From IMG/VR virus record IMGVR_UViG_3300048123_000029, positions 1-64,000 of that record: a stretch of 64,000 bases of DNA; one strand, 5' to 3'. The notes under the pieces are model-generated. The model was not told where the DNA came from, made no database searches, and saw only the letters and a list, made by a program, of their open reading frames with translations. Source of the stretch: a virus. Shown here piece by piece: positions 1-64,000 of this stretch (position 1 is its first letter; each line of letters opens with the position of its first letter). The position numbers were made by a program, and so were the translations under genes.

Positions 1-1
1 C

Positions 2-505
2 TTAACTAATTCTTTTAGTAATGTATTATTTACAGGCGCAACAGCAAAAACAAATATTGGATTAAACGGTATACAGGTTAGGGGTAATAAAGGTTTTGTT
101 GCCCTCGGAGATGTTGTTCCCGGGTCCGCTAACGCGGTTGCTCAGGTATGGGGTAACACACAAGTATTCGGTACTTTAACAAGTAACGCTGCTCGTACTT
201 TTTCAGATAAAAATCTAAAAGAAAATATTATACCAATTTCAAATGCTTTAGACACGGTTTCGAAATTGGAGCCTGTTTCATTTAATTGGAAGCCAGATAT
301 GCGGGGTGTAGATTTAGGAACGCGCTATGGGTTTATAGCTCAGGACATGCAAGAAGTTCTACCTACTATCGTAAAAGAAGAAGAACATCTAACGCTGGAG
401 CACAATAATATTATATCAATAAATACTGCGGCTATTAAAGAGTTAGTAAATGAAATAAATGAACTTAAAGACGAAATAAAAACATTAAAAGAAAACAATG
501 GCTAG
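2..505 (+). CDS. Tail fibre C-terminus with S74-type intramolecular chaperone domain (5' partial)
   Basis: The frame is open from base 2, so this is the end of a longer gene and the Met at 266 is internal. A beta-rich stretch is followed by S-D-K-N-L-K-E-N-I (Ser codon at 203-205), which matches the Ser...Lys dyad signature of the peptidase S74/endosialidase chaperone domain. The conserved phrases 'LEPVSFNWK' and 'YGFIAQDMQEVLP' and a C-terminal coiled coil follow. In this family the domain trimerises the fibre and cleaves itself off before the Ser. The stop overlaps the next gene by 8 bases. It may be the far end of a gene like the one running off the right edge, but that cannot be shown here. 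Confidence 0.85.
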   Translation, partial: LTNSFSNVLFTGATAKTNIGLNGIQVRGNKGFVALGDVVPGSANAVAQVWGNTQVFGTLTSNAARTFSDKNLKENIIPISNALDTVSKLEPVSFNWKPDMRGVDLGTRYGFIAQDMQEVLPTIVKEEEHLTLEHNNIISINTAAIKELVNEINELKDEIKTLKENNG

Positions 506-2504
506 AATACCTACTTATCAAAAAGATGTAAATATTTCGGACCTTGATAGCTTTCTCGGTACAGACGGAGACAGCAACGAGTTAACTACCAAAAACTTCC
601 ATTTAGGAGATGTAGCTAATTATGTTATAGACAAGCTTATAGACCCTGACGCGACGGATTTTCAAATACCTGTATTTAATCAAAGCGGCAATAGAATAAC
701 AGGATCTATAATGAGTCAAGACAGTTCGCTTTCAAACGGCGTAGCTGGTACTAAGATAACTATAGCTGGTAACACAACTACTACAGGTAATGTAAAGATA
801 GATACGTTAACATCTGGGTACATACCTTTTGTTAATTCACCAGCAGGTAACGTATTGCGCGACTCTGGTTTTTATCAAGTATCTGCGCCTGTTACTGCAG
901 ACAAAGCTATTGGTTTAAATACAACTAAACTTGGTAGTGTTTACGGTGAATATCCAGATTTAAGAGTTGCATCTAGATCTTTAAATGATCCAGGTGTATT
1001 AGATTTATTTAGACCAGATGGAGATGTTCAAGCTGGCGACAGGGTTGGTATTTTGCAGTATAGTCTTGACGATCAATCTGCATACGCTGTAGCGCAAATA
1101 GAAGTAAAAACAATTGGTAATTCTGGATCTGGCAACTCAGGAGGTGGTAAATTTTGTATTAAAACATCTACAAATGTTTCAGGCGCTCAACCAACAGAAA
1201 GACTTTGTATAGACAATACTGGAGCAGATTTTTCAGTACCTATAAATGTAACAGACTTAAACCAATCAAGTTTTGCAGGTCAAGTGACAATACCAACTAC
1301 CCCCGTAGCAGCAACTGATGCAGCTTCTAAAGCTTATGTTGATTCACAATTTAGCGGCGGAAGTGTAACAGGAACTGGCACAACTAACGCGCTACCCATA
1401 TGGTCAGACGGACCAAACGGAGTTTTAGGGGATTCGCCTATAACTCAAATATTAGATTTTGGGGGTAATGTTAAAGAAATAAATATAGCGACCACATCAG
1501 GTAATGCAGCTCATTTTGACATAAATGGGGCAGGCGGCAAAGTAATTTTTGGTCTTCCATCCTCTACTCCGGCATTCGAACTAAAAATTGACAATACTGG
1601 TTATTATAGCCGTAACTTTCAGATGCGTGGAACTTTAGCTGTAGGAAGATCGCAACAATCCACAGCCGCTACTTTAGACGTAGGTAACGCAGGGGATCTT
1701 TACCCGGCTGCATTGTTTAGACACGGTGTTGTAATATCAAACAACCCATCAGGCGTTCAAGTTGACAACACGTCAATGGTTATTGGTGCTGGTAACAACG
1801 ACGTTGTATATGGGTCTGACAATTGTTTAGTTGTAGGTAACAATAATAGAATACTAGAAGACTCAGACAACTCATTAGCAGTAGGGCAGGGCAACACCAT
1901 CACAAACAATTCTGATAACTCTTTTGCTATAGGGCAAGGCAATACAATAGATGGATCCAATACCGGAACAAATTCTGTTAGATCTCAAGTATTAGGATAT
2001 CAAAACTCGCTAACTGGTTCCTTTTCATCTCTTATAGCAGGTGGTCAAAACACAGTTACAACAAGTCAAAACGCGGTTGCTTTAGGATTTAGCCACACAT
2101 TATCTGGTGCTGATTCTATGTTTGCTTTTGGCGAAAACAATACTGGGCCATCAGGGGCTAATGACAACAACTCATTTATGATTGGGGGTAACCTGACGGG
2201 AACCGATGGCACCATGGCGTTAGGCTTTAGAAATGACACATCATCTTACCCTGCTACAGATTATTCTAATGGATTAGGTAACACTAAATTCGCGGTATCA
2301 GTAGGAACAGTTACTAATTCCAATGCAATTATTATAACTGAAGGCGGTGTTAATAGAGGTGGCGGCGTTGCTCAAGTGCCACGTGTAGTGCTTCCGACAG
2401 TTGTAGAATTTAATTTTGCCAATGATGCAGACGCTGCTTCTAATGGTATACCTGTTGGTGGAATATATCATCATAACGGTAATTTAAAAATAAGAATAAT
2501 ATAA
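498..2504 (+). CDS. Tail fibre/adhesin with MARI N-terminal domain and YadA-like head repeats
   Basis: 668 residues. Residues 1-45 (MARIPTYQKDV...) resemble the N-termini of the genes at 2506 and 61373, so they probably form a shared virion-attachment domain. Around residue 265 lies the 'AATDAASKAYVD' linker common in phage fibres. Residues about 425-590 contain degenerate repeats such as 'NSLAVGQGNTI' and 'NSFAIGQGNTI', like the left-handed beta-roll head repeats of trimeric autotransporter adhesins (YadA). It is probably a trimeric receptor-binding fibre. It overlaps the upstream fibre gene and is followed one base later by the next one. No S74 domain is present. Confidence 0.75.
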   Translation: MARIPTYQKDVNISDLDSFLGTDGDSNELTTKNFHLGDVANYVIDKLIDPDATDFQIPVFNQSGNRITGSIMSQDSSLSNGVAGTKITIAGNTTTTGNVKIDTLTSGYIPFVNSPAGNVLRDSGFYQVSAPVTADKAIGLNTTKLGSVYGEYPDLRVASRSLNDPGVLDLFRPDGDVQAGDRVGILQYSLDDQSAYAVAQIEVKTIGNSGSGNSGGGKFCIKTSTNVSGAQPTERLCIDNTGADFSVPINVTDLNQSSFAGQVTIPTTPVAATDAASKAYVDSQFSGGSVTGTGTTNALPIWSDGPNGVLGDSPITQILDFGGNVKEINIATTSGNAAHFDINGAGGKVIFGLPSSTPAFELKIDNTGYYSRNFQMRGTLAVGRSQQSTAATLDVGNAGDLYPAALFRHGVVISNNPSGVQVDNTSMVIGAGNNDVVYGSDNCLVVGNNNRILEDSDNSLAVGQGNTITNNSDNSFAIGQGNTIDGSNTGTNSVRSQVLGYQNSLTGSFSSLIAGGQNTVTTSQNAVALGFSHTLSGADSMFAFGENNTGPSGANDNNSFMIGGNLTGTDGTMALGFRNDTSSYPATDYSNGLGNTKFAVSVGTVTNSNAIIITEGGVNRGGGVAQVPRVVLPTVVEFNFANDADAASNGIPVGGIYHHNGNLKIRII

Positions 2505-2505
2505 T

Positions 2506-3222
2506 ATGGCTAGAATAAGCACATACGCTTTAGACGCTAAACCGGATTTAGCAGATAAAGTATTAGGAACAAATACATCCGCAGGGGCAGCCAATCAAAC
2601 AAAGAATTACTCTTTGAACGATATGGTAAAAATGTTTAATAAAGAAAATGCTATTGCCATCGCGGGGCAAGCTATATTTGAATTTCAATCAGACAAATTA
2701 TTAGATGGCAGAGATAGCGGTACTATTAGTTTTAGAGCGGGAGAAGGTATTGATACCCCTTTTCAAAATATAGGCGAATTATTTATAAGTATTAAAAATA
2801 GCGGCAATAAAAGAATAATTGAGCTATTACAGACAATGGTCAAATCCAGAATTATATTGTGTCAAACAGACGATATAAATAACTTTGGCGCTTATTATTT
2901 AGACAACTTATTACAAGATTCAATAGAGACAGATTTTTATGTTGCTACGTTAGCGCCCGATCCTGATATGGTAAATGGCGTTATAAAAGAGAATAAATAT
3001 TATGCAATAGCGGAATACTTTAAGCAAGATGCGTTTGAAGTGTGGGACCAATCATCAGCATCTAACGTTTGGGCTATAACACATACACTTGACAAAAAAC
3101 CGTCAATTACAGTTGTAGATTCTGGAGACAATAAAGTATATGGAAAAATAGACTATATAGATAACAATAACTTAACAATAACATTTAACGCCGCATTTTC
3201 CGGCAAGGCTTATTTAAACTAA
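2506..3222 (+). CDS. Short tail fibre protein with MARI N-terminal domain
   Basis: 238 residues. The start MARISTYALDAKPDLADKVLG aligns with the N-termini of the fibres at 498 and 61373 (MARI, then a D..LGT-type turn). The C-terminal part contains 'VWAITHTLDKKPSITVVDSGDN...GKIDYIDNNNLTITF', a beta-sandwich pattern found in phage structural proteins. It lies in a fibre gene cluster one base after the preceding stop. It is probably a minor fibre or an adaptor; its receptor is unknown. Confidence 0.65.
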   Translation: MARISTYALDAKPDLADKVLGTNTSAGAANQTKNYSLNDMVKMFNKENAIAIAGQAIFEFQSDKLLDGRDSGTISFRAGEGIDTPFQNIGELFISIKNSGNKRIIELLQTMVKSRIILCQTDDINNFGAYYLDNLLQDSIETDFYVATLAPDPDMVNGVIKENKYYAIAEYFKQDAFEVWDQSSASNVWAITHTLDKKPSITVVDSGDNKVYGKIDYIDNNNLTITFNAAFSGKAYLN

Positions 3223-3228
3223 CAAATC

Positions 3229-4788
3229 ATGGCAGACATTAAATTTTTAGCCGGTCTCGATATAGACGGCAATATTAACTTAAACAAAGGGCAGCTACAA
3301 TCACCGGTAATTCACCCTTTATCAGCAAACCCCGCATCTCCCGAGGTAGGACAGTTGTATTATAATACTGGCGACTCTGAGCTAAGAATATACACTAGCG
3401 GCGGTTGGATCCCAGTAGGGGCAGACACGGATAACTATGTAGATGACGGTTCTTATAGCGGTGGTACTTTAACATTAGAGAGAACTGGTACACTTGGGGA
3501 TATTGATATTAGTGGTTTTCTTGAAATAGGTACAGGCGCAACGCAAGCTTTGGCAGGTAACACAACTACAATAACAACCACTCAGGCTGCTGCGATAATT
3601 ACTAATAGCGGTAAAACATCCTTTCCTGGATTTGGCACTACAGCTGGTACAGCTTTAGAAGGAAATACAATAATACCCGCAGACAGTTTATCAGATGTTC
3701 TTAGTAGAGGCAATACAACAGGTGGTACTGATATTGAAGTAGAAGCGGGAGACGACATCACACTAACCGATTCGTCTAAAATTATAATGGATTCAGATTT
3801 CCAAATATATAAAACTCTTGGGAACAATGCTATTATATCAGAAACTGGCTCAGGCGATTTATTGCTATTGTCAAACAATGAGGTTGAGATTAAGTCAGGG
3901 GAACTTGGAGAAACATATGCTAAGTTTACAAAAGATGCGGGTATAGAGCTTTATACTAATGATAGTAAAAAATTCGAAACCACCTCAACTGGTATTACTA
4001 TAACCGGTAAAGGTTTATCTACAGCTACAGCGGTAAATGACGCTAGCACAACATTAACCACAAAGGGTTATGTTGATGGGGAGATTAGCTCAGCTATTGC
4101 GGGCCAACTTGTTTTCCAAGGTGGGTATGACGCAAGTACAGACCCTCCAACTGGAACAGGAATATTAAAAGGTTATACATATGTTGTTACCACTGCTGGT
4201 AGCGGTACAGGCGGCTCTTTTTGGTCTGTTCCATTAGAAGTTGGTGATCTTATTATAGCCGAAAGCGATCAACCTACAACTGAAAGCGACTGGACAGAAG
4301 TTAACAAAAATATTGATATAGCAACTACCTCAACAGTTGGTGTTGTTCAGCCTAGCTCAGATAACTTTGCTATTAGTGGTACAGGATTGCTTACTATTAA
4401 AAATAACGGCGTTGCTCTTGGCACAGAAACAACTGGTAATTATGTGGCCTCTTTAACGGGCAGTACAAACGTAACTGTCTCAGGCGGTACAGGCGAAGGG
4501 TCAACACCTTCTGTTAGTGTCCCTAATTCAAATATTGATGCCAGAATAACCAATAGACAATATGCAGGTTTGATTGGTAATGGCTCATTAACAGATGTAC
4601 CCGTAACTTCCTCAACGCACGGGCTAGGAACTGATTCATCTCAGTTTATGGTTCAGCTTGTACAAGTGTCTAATGGCGAAACAGTTCATGCAGAAGTAAC
4701 TAGAGGTGCAAGTGGTTTAGTAACAGTTGGATTTACTACAGCACCAGCAACAAACGCTATTAGAATTTTAATTAATAAAATAGGATAA
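3229..4788 (+). CDS. Tail fibre protein
   Basis: 519 residues, rich in Gly, Thr and Ser. The N-terminus has the motif 'PASPEVGQLYYNTGDSELRIYTSGGW', a widespread phage tail-fibre element. The middle holds beta-helix-like repeats and another 'STATAVNDASTTLTTKGYVDG' linker. The C-terminal 60 residues ('LVQVSNGETVHAEVTRGASGLVTVGF') resemble the terminal beta-sandwich of many short fibres. It is probably a host-recognition fibre. The start is preceded by an A-rich leader without a Shine-Dalgarno box. Confidence 0.7.
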   Translation: MADIKFLAGLDIDGNINLNKGQLQSPVIHPLSANPASPEVGQLYYNTGDSELRIYTSGGWIPVGADTDNYVDDGSYSGGTLTLERTGTLGDIDISGFLEIGTGATQALAGNTTTITTTQAAAIITNSGKTSFPGFGTTAGTALEGNTIIPADSLSDVLSRGNTTGGTDIEVEAGDDITLTDSSKIIMDSDFQIYKTLGNNAIISETGSGDLLLLSNNEVEIKSGELGETYAKFTKDAGIELYTNDSKKFETTSTGITITGKGLSTATAVNDASTTLTTKGYVDGEISSAIAGQLVFQGGYDASTDPPTGTGILKGYTYVVTTAGSGTGGSFWSVPLEVGDLIIAESDQPTTESDWTEVNKNIDIATTSTVGVVQPSSDNFAISGTGLLTIKNNGVALGTETTGNYVASLTGSTNVTVSGGTGEGSTPSVSVPNSNIDARITNRQYAGLIGNGSLTDVPVTSSTHGLGTDSSQFMVQLVQVSNGETVHAEVTRGASGLVTVGFTTAPATNAIRILINKIG

Positions 4789-4800
4789 TAAAATTAAATT

Positions 4801-5793
4801 ATGTCGGTAAAACATTTATCAGATATTTTAGTAGATGGGAAGATCGGTGTTGGCACCGACTCTCCCACTGCTCAAATAGAAATAGCAGATAGTAGTGATA
4901 ATACATCTGGCCTTAGGTTCAAAACTGTAGGCTCAGGAAATCAAGATAATGTAAACTTCCACTTCCAGGGTACAGCTGGTAGTGCTCCTTTTTATATATC
5001 AAGAGCACAAACAGGCGGAGCGGAGATACAGCTGCAGAGAGATGGCGATATAATACTTAACGGTAACAACGGTGATAATACCGGAATTGGGACAACCCAG
5101 CCATCAGCAAAGTTAGATGTTAATGGTACAACTAGATTCAGAAGCAATTCAACTTTTAACGCTGCTTTATATGTGGGCAATTTGAGCATGAGTATAGAAG
5201 CTCAGCCTATATCAATAGGTGGGTTTGGTGATATTAACGCAGCAAGCTGGGCGCAAAATACATCTATAAGTGGATTAACATTAAAAAGCTCAGGCGTAAC
5301 ATCAGGATCCTATACTAACGCTAATATAACAGTAGACTCTAAAGGTAGAGTAACATCTGCTTCAAACGGTAGTAGCTCTGGCGTTGGTGGATCGGGCACA
5401 ACTAATTACGTGCCTAAATTTAGTAACAGCTCAACATTAACTAATAGTATAATAAGAGATAACGGATCTAGCGTCGCTATAGGAGCAACACCGGAGTTAG
5501 CTAATAAGCTTTTAGTAAATGGCAGTATGAGAGTTGTAGATGATATATATCTAAACACTGGAACGTCAAACTCGATAAAAGGTACTAGCGGTGGTGTTGA
5601 GATTTATACTAATCATGTCAAAAAGCTTGCCGTTAAATTCGGAGGAGCAACAGAAGTGTATGATGATTTAAAAGTAGATGAAGATGTGCTTTGTGAAACT
5701 ATAGGTAAAGGCTTAGTATTAAGATCGCCAAACGGAACAAGATACAGAATAAAAGTAGACAATAGTGGTAATTTATCAACAGAAACCTATTAA
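4801..5793 (+). CDS. Tail fibre protein, last of the left fibre cluster
   Basis: 330 residues. It contains phrases common in phage and bacterial beta-helical fibres: 'GKIGVGTDSPTAQIEIADSS', 'GIGTTQPSAKLDVNGTTRFRS' and 'NANITVDSKGRVTSASNG'. The first two are the repeat type usually found upstream of S74 domains, but here the protein ends without that domain. This could mean a minor fibre, or a fibre that borrowed its chaperone from a neighbour. A 67-base spacer follows with no clear hairpin. Confidence 0.68.
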   Translation: MSVKHLSDILVDGKIGVGTDSPTAQIEIADSSDNTSGLRFKTVGSGNQDNVNFHFQGTAGSAPFYISRAQTGGAEIQLQRDGDIILNGNNGDNTGIGTTQPSAKLDVNGTTRFRSNSTFNAALYVGNLSMSIEAQPISIGGFGDINAASWAQNTSISGLTLKSSGVTSGSYTNANITVDSKGRVTSASNGSSSGVGGSGTTNYVPKFSNSSTLTNSIIRDNGSSVAIGATPELANKLLVNGSMRVVDDIYLNTGTSNSIKGTSGGVEIYTNHVKKLAVKFGGATEVYDDLKVDEDVLCETIGKGLVLRSPNGTRYRIKVDNSGNLSTETY

Positions 5794-5860
5794 TAAGAAA
5801 TTAGATTACTTAAGAATTAGGTAATTATATAACCAATAGTAATAATTAAAACCAAAACCA

Positions 5861-6154
5861 ATGACACTATATTACCAGACTAATACGTGGACTAGTCAAC
5901 CACAACCAACAGAAAAAGCCGTAGAAACCTGGAAACACGCATCCACTAAGGCTAACTGGCGTATTGTTCAGTTACCAAATGGATTCTACCAAACAGAAAT
6001 AAAAGTACCAGACGAAGATTCTTGGAAAGATATTACAAGGAGAGAAACTATCGAGGGTGCAGAAGCGGCAATTGACGGATCAATTCAATATTATCAGAAA
6101 AAACTTGATTTTATAAAAGGCCCTAAAGTTGTAAAGACTTTTGAAAAAGAGTAA
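5861..6154 (+). CDS. Hypothetical protein upstream of groEL
   Basis: 97 residues, not recognised. It is Trp-rich in the first half (WTSQPQP, WKHAS, NWRIVQLPNGFYQTEI) and charged at the C-terminus. It has no membrane segment. It sits 20 bases upstream of the GroEL-like gene on the same strand and probably shares its transcript. Confidence 0.6.
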   Translation: MTLYYQTNTWTSQPQPTEKAVETWKHASTKANWRIVQLPNGFYQTEIKVPDEDSWKDITRRETIEGAEAAIDGSIQYYQKKLDFIKGPKVVKTFEKE

Positions 6155-6174
6155 ATAATTTAAAATTTAATTTA

Positions 6175-7728
6175 ATGGAATTTAATAACCCTAGTGAGAT
6201 AGTTAAAACTCTCACATTTGGCAATGAAGCCAAAGAGCAAATTATGCAAGGCGTCGAAAAATTGTCAAACGCAGTAAAGAGCACGTTAGGTGCTTCTGGA
6301 AAATGCGTTATATATGAAGACGCTCTTGGAAAACCGGTAATAACAAAAGATGGTGTAACCGTTGCGGAAAGCGTAGTCTTATTACATCCGGTTGAGAACA
6401 TTGGCGCAACACTCATAAAAGAGGCGGCAAGCAATACGGTAAAAGAAGCCGGGGACGGTACAACAACATCAACTGTCCTCGCGCATTCTTTACTAAAAAC
6501 AGTTAATGAAAATTTAGATGAAGAAAAAGTTAGAGAGCTTAAAAGCGGCATTGCTACTGGTGCTGAAAAAGTTATGGTTTATCTTGATAAAACCAGTATT
6601 GAAATTAAAGGTGATATGCTTAAGCAAGTTGCTGGTATTTCATGCAACAACGACTCAGAGCTTGGAGATAAAATTGGACAAGCTTATGAAAAAGTTGGAA
6701 AAAATGGAGTTGTTCTAATGGAAGAATCCGATACAAATGAAACTTATGTTGAGTTTGTTGATGGAGTTCAATTTGATAGCGGTTTAAAATCACCGCATTT
6801 AGCTACAGATAAAAATAAGGGCTCAGCTACATTAGAAGACCCATATATACTTATAGTTTCTTCACCTATACCCAATATACGAAGAATACAAAATGTATTA
6901 GAGTTTGTAATTAAAAATAAGAAAAGTTTATTAATAGTTGCAGACGTAGAGCAGCAGCCGTATCAAACGTTATTAGCTAATAAAGTAAAAGGCAATATAA
7001 AAGTAAATATTGTTGACATACCAGGCTTTGGCCCAACTAAACAGCAGACGCTTGAAGACCTTGCTATATTAACTGGCGCTAACATAATAAACGAGGAGTT
7101 AGGGGACGATTTAGACCTCATAGACCCTGATGTATTAGGCAAAGCGTTTAAAGCTGTTACAGACGACAAAAACACTGTTCTGCAAGTAGCCGAAGCAAAT
7201 GAAGAGGTTGCATTAAGAATAATGGATGTTGAAAAGCAAATAAGCGAAGAGACTAATCCGTTTTTTAAGAAACAATTAGAGCAAAGGCTATCAATGCTTA
7301 CCGGTCAAGTTGGTATAGTTTATGTTGGAGCAGACTCTAAAGTTGAATTAAAAGAAAAGAAAGATCGTGTTGAAGATGCGATTTATGCGACGAAAGCCGC
7401 TTATAAAGAAGGTATAGTCCCGGGCGGGGGTGTAGCTTTGCTAAATGCTTCTACACTGATTAAGCCGAAAAATAAAGGTGAAGAGATATTGCTTGCTGCA
7501 ATAAGATCACCGTATGAGACTATATTAGAAAACGCTAATATGCAAGTAGTTTATCCTCAAATCAAAAACAGGGGTATAGACGTTAAAACAGGTAAAGATG
7601 TTAATATGATTAAAGCCGGTATTATAGATCCGGTGTTAGTTACTAAAACAGCTTTAAAGAACGCAGTAAGTGTTGTCAATACAATTATATCTGCCGATTG
7701 TATAATCAGTAATAAAAGATTAGCATGA
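6175..7728 (+). CDS. groEL: Phage-encoded chaperonin GroEL (Hsp60)
   Basis: 517 residues against about 548 for E. coli GroEL. Family landmarks are present in order: 'AVKSTLGASGKCVIYED' and 'ITKDGVTVA' near the N-terminus, the nucleotide site 'KEAGDGTTTSTVLA' with its Asp, the apical-domain phrase 'IPGFGP', and 'DRVEDAIYATKAA...EGIVPGGGVAL' with the catalytic Asp of the hydrolysis site. The Gly-Gly-Met tail of cellular GroEL is missing. Apical substrate/GroES-contact residues differ (the SPYF region reads SPHL). It is predicted to form ATP-driven folding rings, probably for capsid or tail proteins. GroES follows with a 4-base ATGA overlap. The A-rich leader lacks a Shine-Dalgarno box. Confidence 0.93.
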   Translation: MEFNNPSEIVKTLTFGNEAKEQIMQGVEKLSNAVKSTLGASGKCVIYEDALGKPVITKDGVTVAESVVLLHPVENIGATLIKEAASNTVKEAGDGTTTSTVLAHSLLKTVNENLDEEKVRELKSGIATGAEKVMVYLDKTSIEIKGDMLKQVAGISCNNDSELGDKIGQAYEKVGKNGVVLMEESDTNETYVEFVDGVQFDSGLKSPHLATDKNKGSATLEDPYILIVSSPIPNIRRIQNVLEFVIKNKKSLLIVADVEQQPYQTLLANKVKGNIKVNIVDIPGFGPTKQQTLEDLAILTGANIINEELGDDLDLIDPDVLGKAFKAVTDDKNTVLQVAEANEEVALRIMDVEKQISEETNPFFKKQLEQRLSMLTGQVGIVYVGADSKVELKEKKDRVEDAIYATKAAYKEGIVPGGGVALLNASTLIKPKNKGEEILLAAIRSPYETILENANMQVVYPQIKNRGIDVKTGKDVNMIKAGIIDPVLVTKTALKNAVSVVNTIISADCIISNKRLA

Positions 7729-7982
7729 AAGCAATAAATCATTTTGTAATTGTAGATAAAATTAAAGAGCAGCCAACAAAAGTTGGTGGGCTAGAGCTTA
7801 CTGAAAAACAAAATAAAGACGTTCGTTACGTTAAAGGTAGAGTAATAAGTATAGGCGACCAAATAGATATACTGCAAGACGGTGATTTTGTTAGATATGA
7901 CAAACACGCTGGGCATGGAATAGAATGGAACGATCATTTGTATTATGTGCTAAAAATTTCAGATATAGTACTTATAGAATGA
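7725..7982 (+). CDS. groES: Co-chaperonin GroES
   Basis: 85 residues, slightly short for GroES. The pattern is the GroES barrel: 'FVIVDKIKEQPTKVGGLELTEKQNKDVRYVKGR', where GGLELT occupies the place of the mobile-loop GGIVLT, then 'GRVISIGDQ...DGDFVRYDKHAGHGIEW..HLYYVLKISDIVLIE'. It would cap the GroEL ring encoded just upstream, with which it shares an ATGA overlap, so the two are translationally coupled. Confidence 0.88.
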   Translation: MKAINHFVIVDKIKEQPTKVGGLELTEKQNKDVRYVKGRVISIGDQIDILQDGDFVRYDKHAGHGIEWNDHLYYVLKISDIVLIE

Positions 7983-8419
7983 GGCTAACTGGAACAGATC
8001 TGCAGGATATGAATTTGTTAAAGTATTACAGGCTTATCAGAAGGTGGGCCTGTAAGACTTATGACTTAAAAGATGCAGATTTAGAGCTACTTATTTACTT
8101 AGATTGCAAAATGCTTTTTACACGTAATGATTTTATTAATGGTGTGTACACCTATAGCTGGGATAAAAACCGGTGGGAACGCTTAAGGCGGAATGGTTGG
8201 ATTGATGTATTTAAAGAAAGAAATAGGACTACTTCAAAGTATGCTGTTTATAAAACATCAAACAAATGCAAGCTTTTAATTAAAAGAATATACAGAATAA
8301 TGTTAGCAGAGGAAGATTTGCCAACATCTGAACGAAGTACATTTTATAAAAACAAAACATATACGGATAAAGTTTATAACAAAGCTATTGACGATATGAT
8401 TAACGATAAAGAACGATGA
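7979..8419 (+). CDS. Winged-helix (MarR-like) DNA-binding protein candidate
   Basis: 146 residues from the ATG at 7979, chosen because it overlaps the groES stop as ATGA; the frame extends upstream to another Met at 7925. The alternation of helices in 'LLKYYRLIRRWA...LKDADLELLIYL', a recognition-helix-like 'RWERLRRNGWIDVFK' and a wing 'TTSKYAVYKTSNK' suggests a winged helix of the MarR type. It lies between groES and structural genes, so it could regulate late transcription. The function is inferred from the fold pattern only. Confidence 0.6.
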   Translation: MRLTGTDLQDMNLLKYYRLIRRWACKTYDLKDADLELLIYLDCKMLFTRNDFINGVYTYSWDKNRWERLRRNGWIDVFKERNRTTSKYAVYKTSNKCKLLIKRIYRIMLAEEDLPTSERSTFYKNKTYTDKVYNKAIDDMINDKER

Positions 8420-8787
8420 GTTTCAAATTAAAGTCTAAAGGTGAAATATTCGGTATCAACGAAGAACTATCTGAGTTTGGTAGACCAGTTTTTGAAAAAG
8501 ATTTAGGCGATGGTATTATAGCAGAAGCTAATCGTGATGGTACTACTTTTGTAAATAAAAATGTAAGCGAAAAAGAAAAGCGTGATTCTATTCCCGAAGA
8601 AAATAATCACCACGACCAAATGATAACAGGCCGTTTGCAATATACAAACGAAGAAGTTACTTGGAAAAAAGATACAAAGTCACCAGCTAGAGTATATCAG
8701 CGTGTTGGCGGAAGAATAGTAAATAAAACAACAAATGAGCCAGAAGGCGGTAACCTTGAATGGGAAGCTGAGGCTAAAAAAGCATAA
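8416..8787 (+). CDS. Hypothetical protein, probable small virion-associated protein
   Basis: 123 residues, not recognised to a named family. Hydrophilic, with 'ADR/AEANRDGTTFVNKNVS'-type phrases and a charged C-terminus. It overlaps the preceding gene as ATGA and is followed two bases later by the next. Similar small polar proteins often occur near the terminase of marine phages, so a structural role is possible. Confidence 0.6.
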   Translation: MSFKLKSKGEIFGINEELSEFGRPVFEKDLGDGIIAEANRDGTTFVNKNVSEKEKRDSIPEENNHHDQMITGRLQYTNEEVTWKKDTKSPARVYQRVGGRIVNKTTNEPEGGNLEWEAEAKKA

Positions 8788-8789
8788 TT

Positions 8790-9773
8790 ATGGCAAACCC
8801 AATTACAGCAATAGCATCTCGCTCATGCGCGAAGAACTCTTTACTTAAACAAACCGAAGATGATTTGTCTAAAGGATCATCTACTAGAGAGGTGTCAACA
8901 GCAGATGTCCAACAAAATATTGGCGGTGGGCGAGCTATATCGGGTGATCAAACCGATACTACAATAACCACGCCAGGCTCAGGGGGAACTCCTGCGGACC
9001 CGGGATCGAGTGGTAGAGTTGTTAAGGCTGCAGAAAATCAAATGTCGGATGAGGCATGGAAAGAATATTTAGCCAAAGAAACAGCGGAACAAAAACAAAA
9101 AAGATACGCTAGAGAACAGGCTGAGGGCCTTAGAGAAGGCTATAAGCCCCCAACACCAGCAACCCCAGGCACCCCTCCAACATCTGATACCACTCAAGAT
9201 TTTGAAATGGATCAAACACAGGTTAAAGGCCAAGAAAACCTAGACTTGCGAGCGGACATACGCCAAGAAAAAATATTAAACAGATTAGACAGGCAAGCTG
9301 AGCGCAGACAAGATCGTTTTGAAAGAAAAGGTTTAAGTGGCAAAGACAAACGAGCTATGCGCAAACAACAAAGAAAAGATCGCGCAGCAAGCAATATAGA
9401 AAGACAGCAAAATGTTCAAAACTTAATTGCTGATCGTAGAGCTTTAAGAGACTTGCAAAGAGATCAAGGTAGTTTTGGAGGCGAAAGCTACGGAGTTGGA
9501 AATGTTACAGAAACTAAAGAAGGTGTTGTTGATAGAGTTGCAAAAGAATCTTTTACACCTACACAAGTAACTTCAACGCCTAGCGGTAAAACAAAAGTAG
9601 GCGAGGTTATAGAGGGTATTGGTGATGTATTTGCAAAGAAACCAGAAGGCACTGCTGTGGGCAATGCTCTTAGAGGTGTTTTTGGAAAAAAAGAAGAAGG
9701 TAGTTTTGTCGGCAACTTATTACGTGGAGGCAAAAAACCCGCACCACTTCAAAAAAACTATTTTAATAAATAA
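8790..9773 (+). CDS. Low-complexity, coiled-coil protein
   Basis: 327 residues. The first 130 are Gly/Ser/Thr/Pro-rich and look disordered. Residues about 150-235 are a very basic, Gln/Arg-rich helix ('RQAERRQDRFERKGLSGKD', then 'RKDRAASNIERQQNVQNLIA'). The C-terminus carries two related segments, 'VGEVIEGIGDVFAKKPEGTAVGN' split by 'ALRGVFGKKEEGSFVGNLLRG', which look like a short internal duplication. No enzymatic motif is visible. It may be a virion or DNA-binding protein. Confidence 0.65.
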   Translation: MANPITAIASRSCAKNSLLKQTEDDLSKGSSTREVSTADVQQNIGGGRAISGDQTDTTITTPGSGGTPADPGSSGRVVKAAENQMSDEAWKEYLAKETAEQKQKRYAREQAEGLREGYKPPTPATPGTPPTSDTTQDFEMDQTQVKGQENLDLRADIRQEKILNRLDRQAERRQDRFERKGLSGKDKRAMRKQQRKDRAASNIERQQNVQNLIADRRALRDLQRDQGSFGGESYGVGNVTETKEGVVDRVAKESFTPTQVTSTPSGKTKVGEVIEGIGDVFAKKPEGTAVGNALRGVFGKKEEGSFVGNLLRGGKKPAPLQKNYFNK

Positions 9774-9776
9774 GAT

Positions 9777-10067
9777 ATGTACGATCAACAACCAGCAAGT
9801 TCTATGGTGCAAAAGCTCCGTAAGACAACAAAAGGCAAAGGGCGTCATTTTTTAACAGCCGAAGAAGGTGCTGGTATGACAGCCGCTGGCCGAAAAGCTT
9901 ACAATAAAAAGACAGGCGGTAATCTTAAAGCACCTCAACCAGGAGGTGGCAAAAGACGAACGTCTTATTGTGCTAGATCAAAGGGCCAAATGAAACAACA
10001 CGGTATTAACTGCTCAAAAACGCCAAAGAAAAGAATTTGCGCGGCACGTAGAAGATGGAAGTGTTAA
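9777..10067 (+). CDS. Small basic Cys-containing protein (DUF6321-like)
   Basis: 96 residues, strongly basic. The pattern 'HFLTAEEGAGMTAAGRKAYNKKTGGNLKAPQP...GKRRTSYCARSKGQM...INCSKTPKKRICAARRRWKC' matches, from memory, a short family (DUF6321) found in many aquatic phages: GMT..G..AY, K..S.CARS.G and a final RRWKC. It may bind nucleic acid or be packaged. Its end overlaps the next small gene. Confidence 0.7.
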   Translation: MYDQQPASSMVQKLRKTTKGKGRHFLTAEEGAGMTAAGRKAYNKKTGGNLKAPQPGGGKRRTSYCARSKGQMKQHGINCSKTPKKRICAARRRWKC

Positions 10068-10177
10068 AACATATATTAGGAACCTGCGGGGAAGCTCACG
10101 TGAATCTATCACATGTGCTTTTCATTGCATTAATAATTTTAGCTTATGGAGTCAAGAGGTCTAGGCGATACAGTTGA
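10055..10177 (+). CDS. Small single-pass membrane protein
   Basis: 40 residues. A short N-terminal part with 'GTCGEAH' is followed by one hydrophobic segment ('VLFIALIILAYGV') and a basic tail (KRSRRYS), suggesting Nin-Cout positive-inside or the reverse. It overlaps the upstream stop by 13 bases and the next start by 32. It could act with the nearby holin, but nothing specific shows that. Confidence 0.5.
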   Translation: MEVLKHILGTCGEAHVNLSHVLFIALIILAYGVKRSRRYS

Positions 10178-10301
10178 AAAAATTACTAAAGCTACAGGTA
10201 TTAAAACTGTAGTCGATAAAGTGTCCCAGGGTTTGAACATTCCCTGTGGATGTGGGCATCGTAAAGAAAAGTTAAACAAAATGTTTCCTTATAAAAAATA
10301 A
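10146..10301 (+). CDS. Small Cys/His protein
   Basis: 51 residues. The first half is an amphipathic helix (ESRGLGDTVEKITKATGIKT). The second has 'NIPCGCGHRKEKLNKMFPYKK', a CxCxH knot often seen in small phage proteins encoded between terminase and tail genes. The coding frame is supported by tight spacing (four bases) to the next gene. Function unknown. Confidence 0.6.
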   Translation: MESRGLGDTVEKITKATGIKTVVDKVSQGLNIPCGCGHRKEKLNKMFPYKK

Positions 10302-10305
10302 TACA

Positions 10306-10701
10306 ATGGGATATAATAAACCAATTACAGCAAGAATTCAACATTCCACAAATAAGGGAATGAAAGTACAAGAGCCTTTACTAGATATGGGATCTCCAGC
10401 AACGAAAAAAGAATTAAATTACGGTGCAGACACAAGTTTAACAAGCGGCGTTGAAAACAGTAAGTTTGTAGACATAAATAAATCCATGGCGGATGGCTTA
10501 GATTCTTCTAAAGCACCAACATCGCCAGAAAAGCAAACAAAAGGTCAAACAGATACATTTGGCCCAGGGGGTACTGATCCAAATCCTAAGCTTTATGCTG
10601 GCATTGTGGCTGACGCAAAAAAACAACCAAAAGCAATGGTGAAAAGTCTTGGCCCAAAAGGTGTGGGTAAAAACTATAAAAACGGATATTACGGTAAATA
10701 A
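10306..10701 (+). CDS. Hypothetical structural-type protein
   Basis: 131 residues, polar, with 'LLDMGSPATKKELNYGADTSLTSGVENS' and a basic Gly/Lys end (GPKGVGKNYKNGYYGK). No domain recognised. Low hydrophobicity and abundance of Gly/Ser/Thr suggest a disordered virion or assembly protein. It abuts the holin gene with a one-base stop/start overlap. Confidence 0.6.
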   Translation: MGYNKPITARIQHSTNKGMKVQEPLLDMGSPATKKELNYGADTSLTSGVENSKFVDINKSMADGLDSSKAPTSPEKQTKGQTDTFGPGGTDPNPKLYAGIVADAKKQPKAMVKSLGPKGVGKNYKNGYYGK

Positions 10702-11099
10702 TGAAAAAAATATGGGAATGGCTTACCGGCGGAGTAATTAAAGAAGTCGGTGATGTCATTGATAAATTAACTACAACTAAAGAAGAAAAATTAGAAGCTC
10801 AGCGATTAATAACTGAGATACTAGAAAAAGCAGATAAAGAAGCGCAAGAGCAAGTAACAGCAAGATGGGAAGCGGATATGAATTCAGATTCGTTTTTATC
10901 TAAAAACATAAGGCCTATGGTTCTTATATATTTAACTGTTATATTTACAGCACTATGTTTTTTTGATGGTAATATAGGAGAGTTTAAAATAGCTGAAGAC
11001 TATATACCAATTTTTCAATCTTTATTAATAACAGTCTACGGGGCGTATTTTGTTGGGCGTACCTGGGAAAAAGCAAAGAAATCCAGCAATAACAATTAA
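10701..11099 (+). CDS. Holin, 3-TM GTA-release type
   Basis: 132 residues. An amphipathic N-terminus 'WLTGGVIKEVGDVIDKLTTTKEEKLEA' leads into 'VTARWEADMNSDSFLSKNIRPMVLIYL', two hydrophobic segments (IRPMVLIYLTVIFTALCFF and IFQSLLITVYGAYFVGR) and 'WEKAKK'. This is the pattern of the 'holin of 3TMs, gene-transfer-agent release' family. It would permeabilise the inner membrane at lysis. The likely endolysin lies 30 kb away at 41595 and has its own small membrane neighbour. Confidence 0.8.
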   Translation: MKKIWEWLTGGVIKEVGDVIDKLTTTKEEKLEAQRLITEILEKADKEAQEQVTARWEADMNSDSFLSKNIRPMVLIYLTVIFTALCFFDGNIGEFKIAEDYIPIFQSLLITVYGAYFVGRTWEKAKKSSNNN

Positions 11100-11109
11100 A
11101 TTAAATTAA

Positions 11110-11352
11110 ATGGCAAAAAAAGAAAAGCTAACAGCAGAAGAACTAGAAGTTCTAACAAACATTATTAAGCAATTAAATAGCGTTCAATCACAGATCGGTG
11201 GATTAGAGTTACAGAAGCATGAGTTATTACATACATTTGCTCAGGTTAAAACAAAGCTTGATGAGCAGCAAAAAGAGTTGCAAGATAAGTATGGTGACAA
11301 AGTGATTGATATTAACACCGGTGAACTACGTGAGCCTGCTAAGGAAGATTAG
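11110..11352 (+). CDS. Small coiled-coil protein
   Basis: 80 residues, almost entirely a heptad-rich helix ('LTNIIKQLNSVQSQIGGLELQKHELLHTF...'). The pattern 'IGGLELQKHELLH' is recurrent in marine phage genomes near the terminase; function unknown. The start is preceded by repeated AATTAAATT without a Shine-Dalgarno box. Confidence 0.7.
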   Translation: MAKKEKLTAEELEVLTNIIKQLNSVQSQIGGLELQKHELLHTFAQVKTKLDEQQKELQDKYGDKVIDINTGELREPAKED

Positions 11353-11380
11353 TATAGGGAAAGACTATAAAAATGACGCC

Positions 11381-11548
11381 ATGCACTACTCTGTTGGACA
11401 GGAAGTGTATGGTGGTCATACTATAGTTAATATTATAGAAGAAGAAGAAAAGTACTCTATCTATATTCAAAAAGGTAAAGATATAATACCCTGGAAAGAC
11501 TTTAATAAAAATATGGCAATAGCCATTGAATACAATATTGATTACTAA
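11381..11548 (+). CDS. Hypothetical protein; start uncertain
   Basis: 55 residues from the ATG at 11381 ('MHYSVGQEVYGGHTIVNIIEEEE...'). The frame is open upstream to a TTG at 11306, and 'ISIGKDYKNDA' just before the ATG looks like protein sequence, so a non-ATG start upstream of 11381 is plausible. It looks like a small beta-barrel or SH3-like protein. It abuts the next gene by a one-base overlap. Confidence 0.6.
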   Translation: MHYSVGQEVYGGHTIVNIIEEEEKYSIYIQKGKDIIPWKDFNKNMAIAIEYNIDY

Positions 11549-12147
11549 TGAAAGGTATTTTTGATTTTGTTGTAACTCCTAAAGACGATAGATACAATAA
11601 TACTAAAACAATAGGCGACAAAAAATTAATATTAAATACAGAATTACAAAACCATAATTTTGTTTCAAGAGTTGGTGTGGTAATGGCTGTACCTAGTCAT
11701 AATCCAACAGGCGTACAAAAAGGAGACGAAGTAATATTACACCACAATGTTTTTAGAAGGTTCAGAGATATTAAAGGTGAAGAAAAAAATAGCAGGAGTT
11801 ATTACAAAAATAATTTGTATTTTGTTTCTCCTGATCAGATATTCGCATATAAGCGTATAATAAAGTGGATTCCACTTGAGGGGTTTAATTTCGTTAAACC
11901 AATAAAAGAAGACAAGATGTTTTCTATAAACTTTGAAAAGCCATTAATTGGTATACTTAAGTATAAAGACCCAAGTCTAAAAGAAGCTAAAGAAGGTGAT
12001 TTAGTGGGTTTTAAGCCAGGTGCTGAATATGAGTTTTTAATTAACAAAGAAAAATTATATCGTGTTCCAACAAATCTAATTACAATTAAATATGAATATC
12101 AAGGAAACGAAAAAGAATATAATCCAAGCTGGGCAGCGAGCAGTTGA
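11548..12147 (+). CDS. Tandem GroES-like barrel protein (second co-chaperonin candidate)
   Basis: 199 residues. Residues 4-102 follow the GroES layout: 'FDFVVTPKDD', a loop with GDKKLILNT (compare GGIVLT), 'RVGVVMAVPS', 'VQKGDEVILHHNVFRRF' and 'NLYFVSPDQIFAYK'. Residues about 128-182 repeat the second half: 'PLIGILKYKDPSLKEAKEGDLVGFKPGAEYEFLI', then 'YRVPTNLITIKYE'. The order gevlAvG / vkvGDiVif / eyl...DIlai is visible twice, so I infer two fused barrels, the second without a mobile loop. It may cap the phage GroEL or host GroEL, or be a structural protein that reuses the fold. Its last 56 bases overlap the next gene. Confidence 0.6.
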   Translation: MKGIFDFVVTPKDDRYNNTKTIGDKKLILNTELQNHNFVSRVGVVMAVPSHNPTGVQKGDEVILHHNVFRRFRDIKGEEKNSRSYYKNNLYFVSPDQIFAYKRIIKWIPLEGFNFVKPIKEDKMFSINFEKPLIGILKYKDPSLKEAKEGDLVGFKPGAEYEFLINKEKLYRVPTNLITIKYEYQGNEKEYNPSWAASS

Positions 12148-12367
12148 GGAATTAATAAAAGTAGCTAAAGAACCTATAGTTGATTCAGATGATGATATAT
12201 CTGCTGATAGGCTTAAGAATGCGGCTGCCACAAAAAAGTTAGCTATATTTGACGCTTTCGAGATATTGTCTCGTATACAAGATGAAGAAGCTATATTAGA
12301 AAATAAACCTAAAGAAGAAGAGAAAGCAAAAACTTTTTCAGGGTTTGCAGAAAGAAGATCTAAATAA
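12092..12367 (+). CDS. Small protein upstream of TerL, small-terminase candidate
   Basis: 91 residues, helical and acidic: 'NIIQAGQRAVEELIKVAKEP', then 'DLSADRLKNAAATKKLAIFDAF'-like helix (here ISADRLKNAAATKKLAIFDAFEI). It overlaps the previous gene by 56 bases and its stop overlaps the terminase start by one base. Position just before the large terminase and the helical character suggest a small terminase subunit; there is no clear HTH. Confidence 0.6.
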   Translation: MNIKETKKNIIQAGQRAVEELIKVAKEPIVDSDDDISADRLKNAAATKKLAIFDAFEILSRIQDEEAILENKPKEEEKAKTFSGFAERRSK

Positions 12368-14577
12368 TGTACGAGCAAAATTTATACAGAGTAGAGACTC
12401 CTATAAAAGCTAATACAATAGCTAGATTAAATAAATCAAAAAAGTGGAAGTACGGTTATAACAAAGAGCATGACATCGTAGTTATAAGCAAGACCGGACA
12501 AATTGGTGAAATATATAATATTCAAAATTTAAAAATTGCATTACCAAAAACTCCCACTAAAATAGACAAGTCACAGGATAAATGGGCTGCAGATGAGTAC
12601 CCTAAGGAATTAAAACGAATACAAAGCGTTTTTGATTGGCGGGAATATCCAGATGACTTTAAAGAAAAATGGGAACCATATATAGATGAACAATTTAAAC
12701 GCAGAGAAGAAGGCCATTGGTTCAATAATAAAGGTGTGGCTACTTACATTACTGGCACTCACTTTATGTACTTGCAGTGGAGCAAGATTGACGTTGGGAA
12801 GCCAGACTTTAGGGAAGCAAACAGACTATTCTTTATATTCTGGGAAGCTAGTAAAGCCGACTCACGATCTTATGGAATGTGCTATCTTAAAAACCGTCGT
12901 TCAGGATTTTCATTTATGTCTTCAGCAGAAACCGTTAATTTGGCAACAATTACATCAGATGCACGGTATGGTATCTTGTCAAAGTCTGGAGCCGATGCTA
13001 AGAAGATGTTCACAGATAAGGTTGTACCAATATCCGTTAACTACCCCTTCTTTTTCAAGCCCATCCAAGACGGTATGGATCGCCCCAAGACCGAGCTTGC
13101 CTATAGAATACCAGCCAGTAGACTCACTAGAAAATCCATACAAAATAAACAAGACCAGGAGTTACTTGAAGGATTGGACACAACGATCGACTGGAAGAAC
13201 ACGGGTGATAACTCCTACGATGGAGAGAAGCTTAAACTCCTCGTCCACGATGAATCGGGCAAATGGGAAAGGCCTGACAACATCCTCAACAACTGGAGGG
13301 TTACAAAAACAACATTAAGGCTAGGTAGTAGAGTCATAGGTAAATGTATGATGGGTTCAACCTCAAACGCGTTAGACAAAGGCGGTGAGAACTTTAAAAA
13401 ACTTTATAATGACTCAGATGTTACAAAAAGAAACCGCAATGGACAAACTAAGTCAGGATTATATTCTTTGTTCATACCTATGGAATGGAATTACGAAGGA
13501 TTCATTGACGATTATGGAATGCCTGTATTCGAAAACCCACCAGAAGATTGCGTTGGACCACACGGAGACGCTATCGAAGTCGGGGTTATTGAACACTGGG
13601 ATAATGAGGTCGAAGGATTAAAAGGCGACCAGGATGCTTTAAATGAGTTTTACAGACAGTTCCCGCGTACAGAGGAGCACGCGTTTCGAGATGAAACTAA
13701 AAATAGTATATTTAACTTAGTAAAAATATACGAACAAATAGATTACAACGAAGATTTAAAAAGCACAGGTGTTATTACAACTGGTAGTTTTAATTGGGAG
13801 CATGGTGTTAAAGATTCAAAAGTAATGTTTAGCCCAAACCCTAATGGAAGATTTAAAGTTTCGTGGGTTCCTAAAATTGGATTGCAAAATAAACAGGTAA
13901 TTAAAAATGGTATAAAGCATCCAGGCAACGAACACATTGGTGCTTTTGGATGTGATAGTTACGATATATCAGGTACCACAGACGGCAGAGGATCAAAAGG
14001 AGCGCTACATGGGTTAACGTCTTTTAGTATGGAAGATGCTCCACCTAATTCATTCTTTTTGGAATATGTAGCAAGGCCTCAAACCGCTGAAATGTTTTTT
14101 GAAGACGTATTAATGGCTTTAGTGTTTTACGGTATGCCATTGCTTTGTGAGAATAATAAACCACGATTGCTTTATTATTTAAAACGGAGAGGCTATAGGG
14201 GTTACTCTATGAATAGACCTGATAAGTTATATACAAAGCTTTCAGTTGCGGAAAGAGAAATAGGCGGGATACCTAACTCGTCTGAAGATATTAAGCAAGC
14301 GCACGCTGCTGCTATTGAAACTTATATTCAAACACACGTAGGGCTTAAAGCTGATGGCCAATATGGAACAATGTACTTTAATAATACATTGAACGATTGG
14401 GCTAAGTTTGATATAAATAAAAGAACAAAATTTGATGCGGCTATTAGCTCAGGGTTAGCAATAATGGCATGTAACAGACATCTGTATAGACCTAACCCAA
14501 ATGTGCAAAAACCAAAGTTAAACTTAAATATTGCAAAATATAAAAACGCCGGTTCAATATCGGAAATAATAAAATAA
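12367..14577 (+). CDS. terL: Terminase large subunit (ATPase and nuclease)
   Basis: 736 residues. The ATPase half has an unusual P-loop region 'CYLKNRRSGFSFMSSAE' (no classical GKS/T), a Walker B-like 'LLVHDESGKW' with the DE pair, and 'GKCMMGSTSNALDKGG', probably the coupling motif. The C-terminal half has the RNase H-like nuclease pattern: 'FGCDSYD', 'LLCENNKPRLLYYLKRRG' and 'TKFDAAISSGLA'. It pumps DNA into the prohead through the portal encoded next. Bases about 12900-13330 use many more C-ending codons than the rest of the gene (see findings). Confidence 0.92.
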   Translation: MYEQNLYRVETPIKANTIARLNKSKKWKYGYNKEHDIVVISKTGQIGEIYNIQNLKIALPKTPTKIDKSQDKWAADEYPKELKRIQSVFDWREYPDDFKEKWEPYIDEQFKRREEGHWFNNKGVATYITGTHFMYLQWSKIDVGKPDFREANRLFFIFWEASKADSRSYGMCYLKNRRSGFSFMSSAETVNLATITSDARYGILSKSGADAKKMFTDKVVPISVNYPFFFKPIQDGMDRPKTELAYRIPASRLTRKSIQNKQDQELLEGLDTTIDWKNTGDNSYDGEKLKLLVHDESGKWERPDNILNNWRVTKTTLRLGSRVIGKCMMGSTSNALDKGGENFKKLYNDSDVTKRNRNGQTKSGLYSLFIPMEWNYEGFIDDYGMPVFENPPEDCVGPHGDAIEVGVIEHWDNEVEGLKGDQDALNEFYRQFPRTEEHAFRDETKNSIFNLVKIYEQIDYNEDLKSTGVITTGSFNWEHGVKDSKVMFSPNPNGRFKVSWVPKIGLQNKQVIKNGIKHPGNEHIGAFGCDSYDISGTTDGRGSKGALHGLTSFSMEDAPPNSFFLEYVARPQTAEMFFEDVLMALVFYGMPLLCENNKPRLLYYLKRRGYRGYSMNRPDKLYTKLSVAEREIGGIPNSSEDIKQAHAAAIETYIQTHVGLKADGQYGTMYFNNTLNDWAKFDINKRTKFDAAISSGLAIMACNRHLYRPNPNVQKPKLNLNIAKYKNAGSISEIIK

Positions 14578-14580
14578 AGT

Positions 14581-17007
14581 ATGGCTGAGTCAGTTATAAA
14601 TAGTTTTTTTCCAAGCCAAGTTGCTAGCGACCAAGAAAAAATGTCGGTTAAATATGGCTTAAGAGTTGGTAGGGCGATTCAAGACGAATGGTTCAAATCA
14701 GATTCTGGTACTAATAGATATAAAAGTAATCAAAATACATTTCATCAATTAAGACTATATTCTAGGGGCGAACAATCAATACAAAAATATAAAGATGAAT
14801 TGTCTATTAACGGCGATTTATCATATTTAAATATAGACTGGAAGCCGGTTCCGATTATACCTAAGTTTGTTGACATAGTTGTAAATGGTATATCTGAAAG
14901 AACATTTGATATAAAAGCGTTTTCACAAGATCCTTATGGTGTTTCAAAACGTACAGATTACTTAAACAGTATAGTTAGAGATTTGCAAACAAAAGAAATA
15001 AATGATTTTGCAAAAGAAAACTTTGGTGTTAACTTATATGAAAATCCTCCGGAAATGCTACCGGATTCGCAAGAAGAGTTAGACGTACATATGCAGCTTA
15101 ATTATAAGCAAGCTGTGGAGATAGCGGAGGAGCAAGCTATAAACGTTTTATTAGAAGGAAATAATTACGATTTAACTAAGAAGCGCGTTGTATATGATTT
15201 AACAACAATAGGTATTGGCGCTGTGAAAAACAGATTTTCAAAATCAGAAGGCGTTGTTATTGATTATGTTGACCCTGCTAATTTAGTATGGTCATATACA
15301 GAATCACCTTATTTTGATGATATATATTATTGTGGCGAGGTTAGAAACGTACCTATTAATGAAATTAAAAAGCAATTTCCTGATTTAACTGACGAAGATT
15401 TAAAAAGAATATCTGAGACAGGTTATCAAAACAATGGCTTTTACGATAGAACAATATCTAATTATAACGAATCGGATTCAAACACAGTTCAAGTATTGTA
15501 TTTTAATTATAAAACATACATGAATGAGGTTTACAAAATTAAAGAAAGCGCAACTGGCGCTTCTAAAGTTTTGTTACGCGACGACACATTTGACCCGCCT
15601 GTTGAAGTATTAGAACAACAGTTTGGCAAATTATCTAGGTCTATTGAAGTATTATACGAAGGGGTGTTAGTATTAGGCACTGATTATTTATTACAATGGG
15701 AACTAGCAAAAAATATGATGCGTCCTAAAAGTGATAGTTCTAAAGTACTTTTAAATTATAGTATTAACGCGCCTAGAATGTATAAAGGTAAGATTGAATC
15801 TTTAGTAAGCCGTATTACTGGTTTTGCTGATATGATTCAATTAACGCATTTAAAGTTACAGCAAGTAATGTCTCGTATGGTACCAGATGGTGTTTATCTT
15901 GATGCCGACGGGTTAGCCGAAATAGATTTGGGTAATGGAACAAATTACAATCCGCAGGAAGCATTAAATATGTTTTTCCAAACAGGTTCTGTAATTGGTA
16001 GATCGTTTACGCAAGACGGCGACATGAATCCAGGTAAAATACCTATTCAAGAAATCACAAGTGGTAGTGGTGGTAATAAGCTAGGCGCTTTAATAAATAC
16101 CTACAACTATTACTTGCAAATGATACGTGACGTAACCGGGTTAAACGAAGCAAGAGACGGCAGTATGCCTGATAGCAAAGCTTTAGTGGGTATACAAAAA
16201 ATAGCAGCAGCTAATAGCAACACAGCAACAAGACATATAATGCAAGCTGGGTTATATATAACAGCTCATTTAGCTGAATGCTTATCATTAAGAGTATCCG
16301 ATATAATAGAATATTCTCCAGCTAGAGAAGCGTTTATACAAAAAATAGGGGCTCACAATGTAGCTACCCTCTCGGAAATGAGCAATTTGCATCTATACGA
16401 TTTTGGTATATTTTTAACACTTATGCCAGATGAAGAAGAAAAACAAATGCTTGAGAATAATATACAAACCGCGTTATCAGCGGGGTTAATTGATTTAGAC
16501 GATGCAATCGATATTAGAGAAGTGCAAAATTTAAAACTAGCAAATCAGCTTCTTAAAATAAAACGTAAGAAAAAGCAAGAGCGTGACCAAGCGATGCAAC
16601 AACAAAATATACAAGCACAGGCACAAGCAAACGCTCAAGCACAACAAGTTGCTGCGCAAGCTGAGGTTCAAAAGAATCAAGCTTTAACTGCTCAGAAAGC
16701 AGAACTAGAACAACTTAAAGGTCAATTAGACATACAAAAGCTACAAGCTGAGGTAACAGCCAAAAAAGAATTAATGGCGCAAGAGTTTGAGTATAACCTA
16801 CAGCTAAAAGGTATGGAAACCGATATATTAAAACAAAGAGAATCTCAAAAAGAAGATCGAAAAGATGATCGTTCAAAAATGGAAGCTTCTCAACAAAGTG
16901 AATTAATTGAGCAAAGAAAAAACAATACACCACCAAAAAACTTCGAATCCGGCGGAAACGATATAATTGGCGGAGGGTTTGACTTAGGAACCTTCGAACC
17001 TAAGTAA
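14581..17007 (+). CDS. Portal protein
   Basis: 808 residues. The position directly after TerL, the length, and the body with 'LNIDWKPVPIIPKFVDIVVNGISER' and 'MIQLTHLKLQQVMSRMVPDGVYLDADGLAEIDLG' fit the large portal of podoviruses related to P22-like and crAss-like groups. The C-terminal about 150 residues are a Gln/Ala/Lys-rich coiled coil (residues ~655-780) ending in Gly-rich 'GGNDIIGGGFDLGTFEP'; this likely forms the barrel protruding into the capsid. It would be the 12-subunit DNA channel. Confidence 0.85.
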   Translation: MAESVINSFFPSQVASDQEKMSVKYGLRVGRAIQDEWFKSDSGTNRYKSNQNTFHQLRLYSRGEQSIQKYKDELSINGDLSYLNIDWKPVPIIPKFVDIVVNGISERTFDIKAFSQDPYGVSKRTDYLNSIVRDLQTKEINDFAKENFGVNLYENPPEMLPDSQEELDVHMQLNYKQAVEIAEEQAINVLLEGNNYDLTKKRVVYDLTTIGIGAVKNRFSKSEGVVIDYVDPANLVWSYTESPYFDDIYYCGEVRNVPINEIKKQFPDLTDEDLKRISETGYQNNGFYDRTISNYNESDSNTVQVLYFNYKTYMNEVYKIKESATGASKVLLRDDTFDPPVEVLEQQFGKLSRSIEVLYEGVLVLGTDYLLQWELAKNMMRPKSDSSKVLLNYSINAPRMYKGKIESLVSRITGFADMIQLTHLKLQQVMSRMVPDGVYLDADGLAEIDLGNGTNYNPQEALNMFFQTGSVIGRSFTQDGDMNPGKIPIQEITSGSGGNKLGALINTYNYYLQMIRDVTGLNEARDGSMPDSKALVGIQKIAAANSNTATRHIMQAGLYITAHLAECLSLRVSDIIEYSPAREAFIQKIGAHNVATLSEMSNLHLYDFGIFLTLMPDEEEKQMLENNIQTALSAGLIDLDDAIDIREVQNLKLANQLLKIKRKKKQERDQAMQQQNIQAQAQANAQAQQVAAQAEVQKNQALTAQKAELEQLKGQLDIQKLQAEVTAKKELMAQEFEYNLQLKGMETDILKQRESQKEDRKDDRSKMEASQQSELIEQRKNNTPPKNFESGGNDIIGGGFDLGTFEPK

Positions 17008-17040
17008 TAATAGTAATGTATAATTATATAATATTTTATC

Positions 17041-18252
17041 ATGTCAGAAAACCAAGAAGAAGTTCTTGAGGTACAAGAAGATACCCAAGATCAAACAACA
17101 GCTGAAAAAGAAGTTGTTGAGGAAAAACCTACAGGCCCTGTAACGCAGGACGAAGAAGGTACAATAAAAGTTAACTTATCAGATTTAAATAAACCACAAG
17201 AAGATGCCGTTCAAGAGCAAAGCTCAGATGACAGCGATGCTGCTGTCGGACAACCCGAAGACGCGACAGACAGCGAAGAAGTGGTTGAAGAAATACAAGA
17301 CGCCGAAGAAGAAGTAAGTGTACTTGAAGAAGTAACAGAAGAAGACGAACCTGCACCTACAGTTAAAGAAGCGAAAGAAATTGTTGAAGAAGCTGTAGCT
17401 GAGTCAAATGAAACCGGCATTGAGTTACCGGAAAATATTCAAAAAGTTGTAGACTTTATGAATGAAACAGGGGGTAGCCTTGATGATTACGTAAAATTAA
17501 ATACTGATTATTCTAAATTAAATCAAGGGCAATTAATTCGTGAATTTTATGAAACGACAAAGCCTCATTTAGATAAAGAAGATATTGATATCCTTATGGA
17601 AGACTTTTCATATGACGAAGAGTTAGATGAACCCAAGGATATTAGAAAAGCTAAAATAGCCTTTAAAGAAGAAGCTGCTAAAGCTAAAAAGCATCTTGAA
17701 GGTTTAAAATCTAAGTATTACGAAAATATTAAAGCTGGATCTAATTTAACACAGGACCAGCAAAAAGCAGTTGAATTTTTCAATCGCTATAATAAAGAAA
17801 ACGAAGAGGTTACTAAAGTAGCTGAATCGCAAAAGAAAATATTTTTAACTGAAACCGAAAACGTTTTTAATCAGAATTTCAAAGGTTTTGACTATTCTGT
17901 AGGAGACAAGAAGTATAGGTTTAAAATTAAAAATACTGAAGACGTAAAGACAACCCAAAGCGACATTAATAATTTCGTCAAAAAGTTTTTGAACGATAAA
18001 AATGAAATGTCAGACGCTAAGGGTTATCATAAGTCGCTATTTACAGCTATGAATGCTGATGCAATCGCAAACCACTTTTACGAGCAAGGCAAAGCCGATG
18101 CAGTAAAGGATAGCATGTCGAGAACTAAGAATGTTGATATGGACCCGAGACGGGGACACGAAAAAGTAACAACACAAAATGGTTGGACGATACGCGCGGT
18201 CAATAATGATGCAGTAAGCACGAGTAGTTTTAAAGTTAAAAAACGAAAATAA
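17041..18252 (+). CDS. Acidic scaffold-like protein
   Basis: 403 residues. The first 140 are very acidic (long Glu/Asp/Val/Gln tracts); the rest is helical and charged with a basic C-terminus (FKVKKRK). The position between portal and major capsid protein plus composition match a scaffolding protein. No Ser/His protease motif is visible, so capsid maturation may not be by an encoded protease here. Confidence 0.72.
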   Translation: MSENQEEVLEVQEDTQDQTTAEKEVVEEKPTGPVTQDEEGTIKVNLSDLNKPQEDAVQEQSSDDSDAAVGQPEDATDSEEVVEEIQDAEEEVSVLEEVTEEDEPAPTVKEAKEIVEEAVAESNETGIELPENIQKVVDFMNETGGSLDDYVKLNTDYSKLNQGQLIREFYETTKPHLDKEDIDILMEDFSYDEELDEPKDIRKAKIAFKEEAAKAKKHLEGLKSKYYENIKAGSNLTQDQQKAVEFFNRYNKENEEVTKVAESQKKIFLTETENVFNQNFKGFDYSVGDKKYRFKIKNTEDVKTTQSDINNFVKKFLNDKNEMSDAKGYHKSLFTAMNADAIANHFYEQGKADAVKDSMSRTKNVDMDPRRGHEKVTTQNGWTIRAVNNDAVSTSSFKVKKRK

Positions 18253-18275
18253 TTAACCATTAAAAAATTAATAAA

Positions 18276-19688
18276 ATGGCTGGATCTTTTACTGGGAGCC
18301 CAACGGCTCTCGCACATTTAACCCCACGACCTATTAAGGGATTGTTTGGAGACAACTACCTTTCTGTCGCGGACTTAGACTTCACGCAACAATTTTTGCC
18401 TGAGGTATATGAGAAGGAAGTAGAACGATATGGAAATCGTACTATTGCTGGATTTTTACGTATGGTAGGCGCTGAAATGCCTATGGCTTCTGACGTAATT
18501 ACTTGGTCAGAACAAGGACGTTTACACATTGCTTATGATGACGTTGAAGTAGCTTCTACTACAACTTTAACATTCCCTGCTGGTCACTTGATTGGAAAAG
18601 GAATGACACTTGTTGTATCTAAAGGCTTCATTACTCAAAAAGCATATGTACAAGACGTAGTTGGACAAACTGTAACTGTTGACACTTACGGCGAGGTTGC
18701 TGGTCTTACAATGACTGGTGCTGACGTTAAGGTGTTTGTTTATGGTTCTGAGTACGCTAAAGGAACTGAAAATGCTGGTAACTCAATTGACGCTTCTTTC
18801 ACAACCTTCAACAACAAACCAATTATTCTTAGAGATAAGTATAATGTAAATGGTTCTGATGTTGCTCAAATTGGTTGGGTAGAAGTAACTACTGAGGCTG
18901 GAACTTCTGGTTACCTTTGGTACTTAAAGTCTGAGCACGAAGCTCGTATCCGTTTCGAAGATCAACTTGAAATGGCTATGGTCGAAGCTGAAAAATCTTT
19001 AAACATCGATGGCACAGTAAGAAACATTACTGCTGCTGCTGGTTTTGGAGGTGGTACTAACGTAACAGGATCTGAAGGTCTATTTGCTGCTCTTGAAGAT
19101 AGAGGATTAGTTTATACTGATGCTGACTTCAACGCTGCTGGTGGCGCAGGTCTTGCGGACTTTGATACTATTTTAGCTGAGCTAGATAAGCAAGGATCAA
19201 TCGAAGAAAACATGCTTTTCTTAGATCGTGGTACTTCACTAGCGATTGACAATATGTTGGCTGCTCAAAATTCTTACGGAGCTGGCGGTACATCTTACGG
19301 TGTATTCGACAATTCAGAAGACATGGCGCTAAACCTTGGATTCTCAGGATTCCGAAGAGGTTCTTACGATTTCTACAAAACTGACTGGAAATATCTAAAC
19401 GATTCTACAACTCGTGGATTAGTTGCAGATGTTGAAGGTGTACTAGTTCCTGCTGGAACTTCTACAGTTTACGATCAGCAACTCGGAAAGAACATCTCTC
19501 GACCATTCCTACACATCCGCTACAGAGCTTCTGAAGCTGATGACCGTAGAATGAAGTCTTGGGTGACTGGATCAGTAGGAGGTAACTATACTTCTGACGC
19601 TGACGAAATGAACGTACACTTCTTATCTGAAAGAGCGTTGTGTGTTCAAGCTGCCAACAACTTCGTATTGTTGAAAGCAACAAGTTAG
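18276..19688 (+). CDS. Major capsid protein
   Basis: 470 residues. It lies after portal and scaffold. Phrases such as 'DYLSVADLDFTQQFLPEVYEKEVERYGNRTIAGFL', 'ITWSEQGRLHIAYDDV', 'YLKSEHEARIRFEDQLEMAMVEAEKSL' and 'HFLSERALCVQAANNFVLLK' match, from memory, HK97-fold capsid proteins of aquatic podoviruses. Codon use is biased to what look like translationally preferred codons (GAA, GCT, TTC, AAC), fitting high expression. A long hairpin follows its stop within 10 bases. Confidence 0.85.
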   Translation: MAGSFTGSPTALAHLTPRPIKGLFGDNYLSVADLDFTQQFLPEVYEKEVERYGNRTIAGFLRMVGAEMPMASDVITWSEQGRLHIAYDDVEVASTTTLTFPAGHLIGKGMTLVVSKGFITQKAYVQDVVGQTVTVDTYGEVAGLTMTGADVKVFVYGSEYAKGTENAGNSIDASFTTFNNKPIILRDKYNVNGSDVAQIGWVEVTTEAGTSGYLWYLKSEHEARIRFEDQLEMAMVEAEKSLNIDGTVRNITAAAGFGGGTNVTGSEGLFAALEDRGLVYTDADFNAAGGAGLADFDTILAELDKQGSIEENMLFLDRGTSLAIDNMLAAQNSYGAGGTSYGVFDNSEDMALNLGFSGFRRGSYDFYKTDWKYLNDSTTRGLVADVEGVLVPAGTSTVYDQQLGKNISRPFLHIRYRASEADDRRMKSWVTGSVGGNYTSDADEMNVHFLSERALCVQAANNFVLLKATS

Positions 19689-19695
19689 AAAACCT

Positions 19696-19736
19696 GTAGT
19701 AATTACCCTCGTTGAACTGACGGGGGTAGTTATTAC
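19696..19736 (+). terminator. Long perfect hairpin after the major capsid gene
   Basis: Arms 19696-19712 and 19720-19736 pair over 17 positions with three G-T wobbles and no mismatch; the loop is TGAACTG. It is followed by TCTTATTAACATTTTTATT, which is T-rich but not a clean U-run. It starts 8 bases after the capsid stop. It could be a rho-independent terminator, or an RNA stabiliser that keeps the capsid message abundant. Confidence 0.75.
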
Positions 19737-19765
19737 TCTTATTAACATTTTTATTATATTATATC

Positions 19766-20536
19766 ATGTCAAAAAAGAAAGAAGCCGAGGTTGTAATTCA
19801 ATCTTGGGAAGTTAAAGATAGATTATATACGCTTAAAAATAATAAGCGTCCATTAGTATTCACAATACCATCCAAACACAGCGCAAGAAAACCATTACTT
19901 TGGTTTGATGCTGATAAAGGATATCAACGTGAATTAAAATACGCTACAAACCAACCCACTCCGTTTGTTGATGAACAAAAAGGAACGGCAACGTTAGGGC
20001 GTATTGTTTTCAGAAATGGGGCATTAAATGTTCCAAAAGAAAATCAAGTTTTACAAAAGCTATTATCATTGTACCACCCCATGAAAGACGAAGTGTGGGA
20101 AGAGTATAAGCCTCAACAGCAAGCAGCAAGTCAACTAGATTGGATTGAAGCAGAAATTGCAGCGCTTAACTTAGCTAAGACACTAGACGTTGAACAAATG
20201 GAAGCTATATTAAGAGTACAGTTTGGTACATCAGTTAATCAGTTATCAAGCAGCGAATTAAAAAGAGATGGATTAATATTTGCAAAAAGAAATCCATTGC
20301 TATTTGTTGAGTTAGCTAATGATGATAACGTACAATTAAGAAACTTTGGTATTAAATCTGTAGAAGCAGGTTTGATTAAACTATCAGCTGATCAAAGAAC
20401 ATTTACATATGGAGACGGCGATAGAAAGCTTATGACTGTTCCTTTTGATGAAAATCCATACTCTGCATTAGCAGCGTGGTTTAAAACAGACGAAGGTGTA
20501 GAAGTCTATAAGACAATTCAAAAAAGACTTAAATAG
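19766..20536 (+). CDS. Hypothetical structural protein after the capsid gene
   Basis: 256 residues. It contains 'LYTLKNNKRPLVFTIPSKHSARKPLLWFD', a beta-rich N-terminal part, and a helical C-terminal part with 'TLDVEQMEAILRVQFG'. It lies alone between two hairpins, so it may be transcribed at a level different from the capsid gene. From position it could be a head completion or decoration protein. The family is conserved in marine phages in my recollection, but the function is not known to me. Confidence 0.65.
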   Translation: MSKKKEAEVVIQSWEVKDRLYTLKNNKRPLVFTIPSKHSARKPLLWFDADKGYQRELKYATNQPTPFVDEQKGTATLGRIVFRNGALNVPKENQVLQKLLSLYHPMKDEVWEEYKPQQQAASQLDWIEAEIAALNLAKTLDVEQMEAILRVQFGTSVNQLSSSELKRDGLIFAKRNPLLFVELANDDNVQLRNFGIKSVEAGLIKLSADQRTFTYGDGDRKLMTVPFDENPYSALAAWFKTDEGVEVYKTIQKRLK

Positions 20537-20551
20537 TCACTCATAGTGGTC

Positions 20552-20572
20552 AGGCCATCTTATGGGTGGCCT
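20552..20572 (+). terminator. GC-rich hairpin between structural genes
   Basis: AGGCCATC (20552-20559) pairs with GGTGGCCT (20565-20572), eight pairs with one wobble, loop TTATG. It lies 16 bases after the preceding stop and 22 before the next start. The following sequence (AATTACTATAAATAAAAAAA-like) is AT-rich, so an intrinsic terminator or attenuator is likely. Confidence 0.68.
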
Positions 20573-20593
20573 AATTACTATAAATAAAAAAAT

Positions 20594-21379
20594 ATGAGCG
20601 TAAGTATAGATACTGTTTATCAAAGAGTATTAGGCATACTCAATAAAGAACAACGAGGGTATGTTACGCCTCAGGAGTTTAACCTGTTTGCAAATCAAGC
20701 ACAATTAGATTTATTTGAACAATATTTTTACGATATAAATCAGTTTGGCAGAACGCCAGGGAATGACACAGAGTATTCCGACATGCTCGATATATTAAAT
20801 AAAAAAATAGCTATATTCGAAACGCAAGATAGCTTAACATACGACGAAACAAATAGCTACTTTCCGTTTCCTACGGATATGTACAGACTTGGCACTGTTA
20901 TATTTACTAATACAACAACTAGGGATCTTTACCCGTCGCCAACTCAGGAAGCAAACTTTCCGGAAAACAACCCTACTATATACAGGCAAACTCTTAATGA
21001 AGACATTGAAGCGGAGCGTATAAATGGTAATGAATTTTTATATATTAATTCCTCTCCATTAACTAAGCCTAAAAATATTCGACCTATATATGTTTCTAAA
21101 AACAATACTATTAATGTATACGGCGATACCGAATTAACTTCTGCTGTAAAGTGTAATTATATACGTAAGCCAGCTAAGGTAGAATGGAGATATCAAATGG
21201 TGTACGGTGAAGCGCTGTATGACGCAACATACTCACAAGACTTTGAGCTGGATCCGTCAGAAGAGACTGAGCTTGTAATAAAAGTATTAGAGATGGCTGG
21301 GTTAGTTGTTAAAGATATTCAAATGTATCAAATAGCAGCAGGTGAAGAAATTAAGAATACACAACAAGAAAAAGCATAA
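20594..21379 (+). CDS. Head-to-tail connector protein (gp4-like)
   Basis: 261 residues. The N-terminus 'IDTVYQRVLGILNKEQRGYVTPQEFNLFANQAQLDLFEQYFYDINQ' has the helical pattern of podovirus connector/tail-tube adaptor proteins, followed by a beta-rich body and an acidic helix 'DPSEETELVIKVLEMAGLVVKD'. It precedes another connector gene by three bases. I infer a dodecameric ring below the portal. Confidence 0.68.
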   Translation: MSVSIDTVYQRVLGILNKEQRGYVTPQEFNLFANQAQLDLFEQYFYDINQFGRTPGNDTEYSDMLDILNKKIAIFETQDSLTYDETNSYFPFPTDMYRLGTVIFTNTTTRDLYPSPTQEANFPENNPTIYRQTLNEDIEAERINGNEFLYINSSPLTKPKNIRPIYVSKNNTINVYGDTELTSAVKCNYIRKPAKVEWRYQMVYGEALYDATYSQDFELDPSEETELVIKVLEMAGLVVKDIQMYQIAAGEEIKNTQQEKA

Positions 21380-21382
21380 TAG

Positions 21383-22303
21383 ATGGGTTTACTATATCAA
21401 AATAATGAGCAGTACTATTTAGGGCCAGATGGCATATGGAATAGTTACGATGAGAATTACGGTGATTACCAGGCTGTTTCTTTAAAAGACATTATAAATA
21501 ACTTTATAATATCTTATGTTGGCGAAGGTAAACTAGTTAGTAAAATTAAAAGAACTGATGTAGCTTTCCACGCACAACGCGGATTAGCTGAAATGAGTTT
21601 TGATATATTACCATCTTCTAAATGGATTGAAGTAGAGGTTGGACCCACATTATATGTGCCGTTACCTCAAGACTTTGTTGGCTATGTAAAAGTTGCAATG
21701 ACAGATGAATCTGGTATAGAAAGAATATTATACCCCGCAAGAAAAACAGGCGATCCTTTGCCTTATGTTCAAGATAACGAATATGAGTATATATTTGACG
21801 AGCAGACTCGTGAAATAGTAACAGCAACACCATCAGAAACTTTTAAAAGATTTAGAAGATCAGAAGGACAGGGCAGTACACCTGACACAGATTTTCAAAA
21901 TATAAACAATGCCGACCTTATGCGCGGAACATCTGCGGGCCGCAGATACGGTTTAGATCCAGAATATTCGCAAAGTAACGGGGTATTCTTTATAGACCCT
22001 ATAAGAGGTGTTATGCACTTTAGTTCAAATTGTGTAAGTCAAATAGTTTCAATAAAATATATATCAGATGGGTTAGCCACTGACGAAGAAAGCAAAATAC
22101 ATAAGTTTGCAGAAGAAGCTTTATATAAATATATAGCCTACGCTATAGTTTCAACGCGCCCTGCAATACCAGAGTATATTGTACAAAGATATAAAAAAGA
22201 GGCAAGAGCATCAAAGCGTAATGCTAAATTAAGGTTATCAAATATTAAGCTAGAAGAACTAACGCAGGTTATGCGAGGTAAGTCTAAGCAAATAAAACAC
22301 TAG
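21383..22303 (+). CDS. Tail-tube/connector protein
   Basis: 306 residues. It has 'FHAQRGLAEMSFDILPSSKWIEVEVGPTLYVPLPQDFVGYVKVAMTDESG' in the N-terminal third and 'HKFAEEALYKYIAYAIVSTRPAIPEYIVQRYKKEARASKRNAKLRLSNIKLEEL' at the C-terminus, a layout common to second connector (tubular protein A-like) proteins in aquatic podoviruses. It lies between the first connector and the giant tail protein. Confidence 0.68.
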   Translation: MGLLYQNNEQYYLGPDGIWNSYDENYGDYQAVSLKDIINNFIISYVGEGKLVSKIKRTDVAFHAQRGLAEMSFDILPSSKWIEVEVGPTLYVPLPQDFVGYVKVAMTDESGIERILYPARKTGDPLPYVQDNEYEYIFDEQTREIVTATPSETFKRFRRSEGQGSTPDTDFQNINNADLMRGTSAGRRYGLDPEYSQSNGVFFIDPIRGVMHFSSNCVSQIVSIKYISDGLATDEESKIHKFAEEALYKYIAYAIVSTRPAIPEYIVQRYKKEARASKRNAKLRLSNIKLEELTQVMRGKSKQIKH

Positions 22304-22306
22304 AAT

Positions 22307-25300
22307 ATGCCAGAATTGATTCATACGTTTCTCAAGGGTAAAATGAATAAAGACCTTGATGAGCGTTTAGTTCCAAATGGCGAGTATAGGGATGCGTTAA
22401 ACCTAGAGGTAGCTACATCCGAAGGCTCAGACGTCGGTGCATTACAGACATTAGTTGGTAATGTTCAGATGGTCAATCGTACTTTAAACGATATAACTAC
22501 GCTGCATACCACATGGGCAGCCTCTGGACTGGCTTATATACCTGCTGACGCTAAATGTATAGGTACCGTAAAAGATGCAACCACAGAAAAGATATATTGG
22601 TTTATTACATCACAGAGCGTAGATGCTATTGTTGAATATGACCAAATAAGAGATGTTGTATTCCCTATTTTAGTTGATAAAAACGGTATACTTGGGTTTA
22701 ATGAAAACTTTTTAATTACGGGTGTAAACATACTCGAAGGGTTTTTATTTTTTACAGATAACCAAACTGAGCCTAAAAAAATTGAAATAAAGAAATTTAA
22801 AGAGGGTTCATCTGATTTTGCTACACACACACAAATATTCGGCAGAAACTTCATAGAAGCTGATATTACTGTTATAAAAAAATCACCTCTTTTACGACCA
22901 ACTATATATAAAAAGAATACTGTTAGGGATGGTGAGATAGAAACAACTACTACATTTGAGTTTAACACACTGTCTACCGACCCAGAAGATGATCCTGATG
23001 AAACGATCTCTATGGACTTCGGTACTGTTATAACTTTAAACTGGACAAACGCAGTAGACTATATAGCAGGTGACTTTTTATTATTAACAATACAAGATCC
23101 CGACGATAATTTCTTAAGAGAATTCCAAGCTAGAGTAAAAGTTACACAAGTTGTTTCAGAAGCGCAGGCTATATGTGAATTACAAAGCGTAGGTGAGGAT
23201 CTACCCGCGGGGCCACAAGGGTTTGATGTAGAACTGGAACAAGACGATCCATTATTTGAGTTTAAATTTCCTCGCTTCGCATATCGTTATAAGTACGATG
23301 ATAACCAATTTTCCACATTTTCTCCTTTTACAGAGATAGCATTTATACCAGGTGATGAGTTTGAGTATACAGGTGTTGATGGTTATAACTTGGCAATGAC
23401 TAATAACATACGAGTCTTAGAAGTAAGGGATTTTATTACGCCTAACATTCCTGATGATGTAATAGCTATAGATATACTTTACAAAGAATCAAACAGTACC
23501 AATGTGTATCGTGTTGACACTATAGAAAAAACTGCGCCAAATTTACCTGGCCAATCATATAATCAATGGAATGATACAAGCTATCAAGAAGGCGGGGCAA
23601 CAGGTTATAGCGGTAGAATTAAAATAGAGACAGAGCTTATATCTTCTTTATTGCCGTCTAACCAATTACTAAGACCTTATGATAACGTTCCTAAAAAAGC
23701 GTTGGCTCAAGAAATTACTGGAAATAGAATTATATACGGTAACTACACACAAAACTTTGACATGGTTGACTTCGCTGACAGTGAGGTTATACCAAACTTT
23801 GAGTTTAGTATTGTGCATGATCCTACAAAAAATGAAGATATCATTGAAGACCCGGATAACCCAGGGCAATTTATAAATATATCATCAGATCCCGACGGCT
23901 CTACGCCGGTGCCATCTTTAAAGTCTATGCGCACATATCAAATGGGTGTGGTATATTTAGACCAATACGGTAGGCAAACGCCGGTATTTACAAATGATAG
24001 CGGTGGTAGATCATTAGCGAAAGAATTTGCAGACCTATACAATACTATAGAGATAGGTATGCTTTCAAACCCGCCAAAGTGGGCAACACATTACAAGTTT
24101 TATGTAAAAGAAACATCTAACGAGTATTATAACTTAGCATTAGATAGATTTTATCTGCCAGAAGATGGTAGTGTATGGTTGTCTTTTCCGTCTGCCGACA
24201 GGAATAAAGTCGACGAAGAAACGTTTTTGGAGCTTAAAAAAGAGCATGACAACAATTCGTTTATTGAAGAAACCGCTAGATATAAGATATTAGCTATATC
24301 AAACGAAGCGCCAGATGCTGTTAAAATAAGAAGACACCAAGCTGGTAGGCAAACTACAGAGTTTACGGGATCGGGATACCCTCAAGTTAACAAAGGGTTT
24401 TTTGAAATACCCGAAGATGATTTTGACGGTAAAGAAGACGGTACGGGATCCGGTGGTGGATTAGCTGATTTAAACAAAGAGAACAATCTTTCTTGTAGAA
24501 TACTTTCTGGTTCAAATATATCTGATTATTTTGAAATAGAATGGATAAAAAAACAAGGTAATATATATAGAATTCAACTTAGATTCCCTACTGATGAAAG
24601 CTTAGACTTTATACCAGAAGGACAAACAGGTATACCCTTAGACATAGCAATATATCAATCTAGATCTGAAAATAAACCTGAATATCAAGGTAGATTTTTT
24701 GTAAAAATATACAAAGACAACGCTTTAGAACAACGTATAATTAAAAAAGCTGAAGACGCGCAGTTAACTATAGAATACCAAAAAGAAGTAGCCTATATAC
24801 AAAAAGGCGGTAAGAGTAGTTTCTGGAGAGATACAGCCCCGGATAATAGTAAAGGATGGTTTTGGGATAAATCATCTCCATTAGATGTAAGAAGAAGAGC
24901 GTCTCCTGATGTTAAATATCAGCGTGGTAATCAAGACGATCGACCATATCAAGGATTAGGTATAGATGTAGGATCTAGAAATTTAACCATATCATTTCAC
25001 GGATTTGGTAATCCCTGGAAACAATCTAAAGCTTTCTACAATAGAAAAGGTATTTGGTGGAATTGGCCAACTAATCAACCAAGCGCTGGCCATCATATAG
25101 GTTTTGCTAAAGCGTTAGACACAGCAGGTAGTATATTTAGAATTACAGACGATCCAGATAAAGAGCTTGATTCTCATACTTACAATATAACAATGAGCTA
25201 TCGCTCGGCGTACTGTGTTGCTAGTAGAAGAACTGGTAGACATGGTTCTGGTAAATATGGTAGCCGACGAGTTGTAAGATGGAATATAAAAATAGATAAG

Positions 25301-28027
25301 CCTATAGCTACGTCTGTAGGTTTACCACCTATTAATACTGGACAGGCAAACCCGACAAGAACAGGTGTAGAATTTTTAAGACTATATGCGGTAGATGCGG
25401 ATACATACACATCTAATAATCCTGCTATATTTGAAACTTACCCAAAGGAAGCTGTTGATTTAGACTTATATTATTCAGCTAGCGATATATATGAAATACA
25501 AAATGCCGGTAGCACTATGGCTGCTCACCAACCATTACAAAAACTAGATTGGTTTAATTGCTATTCTTTTGGGCAAGGCGTAGAATCTGATCGTATACGT
25601 GATGATTTCAATGCAACCCGTATAGACAAGGGTCCTGTTGTTTCAACTGTTTTAGACGAGGCGTATGGCGAAGAAACAAAAGCCACAGGTTTAATATTCT
25701 CACAAATATTTAATTCTACTTCTGGTATTAATAGGTTAAACCAGTTTATAGCTGCAGAACCAATAACTAAAGATTTAAACCCGTATTATACAAGTGTTCA
25801 AAAGCTGCACTCAAGAGATACTGACTTAATTGCTTTCTGTGAAGATAAAGTTCTTAAGGTATTAGCAAATAAAGATGCGCTATTTAATGCTGATGGTAAC
25901 ACAAACATTGTAGGTAATACAGCCGTGTTGGGGCAATCAATACCTTTCCTTGGTGAATATGGTATATCTAAAAACCCAGAGAGCTTTGCTACTTATGGTT
26001 TTAGAGCATACTTTACTGATAAAAACAGAGGTGTTATTTTAAGATTATCACGAAATGGGTTAGAAGAAATTTCATCCGCTAATATGCGTGATTTCTTTGC
26101 TGATAACTTACACTCATCAAGCGTGTTATTAGGCTCATACGACGACGATAAGGACGTTTATAACCTTACGCTTAATAATCTTACAGATGAATGGAAAGAT
26201 AAGCTTAAACTTAATTATTTTAACCCGTCATTAACTCAAACTGGAACTACTGTTTCCTTTAAAGAAGACGTTAAAGGCTGGACTTCTCGTAAAGATTTTA
26301 TACCTGAAGGTGCTATATCCTTAAATAACAAATATTACAGTATTAAAAATGGTAAGATTTGGGAGCACGGGGCAACAAGCGCTACAAGAAATAATTTTTA
26401 TGGTGTTCAATATGACAGCTCGATTAGATTTCTAATAAATGACCAGCCAAATATTGTTAAAAAATATAAAACATTAAATTATTCAGGTACAGAATCTAGG
26501 GAGTATAGATACCAGGTAGAAGGAAAGCCAGAGGAGCAAACATTTAATTTAGCTGAATTACAAGCTAATCCAAATTATAATCCAACAAACGAGGTGTTTA
26601 CGCCTGGTTGGTATACAAGTTTAATACAAACAAATCTTCAAGAAGGTAGCGTTAAAGAGTTTTTGGATAAAGAAGGCAAATACTTTAATTACATAAAAGG
26701 TATTGGCACGCAATTTAGTACTAATTTAGATAACAATTTAGATGCCGCAGAGTTTTCAATGCAAGGTATTGGACGTGCGGAAATATCAGGGGATACTCAA
26801 AGTTCATTTGTTTTACATGTGGAAGTTGACCCGTCTTGTTTTGTGGCAAGAGTTGCGCCTTATGTTATGAATGGAAGTTTAACCTCTATAGAAGATTGTA
26901 CTACTTGTCCGACAATTGACCTTGCTAATTTAACTACAGACAATAATATACCAGCAGGGGTTATTACATATGATATTACATCGGATAACACAAATAATGG
27001 GGCATTAACTATAAATGGCAGCATTGTTACTTTTACTCCAAACGCAAACTTTAACGGTGACGCTGGGGCATTTAACTTTACGGCAACTGATACCTTTAAT
27101 GGATCACAACTTGTAAGCAATGTTGGTACAGTTACAATTGCGGTTGATCCAGTCGCAGATATTCCTTACTTTACAACAACTCCACCAACTACAGCGTATG
27201 CTATAGGTGATACGTATATTTATAATGTCGGAGTAGCTGACGCAGATCATACTGGGGCGGAGTTAACTATAACTTCAAGTAATATACCAAGCTGGTTGAC
27301 ACTTACTGATAACGGAGACGGGACCGCCGTTGTAACAGGCACAGTCCCAGATGCCCAACCATACTCTTTTGATTTGGTTGTAAGCGATCCGGATAATCCG
27401 CCTAATACAGCTACACAAAATGTAACCGTAGAAGGTTTAGCTAATTTACTAACTAACTTAGACATAATAGGTAGGTATGTTTCTACTAACGAACCACAAG
27501 GGGTATGGGTTGACCCTAGCACTGGGGTACAAACAACGGTATGCGCATCTCCAGCTTCAGGTGGTCATAGTTGCAGCAGGGGTACATTTAATATATTTGC
27601 AGCAGCGGATTCTGGTAACGCTGTAGAAATTGGTAGAGTTCATATTTCTAACACAGGCGGCGGTGGCTCAAACTATGTTGATAGTGATGGCAACCCAACA
27701 CCCGATTTAGGTGCGCCAAGTGGAAATGAAAAATACTATACGCCACAAGGGCAGGTTAGAAGCACGAGCGATAGATATAGTGCTTTCAAAATAAGTGAAG
27801 CGGATGCCCAGACATTAGCGCAAAACTCAAGCAATGGTCAGATTACGTTTTTTATGGAATGTGGTACATTTAATACTGGTACTACAACCGCTAATTGCCA
27901 CAGCACCGCTCTTTGGTTTAATGTATTTGACGGCAACGCACAACAAATACTTTGTACGGCATTTACAACCGGAACTTTAATAACAATTGACATATATACA
28001 GGTCAACCCGTAAATCCAATACCATAA
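22307..28027 (+). CDS. Giant tail protein with tandem Ig/cadherin-like domains
   Basis: 1906 residues. The start 'KMNKDLDERLVPNGEYRDALNLEVATSEGSDVG' is a conserved opening of large tail (stabilisation-type) proteins in many podoviruses. The body is beta-rich. Residues about 1525-1715 hold a cadherin-like segment ('FTPNANFNGDAGAFNFTATDTF...GTVTIAVDPVADIP') and a second, putative-Ig segment ('IPSWLTLTDNGDGTAVVTGTVPD...YSFDLVVSDPDNPPNTATQNVTV'). A Cys-containing C-terminal domain follows ('VCASPASGGHSCSRGTFN', 'CHSTALWFNVFDGN'). It probably forms the lower tail and carries carbohydrate- or receptor-binding modules. Confidence 0.75.
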   Translation: MPELIHTFLKGKMNKDLDERLVPNGEYRDALNLEVATSEGSDVGALQTLVGNVQMVNRTLNDITTLHTTWAASGLAYIPADAKCIGTVKDATTEKIYWFITSQSVDAIVEYDQIRDVVFPILVDKNGILGFNENFLITGVNILEGFLFFTDNQTEPKKIEIKKFKEGSSDFATHTQIFGRNFIEADITVIKKSPLLRPTIYKKNTVRDGEIETTTTFEFNTLSTDPEDDPDETISMDFGTVITLNWTNAVDYIAGDFLLLTIQDPDDNFLREFQARVKVTQVVSEAQAICELQSVGEDLPAGPQGFDVELEQDDPLFEFKFPRFAYRYKYDDNQFSTFSPFTEIAFIPGDEFEYTGVDGYNLAMTNNIRVLEVRDFITPNIPDDVIAIDILYKESNSTNVYRVDTIEKTAPNLPGQSYNQWNDTSYQEGGATGYSGRIKIETELISSLLPSNQLLRPYDNVPKKALAQEITGNRIIYGNYTQNFDMVDFADSEVIPNFEFSIVHDPTKNEDIIEDPDNPGQFINISSDPDGSTPVPSLKSMRTYQMGVVYLDQYGRQTPVFTNDSGGRSLAKEFADLYNTIEIGMLSNPPKWATHYKFYVKETSNEYYNLALDRFYLPEDGSVWLSFPSADRNKVDEETFLELKKEHDNNSFIEETARYKILAISNEAPDAVKIRRHQAGRQTTEFTGSGYPQVNKGFFEIPEDDFDGKEDGTGSGGGLADLNKENNLSCRILSGSNISDYFEIEWIKKQGNIYRIQLRFPTDESLDFIPEGQTGIPLDIAIYQSRSENKPEYQGRFFVKIYKDNALEQRIIKKAEDAQLTIEYQKEVAYIQKGGKSSFWRDTAPDNSKGWFWDKSSPLDVRRRASPDVKYQRGNQDDRPYQGLGIDVGSRNLTISFHGFGNPWKQSKAFYNRKGIWWNWPTNQPSAGHHIGFAKALDTAGSIFRITDDPDKELDSHTYNITMSYRSAYCVASRRTGRHGSGKYGSRRVVRWNIKIDKPIATSVGLPPINTGQANPTRTGVEFLRLYAVDADTYTSNNPAIFETYPKEAVDLDLYYSASDIYEIQNAGSTMAAHQPLQKLDWFNCYSFGQGVESDRIRDDFNATRIDKGPVVSTVLDEAYGEETKATGLIFSQIFNSTSGINRLNQFIAAEPITKDLNPYYTSVQKLHSRDTDLIAFCEDKVLKVLANKDALFNADGNTNIVGNTAVLGQSIPFLGEYGISKNPESFATYGFRAYFTDKNRGVILRLSRNGLEEISSANMRDFFADNLHSSSVLLGSYDDDKDVYNLTLNNLTDEWKDKLKLNYFNPSLTQTGTTVSFKEDVKGWTSRKDFIPEGAISLNNKYYSIKNGKIWEHGATSATRNNFYGVQYDSSIRFLINDQPNIVKKYKTLNYSGTESREYRYQVEGKPEEQTFNLAELQANPNYNPTNEVFTPGWYTSLIQTNLQEGSVKEFLDKEGKYFNYIKGIGTQFSTNLDNNLDAAEFSMQGIGRAEISGDTQSSFVLHVEVDPSCFVARVAPYVMNGSLTSIEDCTTCPTIDLANLTTDNNIPAGVITYDITSDNTNNGALTINGSIVTFTPNANFNGDAGAFNFTATDTFNGSQLVSNVGTVTIAVDPVADIPYFTTTPPTTAYAIGDTYIYNVGVADADHTGAELTITSSNIPSWLTLTDNGDGTAVVTGTVPDAQPYSFDLVVSDPDNPPNTATQNVTVEGLANLLTNLDIIGRYVSTNEPQGVWVDPSTGVQTTVCASPASGGHSCSRGTFNIFAAADSGNAVEIGRVHISNTGGGGSNYVDSDGNPTPDLGAPSGNEKYYTPQGQVRSTSDRYSAFKISEADAQTLAQNSSNGQITFFMECGTFNTGTTTANCHSTALWFNVFDGNAQQILCTAFTTGTLITIDIYTGQPVNPIP

Positions 28028-29550
28028 TGAGTAATATAGTAGCAATAGATAATTTTACGGTAACATCAGAAGAATTCATAATACCAGGCGGCGATTTGAT
28101 AAGCAGTGTTGCTCCTCAAGCTGTATTAACAATAACACCTAATCAGGGTTACGAGATTGAGGCAAGTAATTTTACGGTTGTTTCGTCAAACCCAGAGGTA
28201 GATGTACCTAGCTCTTATTTTACACAAGACGGTGAAAACGTTATGCTGACAGTTGTTTTTGTATCGACAGCAACTATGCCTAGTAATAATCTTGATATAA
28301 AAGTATGTATGCGTGGAGCAGCTCAAGAGCTTGGTGTAACTATTGCAGGTACTGTATTTTATGATACAGCAAACGCTACGCCATTGCCCCAAAACTTACC
28401 TTATACAAATTCAGGGCCGGCGGAAAGTACGGAAGAAATATTATCACAGCTTATACAAGCCGATACGGGTTACTATTTTCAATCTACGCCAACCATATCT
28501 CTTAGAACTGGCGATCCAACTGACTACAACTTATATACAACAGGCTCTGTACTTGATTCGGATAACAGGTTAACCGCTATAAGAGTTAATGCAGACTACA
28601 CATATCCTTTTGTAAATCATAGCGGCGATGAAATAGACGTATATGCACACGCAATAGAAATACCCGTTATTTTAGAATATGTAACTGGATATTCAATAAA
28701 TACAACAGTTCCAGCCGCACAGACGGTTAGAAATCTAGCTATAACAGGTGTTCAAGGGGCAGACTATTCTTTAACAATAGATAACGGCGCTACTTTTTCT
28801 AACGGCACAAATGCCATTACAGGTGTATTGCCTTCTGGCCAAGAGCTTGTACCTATAACATTCCCAACGGTAACATCAACCACAACACACAATTTAACAT
28901 TTGTTGTTCCTGGGACGGATTTAAGTCCTGATTTTAGTCAGCCTAATCCAATAGTTTTCCAAAGAAGAGTTATTACTTCTATTCAATTAAGTGGAACAAT
29001 AACCTCTGGTGATACTGATCTTTCAGTTACTAATCCTACACCATTGGCTTTAGACGCTAGTTATAGCTTTACACAAAGCGGCAGTCTGACCCATGATATT
29101 ACTATTTCACCTTTAGCGGACTTCACTATAGCATGGACAGATACTAATTCTTTAGTTGATTCTGATTTTACAAAAACAGAAGCCGATGGTAATTTTACAA
29201 TAACTCAAGGAGCAAAGCTACTAAATTTAGGAAGTTCTGATTTAACACTTAGGGTTGATATTACTTCGCCATTTACAGGCGTACAGAATATGAGTTACGC
29301 ACTTACAAATGATATTGATACTTACATTACTAAAACGTACGTATGTGCTGCGCTTGATTTTGACAATTCACAGGGAACTGTAGACTCCGTATATGAATAT
29401 GCTGATTGTGACACTGGCGCAATTACACAAGAAACAGTGCCCGCGGGAGGGGTTGTTACAGGGCAATGTGCTCGACTAATGCCACCAGCTTCATTAATAT
29501 CAGGTGATGGAAATCCACCTGCCCTTAACCCAACGATAACATGCCCATAA
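28027..29550 (+). CDS. Beta-sandwich repeat structural protein
   Basis: 507 residues, overlapping the previous stop by one base. It is Thr/Ser/Asp-rich with several Ig-like or bacterial-surface-type beta segments ('VLTITPNQGYEIEASNFTVVSSN', 'YSLTIDNGATFSNGTNAITGVLP', 'YALTNDIDTYITKTYVCAALDFDN'). It has a Cys-containing end. Together with the preceding gene it looks like a displayed adhesion module on the tail. Confidence 0.62.
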   Translation: MSNIVAIDNFTVTSEEFIIPGGDLISSVAPQAVLTITPNQGYEIEASNFTVVSSNPEVDVPSSYFTQDGENVMLTVVFVSTATMPSNNLDIKVCMRGAAQELGVTIAGTVFYDTANATPLPQNLPYTNSGPAESTEEILSQLIQADTGYYFQSTPTISLRTGDPTDYNLYTTGSVLDSDNRLTAIRVNADYTYPFVNHSGDEIDVYAHAIEIPVILEYVTGYSINTTVPAAQTVRNLAITGVQGADYSLTIDNGATFSNGTNAITGVLPSGQELVPITFPTVTSTTTHNLTFVVPGTDLSPDFSQPNPIVFQRRVITSIQLSGTITSGDTDLSVTNPTPLALDASYSFTQSGSLTHDITISPLADFTIAWTDTNSLVDSDFTKTEADGNFTITQGAKLLNLGSSDLTLRVDITSPFTGVQNMSYALTNDIDTYITKTYVCAALDFDNSQGTVDSVYEYADCDTGAITQETVPAGGVVTGQCARLMPPASLISGDGNPPALNPTITCP

Positions 29551-29551
29551 T

Positions 29552-29884
29552 ATGGATCAAATAACATTAGCATTTAGCAGTCCCATACAAGTATCTGTAC
29601 AAATTGGAGATATACTATATTACACGAACGATCCAATGGGTGTAACCGTTGTAAAAATAGGTGATGTTGTGTCAATAGACTACGGCACAAATACAATTGT
29701 ATGTAACATAGCTTCACAAACAGTTAGACCAACGTCTACGTCGTTTATATTATTTACTAAAGATAATAAAGTTAATACAAGCGGCATATTAGGATATTTC
29801 GCGGAGGTTGAACTTAGAAACGATTCATTAAACAAATCAGAGTTGTTTTCTGTGGGCTCAGAGATATTTGAGAGCAGTAAATAA
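29552..29884 (+). CDS. Small structural protein
   Basis: 110 residues, beta-rich: 'VQIGDILYYTNDPMGVTVVKIGDVVSID' and 'FILFTKDNKVNTSGILGYFAEVELRNDS...AELFSVGSEI'-like end (here KSELFSVGSEIFES). From memory this small family recurs beside tail genes of marine phages; the function is unknown. Confidence 0.62.
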   Translation: MDQITLAFSSPIQVSVQIGDILYYTNDPMGVTVVKIGDVVSIDYGTNTIVCNIASQTVRPTSTSFILFTKDNKVNTSGILGYFAEVELRNDSLNKSELFSVGSEIFESSK

Positions 29885-29916
29885 CACGTAATAATAAATT
29901 ATAAAACAATAAAATT

Positions 29917-30555
29917 ATGATACCAGTAGCAGCAGCAATGGGCGCCGTAAAGGGCTTAACCGGAATAGCGGGTGGTATTATAGGTAGTGGAAAAAGAAAA
30001 AGAGAAGAAGCAGCGGCTCAAGAAGAGTACGATATGTTCAAAACTCAATACCAAGAACTTGACACATCTAACCTATACGCTAACTTAGAAAATACTATGG
30101 AAGACTTAACTGTCGACCAAAGAGCAGCGGAGTTCCAGTTGCAAGCGCAGCAACAGGGGCAAGCTAATATTATGGATCAGATGTCCGGAGCAGCTGGTGG
30201 GTCTGGTATAGCCGCGTTGGCGCAAGCGATGGCTAACCAACAAACGCAAGGAGCGGCACAAGCAGCGGCAAGTATAGGGCAGCAAGAAAGATCTAACCAA
30301 ATGGCTAAGGCACAAATGGCGGGGCAATTACAATCTCAAGAAGCGCAAGGAGCTGAACAAGCAAGATCATTAGAATATAGTAAAACTAGCACACAACTTG
30401 GAATGGCACAACAAAGATTAGGTGCCGCTAAACAAGCAAGAGCAGCCGCTACTCAATCTATTATGGGCGGTGTTGGTGGTTTGCTCGGAGCTGGTGTAGA
30501 AGCTGGAGCGGCCGGAGCTTTTGGAGAAGGAGTCGCGGGAATCTTAGGCGGATAA
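29917..30555 (+). CDS. Internal virion protein (gp14-like), Ala/Gln-rich
   Basis: 212 residues. Gly/Ala-rich hydrophobic ends (residues 1-22 and 180-212) flank a long Gln/Ala helix ('GAAQAAASIGQQERSNQMAK', 'QSQEAQGAEQARS'). This matches internal core or DNA-ejection proteins of podoviruses (T7 gp14 and similar), which insert in the membrane during injection. It heads the three-gene block leading to the 2918-residue protein. Confidence 0.7.
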   Translation: MIPVAAAMGAVKGLTGIAGGIIGSGKRKREEAAAQEEYDMFKTQYQELDTSNLYANLENTMEDLTVDQRAAEFQLQAQQQGQANIMDQMSGAAGGSGIAALAQAMANQQTQGAAQAAASIGQQERSNQMAKAQMAGQLQSQEAQGAEQARSLEYSKTSTQLGMAQQRLGAAKQARAAATQSIMGGVGGLLGAGVEAGAAGAFGEGVAGILGG

Positions 30556-30565
30556 ATAAAATATT

Positions 30566-31780
30566 ATGGCAAAAAAAGCACAAAGAAATTACGGCGCTGA
30601 CTTAAGTTTAGTTAGAGGCGAGGGAGCAATGAGGCAGGCTGGCGGGTTTCAACCGCTTATGCAAGCTTTTGACGCACCTATGCAACGCCTACAACAAGCC
30701 GCTAAAGAAAGACAAGCGAGAGAGCAACAAAGAAATAATAAAGTAGAGAGTTATATTTCTGCTTTAAACTCTAATATTGATGTTACAGCGTTAACTGAAA
30801 CTGATCAAAAAGCGGTTAATCAATATTTAATGGGTGTTAAAGACGAATATGCACAAGCAGCAAGCGCTATAGTAAACTTTAAACCCGGCACGCCTGAGTA
30901 CATGGAGCAGCTTGATATTATGAATGGCGTTAAAAACAGCCTCGGTAATTTGAAGGGGCAGCTTGATGGCTATCAAGAGTCTAAAGGAAATTACATGGAC
31001 TCCTTTAAAGATCAGTCTGCTGGTAATAATAGTTTACAGTCAGACAATGCGGCAAACATATTTACAGGTGAAACACCTTTTACAATAGGCACAGGTGGGA
31101 ATTTGTTCTTTCAAGGGCAAGATGGTACTAATATGGCTTATAAAGATATTAAGATGCCGTTTAAAAAAGACTACAAAACAGCAATGCAATATAATGATTT
31201 GTTTACACCTATTTATAACTCTGGTACATACGATTCAACTAAACAAAAGGTTTTTGAAGATAGAATTAGAGCAATGATGTCTTCTAATCCAGACGGAATG
31301 AAGTCTATTATTGCTGATGAATTAAGTAGCTTTGGCGAATACCAAGATCTTATGCCATTGCTGGATGATCCAGCTAAGCTTGAAGAAGTTACAGAGGCGT
31401 TTGTCCAAAGATCTAGTGAGGCAGCGCGTAGTGCGGCGGCGGAAGGTAAAGCTAAAAAACAAACAACAGATGGCGGTTATCAACCTAGAATTGCAAGAGT
31501 TAAAGAAAATGCCTACAAAGGCCCAAATGGTACCGTATATAAGATAACCACATTATCTAATAATCAAAAAATAATTGAAGATGATTTTGGTAATGTTTAT
31601 GAAGGTGATGTAAGCAAGTTAACCCCAGCAGGAGGCGGTGACGAAACTACTACAACTACCACCACTCCGCCTAAAGAGGAAATAAACATGCAACTTGTTC
31701 AGGGGATGATGGCCCAATGCAAAATTGATGAAACTACCGCAATAGCACGTGTTAAAAACAAACAATACGATTGTCCATAA
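30566..31780 (+). CDS. Internal virion/ejection protein candidate
   Basis: 404 residues. It is helical, beginning 'MRQAGGFQPLMQAFDAPMQRLQQAAKERQARE', with a central polar region and a Thr/Pro-rich linker 'GGDETTTTTTTPPKEEINMQ' near the C-terminus (about residue 360), then a final Cys-containing helix ending in 'KQYDCP'. It lies between the gp14-like gene and the giant virion protein. A role in the ejected core complex is inferred from position and shape. Confidence 0.65.
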   Translation: MAKKAQRNYGADLSLVRGEGAMRQAGGFQPLMQAFDAPMQRLQQAAKERQAREQQRNNKVESYISALNSNIDVTALTETDQKAVNQYLMGVKDEYAQAASAIVNFKPGTPEYMEQLDIMNGVKNSLGNLKGQLDGYQESKGNYMDSFKDQSAGNNSLQSDNAANIFTGETPFTIGTGGNLFFQGQDGTNMAYKDIKMPFKKDYKTAMQYNDLFTPIYNSGTYDSTKQKVFEDRIRAMMSSNPDGMKSIIADELSSFGEYQDLMPLLDDPAKLEEVTEAFVQRSSEAARSAAAEGKAKKQTTDGGYQPRIARVKENAYKGPNGTVYKITTLSNNQKIIEDDFGNVYEGDVSKLTPAGGGDETTTTTTTPPKEEINMQLVQGMMAQCKIDETTAIARVKNKQYDCP

Positions 31781-31795
31781 TAAAATTAAATAAAT

Positions 31796-34700
31796 ATGTT
31801 CAAAATAAAAATAGACGGCGTTGAGTATGAAATTAATGATTCTAACATCGGTGTTTTTCAAAACGCTTATGGCGATTTAGAACAATACAAAATAGAAGAA
31901 AATACTTTTCAACAAGACCCTGCAAGTGCGGAGACAAATGTAGGGTCGAAAAACAATACGGTCTCCAATTCGGAAAATGGTTTATTGGAATCAAATCAAC
32001 CACCTGAAAGATATATTAATTATAAACGTAACGGTAAAGACGCTTCAATGTCTGAATCCGAATATAATAATTTCTATGCAGACTTAGAGGACAAAGGTAG
32101 ATACCCTGCGGAATTTGATGTTTATGTTGCAAAAACTTTTCCAAATACTAAAATCCAAACGACAAACTTTGACGAGGGCGCGATGCTTGACGAGGTTGTT
32201 GTTAAAGCAGAGTTATCAGACGAAGTAAAACAAGCTAAAAAAGACAGCACAGAGCTTACTGCAGTTATTGAAGCTGAAACACCTGAAGCAAATTATGAAG
32301 AGATCGCAGGGGATTATTTTACTGGATTAAACGACGATGGTCAAATAACTGGTATGAATAGACCTCAATTTTTTCCTACATTAAGAAACTCCGACGGATC
32401 GCCCCAAATGTGGCAAGGTAAGGAAAGAAAAAGTGGATTTTCAGAATATAAAAATGATTATGATACTGATTTAAAAAACCATTTAGGCCCTGTAAAATAC
32501 AAACAGTATATAACCGCCAAAGAATTAGCTGAAGCAAACGGTGAAAATCTTACAAAAGAAAACGTAAACCAGTATATTAGTTTAGAATTAATTCAAGATA
32601 ACAAAAACGACAAGACTATAGACTCTGTTGTAGCTAGTAAAAGAAGTAAGGCTGCTGAAAATTACACAAGAGACATAGGCGGATTTTATGTTACTGATGA
32701 AGAACAAAAAAGACAGGATTTATTAGAGCAATTTACTGGAACTGATGAAGTTGTTACAAAGAAAAATACTGCTTTATTAAATGAAAAAGAAAGAGCGCTT
32801 AGAGATGCTAGAGATTTTGAAGCTAAATTCGGAAGGCCATTAGTTAGAACTGAAAAACTTCAGGGTAGAACATATACCCCATTTAACAGAGAGCTTACCC
32901 TTAATAAAGTACAAGAGGGAGAAGAAAAAAGAATAGCAAAAGAAGCGGGTGAGATTGAAAGTGCAGTAAAAATATTTGATACTCAAGCAACAGAGTTAAA
33001 TAATGTACAGGATGAAATTAGAAACTACAATGTAGAACAAGATAATTTTAACAATCCTGAGGAGGTTGCTTTTAGAGATAGCTTATTTGATCGCCAAAGG
33101 GTATTAATGAACGAATTACAAGCTGATCAATTAATACTTCAAGCCCGAGCTGATAAACTTACCAATGATTTAAATGTGTATAGCACGACAAATGTGGCTG
33201 ACGCCGCTTTAGTTAAGTCTTACCAAACATCGGATTTGCTAGCGAACACATGGGAAAGCGCTTTTTTAGGTTCAGCAGCCCAATTAGGGGGTGCTATAAT
33301 TTCTCCTTTTGATGGTGGTATAACTTATGAAGCTGCAACTAATTATAATCAAAGACTGCAAAGTGAGGCTCAAAAATATTTACCACAAGCTTTAACAAGC
33401 GATGATGACTCAAGTGCAGCGCAGTATTTTGGGGACATGCTCATCAGGAACTCCCCTTCAATAGCTGTGGCTGCTGCAACAATGGGTGCAGGTGCGGGGC
33501 TAACCGGCGCTGCTAGGCTTGCCGCTATAAGACAAGCATCCAATGCTTCAATGGGTATATTCTTTACTATGGAAGCTGGTGGGCAGTTATCTAATTTAGA
33601 GATTCAGCAAAGAGAAGCGCCAAAAATGATCGCTGCTTTAAATAAACAAATAGAAGAAGCAAAAGCTAACGGTACACCCCTAAACGAAATAAATAAATTA
33701 GAGGCAGATAAAGAATATCAAGAAAACATATTAAGCTTAAACGCTTTTCAAAAAGGGTTTAACAGTACAATTTATGGTGGAACTGCCGCTTTAGCTGAAA
33801 GACTAGGATCTTTAGGTTTTGTTAAAAACTTTCAAAAATATTCAAGAGCCATAGGCGGTAACACGTTAAGAAAACAATTCGGTGAAACCTTAGGCACTAA
33901 TATAAGTAAAGGCTTAGGTAACGTTACTGCTGTTGGGGCTATAGGCCCAGGTATAGAATTTATTGAAGAAGGTGCGACATTAATTGCGCAAAATTTAAGT
34001 GATAACTTAATTTTTCAACCGGAAAATCCTAAAAGTTTAATTGATGGTTTAGATGGCGAATTTTTTAGAAATACGTATGTAACATCTTTAGCTATTGGTG
34101 GAGCGGGTGCAAGCCAAAACGTTATGACTGCATTAAACAATGAAGTTAAAACTAGAAAGCAAGCTAGACAAGAAAATGAAATACGCGATAAATTAATAGA
34201 TGTATCAAATAAGCTAAACACATTAGACGGCAGAACAAAGGAAGCTAGAAATTTAAAACAAGAAAGAGACAATCTAATAAGTGATGCTGCAGATTTAAAT
34301 ACAGCAATACCTTTAAATTTAAAAGGTCTTACTGGCAGTGAAATAAATAGAGTCTTTGAGAATGCTGCAAGCATTAGAAAATTAAAATACCAAGCTTCCC
34401 AATTAGATTTAGCTAGTTTTGATGCAAGAGATCGTAGAGAATTCGAGCGATTAAAAAATGCGTCTCAAGTTTTATATAATGAAAGCCAATCAATATTAGG
34501 TAGATCAGAAGCTGAAATAGAAAAGTTAGCAAAAAACACACCAAACCCACTTGTCACGGAGGTTAACTTTCGCAGGTTTAACATGTTTAAAGAAATCGCT
34601 AAAGAAACTAAAGGTGTTAATGTCATAGATATAAATAACGAGGAGCAGTTTAACGCTTACTTAAAAGAAAACAAACTTGATGGCAAAAAATATAGCTATA

Positions 34701-37700
34701 CGGCTATGAACGAAGGTAATAACAGCGCAGCTCAGGTTAACAATGATATATTAATTTTTAATGAAATCGCCGCAAGAAATATGCAACAACCGGGTATTGA
34801 CGGTGAGGTTGCTTCGGCTTCTCCTTTGCATGAGTTGGGCCACTGGCAAGTTAAACAGCAGGGTATAATAAAAGACAACAAAATTGTTAGCGCTTCTAAC
34901 GATATGGTTAGTAGTATTATAAATGATGTTAGGTCTAGGTTTAATAAAGGAAGCATATCTAAAGAAGCTTTTGATAATTTTAATGCTAGAATTGCCCTAT
35001 ACAAAGATGTAGATGTTAAAGGAATAGACGCTGACGAGTTATTGCAATTAGTTTCAGACTTTACAGCAATAGGCGTTTTGCCTAAAAGTAGTTTTGGTAA
35101 TATATATGGGGCAAAAACATTTGTAAACAGTATACTTAAAAAAGTAAATGGCGACTATTCTCATTTCTTTAAAATTAATTCACCGAGCGATGTGTATGCG
35201 TTTGTTGCTAACTGGCAAAATAGAGCATTAGTATACCAATTACCTGAAGGGGAAGAAAAAGAGGGTGATAAAATTAAATCATCAAAGGCTGTAGAGAAGG
35301 TAAGACAAAGACTTGAATCAATACCATTAGAACAATTACCCTCACGCGCCAGTCAAAACATTATAGCTAATGAATTATTTGGCATGGTAGATGCACAAAT
35401 ACGTAATAGACTTAATTTAGATCCAAACGTAAGAGAAGAGCTACAAGCTGACGTAATTGCAAGAGTATATGAAGCACAAGAAAATACTAAATGGGACGGT
35501 AGGGGCAGCTTATATGGCTTTATAAACGGCCGTATCGCTAAGCGTATACTAGATGCTTTAAGAGCAAATCCAGATTATCTTGATGTTGTAACAAAACAAG
35601 AGCTTACTGGTTTAGAAAAAGCTTCTGAAGTTGTAGTCGATGATGTACAAACAGCAAAAAAAGAAAAGCCTAAATTTAGAAACTTATTACAAAGCAAAGT
35701 ATTACCCGCTGACGCTTTAGAATCAGTACAAAAAAAATTGCTTAGTACAATAAGAGTGCTAAAATCAAAACTAGGCGCCGACATTTCTATAAACAAAACA
35801 GTTACTCCTTTGGTAGCTGAGATTAAAAAAGAAATGGGTAAGCAGGCTGATATTGAATTTAAGAAAAGGTTAGGCTCAAAGAAAGATGGCATACTAAGAA
35901 AAAATTATCTTAGATTTAAAAAACCTATATTAGAAAACATGACAACCACTTGGTTGATGGGCGCTATGCCATTTGCTGTTCAAAAACAAGTTAATGGTAA
36001 GTTTACATCTGACTGGCAGGGCAAAAAGATTGACAGAGAAACGGTTGATACAGATAAAGCGGGTAGAACATCAGGCGCTGATATAGTTAGAAGATTACCT
36101 AATATTGCAGATAAAGTTACTGACGAGCAATTTTTGTCTTACATGTTTAAAGACGGAGCTGTTATTCGTGGTCGTAAAGAATCTTTATCGAAGGCATTAG
36201 CCGAAGAGCTTGCGTTTGATTTATTTAATAGTGAATTACAAAAGCCAGACAGTGAATTAAGAAAAGCATTTGTAAATAATCAAGCAGCATTAGGCGCTGA
36301 ACTTGCAGATAACTTTGTTCAAGAAGTACAAAAAGATACAGAACGAGGTAATATAAAATTTAGTAAAGGATTAGCTACATTAACACCTGCAGAAAATGAA
36401 ACTTTTAGAGATGGATTGCCAAAACTAAAAGAACTTATAGTAGGCATGGACAATGATTTTGGTAAAACGCCAACTGCAATTAAAAAAGTTCTGCAAAACA
36501 CATATGGCGATAAATTTACTAAAAAACAATATGACGGTATATCTAAGCAATTTTTTAACTTATTAAAACCGTTAAATAAATCATTCCCTAAAAAGTATGT
36601 TAATGTAAGTGAACAAGAACTAACAGATTATGTAGAGCAAGTTGCGCAAGATGTAGATGGCAATGCTTCTATACAATTATATACAGGTGCTAGCGATTCT
36701 ATTAAAAATTTATGGAACACAGGCACGAACGTTTATATAGCCCAGGAGGCTATTGAAAATGCGTTAAGCGAGTTACCTATAGAGACTGTTGTGGCTTTCT
36801 TTAGCGGTACTTTTGCTAACTCTGGCAAAGTTGGAATGCGTAACTTTAAAGACGCTAATGAAAGTTTTAGAGCTGATTTTTACGGAGGTGAGGCTCAATG
36901 GCTTCCGGCTTTAAAAAGGATGTTCCCGCAGCTTGAAAGTATACAGAAAAACGGTGACATTGTTTTAAAAAACGGTAAAGTTATAAAGAAAAAGTTTACA
37001 GCAACAGGCAGCGTTACTAAAGGCATGCTTGAAGCAAACTTTAATACAGATAAAGATATTAAAAATGCAACAGCTGCTTGGGAATTTACTACAGCTGTCG
37101 TTAGGGGTATTAAAAATGAAAACCCCGACATACAAGCTATGGTTTTAGCGGCAATGAATAGCGGAACTAATACAGCTTTAAGAGTAGCTGCTCCTGTATT
37201 ATATAGAACAGCGGGTTTTAATTCATTAGATAAAGATGATTATAGATACGAGCATGCTTTACCTGCTAGACGGGTTCTTTTTGACATGTACAAGTCTATC
37301 GTGAAGGATGATAAGTCTATAAGCCTACAAGCGCTTAAAAACGATTATAAGGTCGCACTAATACCTAAGACAATGGATAAGGTTATTGGTGATCAAGGTT
37401 TAGGACCTATAGCAGTTGCAGGTTATGTTGCTGGGCAAACGCCATGGTACAGTCGCTATTATAATATACTAACGAGAGGAAAAGTACAATATGCTTTGGA
37501 ATCTTTAGAGAATGGAGAAATTATTGGTCAAAATTATGCAGACTATTTTAATTCCACGTCTGATCCATTAACGGTTAAAACAGACGCGCCAGCTGTAGTA
37601 GAAGCGAGTATAGCATATGAAAACGCTTTCAAGCTTTCAAAAGGCTTAAACTACGGTATAAATCCTAAAGGTATAACTGTGTTAGACTTTGACGATACCG

Positions 37701-40552
37701 TGGCGATATCTAAAAGCATGGTAATAGTTAAAATGCCAGTTCAAGACAAAGAGATATTGGACATAGCTGCTAGAAGAAAATTTAATAGCACTGTATTTAA
37801 AGACCTTCCTAGCTTTAAAAGATCATTTGATAATCTTTCAGAAGAACAAAAGCAAGAAGTTTTAAAAGAAGTTCCTGGCCCAACTAAAAAAATTACACCA
37901 GCTGAGTTTGCAGCTGAATCGGTTAACTTAGAAAACCAAGGTGCTACCTTTGACTTTAGCGAGTTTAACAAAGTGGTTAAAGGCAGAAAAGGTCCATTGT
38001 TTGATTTAGCATTAAAAAGACAGGAAAAGTTTGGTAATGACAATATATTTATACTTACCGCAAGGCCGCAGGAATCAGCTTTAGCGATACAAAAATTTGC
38101 TAAAGGTTTAGGTTTAGATTTAAAGCTAGAGAATATAACAGGGCTCGCAGACGGAAGGCCAGAAGCAAAAGCCGAGTGGATGGTTGGGAAAGTTAACGAA
38201 GGATTTAATGATTTTTATTTTGCAGACGATCATTTTAAAAATGTTAAAGCAGTACAAGACACTTTAAGTTTATTTGATGTAAAATCTGATGTTCAACAAG
38301 CTAAAATTAAATTTAGCAAAGGTCTAAATAAAAGTCTTAATAAAATGATTGAGCGCAACAAAAATGTAAAAGCCGAGGCTAATTACTCAAAAGCGGTTGC
38401 GCGAAGAAAAGGAGCTAATAAAGGTAGATTTAAATTCTTTTTACCATATGGAGCAGAAGACTTTAGAGGTTTAACATCTTATGTTTTAGCCGGCAAAGGA
38501 AAGCAAGGAGATGCAGATCAAAAGTTTTTTGAAGATAATTTAGTTAATCCTTATGTAACAGGTGTAGCAGCAATGGAAAGAGCCAAGAGAGCATTAAAAA
38601 ATGATTACGCGGCACTTAGAAAAATGTTCCCCACAGTTAGAAAAAAATTAGGTAAGAAAGTGCCAGGATTAGAATATACTTATGACCAAGCTATAAGAAT
38701 TTATTTGTATAATAAATCCGGGTTTGAAGTGTCTGGTTTATCTAAGCGTGATTTAAAAGCTATAAACAAATTTGTCGAAGGTGATGCTGATGTAAAAGCT
38801 TTTGCCGATGGATTACAATTAATAACTAAAAAAGACGAATGGGTTAAGCCTAATGAGTATTGGGATGTGAGTAGCATATTACAAGATATAAACGAAATAT
38901 CCGAAAAAGTTAGCAGAAAAGAATATCTTGCTGAGTTTATTGAAAATGTTGACGCTGTATTTGACGAGGCTATGCTAAATAAACTTGAAGCGGTATATGG
39001 GACTGGTTACGTTGAAGCTTTAAATAATATTATAAGCAGAATGAAGTCTGGTGTAAACCGACCTAGCCAGCCTGGTAAATACGAAAGACAATGGTTAAAC
39101 TGGGTTAACAATTCTGTTGGTACTATAATGTTTTTTAACAGAAGATCCGCTGTGTTACAGATGTTATCATTTGCTAACTTTGTAAACTGGAGCGACAACA
39201 ATCCGTTAAAAGCGGGCATTGCTTTTGCTAATCAGCCGGCTTATTGGGAGGCATGGTCTAAAATATTCAATTCAGATAAACTAAAAGAAAGACGTGGAGG
39301 TTTAAAGTCCGACGTGCAAGAACAGGAAATTGCGAATCAAGCTAGGAATAGTAAAAACAAAGCAGGTGCTATAGTTTCTTATTTATTGAAAATAGGTTTT
39401 ACCCCTACACAAATAGCAGATAGTATGGCTATTGCGACCGGAGGTGCTACGTTTTTAATAAACAGGACTAAAACATATACAAAACAAGGCATGTCAAAAG
39501 CGGATGCCGAAGCTGCAGCGTTCGAAGATTTTAGTAAAATATCAGATGAGACACAGCAGTCAGGTGACCCTATGTTAATATCCGCTCAGCAGTCCAGCCA
39601 TTTAGGGCGCCTTGTATTGGCTTTCCAAAATACGCCGATGCAATACACTAGATTAATGAAAAAAGCCGGCCAGGATCTTATAAACGGCCGTGGCGACTTT
39701 AAAACTAATGTTAGTAAGATTGCTTATTATGGTTTTATACAAAACTTAATATTTAACTCATTGCAACAAGCTTTATTCGCTATGATACCCGGTTTTAGTG
39801 ATGAAGAAGATGAAGAAGATGTTGATAAAAAGCTAGATAAAAAAGAGTTAAAAATACTGAATGGAATGCTTGATTCTATATTGCGAGGCTCTGGTTTGTA
39901 TGGTGCAATAGCATCTACGATTAAAAACGCATACATGCGCTACGAAAAAGAAGAAGAGAGAGGGTTTACCGCTGATCATACTTATACATTGTTGGAGCTT
40001 GCAAACATATCGCCACCTATAGGTTCTAAGCTTAGAAAAGTGTATGGGGCAATACAAACAAATAAATTTGACAGGGGTATTATAGAAAAAAGAGGTTTAG
40101 AAGTTTTAGACAAGCAAGGTAACTTAAATTTAAGCCCATCATATCAAATAATAGGCGGTCTATCTTCAGCATTTCTTAACCTACCATTAGACAGGGTTGT
40201 ATCTGAAATTAATGCTTTAGCGGAGGCGGTTGATGATAGAAACACTGCATATCAAAGAATAGCTTTGTCCTTAGGCTGGAGGACATGGGATGTTAGCGCT
40301 AAGAATGAATATCACGATTTTCTTAAACTAGCTATACAGGAAGAGAAAAAAGATGCTTCAAAGAAAAAAAGAGAATATAATAAACTTGTTGCAACGCAAA
40401 AGAAGTTTGATAAACTAGCTGCGATGACTCCTGATGAAAAACGAGAGTACTTATTAAAAGAAAAAGCAAAGCGATCTGCTGCAGCAAAAAAAGCAGCGGC
40501 TACAAGAAAGCGAAACAAAAGAGTAAGAGATTCAATACTAAGATCAAATTAA
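31796..40552 (+). CDS. Giant multidomain virion protein: protease-like, sigma-like and HAD domains
   Basis: 2918 residues. The N-terminal half is helical and charged, with Gly-rich hydrophobic segments near residues 555-600 and 690-740. An HELGH motif (residues 1012-1016, after 'SASPL') suggests a zinc metallopeptidase. Residues ~1190-1265 resemble sigma region 2 ('ELQADVIARVYEAQENTKWDGRGSLYGFINGRIAKRILDALR'). A HAD phosphatase domain has D1964-F-D-D-T, 'FILTAR' and 'FADD'. The phrase [IF]K[FL]SKGL occurs at 1520-1526, 1945-1951 and 2171-2177, so the last two bound the HAD domain. The C-terminal ~740 residues are helical with a very basic end. I infer a protein packaged in the virion and ejected into the cell, perhaps cut at the repeated motif. 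Confidence 0.8.
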   Translation: MFKIKIDGVEYEINDSNIGVFQNAYGDLEQYKIEENTFQQDPASAETNVGSKNNTVSNSENGLLESNQPPERYINYKRNGKDASMSESEYNNFYADLEDKGRYPAEFDVYVAKTFPNTKIQTTNFDEGAMLDEVVVKAELSDEVKQAKKDSTELTAVIEAETPEANYEEIAGDYFTGLNDDGQITGMNRPQFFPTLRNSDGSPQMWQGKERKSGFSEYKNDYDTDLKNHLGPVKYKQYITAKELAEANGENLTKENVNQYISLELIQDNKNDKTIDSVVASKRSKAAENYTRDIGGFYVTDEEQKRQDLLEQFTGTDEVVTKKNTALLNEKERALRDARDFEAKFGRPLVRTEKLQGRTYTPFNRELTLNKVQEGEEKRIAKEAGEIESAVKIFDTQATELNNVQDEIRNYNVEQDNFNNPEEVAFRDSLFDRQRVLMNELQADQLILQARADKLTNDLNVYSTTNVADAALVKSYQTSDLLANTWESAFLGSAAQLGGAIISPFDGGITYEAATNYNQRLQSEAQKYLPQALTSDDDSSAAQYFGDMLIRNSPSIAVAAATMGAGAGLTGAARLAAIRQASNASMGIFFTMEAGGQLSNLEIQQREAPKMIAALNKQIEEAKANGTPLNEINKLEADKEYQENILSLNAFQKGFNSTIYGGTAALAERLGSLGFVKNFQKYSRAIGGNTLRKQFGETLGTNISKGLGNVTAVGAIGPGIEFIEEGATLIAQNLSDNLIFQPENPKSLIDGLDGEFFRNTYVTSLAIGGAGASQNVMTALNNEVKTRKQARQENEIRDKLIDVSNKLNTLDGRTKEARNLKQERDNLISDAADLNTAIPLNLKGLTGSEINRVFENAASIRKLKYQASQLDLASFDARDRREFERLKNASQVLYNESQSILGRSEAEIEKLAKNTPNPLVTEVNFRRFNMFKEIAKETKGVNVIDINNEEQFNAYLKENKLDGKKYSYTAMNEGNNSAAQVNNDILIFNEIAARNMQQPGIDGEVASASPLHELGHWQVKQQGIIKDNKIVSASNDMVSSIINDVRSRFNKGSISKEAFDNFNARIALYKDVDVKGIDADELLQLVSDFTAIGVLPKSSFGNIYGAKTFVNSILKKVNGDYSHFFKINSPSDVYAFVANWQNRALVYQLPEGEEKEGDKIKSSKAVEKVRQRLESIPLEQLPSRASQNIIANELFGMVDAQIRNRLNLDPNVREELQADVIARVYEAQENTKWDGRGSLYGFINGRIAKRILDALRANPDYLDVVTKQELTGLEKASEVVVDDVQTAKKEKPKFRNLLQSKVLPADALESVQKKLLSTIRVLKSKLGADISINKTVTPLVAEIKKEMGKQADIEFKKRLGSKKDGILRKNYLRFKKPILENMTTTWLMGAMPFAVQKQVNGKFTSDWQGKKIDRETVDTDKAGRTSGADIVRRLPNIADKVTDEQFLSYMFKDGAVIRGRKESLSKALAEELAFDLFNSELQKPDSELRKAFVNNQAALGAELADNFVQEVQKDTERGNIKFSKGLATLTPAENETFRDGLPKLKELIVGMDNDFGKTPTAIKKVLQNTYGDKFTKKQYDGISKQFFNLLKPLNKSFPKKYVNVSEQELTDYVEQVAQDVDGNASIQLYTGASDSIKNLWNTGTNVYIAQEAIENALSELPIETVVAFFSGTFANSGKVGMRNFKDANESFRADFYGGEAQWLPALKRMFPQLESIQKNGDIVLKNGKVIKKKFTATGSVTKGMLEANFNTDKDIKNATAAWEFTTAVVRGIKNENPDIQAMVLAAMNSGTNTALRVAAPVLYRTAGFNSLDKDDYRYEHALPARRVLFDMYKSIVKDDKSISLQALKNDYKVALIPKTMDKVIGDQGLGPIAVAGYVAGQTPWYSRYYNILTRGKVQYALESLENGEIIGQNYADYFNSTSDPLTVKTDAPAVVEASIAYENAFKLSKGLNYGINPKGITVLDFDDTVAISKSMVIVKMPVQDKEILDIAARRKFNSTVFKDLPSFKRSFDNLSEEQKQEVLKEVPGPTKKITPAEFAAESVNLENQGATFDFSEFNKVVKGRKGPLFDLALKRQEKFGNDNIFILTARPQESALAIQKFAKGLGLDLKLENITGLADGRPEAKAEWMVGKVNEGFNDFYFADDHFKNVKAVQDTLSLFDVKSDVQQAKIKFSKGLNKSLNKMIERNKNVKAEANYSKAVARRKGANKGRFKFFLPYGAEDFRGLTSYVLAGKGKQGDADQKFFEDNLVNPYVTGVAAMERAKRALKNDYAALRKMFPTVRKKLGKKVPGLEYTYDQAIRIYLYNKSGFEVSGLSKRDLKAINKFVEGDADVKAFADGLQLITKKDEWVKPNEYWDVSSILQDINEISEKVSRKEYLAEFIENVDAVFDEAMLNKLEAVYGTGYVEALNNIISRMKSGVNRPSQPGKYERQWLNWVNNSVGTIMFFNRRSAVLQMLSFANFVNWSDNNPLKAGIAFANQPAYWEAWSKIFNSDKLKERRGGLKSDVQEQEIANQARNSKNKAGAIVSYLLKIGFTPTQIADSMAIATGGATFLINRTKTYTKQGMSKADAEAAAFEDFSKISDETQQSGDPMLISAQQSSHLGRLVLAFQNTPMQYTRLMKKAGQDLINGRGDFKTNVSKIAYYGFIQNLIFNSLQQALFAMIPGFSDEEDEEDVDKKLDKKELKILNGMLDSILRGSGLYGAIASTIKNAYMRYEKEEERGFTADHTYTLLELANISPPIGSKLRKVYGAIQTNKFDRGIIEKRGLEVLDKQGNLNLSPSYQIIGGLSSAFLNLPLDRVVSEINALAEAVDDRNTAYQRIALSLGWRTWDVSAKNEYHDFLKLAIQEEKKDASKKKREYNKLVATQKKFDKLAAMTPDEKREYLLKEKAKRSAAAKKAAATRKRNKRVRDSILRSN

Positions 40553-40553
40553 T

Positions 40554-41138
40554 ATGGAACCATTTAACATTAGAATACAAAACATAACGCAAGGCACAAA
40601 AAAACCTGTTAACCAAGAGGTAACGCAAAATGCTGATGGTAGCGGTGGGCCTATTGCTATTGCTAAGCAGGTGTATACACCTCAACAGGACCCAAAAAAT
40701 AAAAAACAAGCTAAAGAAAGATTAAGACAGTATGAACAAGACCCTTACCAAAGATCAGTTGATAAGTTTCCGCAGTTTAATCAAACTAATGACACCATCA
40801 TAAGCAGCACAAGTGGGAACCGCAATCTTAATAAACACATGAATTCTCTTAAAGCAAAAAACGCTGCTACTCATTTACACGATGGCAACGAATCCAATAG
40901 TTATATAATAAATAATATGAAAGGGCCTAAAGACTCTGCTTCATATCGTGAACCAAACGGCAATATAACTACTTATGAGTTGCATGATAAAGAAGGTTTA
41001 AGAAGTAGTGTTAAAGCTGTGGCAAAGAAAAAAGACGCATGCTACCGCAAAGCAAAAGCAAAGTATGATGTATTCCCGTCCGCTTACGCTTCTGGTTATA
41101 TAGCTAAATGTAGAAAACGAGGAGGTAAATTAGGATAA
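40554..41138 (+). CDS. Small basic protein with CYRKAK...PSAYASG motif
   Basis: 194 residues. The C-terminal 40 residues, 'KKKDACYRKAKAKYDVFPSAYASGYIAKCRKRGGKLG', match a conserved small motif (CYrKvKarY-vwPSAYASG-lvKCRk-Ga) found, in my recollection, in many aquatic phages; function unknown. The N-terminal part is polar with 'NKHMNSLKAKNAATHLHDGNESN'. It starts two bases after the giant gene ends and its stop overlaps the next start. Confidence 0.65.
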   Translation: MEPFNIRIQNITQGTKKPVNQEVTQNADGSGGPIAIAKQVYTPQQDPKNKKQAKERLRQYEQDPYQRSVDKFPQFNQTNDTIISSTSGNRNLNKHMNSLKAKNAATHLHDGNESNSYIINNMKGPKDSASYREPNGNITTYELHDKEGLRSSVKAVAKKKDACYRKAKAKYDVFPSAYASGYIAKCRKRGGKLG

Positions 41139-41443
41139 TGGCATACGAGCAAAGCAAGTCCGCGTTCCCCAAAGTACGTAAGACTAAAAAAGGAGCATCA
41201 CTTAAACGTTGGTTTAAAGAAGAATGGATTGATGTAAGAACCGGTAAGCCATGCGGCCGAAGCGAGGGCGAAAGCCGTGGTACGCCATATTGCAGGCCAA
41301 AGAAAAGAATATCAAGTAAAACCCCAAAGACCGCAAGCGAGATGTCAGCTAAAGAAAAAGCTGCAAAGATCGCTGAAAAGAAAAGACTAGGACAACCAAA
41401 AGGCAAACCCAGAAGAGTTAAACCTGTTAAAAGAAGAAAATGA
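41138..41443 (+). CDS. Small basic protein, KWFKE-type (DUF5872-like)
   Basis: 101 residues, about one third Lys/Arg. It has 'KGASLKRWFKEEWIDVRTGKPCGRSEGESRGTPYCRPKKRISSKTPKTASEMSAKEKAAKIAEKKR', matching from memory the short 'KWFKE-WVDv...pCGR...yp.CRP.krvs.kTPkt' family seen in phages and large algal viruses. It is the second small basic protein in this cassette, and the virion may carry it as a DNA-condensing or packaged protein. Confidence 0.7.
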   Translation: MAYEQSKSAFPKVRKTKKGASLKRWFKEEWIDVRTGKPCGRSEGESRGTPYCRPKKRISSKTPKTASEMSAKEKAAKIAEKKRLGQPKGKPRRVKPVKRRK

Positions 41444-41595
41444 GTTTACAAGAACTAAAATTATACGCTATAAACGGCAGTACACTTGGCCTCACCACTT
41501 TTACACAAATAGAAGATGGTTTAAAAATAATGCTGCTCTTAGTGACTATTGGATATACCATAGCGAAATGGAAAGACATTAAAAAGAAAAAGTAA
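41440..41595 (+). CDS. Small membrane protein, holin-like, upstream of endolysin
   Basis: 51 residues: short amphipathic start, then one hydrophobic segment ('GLKIMLLLVTIGYTIA') and a Lys-rich tail (KWKDIKKKK). It overlaps the upstream gene by four bases and the peptidase by one. Genes of this shape directly before a peptidoglycan hydrolase usually form a lysis cassette, but this segment is short and could also be an unrelated membrane anchor. Confidence 0.55.
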   Translation: MSLQELKLYAINGSTLGLTTFTQIEDGLKIMLLLVTIGYTIAKWKDIKKKK

Positions 41596-41951
41596 TGATG
41601 AAGTATTTTAATTATTCAGAATTTGATAGCCCCGATGTGCAGGGCTCTGGGCAGATGATGGATAGGGATTTTTTACAAATACTAGATCAAGCGAGAGATC
41701 GCTTTGATAAACCTATTAATATAAATTCTGGGTATCGTACGCCGCAGCATAATGATTCTGTTGGTGGGACCGAGAAGTCTTCTCACCTAAAAGGTTTAGC
41801 TGCTGATATTGATTGTCGCAAATCAAAAGATAGATTTGAGCTTATTGATATATTCTTAGACTTAGGCATAAACAGGATCGGCATTGCAGATACTTTTATC
41901 CACATTGATGTCGACCCTGATAAATCACCTAACGTTATTTGGACGTACTAA
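41595..41951 (+). CDS. Peptidase M15 family endolysin
   Basis: 118 residues. 'ININSGYRTPQHNDSVGGTEKSSHLKGLAADIDC' holds the zinc-binding SxHxxGxAxD signature, and 'FIHIDVDP' gives the second HxD ligand pair. The family is D-Ala-D-Ala carboxypeptidase/endopeptidase-like (M15); phage members cut peptidoglycan cross-links at lysis. It is the last rightward gene before transcription converges, and its stop overlaps the stop of nrdA. Confidence 0.85.
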   Translation: MMKYFNYSEFDSPDVQGSGQMMDRDFLQILDQARDRFDKPININSGYRTPQHNDSVGGTEKSSHLKGLAADIDCRKSKDRFELIDIFLDLGINRIGIADTFIHIDVDPDKSPNVIWTY

Positions 41952-43666
41952 CCATCACAGGCAGCACATTCAGGATCCATAGCTTGTTGTGCTATATCTC
42001 CGCGTAGAACACTCTCTGTTCTAGTATAATACAAAGTCTTTATTCCGTTCTTCCATGCTTGCATATGCACCTGGTTAATCCATTTTGGCGTAGCAACACT
42101 TGGGAAAGCGAGATTCAAACTAACCGACTGATCTATGTACTGCTGGCGAATGCCTGCTTGATTCACTAGCTCTAGTTGGTTTATTTCTTTAAAGGTTTTA
42201 AATACTTCTTTAGCTGGTATATCATGCGCTAGCATTACCTCATCTAGCTCTTTAATATCTTGTACACTCCCGCCATCAGCAAGTATCTTATCCCATATTT
42301 CATTTGTATTTAACTTATGTTTTCTAAGAAGCTTTACAAGCGTGGGGTTCTTCCTAATGAACGTACCCTTCGCACTTTGTTCCGTGAAAACATTAGCGGC
42401 CCAAGGCTCAATGCCAGGACTAACGTTACCGCTAAGCTTACTATTAGACACAGTAGGAGCAACAGCCCTAAGATGGGTGTTACGATAACCAGTGCCAGCA
42501 CACCAAAGAGGTTCGCCGTAAATTTCCGCAAGGTCCATAGATGCTCGTTCGCTTTCGATTTTGATTTGCGAAAATATTTTCCTAGTTTCAAATTGAGCAA
42601 GTAAACCTTCAAAAGGAATTCCCTTTTCTTGGAGATACGTGTGCCATCCGAGTACACCCAATCCAAGCGCTCGTCCCTTTGAAGCAGAACGAACGGCATT
42701 TTCAAAACCTCTAAGTCCTTTGGCTCTTTGAATAAATTCCTCCATAACGCCGTCAAGAAACCACGTGGCGTCGTATATAAGGTTAGTACCTTTCCATTCT
42801 TCATATTTAGCTAAATTTAATGATGATAAGCAACAAACAAAACTATGACTCTCATCTGTGTGTAATGTAATCTCACTACAGATATTTGTCATATGCACTT
42901 TTAATCCGTTTTCTTTATATGCTTTTGGATTTGCCTTGTTAGTGTTTCCTTTAAACATGATATACGGCTCTCCAGTTGCTTTTCGCTTTCTAAGTAGTTT
43001 ACTCCATCTATTTCTAGCGCTCGCATCTCCTTGTTCAAGCTTACGCATAAACTTATCACCAACAATTGCGCACTGATGTAGGTTAAGCGACTGTCTGTTA
43101 ACATCTCCTTTAGGTTCTCTGATTTCCAACCATTCCTCGAAGTCGTCGTGGTCAATGTTAATATTAACTGAGGCAGCTCCTCTTCTGACTGATCCTTGAT
43201 TAGTTGCAAGAATTGTTGAGTCGTATATTTTGCAAAAGGGGACAACCCCGTCTGATGTTCCATTACCTGTAATTGTTGCGCCGGCGGGTCTGATTTGATT
43301 TACACCGATACCAACTCCACCGCCGTGCTTAGCGAGTAGCATCATCTCTAAATTCTTTTGCCCTATATCTTGTATCGAGTCAGCAACATCAATACCAAAG
43401 CAACTAATAGGCAGACCACGATCGGTGCCAGTGTTACTAAGAACTGGCGAAGCCAAGCATAACCAACCGTTCCAGATATATTCAAAAAAAGTTTCCGCCA
43501 TTTCTGGCTTATATAATCTGCGAGCAACTGTCTTAGCAACCCGCATGTAAGCGTCTCTCGGTGATTCGTCGTACAATAAATATCCCCCGGATATAGTTTT
43601 CTTGTATACGTCGTTATTACCCCACGCAGGGTAATCCTCACCTTTTTTCCAGTTTTCATTCCACAT
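41948..43666 (-). CDS. nrdA: Ribonucleoside-diphosphate reductase class I, large subunit
   Basis: 572 residues, far shorter than bacterial NrdA (~760), because the N-terminal ATP-cone is missing, so dATP feedback at the activity site is absent. Key residues are visible: C89 ('PISCFG') and C278 (first C of 'VCCLSSLNL') as the redox pair, N261/C263/E265 in 'TNICSEI', and the radical-relay tyrosines in 'GIKTLYYTRTES'. It ends with 'ECAACDG', the CxxC shuttle. It reduces NDPs to dNDPs with the small subunit encoded upstream. The last gene of the leftward block; its TAG overlaps the TAA of the endolysin. Confidence 0.93.
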   Translation of the reverse strand: MWNENWKKGEDYPAWGNNDVYKKTISGGYLLYDESPRDAYMRVAKTVARRLYKPEMAETFFEYIWNGWLCLASPVLSNTGTDRGLPISCFGIDVADSIQDIGQKNLEMMLLAKHGGGVGIGVNQIRPAGATITGNGTSDGVVPFCKIYDSTILATNQGSVRRGAASVNINIDHDDFEEWLEIREPKGDVNRQSLNLHQCAIVGDKFMRKLEQGDASARNRWSKLLRKRKATGEPYIMFKGNTNKANPKAYKENGLKVHMTNICSEITLHTDESHSFVCCLSSLNLAKYEEWKGTNLIYDATWFLDGVMEEFIQRAKGLRGFENAVRSASKGRALGLGVLGWHTYLQEKGIPFEGLLAQFETRKIFSQIKIESERASMDLAEIYGEPLWCAGTGYRNTHLRAVAPTVSNSKLSGNVSPGIEPWAANVFTEQSAKGTFIRKNPTLVKLLRKHKLNTNEIWDKILADGGSVQDIKELDEVMLAHDIPAKEVFKTFKEINQLELVNQAGIRQQYIDQSVSLNLAFPSVATPKWINQVHMQAWKNGIKTLYYTRTESVLRGDIAQQAMDPECAACDG

Positions 43667-43938
43667 TATGTAAAGTATAGTATTGTGTAGGCTATTGCTA
43701 CGTTTAAATTAACCGCTACTAAGTTCCATTGCTTTGCAACAAACACCTGCGGTATTGATATTACACCAGCAATAATGTATATTACTATGCCGGTCGGATC
43801 TGGCAGGAGGTGGGGGGCTGTCATCATAAATCCAGTCCCCATATATCCTAACCTATTTGCTATCCTCTCATGAGGCTTTAATCTTCTTTGTCTTACAAGC
43901 GCTTTTAATAAACTACGCTTTGTCGTAGAGGTCTTCAT
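43666..43938 (-). CDS. Small membrane protein between the two reductase genes
   Basis: 90 residues. A basic N-terminus (KTSTTKRSLLKALVRQRRLKPHERI) precedes two or three hydrophobic segments ('GIVIYIIAGVISIPQVFVA', 'LVAVNLNVAIAYTILYF'). It starts 23 bases after nrdB and overlaps nrdA by one base. The position is conserved-looking between reductase subunits, but a link to the enzyme is only inference. Confidence 0.65.
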   Translation of the reverse strand: MKTSTTKRSLLKALVRQRRLKPHERIANRLGYMGTGFMMTAPHLLPDPTGIVIYIIAGVISIPQVFVAKQWNLVAVNLNVAIAYTILYFT

Positions 43939-43961
43939 ATATTTCTTCTTCGGTTATTAAA

Positions 43962-44930
43962 TTACCAAATGTCCTCGAAGTCTTCGCCTTCACCAGCTTT
44001 CGAATAGTCCGTCGGCCGAACCGCGAAAAAATCAGTATGAGTGACCCCGCCGGTAAGATGATAGAACCAATCAAGATTAGCCGCTGCATCTTTGTCATAC
44101 GGGAAGTACGAGCCAAGGTCAACATAACCAAGTTCCACCAGTTTTTCATTTGTTCTTTTCTTTATAAAGTGTTTTAAATCATTTGACTTGATGCCTTCAA
44201 TGTCGCCCATCTCAAACATCTTATCTATATACTTACTCTCAAGTTTTACCATCGTTTCAGCAGCTTTAATTATATCTTCTCGACATAATTCTAATAATTG
44301 ATTATTTTCACTGCACATATCGCGAAACAACTTACAGCCCATTTTACTGTGTAAAGATTCGTCTCGCACACTCCACTTCATTTGTTGCCCTATACCTTTT
44401 AATAAGTTTCTTAATTGAAAAGAATAGAGAACAGCAAAAGCAGAATATAAACTAACCCCCTCAGCAAAAGCGCTAAAAACAGCAAGAGACTTGCCAATAC
44501 CAACAGAGCTTGTCCCGCCATAAGCAACCAGGTTATCAAACCTTTCAGCAGTTGCAGGCTCATGGAGAAAGGCTTCATAATTTTCAAGACCAAGTGTTTC
44601 ATTTAAATAACTATAAGCTACAGCATGTATTGTTTCTTGTGATCCGAACATCATGGCCATTTGCTGTATTTCGTGTTTAGGAAACCATGATACCACTTTC
44701 TGTGTCCAGTAATCTGAAACAGCACATTCGGTTTGTGCAAAACCTAATAGTATATTACCTACTAGATTCTTTTCTTCTGGTGTTAATTTTTCTTTCCAAT
44801 CTTTTATATCGCCTTGCATTGGTATCTCAGTGTGTAACCAAAATGCTTGTGCTTGTTTGAGCCAGCCTTCAGTGTAATACTCAGGATACTCAAACGGCTT
44901 ATATGCTATACGCGTATCAAATAACCCCAT
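43962..44930 (-). CDS. nrdB: Ribonucleotide reductase class I, small subunit
   Basis: 322 residues. Predicted metal ligands are E68, E99, H102, E157, E191 and H194 in the order of class I R2; the radical tyrosine equivalent is Y106 ('QETIHAVAY'). The first ligand is Glu rather than the usual Asp, a feature also of chlamydial-type R2, but here the Tyr is kept. The C-terminal acidic 'GEDFEDIW' is the tail that docks on the large subunit. It starts one base within the stop of the preceding small gene. Confidence 0.93.
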   Translation of the reverse strand: MGLFDTRIAYKPFEYPEYYTEGWLKQAQAFWLHTEIPMQGDIKDWKEKLTPEEKNLVGNILLGFAQTECAVSDYWTQKVVSWFPKHEIQQMAMMFGSQETIHAVAYSYLNETLGLENYEAFLHEPATAERFDNLVAYGGTSSVGIGKSLAVFSAFAEGVSLYSAFAVLYSFQLRNLLKGIGQQMKWSVRDESLHSKMGCKLFRDMCSENNQLLELCREDIIKAAETMVKLESKYIDKMFEMGDIEGIKSNDLKHFIKKRTNEKLVELGYVDLGSYFPYDKDAAANLDWFYHLTGGVTHTDFFAVRPTDYSKAGEGEDFEDIW

Positions 44931-45079
44931 TACTTATATATTTCTATTGCTACATCTACAAACGGTATATAAAAAACAAATGCTGTTTGCTTCTCTTCTT
45001 CGTAAGTTCTCATTCCAAATAATATACCTGGGTAAAACCCAAGTGATACCGCCCAAGTAGGGTTGTTTTGTTTATCCAT
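44930..45079 (-). CDS. Hypothetical small protein upstream of nrdB
   Basis: 49 residues: 'NNPTWAVSLGFYPGILFGMRTYEEEKQTAFVFYIPFVDVAIEIYK'. The pattern 'GFYPGILFGMRTYEEE...Y.PFVDVA' is recurrent in aquatic phages near nucleotide metabolism genes, in my recollection. It may be a weakly hydrophobic, membrane-associated protein. Its stop (TAA) overlaps the nrdB ATG. Confidence 0.65.
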   Translation of the reverse strand: MDKQNNPTWAVSLGFYPGILFGMRTYEEEKQTAFVFYIPFVDVAIEIYK

Positions 45080-45245
45080 AAACTTTTATATTATATTTAT
45101 CCATTATTTCTACTAGTTCTTTGTATTTTACTTTGCCTCGTACGTCCCAACTCCATTTGACAAACTTATCAATTTGACGCTCAGCGTACTTTTGCCTTGC
45201 TATCCTTTTCGCTTCGATAGGATTAGGCGAATTGTTTCGTCGCAT
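45072..45245 (-). CDS. Hypothetical small basic protein
   Basis: 57 residues from the ATG at 45245 (inside the end of the resolvase-like gene): 'RRNNSPNPIEAKRIARQKYAERQIDKFVKWSWDVRGKVKYKELVEIMDKYNIKVYG'. A helical, basic protein; the coding reading is supported by in-frame continuity and the overlaps with both neighbours. Function unknown. Confidence 0.55.
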   Translation of the reverse strand: MRRNNSPNPIEAKRIARQKYAERQIDKFVKWSWDVRGKVKYKELVEIMDKYNIKVYG

Positions 45246-45661
45246 TCTTTTTGATTTTGTGGTTTGTATAATGTTACGTTTGGAAACTGTGTCATTACTA
45301 ATCTTTTAAACAACTTCCAACGCATAGGGAATGATTCATTAGCTCTGCCTTTGGTCTCAATAATAAAGTCTTCGCCAATAAAATCTGGTGTGTACTTAAT
45401 AGGTAATATGCGTTTGCAACCTCTATTCTTGTAATCACCTTTACCATTAGCTTGTCTTTCGTAAACTTCATTTTCAAAATGAAAGCCAGCAAGTAAAACA
45501 AATGTTTCGCCTTCGTATTTAGCTTTAACCTTTGCTTTTTTCAAAGCCATATACATATAGCGCTCAAGGCCTGAAGCAAAGTTGATGCCATCATATGACA
45601 CCTTCTTCGCTTGTACTGGCCCTCGCTTTTTGCTTTTTCTTTTATATGGTTGTCTCCTCAT
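45200..45661 (-). CDS. PD-(D/E)XK nuclease, probable Holliday-junction resolvase
   Basis: 153 residues. 'INFASGLERYMYMALKKA' and 'LPIKYTPDFIGEDFIIETKGR' give the E...PD...ExK active-site order of T7 endonuclease I and related short phage nucleases. A very basic N-terminus (RRQPYKRKSKKRG) could bind DNA. It would resolve recombination or replication branches before packaging. A DUF1064-type nuclease is an alternative name for the same fold. Confidence 0.75.
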   Translation of the reverse strand: MRRQPYKRKSKKRGPVQAKKVSYDGINFASGLERYMYMALKKAKVKAKYEGETFVLLAGFHFENEVYERQANGKGDYKNRGCKRILPIKYTPDFIGEDFIIETKGRANESFPMRWKLFKRLVMTQFPNVTLYKPQNQKECDETIRLILSKRKG

Positions 45662-45905
45662 GGACTTCGATATTTCTTAGCAATGCTTCTTGCATTTCTT
45701 CCGTGCTTGATTCTTTTAGCTTTTGCATGTATAACACAGCATCCATTAATTCTTCTTGCAAATGATTAATCCAAGCAAACAAATTTGATTTGTCATCGTT
45801 AAGGGTTACGCCGTACTTTGCAAAGCCTACATCTGATCTTGATACAAACTTATCAACAACGCGTTCAACAACTGGGTCTCTAAACTCTATTTGTTTTTTA
45901 TTCAT
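45642..45905 (-). CDS. MazG-like small protein
   Basis: 87 residues: 'DPVVERVVDKFVSRSDVGFAKYGVTLND' then 'FAWINHLQEELMDAVLYMQKLKES'. The helix 'HLQEELMDAVLY' has the EE..D spacing of MazG-type all-alpha nucleotide pyrophosphohydrolases, and this small family is common in phages. It lies next to another MazG-containing protein and the TS-family enzyme, suggesting a nucleotide-pool role such as dCTP hydrolysis; that is inference. Confidence 0.65.
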   Translation of the reverse strand: MNKKQIEFRDPVVERVVDKFVSRSDVGFAKYGVTLNDDKSNLFAWINHLQEELMDAVLYMQKLKESSTEEMQEALLRNIEVHEETTI

Positions 45906-46678
45906 AATGTTGTTCCTGTTTTAACAAACGTACCATTGTGCATTACGCCGGTTCTATTAGCTATTTCTTTGTAAGCATCGTCAATGCAGTCTTCAATATT
46001 GTAACCTCTTTGAAATGCTAAGTTAGTTAGTACAACAACCATATCACCTATCGCATCTTTTATTTCATGCTCATCGTCCACAAGAAGTGCCGCTGCTAAT
46101 TCCCCAGCTTCTTCTATTAGCTTCACATATTGTGTATGAGCATTGCCATTTTCATATATACCTCTTTCAGCAGCCCACGATCGTATTAGATCAAATCTAG
46201 CGCCGTCTAATGCTGTTGTCTTTGGATTATGCTCTAGATTAAAAAAGGCCTCATAGAAAGCCTTATTGTAAATATAGCTTCGATCATCATTAAACATCGA
46301 GGTTTTAGCGTTCTGCATTATCCAAGGTATATGTTCTTTTTTTAATTTAAACTTATATTCTGGTGTCTCCCATTCTAATCCTATGTTATCCATAAGATTG
46401 CCTTTAAGTTTATTTAAAGGAATAGGAAATGTACTTGTTTGTTCTGTTGGGTTTATTCTCATATTTGATTTAAATAAATTTTTATATAGTGTTCTGTCTT
46501 TTCTGTAGCCATAAGACTGTTGAAGTTCTATCTCTTTGTTAGATATTAAATTAATATCATCACTCGTAAATAAAACTTCGTATTCGCCTGGTGCATATCC
46601 TTGCTGCTCCGTAACCCTCTTATTAAGATTACGCGTAACTCCGATCTTTTTACCAGGAATATGATAAATATTATACAT
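45902..46678 (-). CDS. Fusion of GIY-YIG-like and MazG nucleotide pyrophosphohydrolase domains
   Basis: 258 residues. The first ~70 residues ('YNIYHIPGKKIGVTRNLNKRVTEQQGY') follow a reduced GIY-YIG nuclease pattern with conserved Arg and a downstream Glu. Residues ~185-240 carry 'QYVKLIEEAGELAAALLVDDEHEIKDAIGDMVVVLTNLA', the EExxE...ExxD metal site of MazG. It may hydrolyse (d)NTPs, possibly dCTP, to feed the TS-family enzyme. The GIY-YIG half lacks some canonical residues and may only bind. Confidence 0.78.
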   Translation of the reverse strand: MYNIYHIPGKKIGVTRNLNKRVTEQQGYAPGEYEVLFTSDDINLISNKEIELQQSYGYRKDRTLYKNLFKSNMRINPTEQTSTFPIPLNKLKGNLMDNIGLEWETPEYKFKLKKEHIPWIMQNAKTSMFNDDRSYIYNKAFYEAFFNLEHNPKTTALDGARFDLIRSWAAERGIYENGNAHTQYVKLIEEAGELAAALLVDDEHEIKDAIGDMVVVLTNLAFQRGYNIEDCIDDAYKEIANRTGVMHNGTFVKTGTTL

Positions 46679-46682
46679 AGTT

Positions 46683-47492
46683 TTAAACAGCTACTGGCGC
46701 AGTAATTACTTTGCCTGGCTGATAGTTATTTAAGGTTAGTAATCCATTGTGAAAAGCATATGTAGGAGCGCCATTAAAATCTTCATCTAAGTACTGCTCA
46801 ACTGCTTCCTGTTGATTCTTATATATGTGAGCGTCAATAAATTTAACGTTTACACGCTTTGCATTATAACCCGTTTTCTCGGCTATGTATAGCAAAATTT
46901 GAGAGTACAAAGCCATATCGTACGGCACACCAAGAAATATATCTGCACTTCTTTGCAGAGCAAACATATGCAAGTTGTTCTTTTCAACAAAAAACTGAAA
47001 GTACAAATAGCAAGGGGGCAAAGCCATTTCTTCAAGCTGTGCTGGATTCCATAAGCTTACTACATGACGTCTACTGTCAGGCTTCTCGTTTATATTCTTT
47101 ATTACAGCCTCTAATTGATCATATCCTTGGCTGTTAAAGTTTCTAAGCTGATGACCATAAACAGGACCTAAGTCTCCATTCTCATCTGCCCATTCATTCC
47201 ATATTTTATTACCAGCTTCCTGTAGCGTTTTAATATTTGTTTCGCCGTTGATAAACCATTTAAACTCTGATTTAAATATATGCGGAAACATTTTGCGCCC
47301 GCTTAATATAGGAAAATGCTTAGATATATCAATATCAATATCTAAAGAAAATGTAGATGCGCAACCAACTCCAGTTCTTTCGTTGTCACGTATTACATGA
47401 TTTTCCATTACGTCTAGTAATAAATCCCTGTATTGTAATTCATAATCCGCTTCCGCGTATTTGGGATCGTTATTTATTATTGTATTTCTCAT
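46683..47492 (-). CDS. Thymidylate synthase-family enzyme, predicted dCMP methylase or hydroxymethylase
   Basis: 269 residues with the TS scaffold: 'RTGVG', 'KWFINGETNIKTLQ', 'SRRHVVSLWNP', catalytic C161 in 'LPPCYLY', 'QRSADIFLG' and H222/Y224 in 'DAHIYKNQ'. The residue at the dUMP-selecting Asn (E. coli N177) is Asp192 ('VPYDMALY'), and the His after the catalytic Cys is Tyr. In T4 deoxycytidylate hydroxymethylase the same Asn position is Asp, which pairs with cytosine. So dCMP, not dUMP, is the expected substrate, with methylene-THF as carbon donor. Ordinary ThyA remains possible if the Asp has another role. MazG genes lie downstream. Confidence 0.82.
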   Translation of the reverse strand: MRNTIINNDPKYAEADYELQYRDLLLDVMENHVIRDNERTGVGCASTFSLDIDIDISKHFPILSGRKMFPHIFKSEFKWFINGETNIKTLQEAGNKIWNEWADENGDLGPVYGHQLRNFNSQGYDQLEAVIKNINEKPDSRRHVVSLWNPAQLEEMALPPCYLYFQFFVEKNNLHMFALQRSADIFLGVPYDMALYSQILLYIAEKTGYNAKRVNVKFIDAHIYKNQQEAVEQYLDEDFNGAPTYAFHNGLLTLNNYQPGKVITAPVAV

Positions 47493-47748
47493 AATAGTAT
47501 TTACACATTTTATAGTATTCTGGCCAAATTGTTTTTCTACAATACTTGCTGGGTGACAAGTGTGGCTTTTCCCATTTTTTGTAAGGGCCTAAGCTAATTG
47601 CTATATGCCAATGCTCTGTATCGCCTTGTATGCCGTAAGGTGATATTCTTATATTGTTTTTAACACAAAAGCTATACCACTTAAACTCCTCTTCATTATA
47701 CGTATAACTTGGCATTGGTTTCACCCGTTTGCCATATAAACTTGGCAT
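47470..47748 (-). CDS. Conserved hypothetical protein
   Basis: 92 residues: 'YNEEEFKWYSFCVKNNIRISPYGIQGDTEHWHIAISLGPYKKWEKPHLSPSKYCRKTIWPEYYKMCKYYYEKY'. A Trp/Tyr/His-rich small family that I associate with phage nucleotide-metabolism loci; function unknown. It overlaps the primase-helicase stop by one base and the TS-family start by 23 bases. A second Met (MPSYTYNEE) is an alternative start. Confidence 0.65.
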   Translation of the reverse strand: MPSLYGKRVKPMPSYTYNEEEFKWYSFCVKNNIRISPYGIQGDTEHWHIAISLGPYKKWEKPHLSPSKYCRKTIWPEYYKMCKYYYEKYNNK

Positions 47749-49469
47749 TATTCCCAGGGCATTTTCTCGCCAGCAAGATTAACTTGCTCGTGAGGAATAA
47801 AACAACCAGACTTTGGTTCCCATTTAAAATGAGCTTCAGCTCCATTCTCGCCTAAGTTTTGAAACTTAACTTTAAGTACTTTAGCCTTAACAGTTTTAGC
47901 TTCATAATCTCTGTGAACTAATAACCCATGATAACTAGCATCGTACCATTCACCACCACCTTTAATATTATACATTGACGGCTCTTCAATTTTACCATTG
48001 CCATCTTTGTACATCTTAGTTGGGTGTGCTACAATAAAAACTAGCACATCATACTTCTTAGCAAAGATTTCAATCTTAGTTAAGTATTCCATAGTATAAC
48101 GATTAACGTCTTCTGTTTTACAATCAACGTCTCTAACCTTATTATATGGATCTATAACTAAACATTTAATACCTTTACGTTTAACAAGCTCAGCTCCTTT
48201 CTTTAATACAGATTCTAACGTGTAGCGTTCCATATCTATATGAAAGTAATTAGTGTTACAATGATCCGCTACTTGATTCCATCGATCAGTACCAATATCA
48301 TCTCTACTCGGCATGCCTTGCCAAGTTTTACGCATTAGCTTATGAGCGTGTAAATATGTTGGAACATTTTCTGGCGAAGCGAATGCCGTTTTCCAACCGT
48401 AATTAGCGTTATACCCAACAACCATTTGGTCGACAAAGTCACTCTTCCCGGAACTAGGGATACCAGTGACAGTAATAAATTGACCAGTGTAAGTTGAGAA
48501 TATGTCGTCAAAATTTTGTAAGCCAATTTGGAATCCTGGTTTAAAGCCATTACGAACAAAGTCGGTAACTTCGTCTTCAATATCCCTGAACGTTGTAACA
48601 TTCTCCAGCGGTACTGGCTTGCTTCGCGAAATACGCTCTGCCAATTTTTCTTTTCCATGCTTTATTAAATATTCGTTAGCGTCTTTGCAATCATCAAATG
48701 TCGCTATATAACATACCTCAGAGCCTAATCTACGTATTAACTCTGTTTGCAAGGCTTGACCAGCTTCGTCTGAATCTACGGCCAATATAACCTTCTCTTT
48801 GTCTTCGAAATAATCTATACAATTGTCTAAGTAATCTAAGTTGTTAGTATTAAGTGTTGCACCATTAGGAACAGATATTGCATTTGTTATACCAGCTTCA
48901 TGCAACGCCAAGACGTCCATTTCACCTTCAACAATAATACAATATTCCCACCCTACAATGCTATCTATATTGTAGAATACTTTTTCAGCACCCTTATATA
49001 ATTTAAAGTTCTTTCTTCCATCACGGTATTTAACATTAGTTAATTCGCCGCCCATAAAATAATTGAACTTTATTACATTCTCGGATTTACCGGTCTGAGG
49101 CATATATTCAGGACCCTCCTCAATCTTTAGATCGAAGAGAGTTTCCTGAGATATACCACGAGTTTTAAACCATTCAATTACTTTATCACTTACAAATTCA
49201 GGCTTATCTGGATCTGTTTTAACTTCAGGCTTTACATATATTTTTTCAGCTTTGCCTTTACGTTGATAAGTATGCAGTTGAAATGATTTATTACAATTAT
49301 GACAAGTACCGAGACCCCGTTCCCAATCGTAAGAAGCGCATTTTGCTTTTTGATTCTTGGGTTTTCTATCGTGGGAACACACAGGGCATATACCCTGTGC
49401 TTTACCCTCTTCAAGCTTATGTATATTGAACTCGTCAATAACAAATCCATTGATCTCTGTTGTCTGCAT
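47748..49469 (-). CDS. T7 gp4-type primase-helicase
   Basis: 573 residues. The zinc-binding part has 'GICPVCSHD' and 'GTCHNCNKS'. TOPRIM residues follow ('IIVEGEMDVLALHEAG' and 'AVDSDEAGQAL'). The RecA-like helicase has Walker A 'TGIPSSGKSDF', Walker B 'CLVIDPYN' and 'FIVAHPTKM'. It unwinds and primes at the fork. No DNA polymerase is encoded in this window, so it presumably works with a host or off-window polymerase. It is followed by SSB upstream on the same strand. Confidence 0.93.
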   Translation of the reverse strand: MQTTEINGFVIDEFNIHKLEEGKAQGICPVCSHDRKPKNQKAKCASYDWERGLGTCHNCNKSFQLHTYQRKGKAEKIYVKPEVKTDPDKPEFVSDKVIEWFKTRGISQETLFDLKIEEGPEYMPQTGKSENVIKFNYFMGGELTNVKYRDGRKNFKLYKGAEKVFYNIDSIVGWEYCIIVEGEMDVLALHEAGITNAISVPNGATLNTNNLDYLDNCIDYFEDKEKVILAVDSDEAGQALQTELIRRLGSEVCYIATFDDCKDANEYLIKHGKEKLAERISRSKPVPLENVTTFRDIEDEVTDFVRNGFKPGFQIGLQNFDDIFSTYTGQFITVTGIPSSGKSDFVDQMVVGYNANYGWKTAFASPENVPTYLHAHKLMRKTWQGMPSRDDIGTDRWNQVADHCNTNYFHIDMERYTLESVLKKGAELVKRKGIKCLVIDPYNKVRDVDCKTEDVNRYTMEYLTKIEIFAKKYDVLVFIVAHPTKMYKDGNGKIEEPSMYNIKGGGEWYDASYHGLLVHRDYEAKTVKAKVLKVKFQNLGENGAEAHFKWEPKSGCFIPHEQVNLAGEKMPWE

Positions 49470-49478
49470 TTAATTTAA

Positions 49479-49550
49479 TTAATCTTCTATTAGTGTTACA
49501 TTACCATCGCTGTCTGTAGTTATGCTAATGTAATCGTTTTCATCTACCAT
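49479..49550 (-). CDS. Tiny acidic ORF, uncertain
   Basis: 23 residues (MVDENDYISITTDSDGNVTLIED) starting inside the 3' end of the zinc-ribbon-like gene. It fits neatly in the gap before the primase-helicase start, and its composition looks phage-like, but it is too short to support as a gene by itself. Confidence 0.3.
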   Translation of the reverse strand: MVDENDYISITTDSDGNVTLIED

Positions 49551-49636
49551 TCTTCTAAGCATTTAGGACATATGTCGCAGTAGTCGTGATCCTCTTCGGA
49601 CATTTCTTCCTTGCATATTTCACATGTGTATAGCAC
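49544..49636 (-). CDS. Small zinc-ribbon-like protein, GTG start
   Basis: 30 residues from a GTG that overlaps the SSB stop by one base. It carries C-x2-C then C-x2-C-x2-C ('TCEICKEEMSEEDHDYCDICPKCLEE'), consistent with a zinc-binding knuckle. No ATG start exists in frame nearby, so the GTG reading is inferred. Function unknown, perhaps modulating the adjacent replication proteins. Confidence 0.5.
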   Translation of the reverse strand: MLYTCEICKEEMSEEDHDYCDICPKCLEEW

Positions 49637-49950
49637 TAGAAAGGCAGATCAACTTCAGGCGCAGCTTGCCCCACTGGAGCAGCTTGCATTGGTTGGTCTT
49701 GTCTTGGTGCAGCAGCAACATTGTCGCCGTTAGTCCAAACAACTTGAACATTACCTAAGTAAACTTTCTTTTGTTTAGCTTCACGCTCTTCTTTTGATTG
49801 CGCTACAACCACCGGACCTTGATTCCCAAACTGATCTGTTTCGTCATTTATAGTAATTGTAATAGGTAAATACTTACCTTTCTTACCAGTAATGATTTTA
49901 TCTGCTGGGATTTCCGATAAATTGATACTCGTTTTAATTATACTTGCCAT
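49636..49950 (-). CDS. ssb: Single-stranded DNA-binding protein
   Basis: 104 residues. The N-terminal part ('ASIIKTSINLSEIPADKIITGKKGKYLPITITIND') looks like a small OB-fold, with a Gln/Pro/Ala-rich linker and an acidic tail 'EVDLPF' that matches the DDIPF-type tips by which SSBs recruit partners. It is placed between primase-helicase and recombination genes. Identity is inferred from tail and context. Confidence 0.7.
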   Translation of the reverse strand: MASIIKTSINLSEIPADKIITGKKGKYLPITITINDETDQFGNQGPVVVAQSKEEREAKQKKVYLGNVQVVWTNGDNVAAAPRQDQPMQAAPVGQAAPEVDLPF

Positions 49951-50129
49951 TATGTATATTGATTTAACTGATTAAACATCCTTTGCAACTGATCTTTAGT
50001 TGCGCCGCTATTCCGCCTTAAGTTGTCTACGGCTTTTACATGGTTTTGGTTGGTATAGAAATTATCTACACTTGTTTCCATTCCTGTTACTGTACATACT
50101 TTTGTTTGGTTTTTTCTGGTTCTTGCCAT
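49950..50129 (-). CDS. Small DNA-metabolism-associated protein
   Basis: 59 residues, overlapping the SSB start (TAATG). 'ARTRKNQTKVCTVTGMETSVDNFYTNQNHVKAVDNLRRNSGATKDQLQRMFNQLNQYT' has a Cys-containing basic start and helical end. It is packed in the replication operon, with two bases to the exonuclease stop. Function unknown. Confidence 0.6.
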   Translation of the reverse strand: MARTRKNQTKVCTVTGMETSVDNFYTNQNHVKAVDNLRRNSGATKDQLQRMFNQLNQYT

Positions 50130-50131
50130 TT

Positions 50132-50863
50132 TTAAAGGGTTTTGTTAATAAAATAATTGTTTGGATCGAAATCCGGATTTTGGTAAAACAATTTATATTG
50201 TTCCGCCGCTTGTTGAACTTTGTCTGCACCACGTTGATAAAATTCAGGTGAGCAATCAAATATTCCTATTTGATGTGTTGTTTTGTCTATAACTATAAAC
50301 AACATTTCATAACCAAATAGTTTACTATAAATGTAAGCTTGCGAGTCGTAGTTGTATCGCCATGCTGAGCTACGAAATTTTGTTATATCACCTGTGGTTT
50401 TCAAATCAATTATTAAACCTTCTTCATGATTAACAATATCCGCTTTGCCTTTCCATTGCAAACCTTCTAACTCTGTAATCGCAGGCTGTTCGTAATCTAC
50501 TTTAGTACCTCGTATTAAACCACGACAAATATCGTTCTCTAACATTTTGTCTGTCATTAGTTCAATTTGATCTACTTCTTTTTGTAGAAGACACAGCTCA
50601 CCGCCTGAGATCTCTTTATACGCTTTAGTATTCCGCGTAGAACTTTCAACTATCTTATACTTCTTAAGCTTATCGGGCTCAAGTATTGCAGTGTGAAAGT
50701 AACCGCCAACTAAAAATGCAGCTGACGGTTTTAGTGGTGTACCAAGCGCTAAAGGATTTGTAAGCAAAGTTCCAATATCACTATTAGACAAGTATTGTTT
50801 ACCAAACTTGCCGTAGTAGTTTTCATCGTCCCTCAGCTTTTCAATAGCTGCTTTGTTTTTCAT
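50132..50863 (-). CDS. PD-(D/E)XK exonuclease (RecE/DUF3799-type)
   Basis: 243 residues. 'GGYFHTAILEPDKLKKYKI' and 'WKGKADIVNHEEGLIIDLKTTGDI' carry the H...D...DxK pattern of YqaJ/RecE-type DNA exonucleases. Together with the ERF-family annealing protein encoded upstream (overlap one base) this is a Red/RecET-like recombination pair, which would resect ends and anneal strands during replication. Confidence 0.83.
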   Translation of the reverse strand: MKNKAAIEKLRDDENYYGKFGKQYLSNSDIGTLLTNPLALGTPLKPSAAFLVGGYFHTAILEPDKLKKYKIVESSTRNTKAYKEISGGELCLLQKEVDQIELMTDKMLENDICRGLIRGTKVDYEQPAITELEGLQWKGKADIVNHEEGLIIDLKTTGDITKFRSSAWRYNYDSQAYIYSKLFGYEMLFIVIDKTTHQIGIFDCSPEFYQRGADKVQQAAEQYKLFYQNPDFDPNNYFINKTL

Positions 50864-51399
50864 TATAGTGTTGTTAACGCTTTTTCAACTTCAGCGCTTA
50901 ATTTGTACTTCTTTTTAATTGCATCAAGCTTTCCGCCTTTTTGCACATAATCCTTTGCTTTAGCAAATGCTGGATCTTTTGTTGAGGTTAATGTTGCACT
51001 CGCACCTTTGCCATGGTTATTAGTAGCATCGCTATCTTGAGTGTCATCTATTAGGAATAAATTACCTAACGCATACTTCTTTCCATAACTCGACGCACTA
51101 CCAAACTGCTGAGGTGTTTGCATACCTTTTTGATTAACGTCGACACCGACTAAAGCTGTAGCGTGTATAGCATTTTCGCCATCAGATACAGTTGCCGTTG
51201 TTTGCATTATAGGCATATTGTGGTTATCGATTAGTTCTTCATTAATCGTTACTGATACTCCTAACTCCAATAGAAAGGGTTTTGTTGCTTCGAGAATGTC
51301 TTCGGCTGATCTGAAGTAGTATTTGCCGAAAGAATTAAACCTAGATTTTTTAGATTTAAATTTTGTCTGGATCGTTGCCAGTTTTTCATTTATGGTCAT
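50863..51399 (-). CDS. ERF-family single-strand annealing protein
   Basis: 178 residues. The ERF signature is visible: 'FGKYYFRSAEDILEATKPFL', 'GVDVNQKGMQTPQQFGSASSYGKKYALGNLFLIDDTQDSD'. ERF proteins anneal complementary strands and pair with an exonuclease, here just downstream. The C-terminus is a short basic helical tail. An AT-rich 63-base spacer lies upstream without an obvious hairpin. Confidence 0.88.
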   Translation of the reverse strand: MTINEKLATIQTKFKSKKSRFNSFGKYYFRSAEDILEATKPFLLELGVSVTINEELIDNHNMPIMQTTATVSDGENAIHATALVGVDVNQKGMQTPQQFGSASSYGKKYALGNLFLIDDTQDSDATNNHGKGASATLTSTKDPAFAKAKDYVQKGGKLDAIKKKYKLSAEVEKALTTL

Positions 51400-51462
51400 A
51401 TGGTTTTCTTATTTGGTATATTAATATAATTACACATTTTTAATTGCATTTAAGTTCATAAC

Positions 51463-52215
51463 TTACAGATAATCAATCACTTGGTTTGCGTCAGTGTTAG
51501 CGATAAGTTTATTTATAGCTTCTCTTTTTATCTGTGAAACACGTACATTTGCAGTGTTTACATTTATATTTAATTTGCCTGCTATATAATTAGCAGAGTG
51601 CTTGTCACAATCCAAACCGTATGATAATCTCAATACTTCATATTCAATACCTGTTAAGTGTTGTTTCATTAAACTTAACAAATAAGCATTGAGTAAATTT
51701 ATATTGTATGGTTCAGAATTATCTGGTATTTGAAACAATGGATTTTCCTCTTCTGTATTATAATTTACATCTATACTAGAAAATATAGAATTAAAAAACA
51801 TTGTAACAATTTTTTCATCTTTAGGATTCTTACGTATTTCAGTTAGCTTATGTTCTGGTATGCGTATGTCACCCCGGTTAATATCAATCGCACGTCTTAT
51901 AGCTCCTTTAATTCTTTTACTAAAGAAACTTTTTAAAGTTTTTTCAATATCTTCAGAGTCAATAAGCTTATCCCATTCTAACTTATCTACCGCAAGAGTT
52001 AAACCTTTGCTACCTTCTTGTATTAAATCGTTAATACTTAGTACTCCGGATGCTTGTTCTGATGTAGCGAACTTGCGCGCTAGATTCTCAACAAGCGGTA
52101 AAAATTTTACAATTAACTCATCTCTTGTGTAGTAATCATAAAACTTATCTTCAGGCATAGACCGTTTAAGATCTTCCTTATACCTTATATAGTTTTGTAC
52201 ATTGTACTTTTTCAT
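51463..52215 (-). CDS. Phage sigma-70-family factor
   Basis: 250 residues. Region 2 is recognisable in 'LVENLARKFA...LSINDLIQEGSKGLTLAVDKL...FFSKRIKGAIRRAIDINRGDIRIPEHKLTEIRK'; region 4 in 'LTGIEYEVLRLSYGLDCDKHSANYIAGKLNINVNTANVRVSQIKREAINKL' (an HTH). It would direct host RNA polymerase to phage promoters, of which the eight-copy element at 55-61 kb is the prime candidate. The overlap with the next HTH gene is ATGA-like (four bases). Confidence 0.82.
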   Translation of the reverse strand: MKKYNVQNYIRYKEDLKRSMPEDKFYDYYTRDELIVKFLPLVENLARKFATSEQASGVLSINDLIQEGSKGLTLAVDKLEWDKLIDSEDIEKTLKSFFSKRIKGAIRRAIDINRGDIRIPEHKLTEIRKNPKDEKIVTMFFNSIFSSIDVNYNTEEENPLFQIPDNSEPYNINLLNAYLLSLMKQHLTGIEYEVLRLSYGLDCDKHSANYIAGKLNINVNTANVRVSQIKREAINKLIANTDANQVIDYL

Positions 52216-52832
52216 AGTTGTTGATTAAGTAATTCTTTTTCTTTTTTAAGTTCGTTACTCATATTACGATATATAGTTCTTGTTGAACATTTAAGTGCGT
52301 CAGCAAGCCTTGCAACCGTTATTTTAATTTGGCTATCATTTATAAGTAGCATCGCATCGTATATTTCGCTTTCAGATATTTTAGATCTACCGACTAGCTT
52401 ACCTACTATAGATAGCTTTTGTCGCATATCTAAACCCGTGAAGTCTTTGAATATAACTTTACGTAATTTATTAGGTGGAGGTGTATCTAATTCCATCAAA
52501 GAAACATCATATATCATGCTTTCCCTAAGTTGATCTGAAACATTAAATGTTACAAACCCTGTACGCTTATTACATATGTATTTAACAAGCCCTGCAAAAG
52601 CTTCTTGATCCAGTTGAGGATTAAGATACCATAACACATACAAATGCCATTTGAGGCTCTTATATGTGTTTATTTTAGCCCGTGAGTTAAAGAGTGTATA
52701 GCATTGATGTGTACCACTTTCGTAATACCAGCCCCACTCGAACGTTTCTGTAGGTTCGTCTGACCACGGAAAACATCTATATATAATACGATGCTGGTTT
52801 AGGTATTTGGTATTTCGGTCGTAGTATGACAT
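52212..52832 (-). CDS. HTH-domain protein
   Basis: 206 residues. An N-terminal aromatic-rich domain (WGWYYESGTHQCYTLFNSR) and 'SLKWHLYVLWYLNP' are followed by a C-terminal helix-turn-helix 'ITVARLADALKCSTRTIYRNMSNELKKEKELL'. It overlaps the sigma gene and starts beside a copy of the 44-bp inverted-repeat element. It may be a regulator or a replication-initiation protein. Family not identified. Confidence 0.65.
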   Translation of the reverse strand: MSYYDRNTKYLNQHRIIYRCFPWSDEPTETFEWGWYYESGTHQCYTLFNSRAKINTYKSLKWHLYVLWYLNPQLDQEAFAGLVKYICNKRTGFVTFNVSDQLRESMIYDVSLMELDTPPPNKLRKVIFKDFTGLDMRQKLSIVGKLVGRSKISESEIYDAMLLINDSQIKITVARLADALKCSTRTIYRNMSNELKKEKELLNQQL

Positions 52833-52870
52833 TAGGTTCTTACTATTAATTATATATTAGCTATCGTCGC
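52827..52870. promoter_or_regulatory. 44-bp inverted-repeat element, copy 1 (class B)
   Basis: TGACATTAGG at 52827-52836 and CTATCGTCGC at 52861-52870 bracket an AT-rich core (TATATAT). The right end read on the opposite strand (GCGACGATAG) resembles the left end (TGACATTAG). It overlaps the start codon of the HTH gene. Spacing is identical to copy 2. Confidence 0.65.
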
Positions 52871-52871
52871 G

Positions 52872-53093
52872 CTAGTAGATTAAAATCTTTAATCTTCTGT
52901 TGTACTTCTTTAAAAGCTTTGCTTTATTTTCTATGTTGCCGCCAAAAATAGTTATGTTTTTATTAAAACTATATTCGCTTTGAAAAGCTGCTTTTACTAT
53001 CTCGTTATGCAAGATCGATATTCTATTTTCTAGAAACCTTACGTGTTCCGCTTTTCTTCGTTGCCTTTTTAATTTTTGTATTAATGTTCGCAT
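52872..53093 (-). CDS. Small coiled-coil protein
   Basis: 73 residues: basic helical start 'RTLIQKLKRQRRKAEHVRFLENRISILHNEIVKAAF' and a second helical end 'NIENKAKLLKKYNRRLKILIY'. It overlaps the upstream gene by 13 bases. Function unknown. Confidence 0.6.
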   Translation of the reverse strand: MRTLIQKLKRQRRKAEHVRFLENRISILHNEIVKAAFQSEYSFNKNITIFGGNIENKAKLLKKYNRRLKILIY

Positions 53094-53572
53094 AATTCGT
53101 TGATATAATGTGGTCGTATAATTTTTTGCTCATTCTTATTTTTTACTTTATGTTTATCTTGTTCATAATAATTCCAGTACGCAGCTAAGCTACTAGGCTC
53201 TTTGTATTCGTCAGGCATACATTGAGGCGGTTGGATAAATCCATTATCGGGCATACCTGAAGGCGGGTACATTAAAGCTTCACGACACTTAGCAATACTA
53301 AGGTGATGCTTATTGTATCTAGCTGTATACTCTTTACCTAATGCAAGCATGTGATCGTACAACCAATTGTAGTGGTGTATACTATCACGTACCCATATAG
53401 TACTTGGATGATTAAGGTGTGCTTTTTTGTATGGCACATTGTCACCGTTGTTATATACATGATGTGCAGTACATAACATTTGCGCCGACTCCAGAATCAT
53501 TTTAACCTTATGCTTGTCGTAAAAGAAACTAGCCGCTTTAGCTGGGTCTGGGTGTAAATAAAATATATTCAT
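53081..53572 (-). CDS. Conserved phage protein of unknown function
   Basis: 163 residues. 'IFYLHPDPAKAASFFYDKHKVKMILESAQMLCTAHHVYNN' followed by 'PYKKAHLNHPSTIWVRDSIHHYNWLYDHMLALGKEYTARY' and 'PPQCMPDEYK' is a strongly patterned family that recurs in phages; many His and Cys residues suggest metal binding. Its function is not known to me. It lies between ligase and regulatory genes in one operon. Confidence 0.72.
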   Translation of the reverse strand: MNIFYLHPDPAKAASFFYDKHKVKMILESAQMLCTAHHVYNNGDNVPYKKAHLNHPSTIWVRDSIHHYNWLYDHMLALGKEYTARYNKHHLSIAKCREALMYPPSGMPDNGFIQPPQCMPDEYKEPSSLAAYWNYYEQDKHKVKNKNEQKIIRPHYINELCEH

Positions 53573-53679
53573 TAAAACCTTTTGTTGTTAACTCTATTAT
53601 AATGTTTGTCTAATAATAGGTGAGCGACTTCTTCGCTTATCATATTTTCGTTGTATAGTTCCCATATTAATTTACTCAT
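53572..53679 (-). CDS. Small protein after the ligase
   Basis: 35 residues (SKLIWELYNENMISEEVAHLLLDKHYNRVNNKRF) from the ATG at 53679, eight bases inside the ligase end and one base overlapping the next gene. The tight packing supports it. Function unknown. Confidence 0.5.
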   Translation of the reverse strand: MSKLIWELYNENMISEEVAHLLLDKHYNRVNNKRF

Positions 53680-54514
53680 AGTTACGTAGTGTTTTATACA
53701 GAGGATGACGATAGCTACCAGCTTTTGTACGTTCAAAATATGTAAACGTAGCACGCTTGCCAATATAGTCATGCACATTGTTTAGAATGTAGCGACGATC
53801 ATCAAAGTTGTAGCCTTTGCCGATAGGGCAGCCGAACTCAACGCCATCGTCATCTTGCATAAGAAACTTACCGATTAGACCGGTAAATTTACCTTTGCCC
53901 GCTTCGTAGCCAACAATAGTAGCTTCGGTGTCGTGAAAGTCTTTAAACTTTTGAAGGTTGTAAGAACGTTTACATTCGTACGGTTTGTCAAGACGCAGTA
54001 TAGAACCTTCGTAGCCATTAGCTAAGAAAGCGTCGTTGTGCATGTTTAAAGCCTCTTCGTATTTATCAACTAGGTATGTGTTAGTAAATTTAACACAATA
54101 GCTTTCCGGCAGTTCATTTTTAAGCCATGTAATTCGGCTAGAAAATTTAGCACGGCGAAGTGCAGGACCCGGGATATAGTCGTAGCAATGAAACTGTACA
54201 TATCCAGCGGACTCAACTCGATCACCTTCTGTTGGCTTTGTTTTACGAACAAGTGAGATAATTTTTTCGAAGTCATCTTTTAGTTCGTGGTTGTACAATT
54301 CGCCATCGAGTACCACATCAGGATACGTTTCGAAGAACGGTTCGAGGTTTGCGGTAATGTGATGGATATTAAGCCACTCTTTACCGGTGCGTGAGTAAGC
54401 GCCGTCTTTAGATATTACACAGCGTACGCCGTCAAGCTTAGGTTGTATAAATACTTTCTCGGACCAGTCGACTTCTTTCTTGCCTACTTTGTATGCGAGC
54501 ATTGGTTTTATCAT
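53672..54514 (-). CDS. ATP-dependent DNA ligase
   Basis: 280 residues, a minimal ligase. Motifs: I 'QPKLDGVRCV' with the adenylated Lys, Ia 'SRTGKEW', III 'DVVLDGELYN', IV 'GYEGSILR', V 'KFKDFHDTEATIVGY' and an OB-fold end with 'GKFTGLIGKFLMQDDDGVEFGC'. It seals nicks in phage DNA after replication and recombination. The gene is slightly richer in GC than its neighbours. Confidence 0.92.
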   Translation of the reverse strand: MIKPMLAYKVGKKEVDWSEKVFIQPKLDGVRCVISKDGAYSRTGKEWLNIHHITANLEPFFETYPDVVLDGELYNHELKDDFEKIISLVRKTKPTEGDRVESAGYVQFHCYDYIPGPALRRAKFSSRITWLKNELPESYCVKFTNTYLVDKYEEALNMHNDAFLANGYEGSILRLDKPYECKRSYNLQKFKDFHDTEATIVGYEAGKGKFTGLIGKFLMQDDDGVEFGCPIGKGYNFDDRRYILNNVHDYIGKRATFTYFERTKAGSYRHPLYKTLRNYE

Positions 54515-54795
54515 AATCTATTTATTTTGTTTTCTATATATTTAATTTTATTGTGTATAATCGCAGCTTTTTCGAACTGCTCTTTTTCTTCGTATCCAGA
54601 TAGCAATGTCATTAATCTAGCTAACTCAGCGAGTAATAACTCTTCTTCATTAACAAGTTCAGCGTTAGTACCTGTGAACATTTGATTTACGTCAGTGGTG
54701 AATTGCTGATCCCATTCTTTCTGCTTTTCAATTAAGCCGATCATAACAAGGTCAGCAACTCTTACCGCTAACTGTTCAATTTCATCTTCAGTCAT
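54511..54795 (-). CDS. Coiled-coil protein with UVR-like helix
   Basis: 94 residues. The second half, 'EELLLAELARLMTLLSGYEEKEQFEKAAIIHNKIKYIENKI', resembles the UVR motif (A..E.FE.AA.lRD.I..L) of UvrB/C partners. The first half is acidic and helical. It overlaps both neighbours by 1-4 bases. Possible DNA repair partner or simply a coiled coil. Confidence 0.55.
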   Translation of the reverse strand: MTEDEIEQLAVRVADLVMIGLIEKQKEWDQQFTTDVNQMFTGTNAELVNEEELLLAELARLMTLLSGYEEKEQFEKAAIIHNKIKYIENKINRL

Positions 54796-55019
54796 TAACC
54801 TACTTTATTATATTCCCACTGGCCAATGATGTGGCTATTAATAAATTTACCTTTAGATGAAGCATTAAATAAGCCGTGCCAGTAAAAAGATGGTACACGC
54901 TCATAGTCGTAAACAACGCCGCTTTTATAAAATAACGTTAGTCTTTTAGTTACGTTGTTGTACTTTGCATCATGGATGCACTCGGAGTCCACTAGGACTT
55001 TTTCAATTATATTACTCAT
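54795..55019 (-). CDS. KTSC-domain protein
   Basis: 74 residues: 'VLVDSECIHDAKYNNVTKRLTLFYKSGVVYDYERVPSFYWHGLFNASSKGKFINSHIIGQWEY'. The layout (I..i.Yd...L.v.F.SG.vY.Y..VP...y..l..A.S.G.y.n..I) matches the small KTSC domain, found near nucleotide and lysyl-tRNA-related genes; its function is uncertain. It is the first gene downstream of the promoter-like element at 55031-55070. Confidence 0.75.
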   Translation of the reverse strand: MSNIIEKVLVDSECIHDAKYNNVTKRLTLFYKSGVVYDYERVPSFYWHGLFNASSKGKFINSHIIGQWEYNKVG

Positions 55020-55030
55020 AGTTTTAATTT

Positions 55031-55070
55031 ATTATATTATCGATTATACTTCGTGTTAAGTTTGTAAATT
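55031..55070 (-). promoter_or_regulatory. Promoter-like 40-bp element, class A copy 1
   Basis: On the minus strand it contains TTACAAA, then AACACGA, then CGATAATATA at fixed spacing. It ends 11 bases before the KTSC start and overlaps the stop of the upstream gene. One of eight copies with the same layout (see findings). Confidence 0.75.
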
Positions 55071-55683
55071 AGTGAAACACTAAACCTACCTTGTGATTTT
55101 TACTAAACCACTTTGTTGCCATCAGATCAATACTAGAAGCATCCACATAACCGTTAGATACAAGATCGCTATTAGTAGAAAAGATTTTTGTGTGTCTGTG
55201 TTTTCTTTCATTTATCATATGTTTTTGCTTGCCTGAATCACTGAATATTATATCGTAATTACTTGGCAATGAAGTCTTTAGCATCATATCTACCATATTG
55301 GTATAACTGTAAAACCGTACGCTTGGGTTGTGTATAGCAACTTCAATCCACTTTTTTAGATATGCGGGTGAGTAGTAATCTCCGCTATCATGGACTCTGA
55401 CGTAATCAGGTTTCTTCTTACGTATTTCAGCGTTCATAGCCTCAACAAAGTTGTCAGTCTTTGTTAGCTGATAACGCTTCTCAAACGCCGGTTTTACATT
55501 AGACCAGATGTAGGCTCCTTTCTTGGCATAACAAAATTTAACGCATTCGTCAGCCATCGGGCATGTCAACTTACCACTTGCAGATTTATATGCAGGTATA
55601 CCGAAGTTAAACACGCGAAGCCCGAGTTCTTTACTTGTCTTTTTTAGTTTACTGTTCTGTGTCAGGAGATTCATAGTACTCAA
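55069..55683 (-). CDS. GP88-family protein
   Basis: 204 residues. 'GKLTCPMADECVKFCYAKKGAY' is the CxxxxxCxxxCYA cysteine cluster typical of the phage GP88 family (also 'VRVHDSGDYYSPAYLKKWIEVA' and 'FYSYTNM'), which is suspected to bind an iron-sulfur cluster. The enzymatic role is unknown. It overlaps the next gene by 35 bases, and a second Met (MNLLTQ) is an alternative start. Confidence 0.75.
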   Translation of the reverse strand: MSTMNLLTQNSKLKKTSKELGLRVFNFGIPAYKSASGKLTCPMADECVKFCYAKKGAYIWSNVKPAFEKRYQLTKTDNFVEAMNAEIRKKKPDYVRVHDSGDYYSPAYLKKWIEVAIHNPSVRFYSYTNMVDMMLKTSLPSNYDIIFSDSGKQKHMINERKHRHTKIFSTNSDLVSNGYVDASSIDLMATKWFSKNHKVGLVFH

Positions 55684-55861
55684 TTATTTTTTCAATATCG
55701 TCTTCCATGTTTATAATGTCCCGCGCATATTCTAGCAAATCTTTAAATCCAGATAGTTCATAACTACTGAATTCATACACATCACGCTCTTCGATCGCGT
55801 AGATGCAGTCTCTCATATCTTTTGCCGTGTTTTCGAAGCGGCAATAACTCATATTTGGCAT
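55649..55861 (-). CDS. Small hypothetical protein
   Basis: 70 residues: 'PNMSYCRFENTAKDMRDCIYAIEERDVYEFSSYELSGFKDLLEYARDIINM'. The start 'MSYCRFENTAKDMRDC' is a common small phage family (MSYCRFENT motif). Function unknown. It overlaps GP88 by 35 bases. Confidence 0.7.
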   Translation of the reverse strand: MPNMSYCRFENTAKDMRDCIYAIEERDVYEFSSYELSGFKDLLEYARDIINMEDDIEKIIEYYESPDTEQ

Positions 55862-55871
55862 AATTTTAGTA

Positions 55872-56156
55872 TTAGTCTAGCAATACCATATAGGCTTCAA
55901 TATTGTTTTTTTGAAACCAACGTAGTGCTTTGTGAAATTCATTTATTTGTTTACTTGTTACTGTTTTAGGTGCAACTTCCATTACATACTGGCTACCCAT
56001 AATAAAATCGTACATCGATAGCTCAACACCGTTTAGATCGTATGTTTCGCCGCTGAACGGGTTTGTTACTGTTTCACCATTTTCGTATATCATACCAGTA
56101 AACCATTTAGGCACCGACTGTTTCGTCTTCTCTTTCGTACTCATAACCTTCTTCAA
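55872..56156 (-). CDS. Hypothetical protein
   Basis: 94 residues from the Met at 56156 (a Met at 56144 is likelier to follow the upstream gene; both overlap it). It has 'GMIYENGETVTNPFSGETYDLNGVELSMYDFIMG' and a helical end 'EFHKALRWFQKNNIEAYMVLLD', a pattern repeated in many cyanophage and marine phage genomes. Function unknown. Confidence 0.65.
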   Translation of the reverse strand: MKKVMSTKEKTKQSVPKWFTGMIYENGETVTNPFSGETYDLNGVELSMYDFIMGSQYVMEVAPKTVTSKQINEFHKALRWFQKNNIEAYMVLLD

Positions 56157-56568
56157 TTAGTTCGTTTTCAATTTCTTTTTTCTTATCATTGTAATAGTCG
56201 TCATATACTTCTTCAACAACTTCTTGAAAAGCATAGTCTTCATCATCAAGCTGGTCGTAGTATATGCTAGCGCCATCAATCATAGCGTCAGGCATTTTTT
56301 CTAACCAGTCGTTATCGTAATAGTATACGTCTTCATTAACATTAGGGTTGCGATCATTGTCGGTTGCAATCCATACTTCATAGCCATCGGCAGTTGTTTC
56401 AGTATAAAACATCATGTCAGGTCTATTAGGCCAGTCGCTAGTTATCTTAAAATCAAAGTGATTAGCTATAGTTTTAAGCATGTAGTCATGGTCTAAATCT
56501 TCTCTTTCAAGTACGTTAATTTTACGTAACCTAGCGGCTATCAATTCGTCAGTTAGTATTTTACTCAT
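56107..56568 (-). CDS. Acidic hypothetical protein
   Basis: 153 residues, strongly acidic: 'DNDWLEKMPDAMIDGASIYYDQLDDEDYAF' and a C-terminal Glu/Lys/Asp helix (YYNDKKKEIENELIEEGYEYEREDE). An acidic small protein of this kind could mimic DNA (host-defence inhibitors often do), but no homology is seen. It overlaps neighbours on both sides. Confidence 0.55.
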   Translation of the reverse strand: MSKILTDELIAARLRKINVLEREDLDHDYMLKTIANHFDFKITSDWPNRPDMMFYTETTADGYEVWIATDNDRNPNVNEDVYYYDNDWLEKMPDAMIDGASIYYDQLDDEDYAFQEVVEEVYDDYYNDKKKEIENELIEEGYEYEREDETVGA

Positions 56569-56812
56569 AGTCTTTAGATATTAAAATGTTATCGCCGTAT
56601 TTAAAATCCCACGCTGAAACTCTCATAAGCTCAAGGTTAGAAAATGTATATAACGAGCTAACGTCGCTAATTTTTAAGTCACTATAAAATGTAGTGCTTG
56701 AAAAAGCCTCGACTATAGAGTCAATAGAAGCTTTGTATTTGTCGTTTTCAGAGGAATGTAACGCCTCTTTGATTTCAGGCTTTAGCCTTTCATAAATTGT
56801 TAGTCTACTCAT
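56561..56812 (-). CDS. Small hypothetical protein under promoter-like element
   Basis: 83 residues: 'SRLTIYERLKPEIKEALHSSENDKYKASIDSIVEAFSSTTFYSDLKISDVSSLYTF'. Helical. It begins 14 bases downstream of a class A element (56826-56865), so it is probably the first gene of an operon. Function unknown. Confidence 0.6.
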   Translation of the reverse strand: MSRLTIYERLKPEIKEALHSSENDKYKASIDSIVEAFSSTTFYSDLKISDVSSLYTFSNLELMRVSAWDFKYGDNILISKDYE

Positions 56813-56825
56813 GTTTGTTTGATTT

Positions 56826-56865
56826 ATTATATTATCGATTCTTGTTCGTATTCAATTTGTAAATT
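56826..56865 (-). promoter_or_regulatory. Promoter-like 40-bp element, class A copy 2
   Basis: Minus-strand blocks TTACAAA, AATACGA and CGATAATATA, fixed spacing. It lies inside the last codons of the upstream gene (56827-57033), 13 bases before the start at 56812. Confidence 0.75.
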
Positions 56866-57033
56866 TTCTAACGCTATTTTATAACCAAAGTTAATCGCCA
56901 TTTGCATTAGTATTAAAGAGCCTTGACCGCATCCGCCAGCAAAGTTCTCTAGTTGTTCTCTGTCTTCAGGCGTTGCTACAATACCTCGATCGAGCTTCGC
57001 CATTTCTGTTTTTATGTATTTATTTATTTCCAT
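56827..57033 (-). CDS. Small hypothetical protein
   Basis: 68 residues from the Met at 57033 ('MEINKYIKTEMAKLDRGIVATPEDREQLENFAGGCGQGSLILMQMAINFGYKIALENLQIEYEQESII'). An upstream in-frame Met at 57075 lies inside the tRNA-like element, so it is not used here. The gene's 3' end contains a class A element. Function unknown. Confidence 0.55.
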   Translation of the reverse strand: MEINKYIKTEMAKLDRGIVATPEDREQLENFAGGCGQGSLILMQMAINFGYKIALENLQIEYEQESII

Positions 57034-57035
57034 AG

Positions 57036-57104
57036 TGGACGTGGCAGGAATCGAACCTGCGTTTAGGTAATGCACAAAGCAGAACCCCTATCCATTTCAC
57101 GCCC
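57036..57104 (-). tRNA. tRNA-like element: intact acceptor and T arm, non-canonical middle
   Basis: On the minus strand GGGCGTG (57104-57098) pairs with CACGTCC (57043-57037), one wobble, discriminator A at 57036, no encoded CCA. A perfect T arm GCAGG-TTCGATT-CCTGC precedes the 3' acceptor strand. The 37 bases between give no normal D stem and no clean 5-bp anticodon stem; only a TGC/GCA hairpin with a TTTGT loop and outer pairs is seen. It may be a degenerate tRNA, a tRNA-like RNA or a divergent tRNA; I give no anticodon. Confidence 0.45.
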
Positions 57105-57185
57105 AATTGAGAGGTGGACGGGACTGGAATGTTAGGAATGCACGTCATTTACTAGTATGCCCTGACTTATATCCTTTTATCTGTT
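57105..57185. other. Non-coding stretch beside the tRNA-like element
   Basis: 81 bases between the tRNA-like element and the possible small gene at 57186. No ribosome-binding site, hairpin or promoter recognised. A minus-strand frame opens at 57149 but runs through the tRNA-like element and does not look protein-like. Confidence 0.4.
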
Positions 57186-57311
57186 TTATCCCGTCTTTCG
57201 CCTGCATACGTATCTCATCTCCGAGTTTCTATATGCGACAGCTTCCAACCTTAAACCTCTCTGTAGTGTGTCAAACATCCTTTCTGCTGCTTGCCGATTA
57301 GCAAGTTTCAA
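57186..57311 (-). CDS. Possible small basic protein, non-ATG start
   Basis: 41 residues if started at a TTG at 57311, 30 residues from the ATG at 57278: 'KLANRQAAERMFDTLQRGLRLEAVAYRNSEMRYVCRRKTG'. The residue composition (helical, basic) looks coding, and no better reading exists in this 300-base gap. Start unproven; may be spurious. Confidence 0.35.
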   Translation of the reverse strand: MKLANRQAAERMFDTLQRGLRLEAVAYRNSEMRYVCRRKTG

Positions 57312-57341
57312 CCATTCGTCATGGTCTTAGTGGGAAACACG

Positions 57342-57530
57342 CTACTTACGTCGCCAAGATCGGTGCACTGATGCGCTTACCTCTTGACTGACAATTTGTA
57401 TTGTATTGCCCGTTTTATGCTCAATGATTGGGACATACGAGTATGTTTTAGTTGTTGAGCACTTCACACACGTGTTATATCCTAAGTCTAAACGGACAGG
57501 GTGTACTTTATTTCCACATCTACAATACAT
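57342..57530 (-). CDS. Zinc-ribbon-like protein
   Basis: 62 residues: 'MYCRCGNKVHPVRLDLGYNTCVKCSTTKTYSYVPIIEHKTGNTIQIVSQEVS'. CxC...CxxC spacing and the phrase 'P.i.HKTGNTIQIV' recur in phages, in my recollection. It is probably a small metal-binding protein; function unknown. It is the first gene after a class A element. Confidence 0.7.
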   Translation of the reverse strand: MYCRCGNKVHPVRLDLGYNTCVKCSTTKTYSYVPIIEHKTGNTIQIVSQEVSASVHRSWRRK

Positions 57531-57553
57531 AGTTTAATTTTTTATTTGTTACA

Positions 57554-57593
57554 TTTATATTATCGATTTGCGTTCGTATTACATTTGTAAATT
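57554..57593 (-). promoter_or_regulatory. Promoter-like 40-bp element, class A copy 3
   Basis: Minus-strand blocks TTACAAA, AATACGA and CGATAATATA. It ends 23 bases before the zinc-ribbon start and touches the stop of the gene upstream (57593). Confidence 0.75.
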
Positions 57594-57724
57594 TAATACA
57601 TATCCGCCTGCCACTGAGGTATACCTGCGTTGTATCTCTCCCAATACTGACGCTCGATCGCCTCTATTTGCACTCTTGTGAGTGGTTTGTGGCTAAATTT
57701 TCGTTGTTTTCTTTGTTTCTTCAT
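57593..57724 (-). CDS. Small basic protein
   Basis: 43 residues: 'KKQRKQRKFSHKPLTRVQIEAIERQYWERYNAGIPQWQADMY'. Overlaps the next upstream gene by 32 bases. Very basic at the start and helical later; function unknown. Confidence 0.5.
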   Translation of the reverse strand: MKKQRKQRKFSHKPLTRVQIEAIERQYWERYNAGIPQWQADMY

Positions 57725-57890
57725 ACATTTTAGCTATTGCGAGGTGCATAACGTGGCTGTGTATAGCATTAAAGTCATCACCGTCTTGTTCAAAATCCGA
57801 TAGTTGCCATTCAACACTATCATACATTAGTTCCATTGTGACGTCAGCGACACCTTGTGCGATTTCGTCAAGTTCTTTCATTTTACTCAT
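57693..57890 (-). CDS. Small acidic helical protein
   Basis: 65 residues: 'MKELDEIAQGVADVTMELMYDSVEWQLSDFEQDGDDFNAIHSHVMHLAIAKMYEETKK'. Overlaps neighbours by 8-32 bases; the operon-like packing supports it. Function unknown. Confidence 0.6.
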   Translation of the reverse strand: MSKMKELDEIAQGVADVTMELMYDSVEWQLSDFEQDGDDFNAIHSHVMHLAIAKMYEETKKTTKI

Positions 57891-57999
57891 AGATATATTC
57901 TTCCATTGCGTTAATAAAATCGTTTTTATCGATTATTTTAGAGTCATAGCAGTTTAAATTGTATATAAACGCTTCGTATAATTCTTTATTAGTTGCCAT
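57883..57999 (-). CDS. Small protein
   Basis: 38 residues: 'ATNKELYEAFIYNLNCYDSKIIDKNDFINAMEEYIYE'. It overlaps the next gene by 11 bases and the following by 8. Function unknown. Confidence 0.5.
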   Translation of the reverse strand: MATNKELYEAFIYNLNCYDSKIIDKNDFINAMEEYIYE

Positions 58000-58231
58000 T
58001 TACAAAATCTTTATGTTTAGTTACCATCCATTCGCAATTGGAAAGCTTATGACCTGCACCGTGTAGGAATGCTTCGATTACTTCACTGTCGTCAGTTAAA
58101 TCACTTACATCATATCTATATGCTTTGCCATCGGTATAGTCCATAATGAATACCCATTGTGCTTTTTGATGGTACGGTTTTTCGTTATTTTCTTCTTGCA
58201 TCTCGTGCCATTTAGTTATTGTATCACTCAT
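57989..58231 (-). CDS. Small hypothetical protein
   Basis: 80 residues: 'EKPYHQKAQWVFIMDYTDGKAYRYDVSDLTDDSEVIEAFLHGAGHKLSNCEWMVTKHKDF'. A small alpha/beta protein; no family recognised. Part of the same leftward operon. Confidence 0.6.
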   Translation of the reverse strand: MSDTITKWHEMQEENNEKPYHQKAQWVFIMDYTDGKAYRYDVSDLTDDSEVIEAFLHGAGHKLSNCEWMVTKHKDFVNGN

Positions 58232-58233
58232 AA

Positions 58234-58530
58234 TTAGTCTCCTGTATAGTTATCCCACCGGGTTTTACTCGCGTAGTACTCTGCACATCCGGCGTCATGC
58301 AGTCTACGTAATTCAGTATATCGATCGATATTATCTATTTTATCGTCAATTCTAGCTTTCATTTCAGCTTCTGTTTGGGCTGGTAAGTAGCTAACATTAT
58401 AAGGCGCGAAGTTAAAGTGTTCACAGCCGTAACCGCTAGCTTGCTTACCGTTCCAAGTAGTCCACTCTTTGTAGTGGTAGGGAATACCCCTATGCAAAAG
58501 CATCCCAGATAGTTTTTTTGTCTTCGACAT
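58234..58530 (-). CDS. Small hypothetical protein
   Basis: 98 residues: 'SGMLLHRGIPYHYKEWTTWNGKQASGYGCEHFNFAPYNVSYLPAQTEAEMKARIDDKIDNI'. It has Cys/His/Trp-rich beta parts and a helix. It overlaps the upstream gene by 41 bases. Function unknown. Confidence 0.6.
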   Translation of the reverse strand: MSKTKKLSGMLLHRGIPYHYKEWTTWNGKQASGYGCEHFNFAPYNVSYLPAQTEAEMKARIDDKIDNIDRYTELRRLHDAGCAEYYASKTRWDNYTGD

Positions 58531-58693
58531 AAGTTAAGCCTTTGTAGTTAAACCATTGATAAATTCCGTCTTTATCTTTATCTTCATTATATTTGAAACC
58601 GAATGAAGGTGGCAGATTGCCTACTGTGTATGGTTTGAATTTAATACCATTAAGTTTAATAGATTTGTCGGTTGAAATTTTAAATGTTTGCAT
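58490..58693 (-). CDS. Small hypothetical protein under promoter-like element
   Basis: 67 residues: 'QTFKISTDKSIKLNGIKFKPYTVGNLPPSFGFKYNEDKDKDGIYQWFNYKGLTYVEDKKTIWDAFA'. Beta-rich. It begins 22 bases downstream of a class A element. Function unknown. Confidence 0.6.
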   Translation of the reverse strand: MQTFKISTDKSIKLNGIKFKPYTVGNLPPSFGFKYNEDKDKDGIYQWFNYKGLTYVEDKKTIWDAFA

Positions 58694-58715
58694 AGTATAT
58701 TATTTATTTTATTCA

Positions 58716-58755
58716 ATTATATTATCGATTTGTGGTCGTGTTTATTTTGTAAAAG
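58716..58755 (-). promoter_or_regulatory. Promoter-like 40-bp element, class A copy 4
   Basis: Minus-strand TTACAAA, AACACGA and CGATAATATA at the fixed spacing. It overlaps the end of the upstream gene (58742-58993) by 14 bases and lies 22 bases before the start at 58693. Confidence 0.75.
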
Positions 58756-58993
58756 TGCCATCGTGGTACATAGTGTGTATGTTATTAGAGAACCTTTGTG
58801 TTTCCCACAGTTTAGTGTGTGAATGAGTTCTACCTTTGTTACCAGCACCTTTAGCTCGTACTTGTACACGTTTGTATTCTCGATCGGTTAAGCCAGAGCA
58901 ATAGTCACCTCTAGTTACTTCGATTCTATGTTTGCGATTCTTCGCTAGTCTTGAGTTTTTAACGTACTCACACGCTTCTTTCATTGTCATCAT
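58742..58993 (-). CDS. Basic hypothetical protein
   Basis: 83 residues: 'EACEYVKNSRLAKNRKHRIEVTRGDYCSGLTDREYKRVQVRAKGAGNKGRTHSHTKLWE'. Arg/Lys-rich, two Cys. It may bind nucleic acid. It overlaps the upstream gene by four bases. Confidence 0.6.
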   Translation of the reverse strand: MMTMKEACEYVKNSRLAKNRKHRIEVTRGDYCSGLTDREYKRVQVRAKGAGNKGRTHSHTKLWETQRFSNNIHTMYHDGTFTK

Positions 58994-59277
58994 TGTACAT
59001 TTCGTTTTACCCAGTTAATAATATATTCAAGTCGATCGAGTTCGTTAGGTATTAGTACTCGTTTGTGGTTATAGATAGTTACATCCATTCTACCCCTGCC
59101 GTGCCATACGCCCGTCCAATACTCGTCTTTAATTTTTACCACTTTGTTTATTTGGTATAACCTGTCGAGTCGGTTGCTATCAATTCTTATATAACCTGAT
59201 TGATAAGATTTTATTTTACGTCCGTCGTTTAGTAGGAACGTGGTAGTTCCGTTATTATTTATTTCTATTAGTTTCAT
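58990..59277 (-). CDS. Hypothetical protein under promoter-like element
   Basis: 95 residues: 'IEINNNGTTTFLLNDGRKIKSYQSGYIRIDSNRLDRLYQINKVVKIKDEYWTGVWHGRGRMDVTIYNHKRVLI'. Beta-rich with a helical end. Only three bases separate its start from the class A element, so if the element is a promoter the transcript would be nearly leaderless. Function unknown. Confidence 0.6.
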   Translation of the reverse strand: MKLIEINNNGTTTFLLNDGRKIKSYQSGYIRIDSNRLDRLYQINKVVKIKDEYWTGVWHGRGRMDVTIYNHKRVLIPNELDRLEYIINWVKRNVQ

Positions 59278-59280
59278 ACT

Positions 59281-59320
59281 TATATATTATCGTTAGGTAA
59301 TCGTATTAGTTTTGTATTTT
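59281..59320 (-). promoter_or_regulatory. Promoter-like 40-bp element, class A copy 5
   Basis: Minus strand: ATACAAA, AATACGA, CGATAATATA. Overlaps the 3' end of the gene at 59306-59476. Three bases before the start at 59277. Confidence 0.7.
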
Positions 59321-59476
59321 GTTTATTAAATCGTTTGCTAACATTTCATATGTTTCGCCATCTTCTAGGTCACATTCGTATTTAACGAAGTTCCATAGTT
59401 CTCGGTAATTGTTTTCGTCTTTAGAGTATAATTCCTTGAAGTACTCTATAGTATCGTCATTCCAGTGAAATTCCAT
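59306..59476 (-). CDS. Small acidic protein
   Basis: 56 residues: 'EFHWNDDTIEYFKELYSKDENNYRELWNFVKYECDLEDGETYEMLANDLINKIQN'. Helical and acidic. Its start is one base before the stop of the upstream gene. Function unknown. Confidence 0.55.
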   Translation of the reverse strand: MEFHWNDDTIEYFKELYSKDENNYRELWNFVKYECDLEDGETYEMLANDLINKIQN

Positions 59477-59477
59477 A

Positions 59478-59612
59478 TTATTTAAATTTAGCCGCTACTT
59501 CGTAGATTTCTTGTTTGTCGTCGTAATCTAAACCTTCAGTTTGATTAGCGTACATTCTTAATACATAGTGTACAAAGACACAATCGTTTTCGGTGAGTTT
59601 AATATTTTTCAT
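59478..59612 (-). CDS. Small protein
   Basis: 44 residues: 'KNIKLTENDCVFVHYVLRMYANQTEGLDYDDKQEIYEVAAKFK'. The stop/start overlap with the upstream gene (ATGA) supports translation. Function unknown. Confidence 0.55.
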   Translation of the reverse strand: MKNIKLTENDCVFVHYVLRMYANQTEGLDYDDKQEIYEVAAKFK

Positions 59613-59743
59613 TTGTTAGTTGATTTATAGTAGTTAATTCTTTCTAAGACTTCTTGTCTTTCTATAAGACCCTCCATTTGCTGTAAAACATCGGTAGACA
59701 TATCTATTTGTTTTCCGTTTTCACAAGTAAGTATAAATTGCAT
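59609..59743 (-). CDS. Small protein, first gene after class A copy 6
   Basis: 44 residues: 'QFILTCENGKQIDMSTDVLQQMEGLIERQEVLERINYYKSTNK'. Follows the promoter-like element by 21 bases. A short strand and a long helix; function unknown. Confidence 0.55.
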   Translation of the reverse strand: MQFILTCENGKQIDMSTDVLQQMEGLIERQEVLERINYYKSTNK

Positions 59744-59764
59744 AGTAGTTATTTTTTAAATTCA

Positions 59765-59804
59765 TATATATTATCGAATACACCTCGTATTGACTTTGTA
59801 AAAA
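59765..59804 (-). promoter_or_regulatory. Promoter-like 40-bp element, class A copy 6
   Basis: Minus strand: TTACAAA, AATACGA, CGATAATATA. Ends 21 bases before the start at 59743 in a non-coding region. Confidence 0.75.
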
Positions 59805-60071
59805 GTATATAATTTGTTTATTAGTTAAAATAGTATTACAGGTATTGTACTCTACCTCTAAGTACCTAGAAAATTATTTACCCAAATAGTGTGACAATAG
59901 GGTGTTAAGTATATATAATAAGAAGCTATCGTCGCATACCGATCGATTGAATAAGTTATAGGTGGTTGCTATACACATCAGTTACGATGCATACCTGCGA
60001 TCTGTTCAACGTTATTTATACTGGTGATGCACACATCTCAACGCGCCAGTCCCGTTAGGGTTTGAACTAGA
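59805..60071. other. Intergenic region holding class B element and no gene
   Basis: 267 bases without a supported gene. It contains class B copy 2, the related words GATGCATAC (59979-59987) and GATGCACAC (60025-60033), and a CCCGTTAGGG hairpin-like palindrome (60050-60059) just downstream of the stop of the next gene, possibly part of a terminator for leftward transcription. The rest is AT-rich with no clear feature. Confidence 0.55.
59892..59935. promoter_or_regulatory. 44-bp inverted-repeat element, copy 2 (class B)
   Basis: TGACAATAGG (59892-59901) and CTATCGTCGC (59926-59935) bracket TATATATAATA. Rightward, GTGACA and TATAAT sit 17 bases apart, a sigma-70-like geometry; the right end reads GCGACGATAG on the other strand, an imperfect inverted copy of GTGACAATAG. 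Either a bidirectional promoter or paired operator sites. Confidence 0.65.
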
Positions 60072-60386
60072 TTACTTTACTTCGTCTAGTTCAATTCTTT
60101 CGATTACATTAGTTCGAACATTCGAAGGCATATCGGTACTTTGAGACCAGTAACCTCTTTTAATCCAGCAAGGCATAATGTTTAGTTTAGGTAACATTAC
60201 TTTAAGAACCTCATCGTGATTGTAAGTAATCTTTTGATTTTTGTTATTTACAAAGGTAATGATTTGGTTTCTACCGTACCAAGATTTACGGACTACGAAG
60301 TTTTTACGTTCGATCGGTGGGAAGATTTCATTTAGTTCTTCTTTAGATAGTTTTGAAATTACTTCAGTTAATTTAGAATTTGACAT
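60072..60386 (-). CDS. Hypothetical protein
   Basis: 104 residues: 'SKLTEVISKLSKEELNEIFPPIERKNFVVRKSWYGRNQIITFVNNKNQKITYNHDEVLKVMLPKLNIMPCW'. A helical start, beta middle, Trp-rich end. No family recognised. It lies downstream of class A copy 7. Confidence 0.6.
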   Translation of the reverse strand: MSNSKLTEVISKLSKEELNEIFPPIERKNFVVRKSWYGRNQIITFVNNKNQKITYNHDEVLKVMLPKLNIMPCWIKRGYWSQSTDMPSNVRTNVIERIELDEVK

Positions 60387-60417
60387 ATTTATTAATTTTA
60401 ATTATTATTTATTTACA

Positions 60418-60457
60418 TTTATATTATCGAATACCGTTCGTATTCAGTTTGTAAGTT
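60418..60457 (-). promoter_or_regulatory. Promoter-like 40-bp element, class A copy 7
   Basis: Minus strand: TTACAAA, AATACGA, CGATAATATA. 31 bases before the start at 60386; it touches the stop of the next upstream gene (60457). Confidence 0.75.
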
Positions 60458-60576
60458 TAGTAGAAATCATAGTAGATATCTAATACTTCAGACTTTTGTT
60501 CGTCTGTCAGCTGAGTGTAATGCTTATCGAATACTCTCCAGCTTATTTTCAATAGTGTGTAAGAAAAGTTTGACAT
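60457..60576 (-). CDS. Small protein
   Basis: 39 residues: 'SNFSYTLLKISWRVFDKHYTQLTDEQKSEVLDIYYDFY'. A helical protein with aromatic residues, stop adjacent to class A copy 7. Function unknown. Confidence 0.5.
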   Translation of the reverse strand: MSNFSYTLLKISWRVFDKHYTQLTDEQKSEVLDIYYDFY

Positions 60577-60606
60577 AGTTTAAGATTTTAAAGGTTATTA
60601 ATTATT

Positions 60607-60759
60607 TTAGTAGCAGATATCGCAAGGGATATGACCTGCTCCGTTGACAGCAACATCGTAGCTTATTGCAATTAATGCTGCGATAATGAATGCTGTAGTT
60701 CCGATGACCAGTGCTTGGCCCGCATACTTTAGGATGACTTTGTGATTGAATTTGTACAT
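60607..60759 (-). CDS. Small membrane protein, first gene of the leftward module
   Basis: 50 residues: basic start (MYKFNHKVILKYAGQ), one hydrophobic segment 'ALVIGTTAFIIAALIAISY' and a C-terminal tail with 'HIPCDICY' (CxxC). It lies 21 bases after the most upstream class A element, so it is probably the first gene expressed leftward. It could act on the host envelope early; no homology seen. Confidence 0.6.
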   Translation of the reverse strand: MYKFNHKVILKYAGQALVIGTTAFIIAALIAISYDVAVNGAGHIPCDICY

Positions 60760-60780
60760 AGTTATTATTTTTTGTATTCA

Positions 60781-60820
60781 TATATATTATCGTTAACCGA
60801 TCGTGCTAAGTCTGTAAATG
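60781..60820 (-). promoter_or_regulatory. Promoter-like 40-bp element, class A copy 8 (divergence point)
   Basis: Minus strand: TTACAGA, AGCACGA, CGATAATATA; the most diverged copy. It is the furthest upstream and marks the beginning of the leftward module. Confidence 0.72.
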
Positions 60821-60965
60821 CTATACATGGATCCTGTATCCTGTGCCTGGGAAAGCCCGAACCCTGGTCGAGATCCCGCGAGCTGTGGCGCCTGGGACCT
60901 GGCAGCTGATCCTGGGAACGTGATCCTGAAACCTGGAAACGATATGGGGGCTGGCAAAAAGAAAC
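60821..60965. repeat. GC-rich island with repeated CCTGG/GATCCTG words
   Basis: About 145 bases, much richer in G+C than the surrounding AT-rich genome. The tetramer CCTG occurs about nine times in ~125 bases on the plus strand, six of them as CCTGG (a CCWGG site) and three as GATCCTG, all the same orientation. A plus-strand reading from 60818 (77 codons) covers it but its product looks non-coding. It lies in the divergent gap between the leftward and rightward modules, a usual place for an origin, a packaging site or a structured RNA. Confidence 0.6.
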
Positions 60966-61127
60966 GGGTTTTACTTACGCTGGTGTACAGTGTATATGTA
61001 GTAGCAACCCATTACTTCCCTATATCTAACTATTTTTTAAATATAATGTGACACTAGGTAGTTATATATAATAGTAGCAGGCAACTGTCGCATTAAGTAC
61101 TCCGAAAACAGCGTAATCATACACAGT
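60966..61127. other. Divergent intergenic region, right part
   Basis: 162 bases between the GC-rich island and the small basic gene. It contains class B copy 3 (61049-61091) and AT-rich runs (TTTTTTAAATATAAT). No gene recognised. Rightward transcription of the small basic gene and the giant fibre probably begins here. Confidence 0.5.
61049..61091. promoter_or_regulatory. Inverted-repeat element, copy 3 (class B)
   Basis: TGACACTAGG (61049-61058) and CAACTGTCGC (61082-61091) bracket TATATATAATA, total 43 bases (copies 1 and 2 are 44). It lies 36 bases before the first rightward start, so it is the likely promoter or operator for the rightward transcript. Confidence 0.6.
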
Positions 61128-61370
61128 ATGACACAAAAACTATCTCCGGCAGCAAGAAGAGCTAAGCGTGCACGGGACAAAGCATACGCTATGACACCTG
61201 ATCGGAGAAGGAAAAAAGCACATTCCCAGCGAGAGCGCAGGAAAAAGCCCTGCCCTGACGGTTATGACTACGATCACAAGAGACAAAAGTGCGTATCAAT
61301 AGCATCCAATAGAGGAAACGAGGGTGAGGGAACTAAAAAAGAAAGTGGTAACGACTACAACACAAACTAA
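61128..61370 (+). CDS. Small basic protein
   Basis: 80 residues, Arg/Lys-rich: 'KLSPAARRAKRARDKAYAMTPDRRRKKAHSQRERRKKPCPDGYDYDHKRQKCVS', then an acidic/Asn tail. The pattern CPDGYDYDHKRQKC is also seen in other small basic virus proteins. It resembles the other small basic Cys proteins at 9777 and 41138 in composition. It may be packaged or bind DNA. Two bases separate it from the giant fibre gene. Confidence 0.65.
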   Translation: MTQKLSPAARRAKRARDKAYAMTPDRRRKKAHSQRERRKKPCPDGYDYDHKRQKCVSIASNRGNEGEGTKKESGNDYNTN

Positions 61371-61372
61371 AC

Positions 61373-64000
61373 ATGGCTAGAATACATAGATACAAGCAGG
61401 GTAATGTTTCATTACTCGACACATTGGTAGGAACCGATGTAGAAAACCAAAAAGCAACTGTAAATATACCAATCGCAGCTGTTGTTGACCTAGCTATTGA
61501 CTTTTTTAGCACAAACGGCAACGGCGATGGTATAAACCAGAGTCTTTTGGACATCACGACAAGCATAGATGGGAACACGCAATCTATTGCTACTTACCAA
61601 AACATAGTAAACACTCTTACAAACGAGTTTACCTCTATTGTAACTCGTACAGAAACACTAGAATCCTCATTTACAACAAACGTTGATGGCGATATAACCA
61701 TATCTACAGCAAATATCACTAATTTTGCGGAAACAATCGCCGCAGAGGGGTTTGCGTCGGCCACTACGCTTGATTCTTTATCTTCACAAGTCCAGCAAAT
61801 CATAGATGGACAGCTTACAATAGACACATACGCTACAATTGACCAATTAGCTAATACAACCTCTACTTTAACTGGTTCAATTGCTACATTAGAAGACACT
61901 TTAACTGCGGGTTACCAAGCTTACACTGATGGCATACTCACAACAGACGCTTTTGCTTCCGCCGTACAAGGCGTTGAGGTCTCAGCTACAGATACTTTTG
62001 CTTCTTCAACGCAATATACTAACCTTAAAGCTAATTTTGGTACATTTGACGCAAATGGCAACCTATTAACGCTGGCAAGTTCTTTTGCAAACAGTGTTTT
62101 AACAGCATATACTGACGATACACTAGCTACAGCTTCAGATATAACTACTTTGCAAGCTTCTTTTGGCACTTACGTGCAAGGTGAGCTAGCGACCTACTCA
62201 AATACCTCAGCTACAAACTCTTTAATTGCAACCGCTACAGCAGATATGGCAACTGTCCAGGATTTGACAACACTGGAGGCTACATTAGAGACATATGTAG
62301 ATGGTGCAATAACTGGATCATCGAACGCTGGTATTACCGCTAGCTATTTAACAACTGTTTTAGCGGATTACGCAGAGGCAACGGATTTAACAGAATTACA
62401 AGCATCGATAGGAACGTTTGACGCTAATGGCAATATCACTGCATTGTCGAATGCTTTCTCAACACAAGTTACTAGTGCGGTCGCGGGAGAAGGTTACGCG
62501 ACTACTTCCTCATTAAATACACTTGAGGCATCATTAACAAGTTACATAGACGGTGAAATAGCATCGTCCTCGACTGCAGGTATTACTGGATCTCAATTAA
62601 CAACAGTCTTAGAAGATTATGCAGAAGCTACTGACTTAACAGCTCTAGAAGCCTCTATAGGTACTTTCGATGCGAATGGTAACTTAACCGCTCTATCTAC
62701 TGCTTTTGCCAATCAAGTGACTTCGGCAGTAGCGACTGATACATTTGCGGAAGTAACAGATTTAAATGAACTAAAGGCTGAGATTGGTACTTTCGATGCA
62801 AACGGAAACCTAACAGGTTTATCGACCGCGTTTTCAACTGAATTAACAGATATTATTGCCACTGAAAACTTGGCGAGCGCTCAAAGCGTTACAGATCTTA
62901 CAGCCACAGTAACACAAAACAATACTACACTATCTGCTGGTGTTTCCTCTAATCAATCGGCTATTGCTTCAGTCGATGGACAACTAGCAGCTTCCTATGG
63001 TTTAAATGTAACAGCGGGGAATGCAATTTCAGGTATGACTTTGTTAGCGGATGGGACTACTAATCTTTCTGAAATTAAATTTGTAGCCGACAAGTTTTCA
63101 ATAGAACAGCCTAACGGTAATTCTATTGCTCCTTTCGTTCTTAACAATGACGGCTCTATATCATTAAACGGGGCGGTGACATTTTCAAATTCGTCGTCTG
63201 GCTCAGGAATTAGCCAAACCGATTTACAAAACTATTTAACAAATAACAATTACACTACAACAAGTGACTTACCTACTGAGTTCACCACTACAGACCTGCA
63301 AAATTATTTAGATGATGAGGGTTATGAATCAGGCGGTATTGATTCAGCGCAGCTGGCGACTTATCTTTCTAATGGCGGTTATATAACTGATCAAACCACA
63401 ATCAGCGGAGGAAAAATTACAACAGGTATTATAGCTAGTCAAAATTTTGCGATGCCCACGAATTCTTTAACATCGGGTTATTCAATTAATGGCATGGGTA
63501 TAAACCTAGACAATAATTCCATACACGCTAAGGAGTTCTACATTAATGCAGACGGGTCCGCAAACTTTGGGGGTATTCATTCAGCTGGATCAATTGGTAG
63601 CTGGACGGTAGACAGTAGTGGGGCGTTAAAAGACAGCTCATCAGAAATTGTTCTAGACCCAAGCGGATCGTACACAGAAGTCGGCACGGAAAAACTTGTG
63701 CTATCTTCAGAAGATTTACCAGCGATTGCGCCAAGCGCGGCCACAAGCGCGCAATTTTCTTTAGGAGTAATAGGTCTAGGTAGCGGCTTGTCTACTAGCG
63801 CTTATCAATTAAGTAGTAGAACTGGTTCAACAACAACCTCTGGCTCAAACCCTAAAACGAATAAGTATTTCTTTTCAGACATAACCGGCACTATAGCTGG
63901 TTCTAACACCCAGGGCAATATAGCTTACGACGCTTATGGCGGTGGGGATTTTACATATACAATACCCTATGGAGCGGGGCCTACTTTTGGCGAAACTAGC
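61373..64000 (+). CDS. Giant tail fibre with internal repeats (3' partial)
   Basis: 876 residues to the window end, still open. The N-terminus MARIHRYKQGNVSLLDTLVGTD shares the MARI domain with two left-hand fibres. Residues ~215-500 carry degenerate coiled-coil-like repeats; the anchor phrase GTFDANGN recurs at codons starting 62039, 62411, 62660 and 62786 (spacing 124, 83 and 42 codons). A segment 'GMTLLADGTTNLSEIKFVADKFSI' resembles DUF1983-type domains of tail-tip host-specificity proteins. Beta-rich fibre regions follow. It is probably the main receptor-binding protein. The end lies beyond the window. Confidence 0.78.
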   Translation, partial: MARIHRYKQGNVSLLDTLVGTDVENQKATVNIPIAAVVDLAIDFFSTNGNGDGINQSLLDITTSIDGNTQSIATYQNIVNTLTNEFTSIVTRTETLESSFTTNVDGDITISTANITNFAETIAAEGFASATTLDSLSSQVQQIIDGQLTIDTYATIDQLANTTSTLTGSIATLEDTLTAGYQAYTDGILTTDAFASAVQGVEVSATDTFASSTQYTNLKANFGTFDANGNLLTLASSFANSVLTAYTDDTLATASDITTLQASFGTYVQGELATYSNTSATNSLIATATADMATVQDLTTLEATLETYVDGAITGSSNAGITASYLTTVLADYAEATDLTELQASIGTFDANGNITALSNAFSTQVTSAVAGEGYATTSSLNTLEASLTSYIDGEIASSSTAGITGSQLTTVLEDYAEATDLTALEASIGTFDANGNLTALSTAFANQVTSAVATDTFAEVTDLNELKAEIGTFDANGNLTGLSTAFSTELTDIIATENLASAQSVTDLTATVTQNNTTLSAGVSSNQSAIASVDGQLAASYGLNVTAGNAISGMTLLADGTTNLSEIKFVADKFSIEQPNGNSIAPFVLNNDGSISLNGAVTFSNSSSGSGISQTDLQNYLTNNNYTTTSDLPTEFTTTDLQNYLDDEGYESGGIDSAQLATYLSNGGYITDQTTISGGKITTGIIASQNFAMPTNSLTSGYSINGMGINLDNNSIHAKEFYINADGSANFGGIHSAGSIGSWTVDSSGALKDSSSEIVLDPSGSYTEVGTEKLVLSSEDLPAIAPSAATSAQFSLGVIGLGSGLSTSAYQLSSRTGSTTTSGSNPKTNKYFFSDITGTIAGSNTQGNIAYDAYGGGDFTYTIPYGAGPTFGETS

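Follow-up and report, generated by a model that had tools for sequence, protein, structure and literature searches.

A marine bacterial virus carries, where its early and late gene modules diverge, a conserved non-coding module that, judged from comparison of related sequences, overlaps a GC-rich repeat island and extends past position 60965 to about 61032. This module would be a cis-acting DNA element, tentatively read here as the replication origin of the phage, the likeliest of the functions considered. It comprises three parts, termed block 2, the core and the TA box, with near-fixed spacing among related phages (Table 1). The earlier note on this DNA had drawn attention to the CCTGG repeats of the island and had listed an origin, a packaging site and a structured RNA as possible functions. 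The origin is retained as the best fit of these readings, while the emphasis on CCTGG was misplaced, given that the word is lineage-specific and the conserved motif set lies beside it.

Table 1. Features of the island, the conserved module and their flanks, in window coordinates.
Feature	Position	Strand	Basis
Class A, promoter-like element for the outermost gene read leftward (early), TTTACAnA-N4-AnnACGA-N7-CGATAATATA	60779..60817	-	recurrence upstream of starts
TGCTATAC motif, left edge of the spacer	60819..60826	+	enrichment in the window; same place in relatives
GC-rich repeated-word spacer (CCTG/CCTGG/GATCCTG)	60829..60945	+	word repetition compared with shuffles; words of relatives
Block 2, GGGAAAGCCCGAACCCTG (consensus GGAAAAGGCAAAACATTT)	60849..60866	+	best-match placement; weak in the window (11/18)
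Core, GGGGGCTGGnnAAAnnAAAnnnnTTT, G-run/A-tract	60946..60971	+	conserved columns in 46 lineages; pattern scans
TA box, AACCC-n-TTACTTCnnTATATCTAAC	61006..61032	+	59-61 bp from start of core (45 lineages)
A/T tract from TA box to class B, candidate for unwinding	61031..61047	+	T-run conserved; function inferred
Class B, palindrome GTGACACTAGG...CAACTGTCGC around TATATATAATA, before the first rightward gene	61048..61091	+	
First rightward ORF, 80 aa, marker for finding relatives	61128..61370	+	

The stretch analysed (the window) covers positions 1-64000 of a 64,883-base record that has no terminal repeats. Its terminase and portal are of the Pervagoviridae/Elemovirus kind, and the encoded proteins include GroEL, a primase-helicase (47748-49469), a ligase, an Erf-type recombinase, a sigma factor and ribonucleotide reductase. 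No DNA polymerase was recognised among the phage proteins searched, no single-subunit RNA polymerase was recognised in the phage, and no replication initiator was recognised within the window. Named relatives are the Flavobacterium elemo phages, Cellulophaga phages phi38:1 and Calle, Maribacter phage Panino, and MW202828; the GroEL-type chaperonin gene (6175-7728) has counterparts in phi38:1, elemo, Panino and MW202828.

The island is as GC-rich and repetitive as the earlier note had stated. Between 60821 and 60965, CCTG occurs nine times (dinucleotide-shuffle mean 3.1), CCTGG six times (mean 1.1) and GATCCTG three times (p<=0.0002 for each), all in one orientation and with irregular spacing of CCTG. 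GC content is 0.572, compared with 0.369 on average for the genome, whose richest 145-bp window begins at 60839. CCTGG is not enriched genome-wide (50 observed, 46.6 expected), which makes the cluster a local one. The placement given earlier, next to class A and class B at the module divergence, also holds: the island lies between a minus-strand class A site and the class B palindrome. Class A has eight minus-strand instances in the window, nearly all directly 5′ of minus-strand starts. TGCTATAC occurs 11 times in the window against 2.95 expected, and many relatives carry one to three copies at the same place. A second class B palindrome, at 59891, has a TA-box-like sequence before it and is followed by TGCTATAC (59967) and by non-coding sequence that is conserved (59846-60072 in all); relatives carry TGCTATAC at this second site up to three times in tandem.

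Close relatives keep the island and its CCTG repeats, so the argument against the island that the earlier note would have drawn from their absence does not arise. In distant relatives CCTG is swapped for ACAGG, ACCAG, CTGGTC, GACCT and other words, a few spacers are AT-rich, and in MW202828 another GC-rich word set adjoins the module. Because distant relatives use other repeated words or AT-rich sequence, the CCTG/CCTGG repeats are, on sequence comparison, best described as lineage-specific, fast-evolving filler. Repetition as such is common: it exceeds dinucleotide shuffles in 78% of lineages compared with 14% of control windows. GC-richness as a conserved trait was ruled out by low GC in lineages L064, L101 and L074, and strand asymmetry of the spacer is likewise not general among lineages.

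The conserved geometry emerged from relatives found with an early 104-aa ORF (80 loci) and the late 80-aa ORF (43 loci), in collections that may omit records very near the window. Anchored alignments covered 46 lineages less than 75% identical, which are related to each other, so that counts of lineages are not counts of independent events. The distance from core to TA box is 60 bp in 30 lineages, 61 bp in 11 and 59 bp in four; one further lineage has 97 bp in a search range of 35-100 bp and is absent from the narrower search (50-75 bp). Block 2 was searched for at 25-125 bp; in the 20 lineages where it reaches 13 or more of 18, it lies 40/41 or 104/105 bp left of the core, whereas the copy in the window scores 11 of 18 and lies at 97 bp. 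Best-match placement of box and block 2 within such ranges favours similar distances, and the peaks at 60, 40/41 and 104/105 bp are narrower than this bias explains. Columns 60975-60993, between core and box, carry almost no information, while the T-run columns 61035-61039 are conserved across lineages. The distances from class A to the core (69-401 bp) and from the box to class B (21-195 bp) float among lineages.

In each of 137 fetched loci the module profile had one listed match, always on the late-gene strand, and the core has one convincing match per whole record. A core-pattern scan returned 31 stretches, nearly all from this phage family and at the same place, and among 84,980 cellular genomes the pattern gave scattered matches at chance level only. 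Profile and pattern scans were built on the module and are therefore blind to relatives that have lost it. In one contig (L140) the module is cut just past the core region and joined to coding sequence, through either deletion or misassembly. Among lineages L097, L099, L102, L110 and L128, several carry a hairpin, ATTCCTTCGGAAT, by an A-run between the TA box and class B; read leftward, it would resemble an intrinsic terminator placed between the module and class B.

A weight matrix for block 2 and core (gap 39-43) was run on the named relatives and compared with shuffles. In the cultured Cellulophaga phage phi38:1, whose module lies at 34.2-34.5 kb, it picked the module divergence with a score of 31.9 (shuffle maximum 18.5), and in MW202828 it did the same with a score of 20.0 (shuffle maximum 14.0). 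In elemoF the divergence was the top match, yet within the shuffle range (12.7; shuffle maximum 17.9), and Panino gave no convincing match. MW202828 has a box at exactly 60 bp from the core; in phi38:1 no clear box was found at the expected place. Conservation of the module between phi38:1 and Calle_1, a pair within one genus, is no greater than that of its flanks, so the claim of conservation rests on the deeper comparison. This result and those for elemoF and Panino weigh against the proposed origin.

A coding function had been judged unlikely in the earlier note, and the relatives bear this out. All three frames contain stops in relatives, one of them very close, and variable columns fall evenly by codon position (18/15/17), without the conserved open frame and third-position variation of a protein-coding gene. 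ORF 60818-61051 was rejected as a gene on the same grounds, being interrupted by a stop in L003, a very close relative, and showing no codon-position bias, as were two further frames that are open in some lineages and carry stops in others.

The structured RNA proposed earlier found no such backing. A non-coding RNA spanning the island on the late strand would account for the fixed orientation and for conserved motifs of single-strand-like character, and the class A copies at the island carry TAnnTnTG on the plus strand in 54% of cases compared with 17% of other copies. Such an RNA is nevertheless improbable: mean folding z is about 0 on both strands (-0.20 and +0.22; -1.09 for the window alone), so stability does not exceed that of shuffles, an Rfam search gave no match, and RNAalifold by groups did not support a structured RNA. 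Own pairing was no better than cross pairing in any test (block 2 with core in two versions, TGCTATAC with the 3′ arm, mid with the 3′ arm, and the core-to-box arms). An unbiased covariation scan stayed at its null, with a score of 2.69 for the best helix where column permutation gave a mean of 2.68 and non-complementary controls a mean of 3.53, and thus no covarying base pairs were found. A helix between block 2 and core drawn by eye (AAAGCCCG/CGGGUUUU) had looked covariation-like and failed the cross test. Moreover, the G-run is a C-run on the same late strand in phi38:1 and elemoF, which speaks for a property of double-stranded DNA.

Near-fixed spacing without conservation of intervening sequence or pairing points to a protein assembly on DNA, and among such sites a replication origin is the likeliest, given that the module occurs once, sits where the gene modules diverge, and has an A/T tract and repeats beside it. 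Block 2, the core and the TA box would be bound by a phage or host complex as one nucleoprotein assembly, which would explain why their spacing is fixed. Melting may then occur in the A/T tract next to the TA box, and the phage primase-helicase could be loaded together with host DNA polymerase, the latter proposed because no phage enzyme of this kind turned up among the proteins searched. Transcription diverging from class A and class B might help opening or priming. As a single conserved intergenic cis site with an adjoining AT-rich region (a candidate for unwinding), the module has what is expected of a phage origin; no DnaA-like box or regular iterons occur at the site, and recognisable initiator sites are missing there. 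Iterons or DnaA boxes are present in many origins, not all, and other initiator types are possible. Cumulative skew, proposed earlier as a check, backs an origin weakly: the AT-skew minimum falls at 61038 and a broad GC-skew minimum (59.5-64.9 kb) spans the island, both coinciding with the gene-strand switch, so that skew cannot separate replication from transcription. The sole exact TTATCCACA (the DnaA-box consensus) among the matches listed lies elsewhere, at the module convergence (41896-41904), 15 bases from the GC-skew maximum (41881), which may be chance. No description of a replication origin in this phage group was found in the literature searched, which contained few subscription papers. 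More doubtful is the broader proposal that the module represents a tripartite origin type found family-wide in Bacteroidota podoviruses, with block 2, a G/C-run core and a TA box at set spacing in a putative nucleoprotein complex and, beside it, a hypervariable arm of repeated words that differ by lineage.

The main rival of an origin is a control region for late promoters, owing to the TA-box look-alike and to a match with the -7 consensus in some lineages. Here the TA box would be a rightward promoter of late or middle genes, the G-run core an activator site in helical phase, and class B an operator for a helix-turn-helix (HTH) protein. We consider this rather unlikely, although several observations suit it. 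The near-fixed 60-bp spacing resembles activator-promoter phasing; the box reads TATATTTG in several lineages, matching the flavobacterial -7 consensus TAnnTTTG; and the look-alike upstream of the second class B palindrome (near 59846-59891) counts against an origin and fits promoter function. Furthermore, a class B palindrome lies at the start of the gene for the HTH protein itself (52212-52832), which is a candidate autoregulator and late switch; within this region (52212-52875) the palindrome lies at 52827, and a sigma-factor gene (51463-52215) adjoins. Against promoter control, the core is single-copy and other class B sites lack it, the separate set distance of block 2 is left unexplained, and no clear -33 box was found. 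The lack of a set distance between box and class B also argues against it, which is not decisive if the box itself is the promoter.

Two further readings were considered. The packaging site suggested earlier could be a pac or cos site or a genome terminus; the island adjoins early genes, as in T7-like phages, and many metagenome contigs end near it. These ends lie almost exclusively on the early side, where they scatter over 0-3 kb (within about 6 kb of the island, 26 early-side versus 3 late-side ends among 42 late-marker contigs), which suggests a hypervariable early region in relatives. The scatter gives no sign of a fixed terminus at the island; a pac site is kept as a rival, and with the large terminase gene 12.4 kb away and no terminal repeat in the record, packaging at the island has a low probability. 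Least probable is that a recombinase or partition protein acts at the module. Such a site would be consistent with the modular motifs and their set spacing, and phi38:1 encodes a serine recombinase while an integrase is annotated in Panino, but no recombinase was recognised among the searched proteins of this phage and the module is not a pair of inverted half-sites.

Since this single-copy element of near-fixed geometry can be recognised in the cultured phi38:1, a replication start or an early/late switch can be tested in a laboratory phage. The geometry can also serve as a marker for locating the module divergence in metagenomic phage genomes.

Phage replication origins such as lambda ori combine an initiator-binding region with an AT-rich unwinding element. 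Like these, the module is a single intergenic site with protein-site-like motifs at set spacing, an A/T tract and repeats beside it; unlike them, it lacks regular iterons and a recognised initiator gene, has a distinctive G-run/A-tract core, and adjoins a repeated word that changes between lineages. At the left end and primary origin of T7-type phages, short same-orientation repeats occur and the origin adjoins early promoters. The module shares such repeats, the proximity to early promoters and a T7-type primase-helicase, whereas no fixed terminus is seen, no single-subunit RNA polymerase was recognised, and the repeats are not conserved. In activator-dependent bacterial and phage promoters, an upstream site lies in near-fixed phase with a TA-rich box, as the core does with the TA box; in the module, by contrast, the distance to class B floats and a third block stands at its own set distance.
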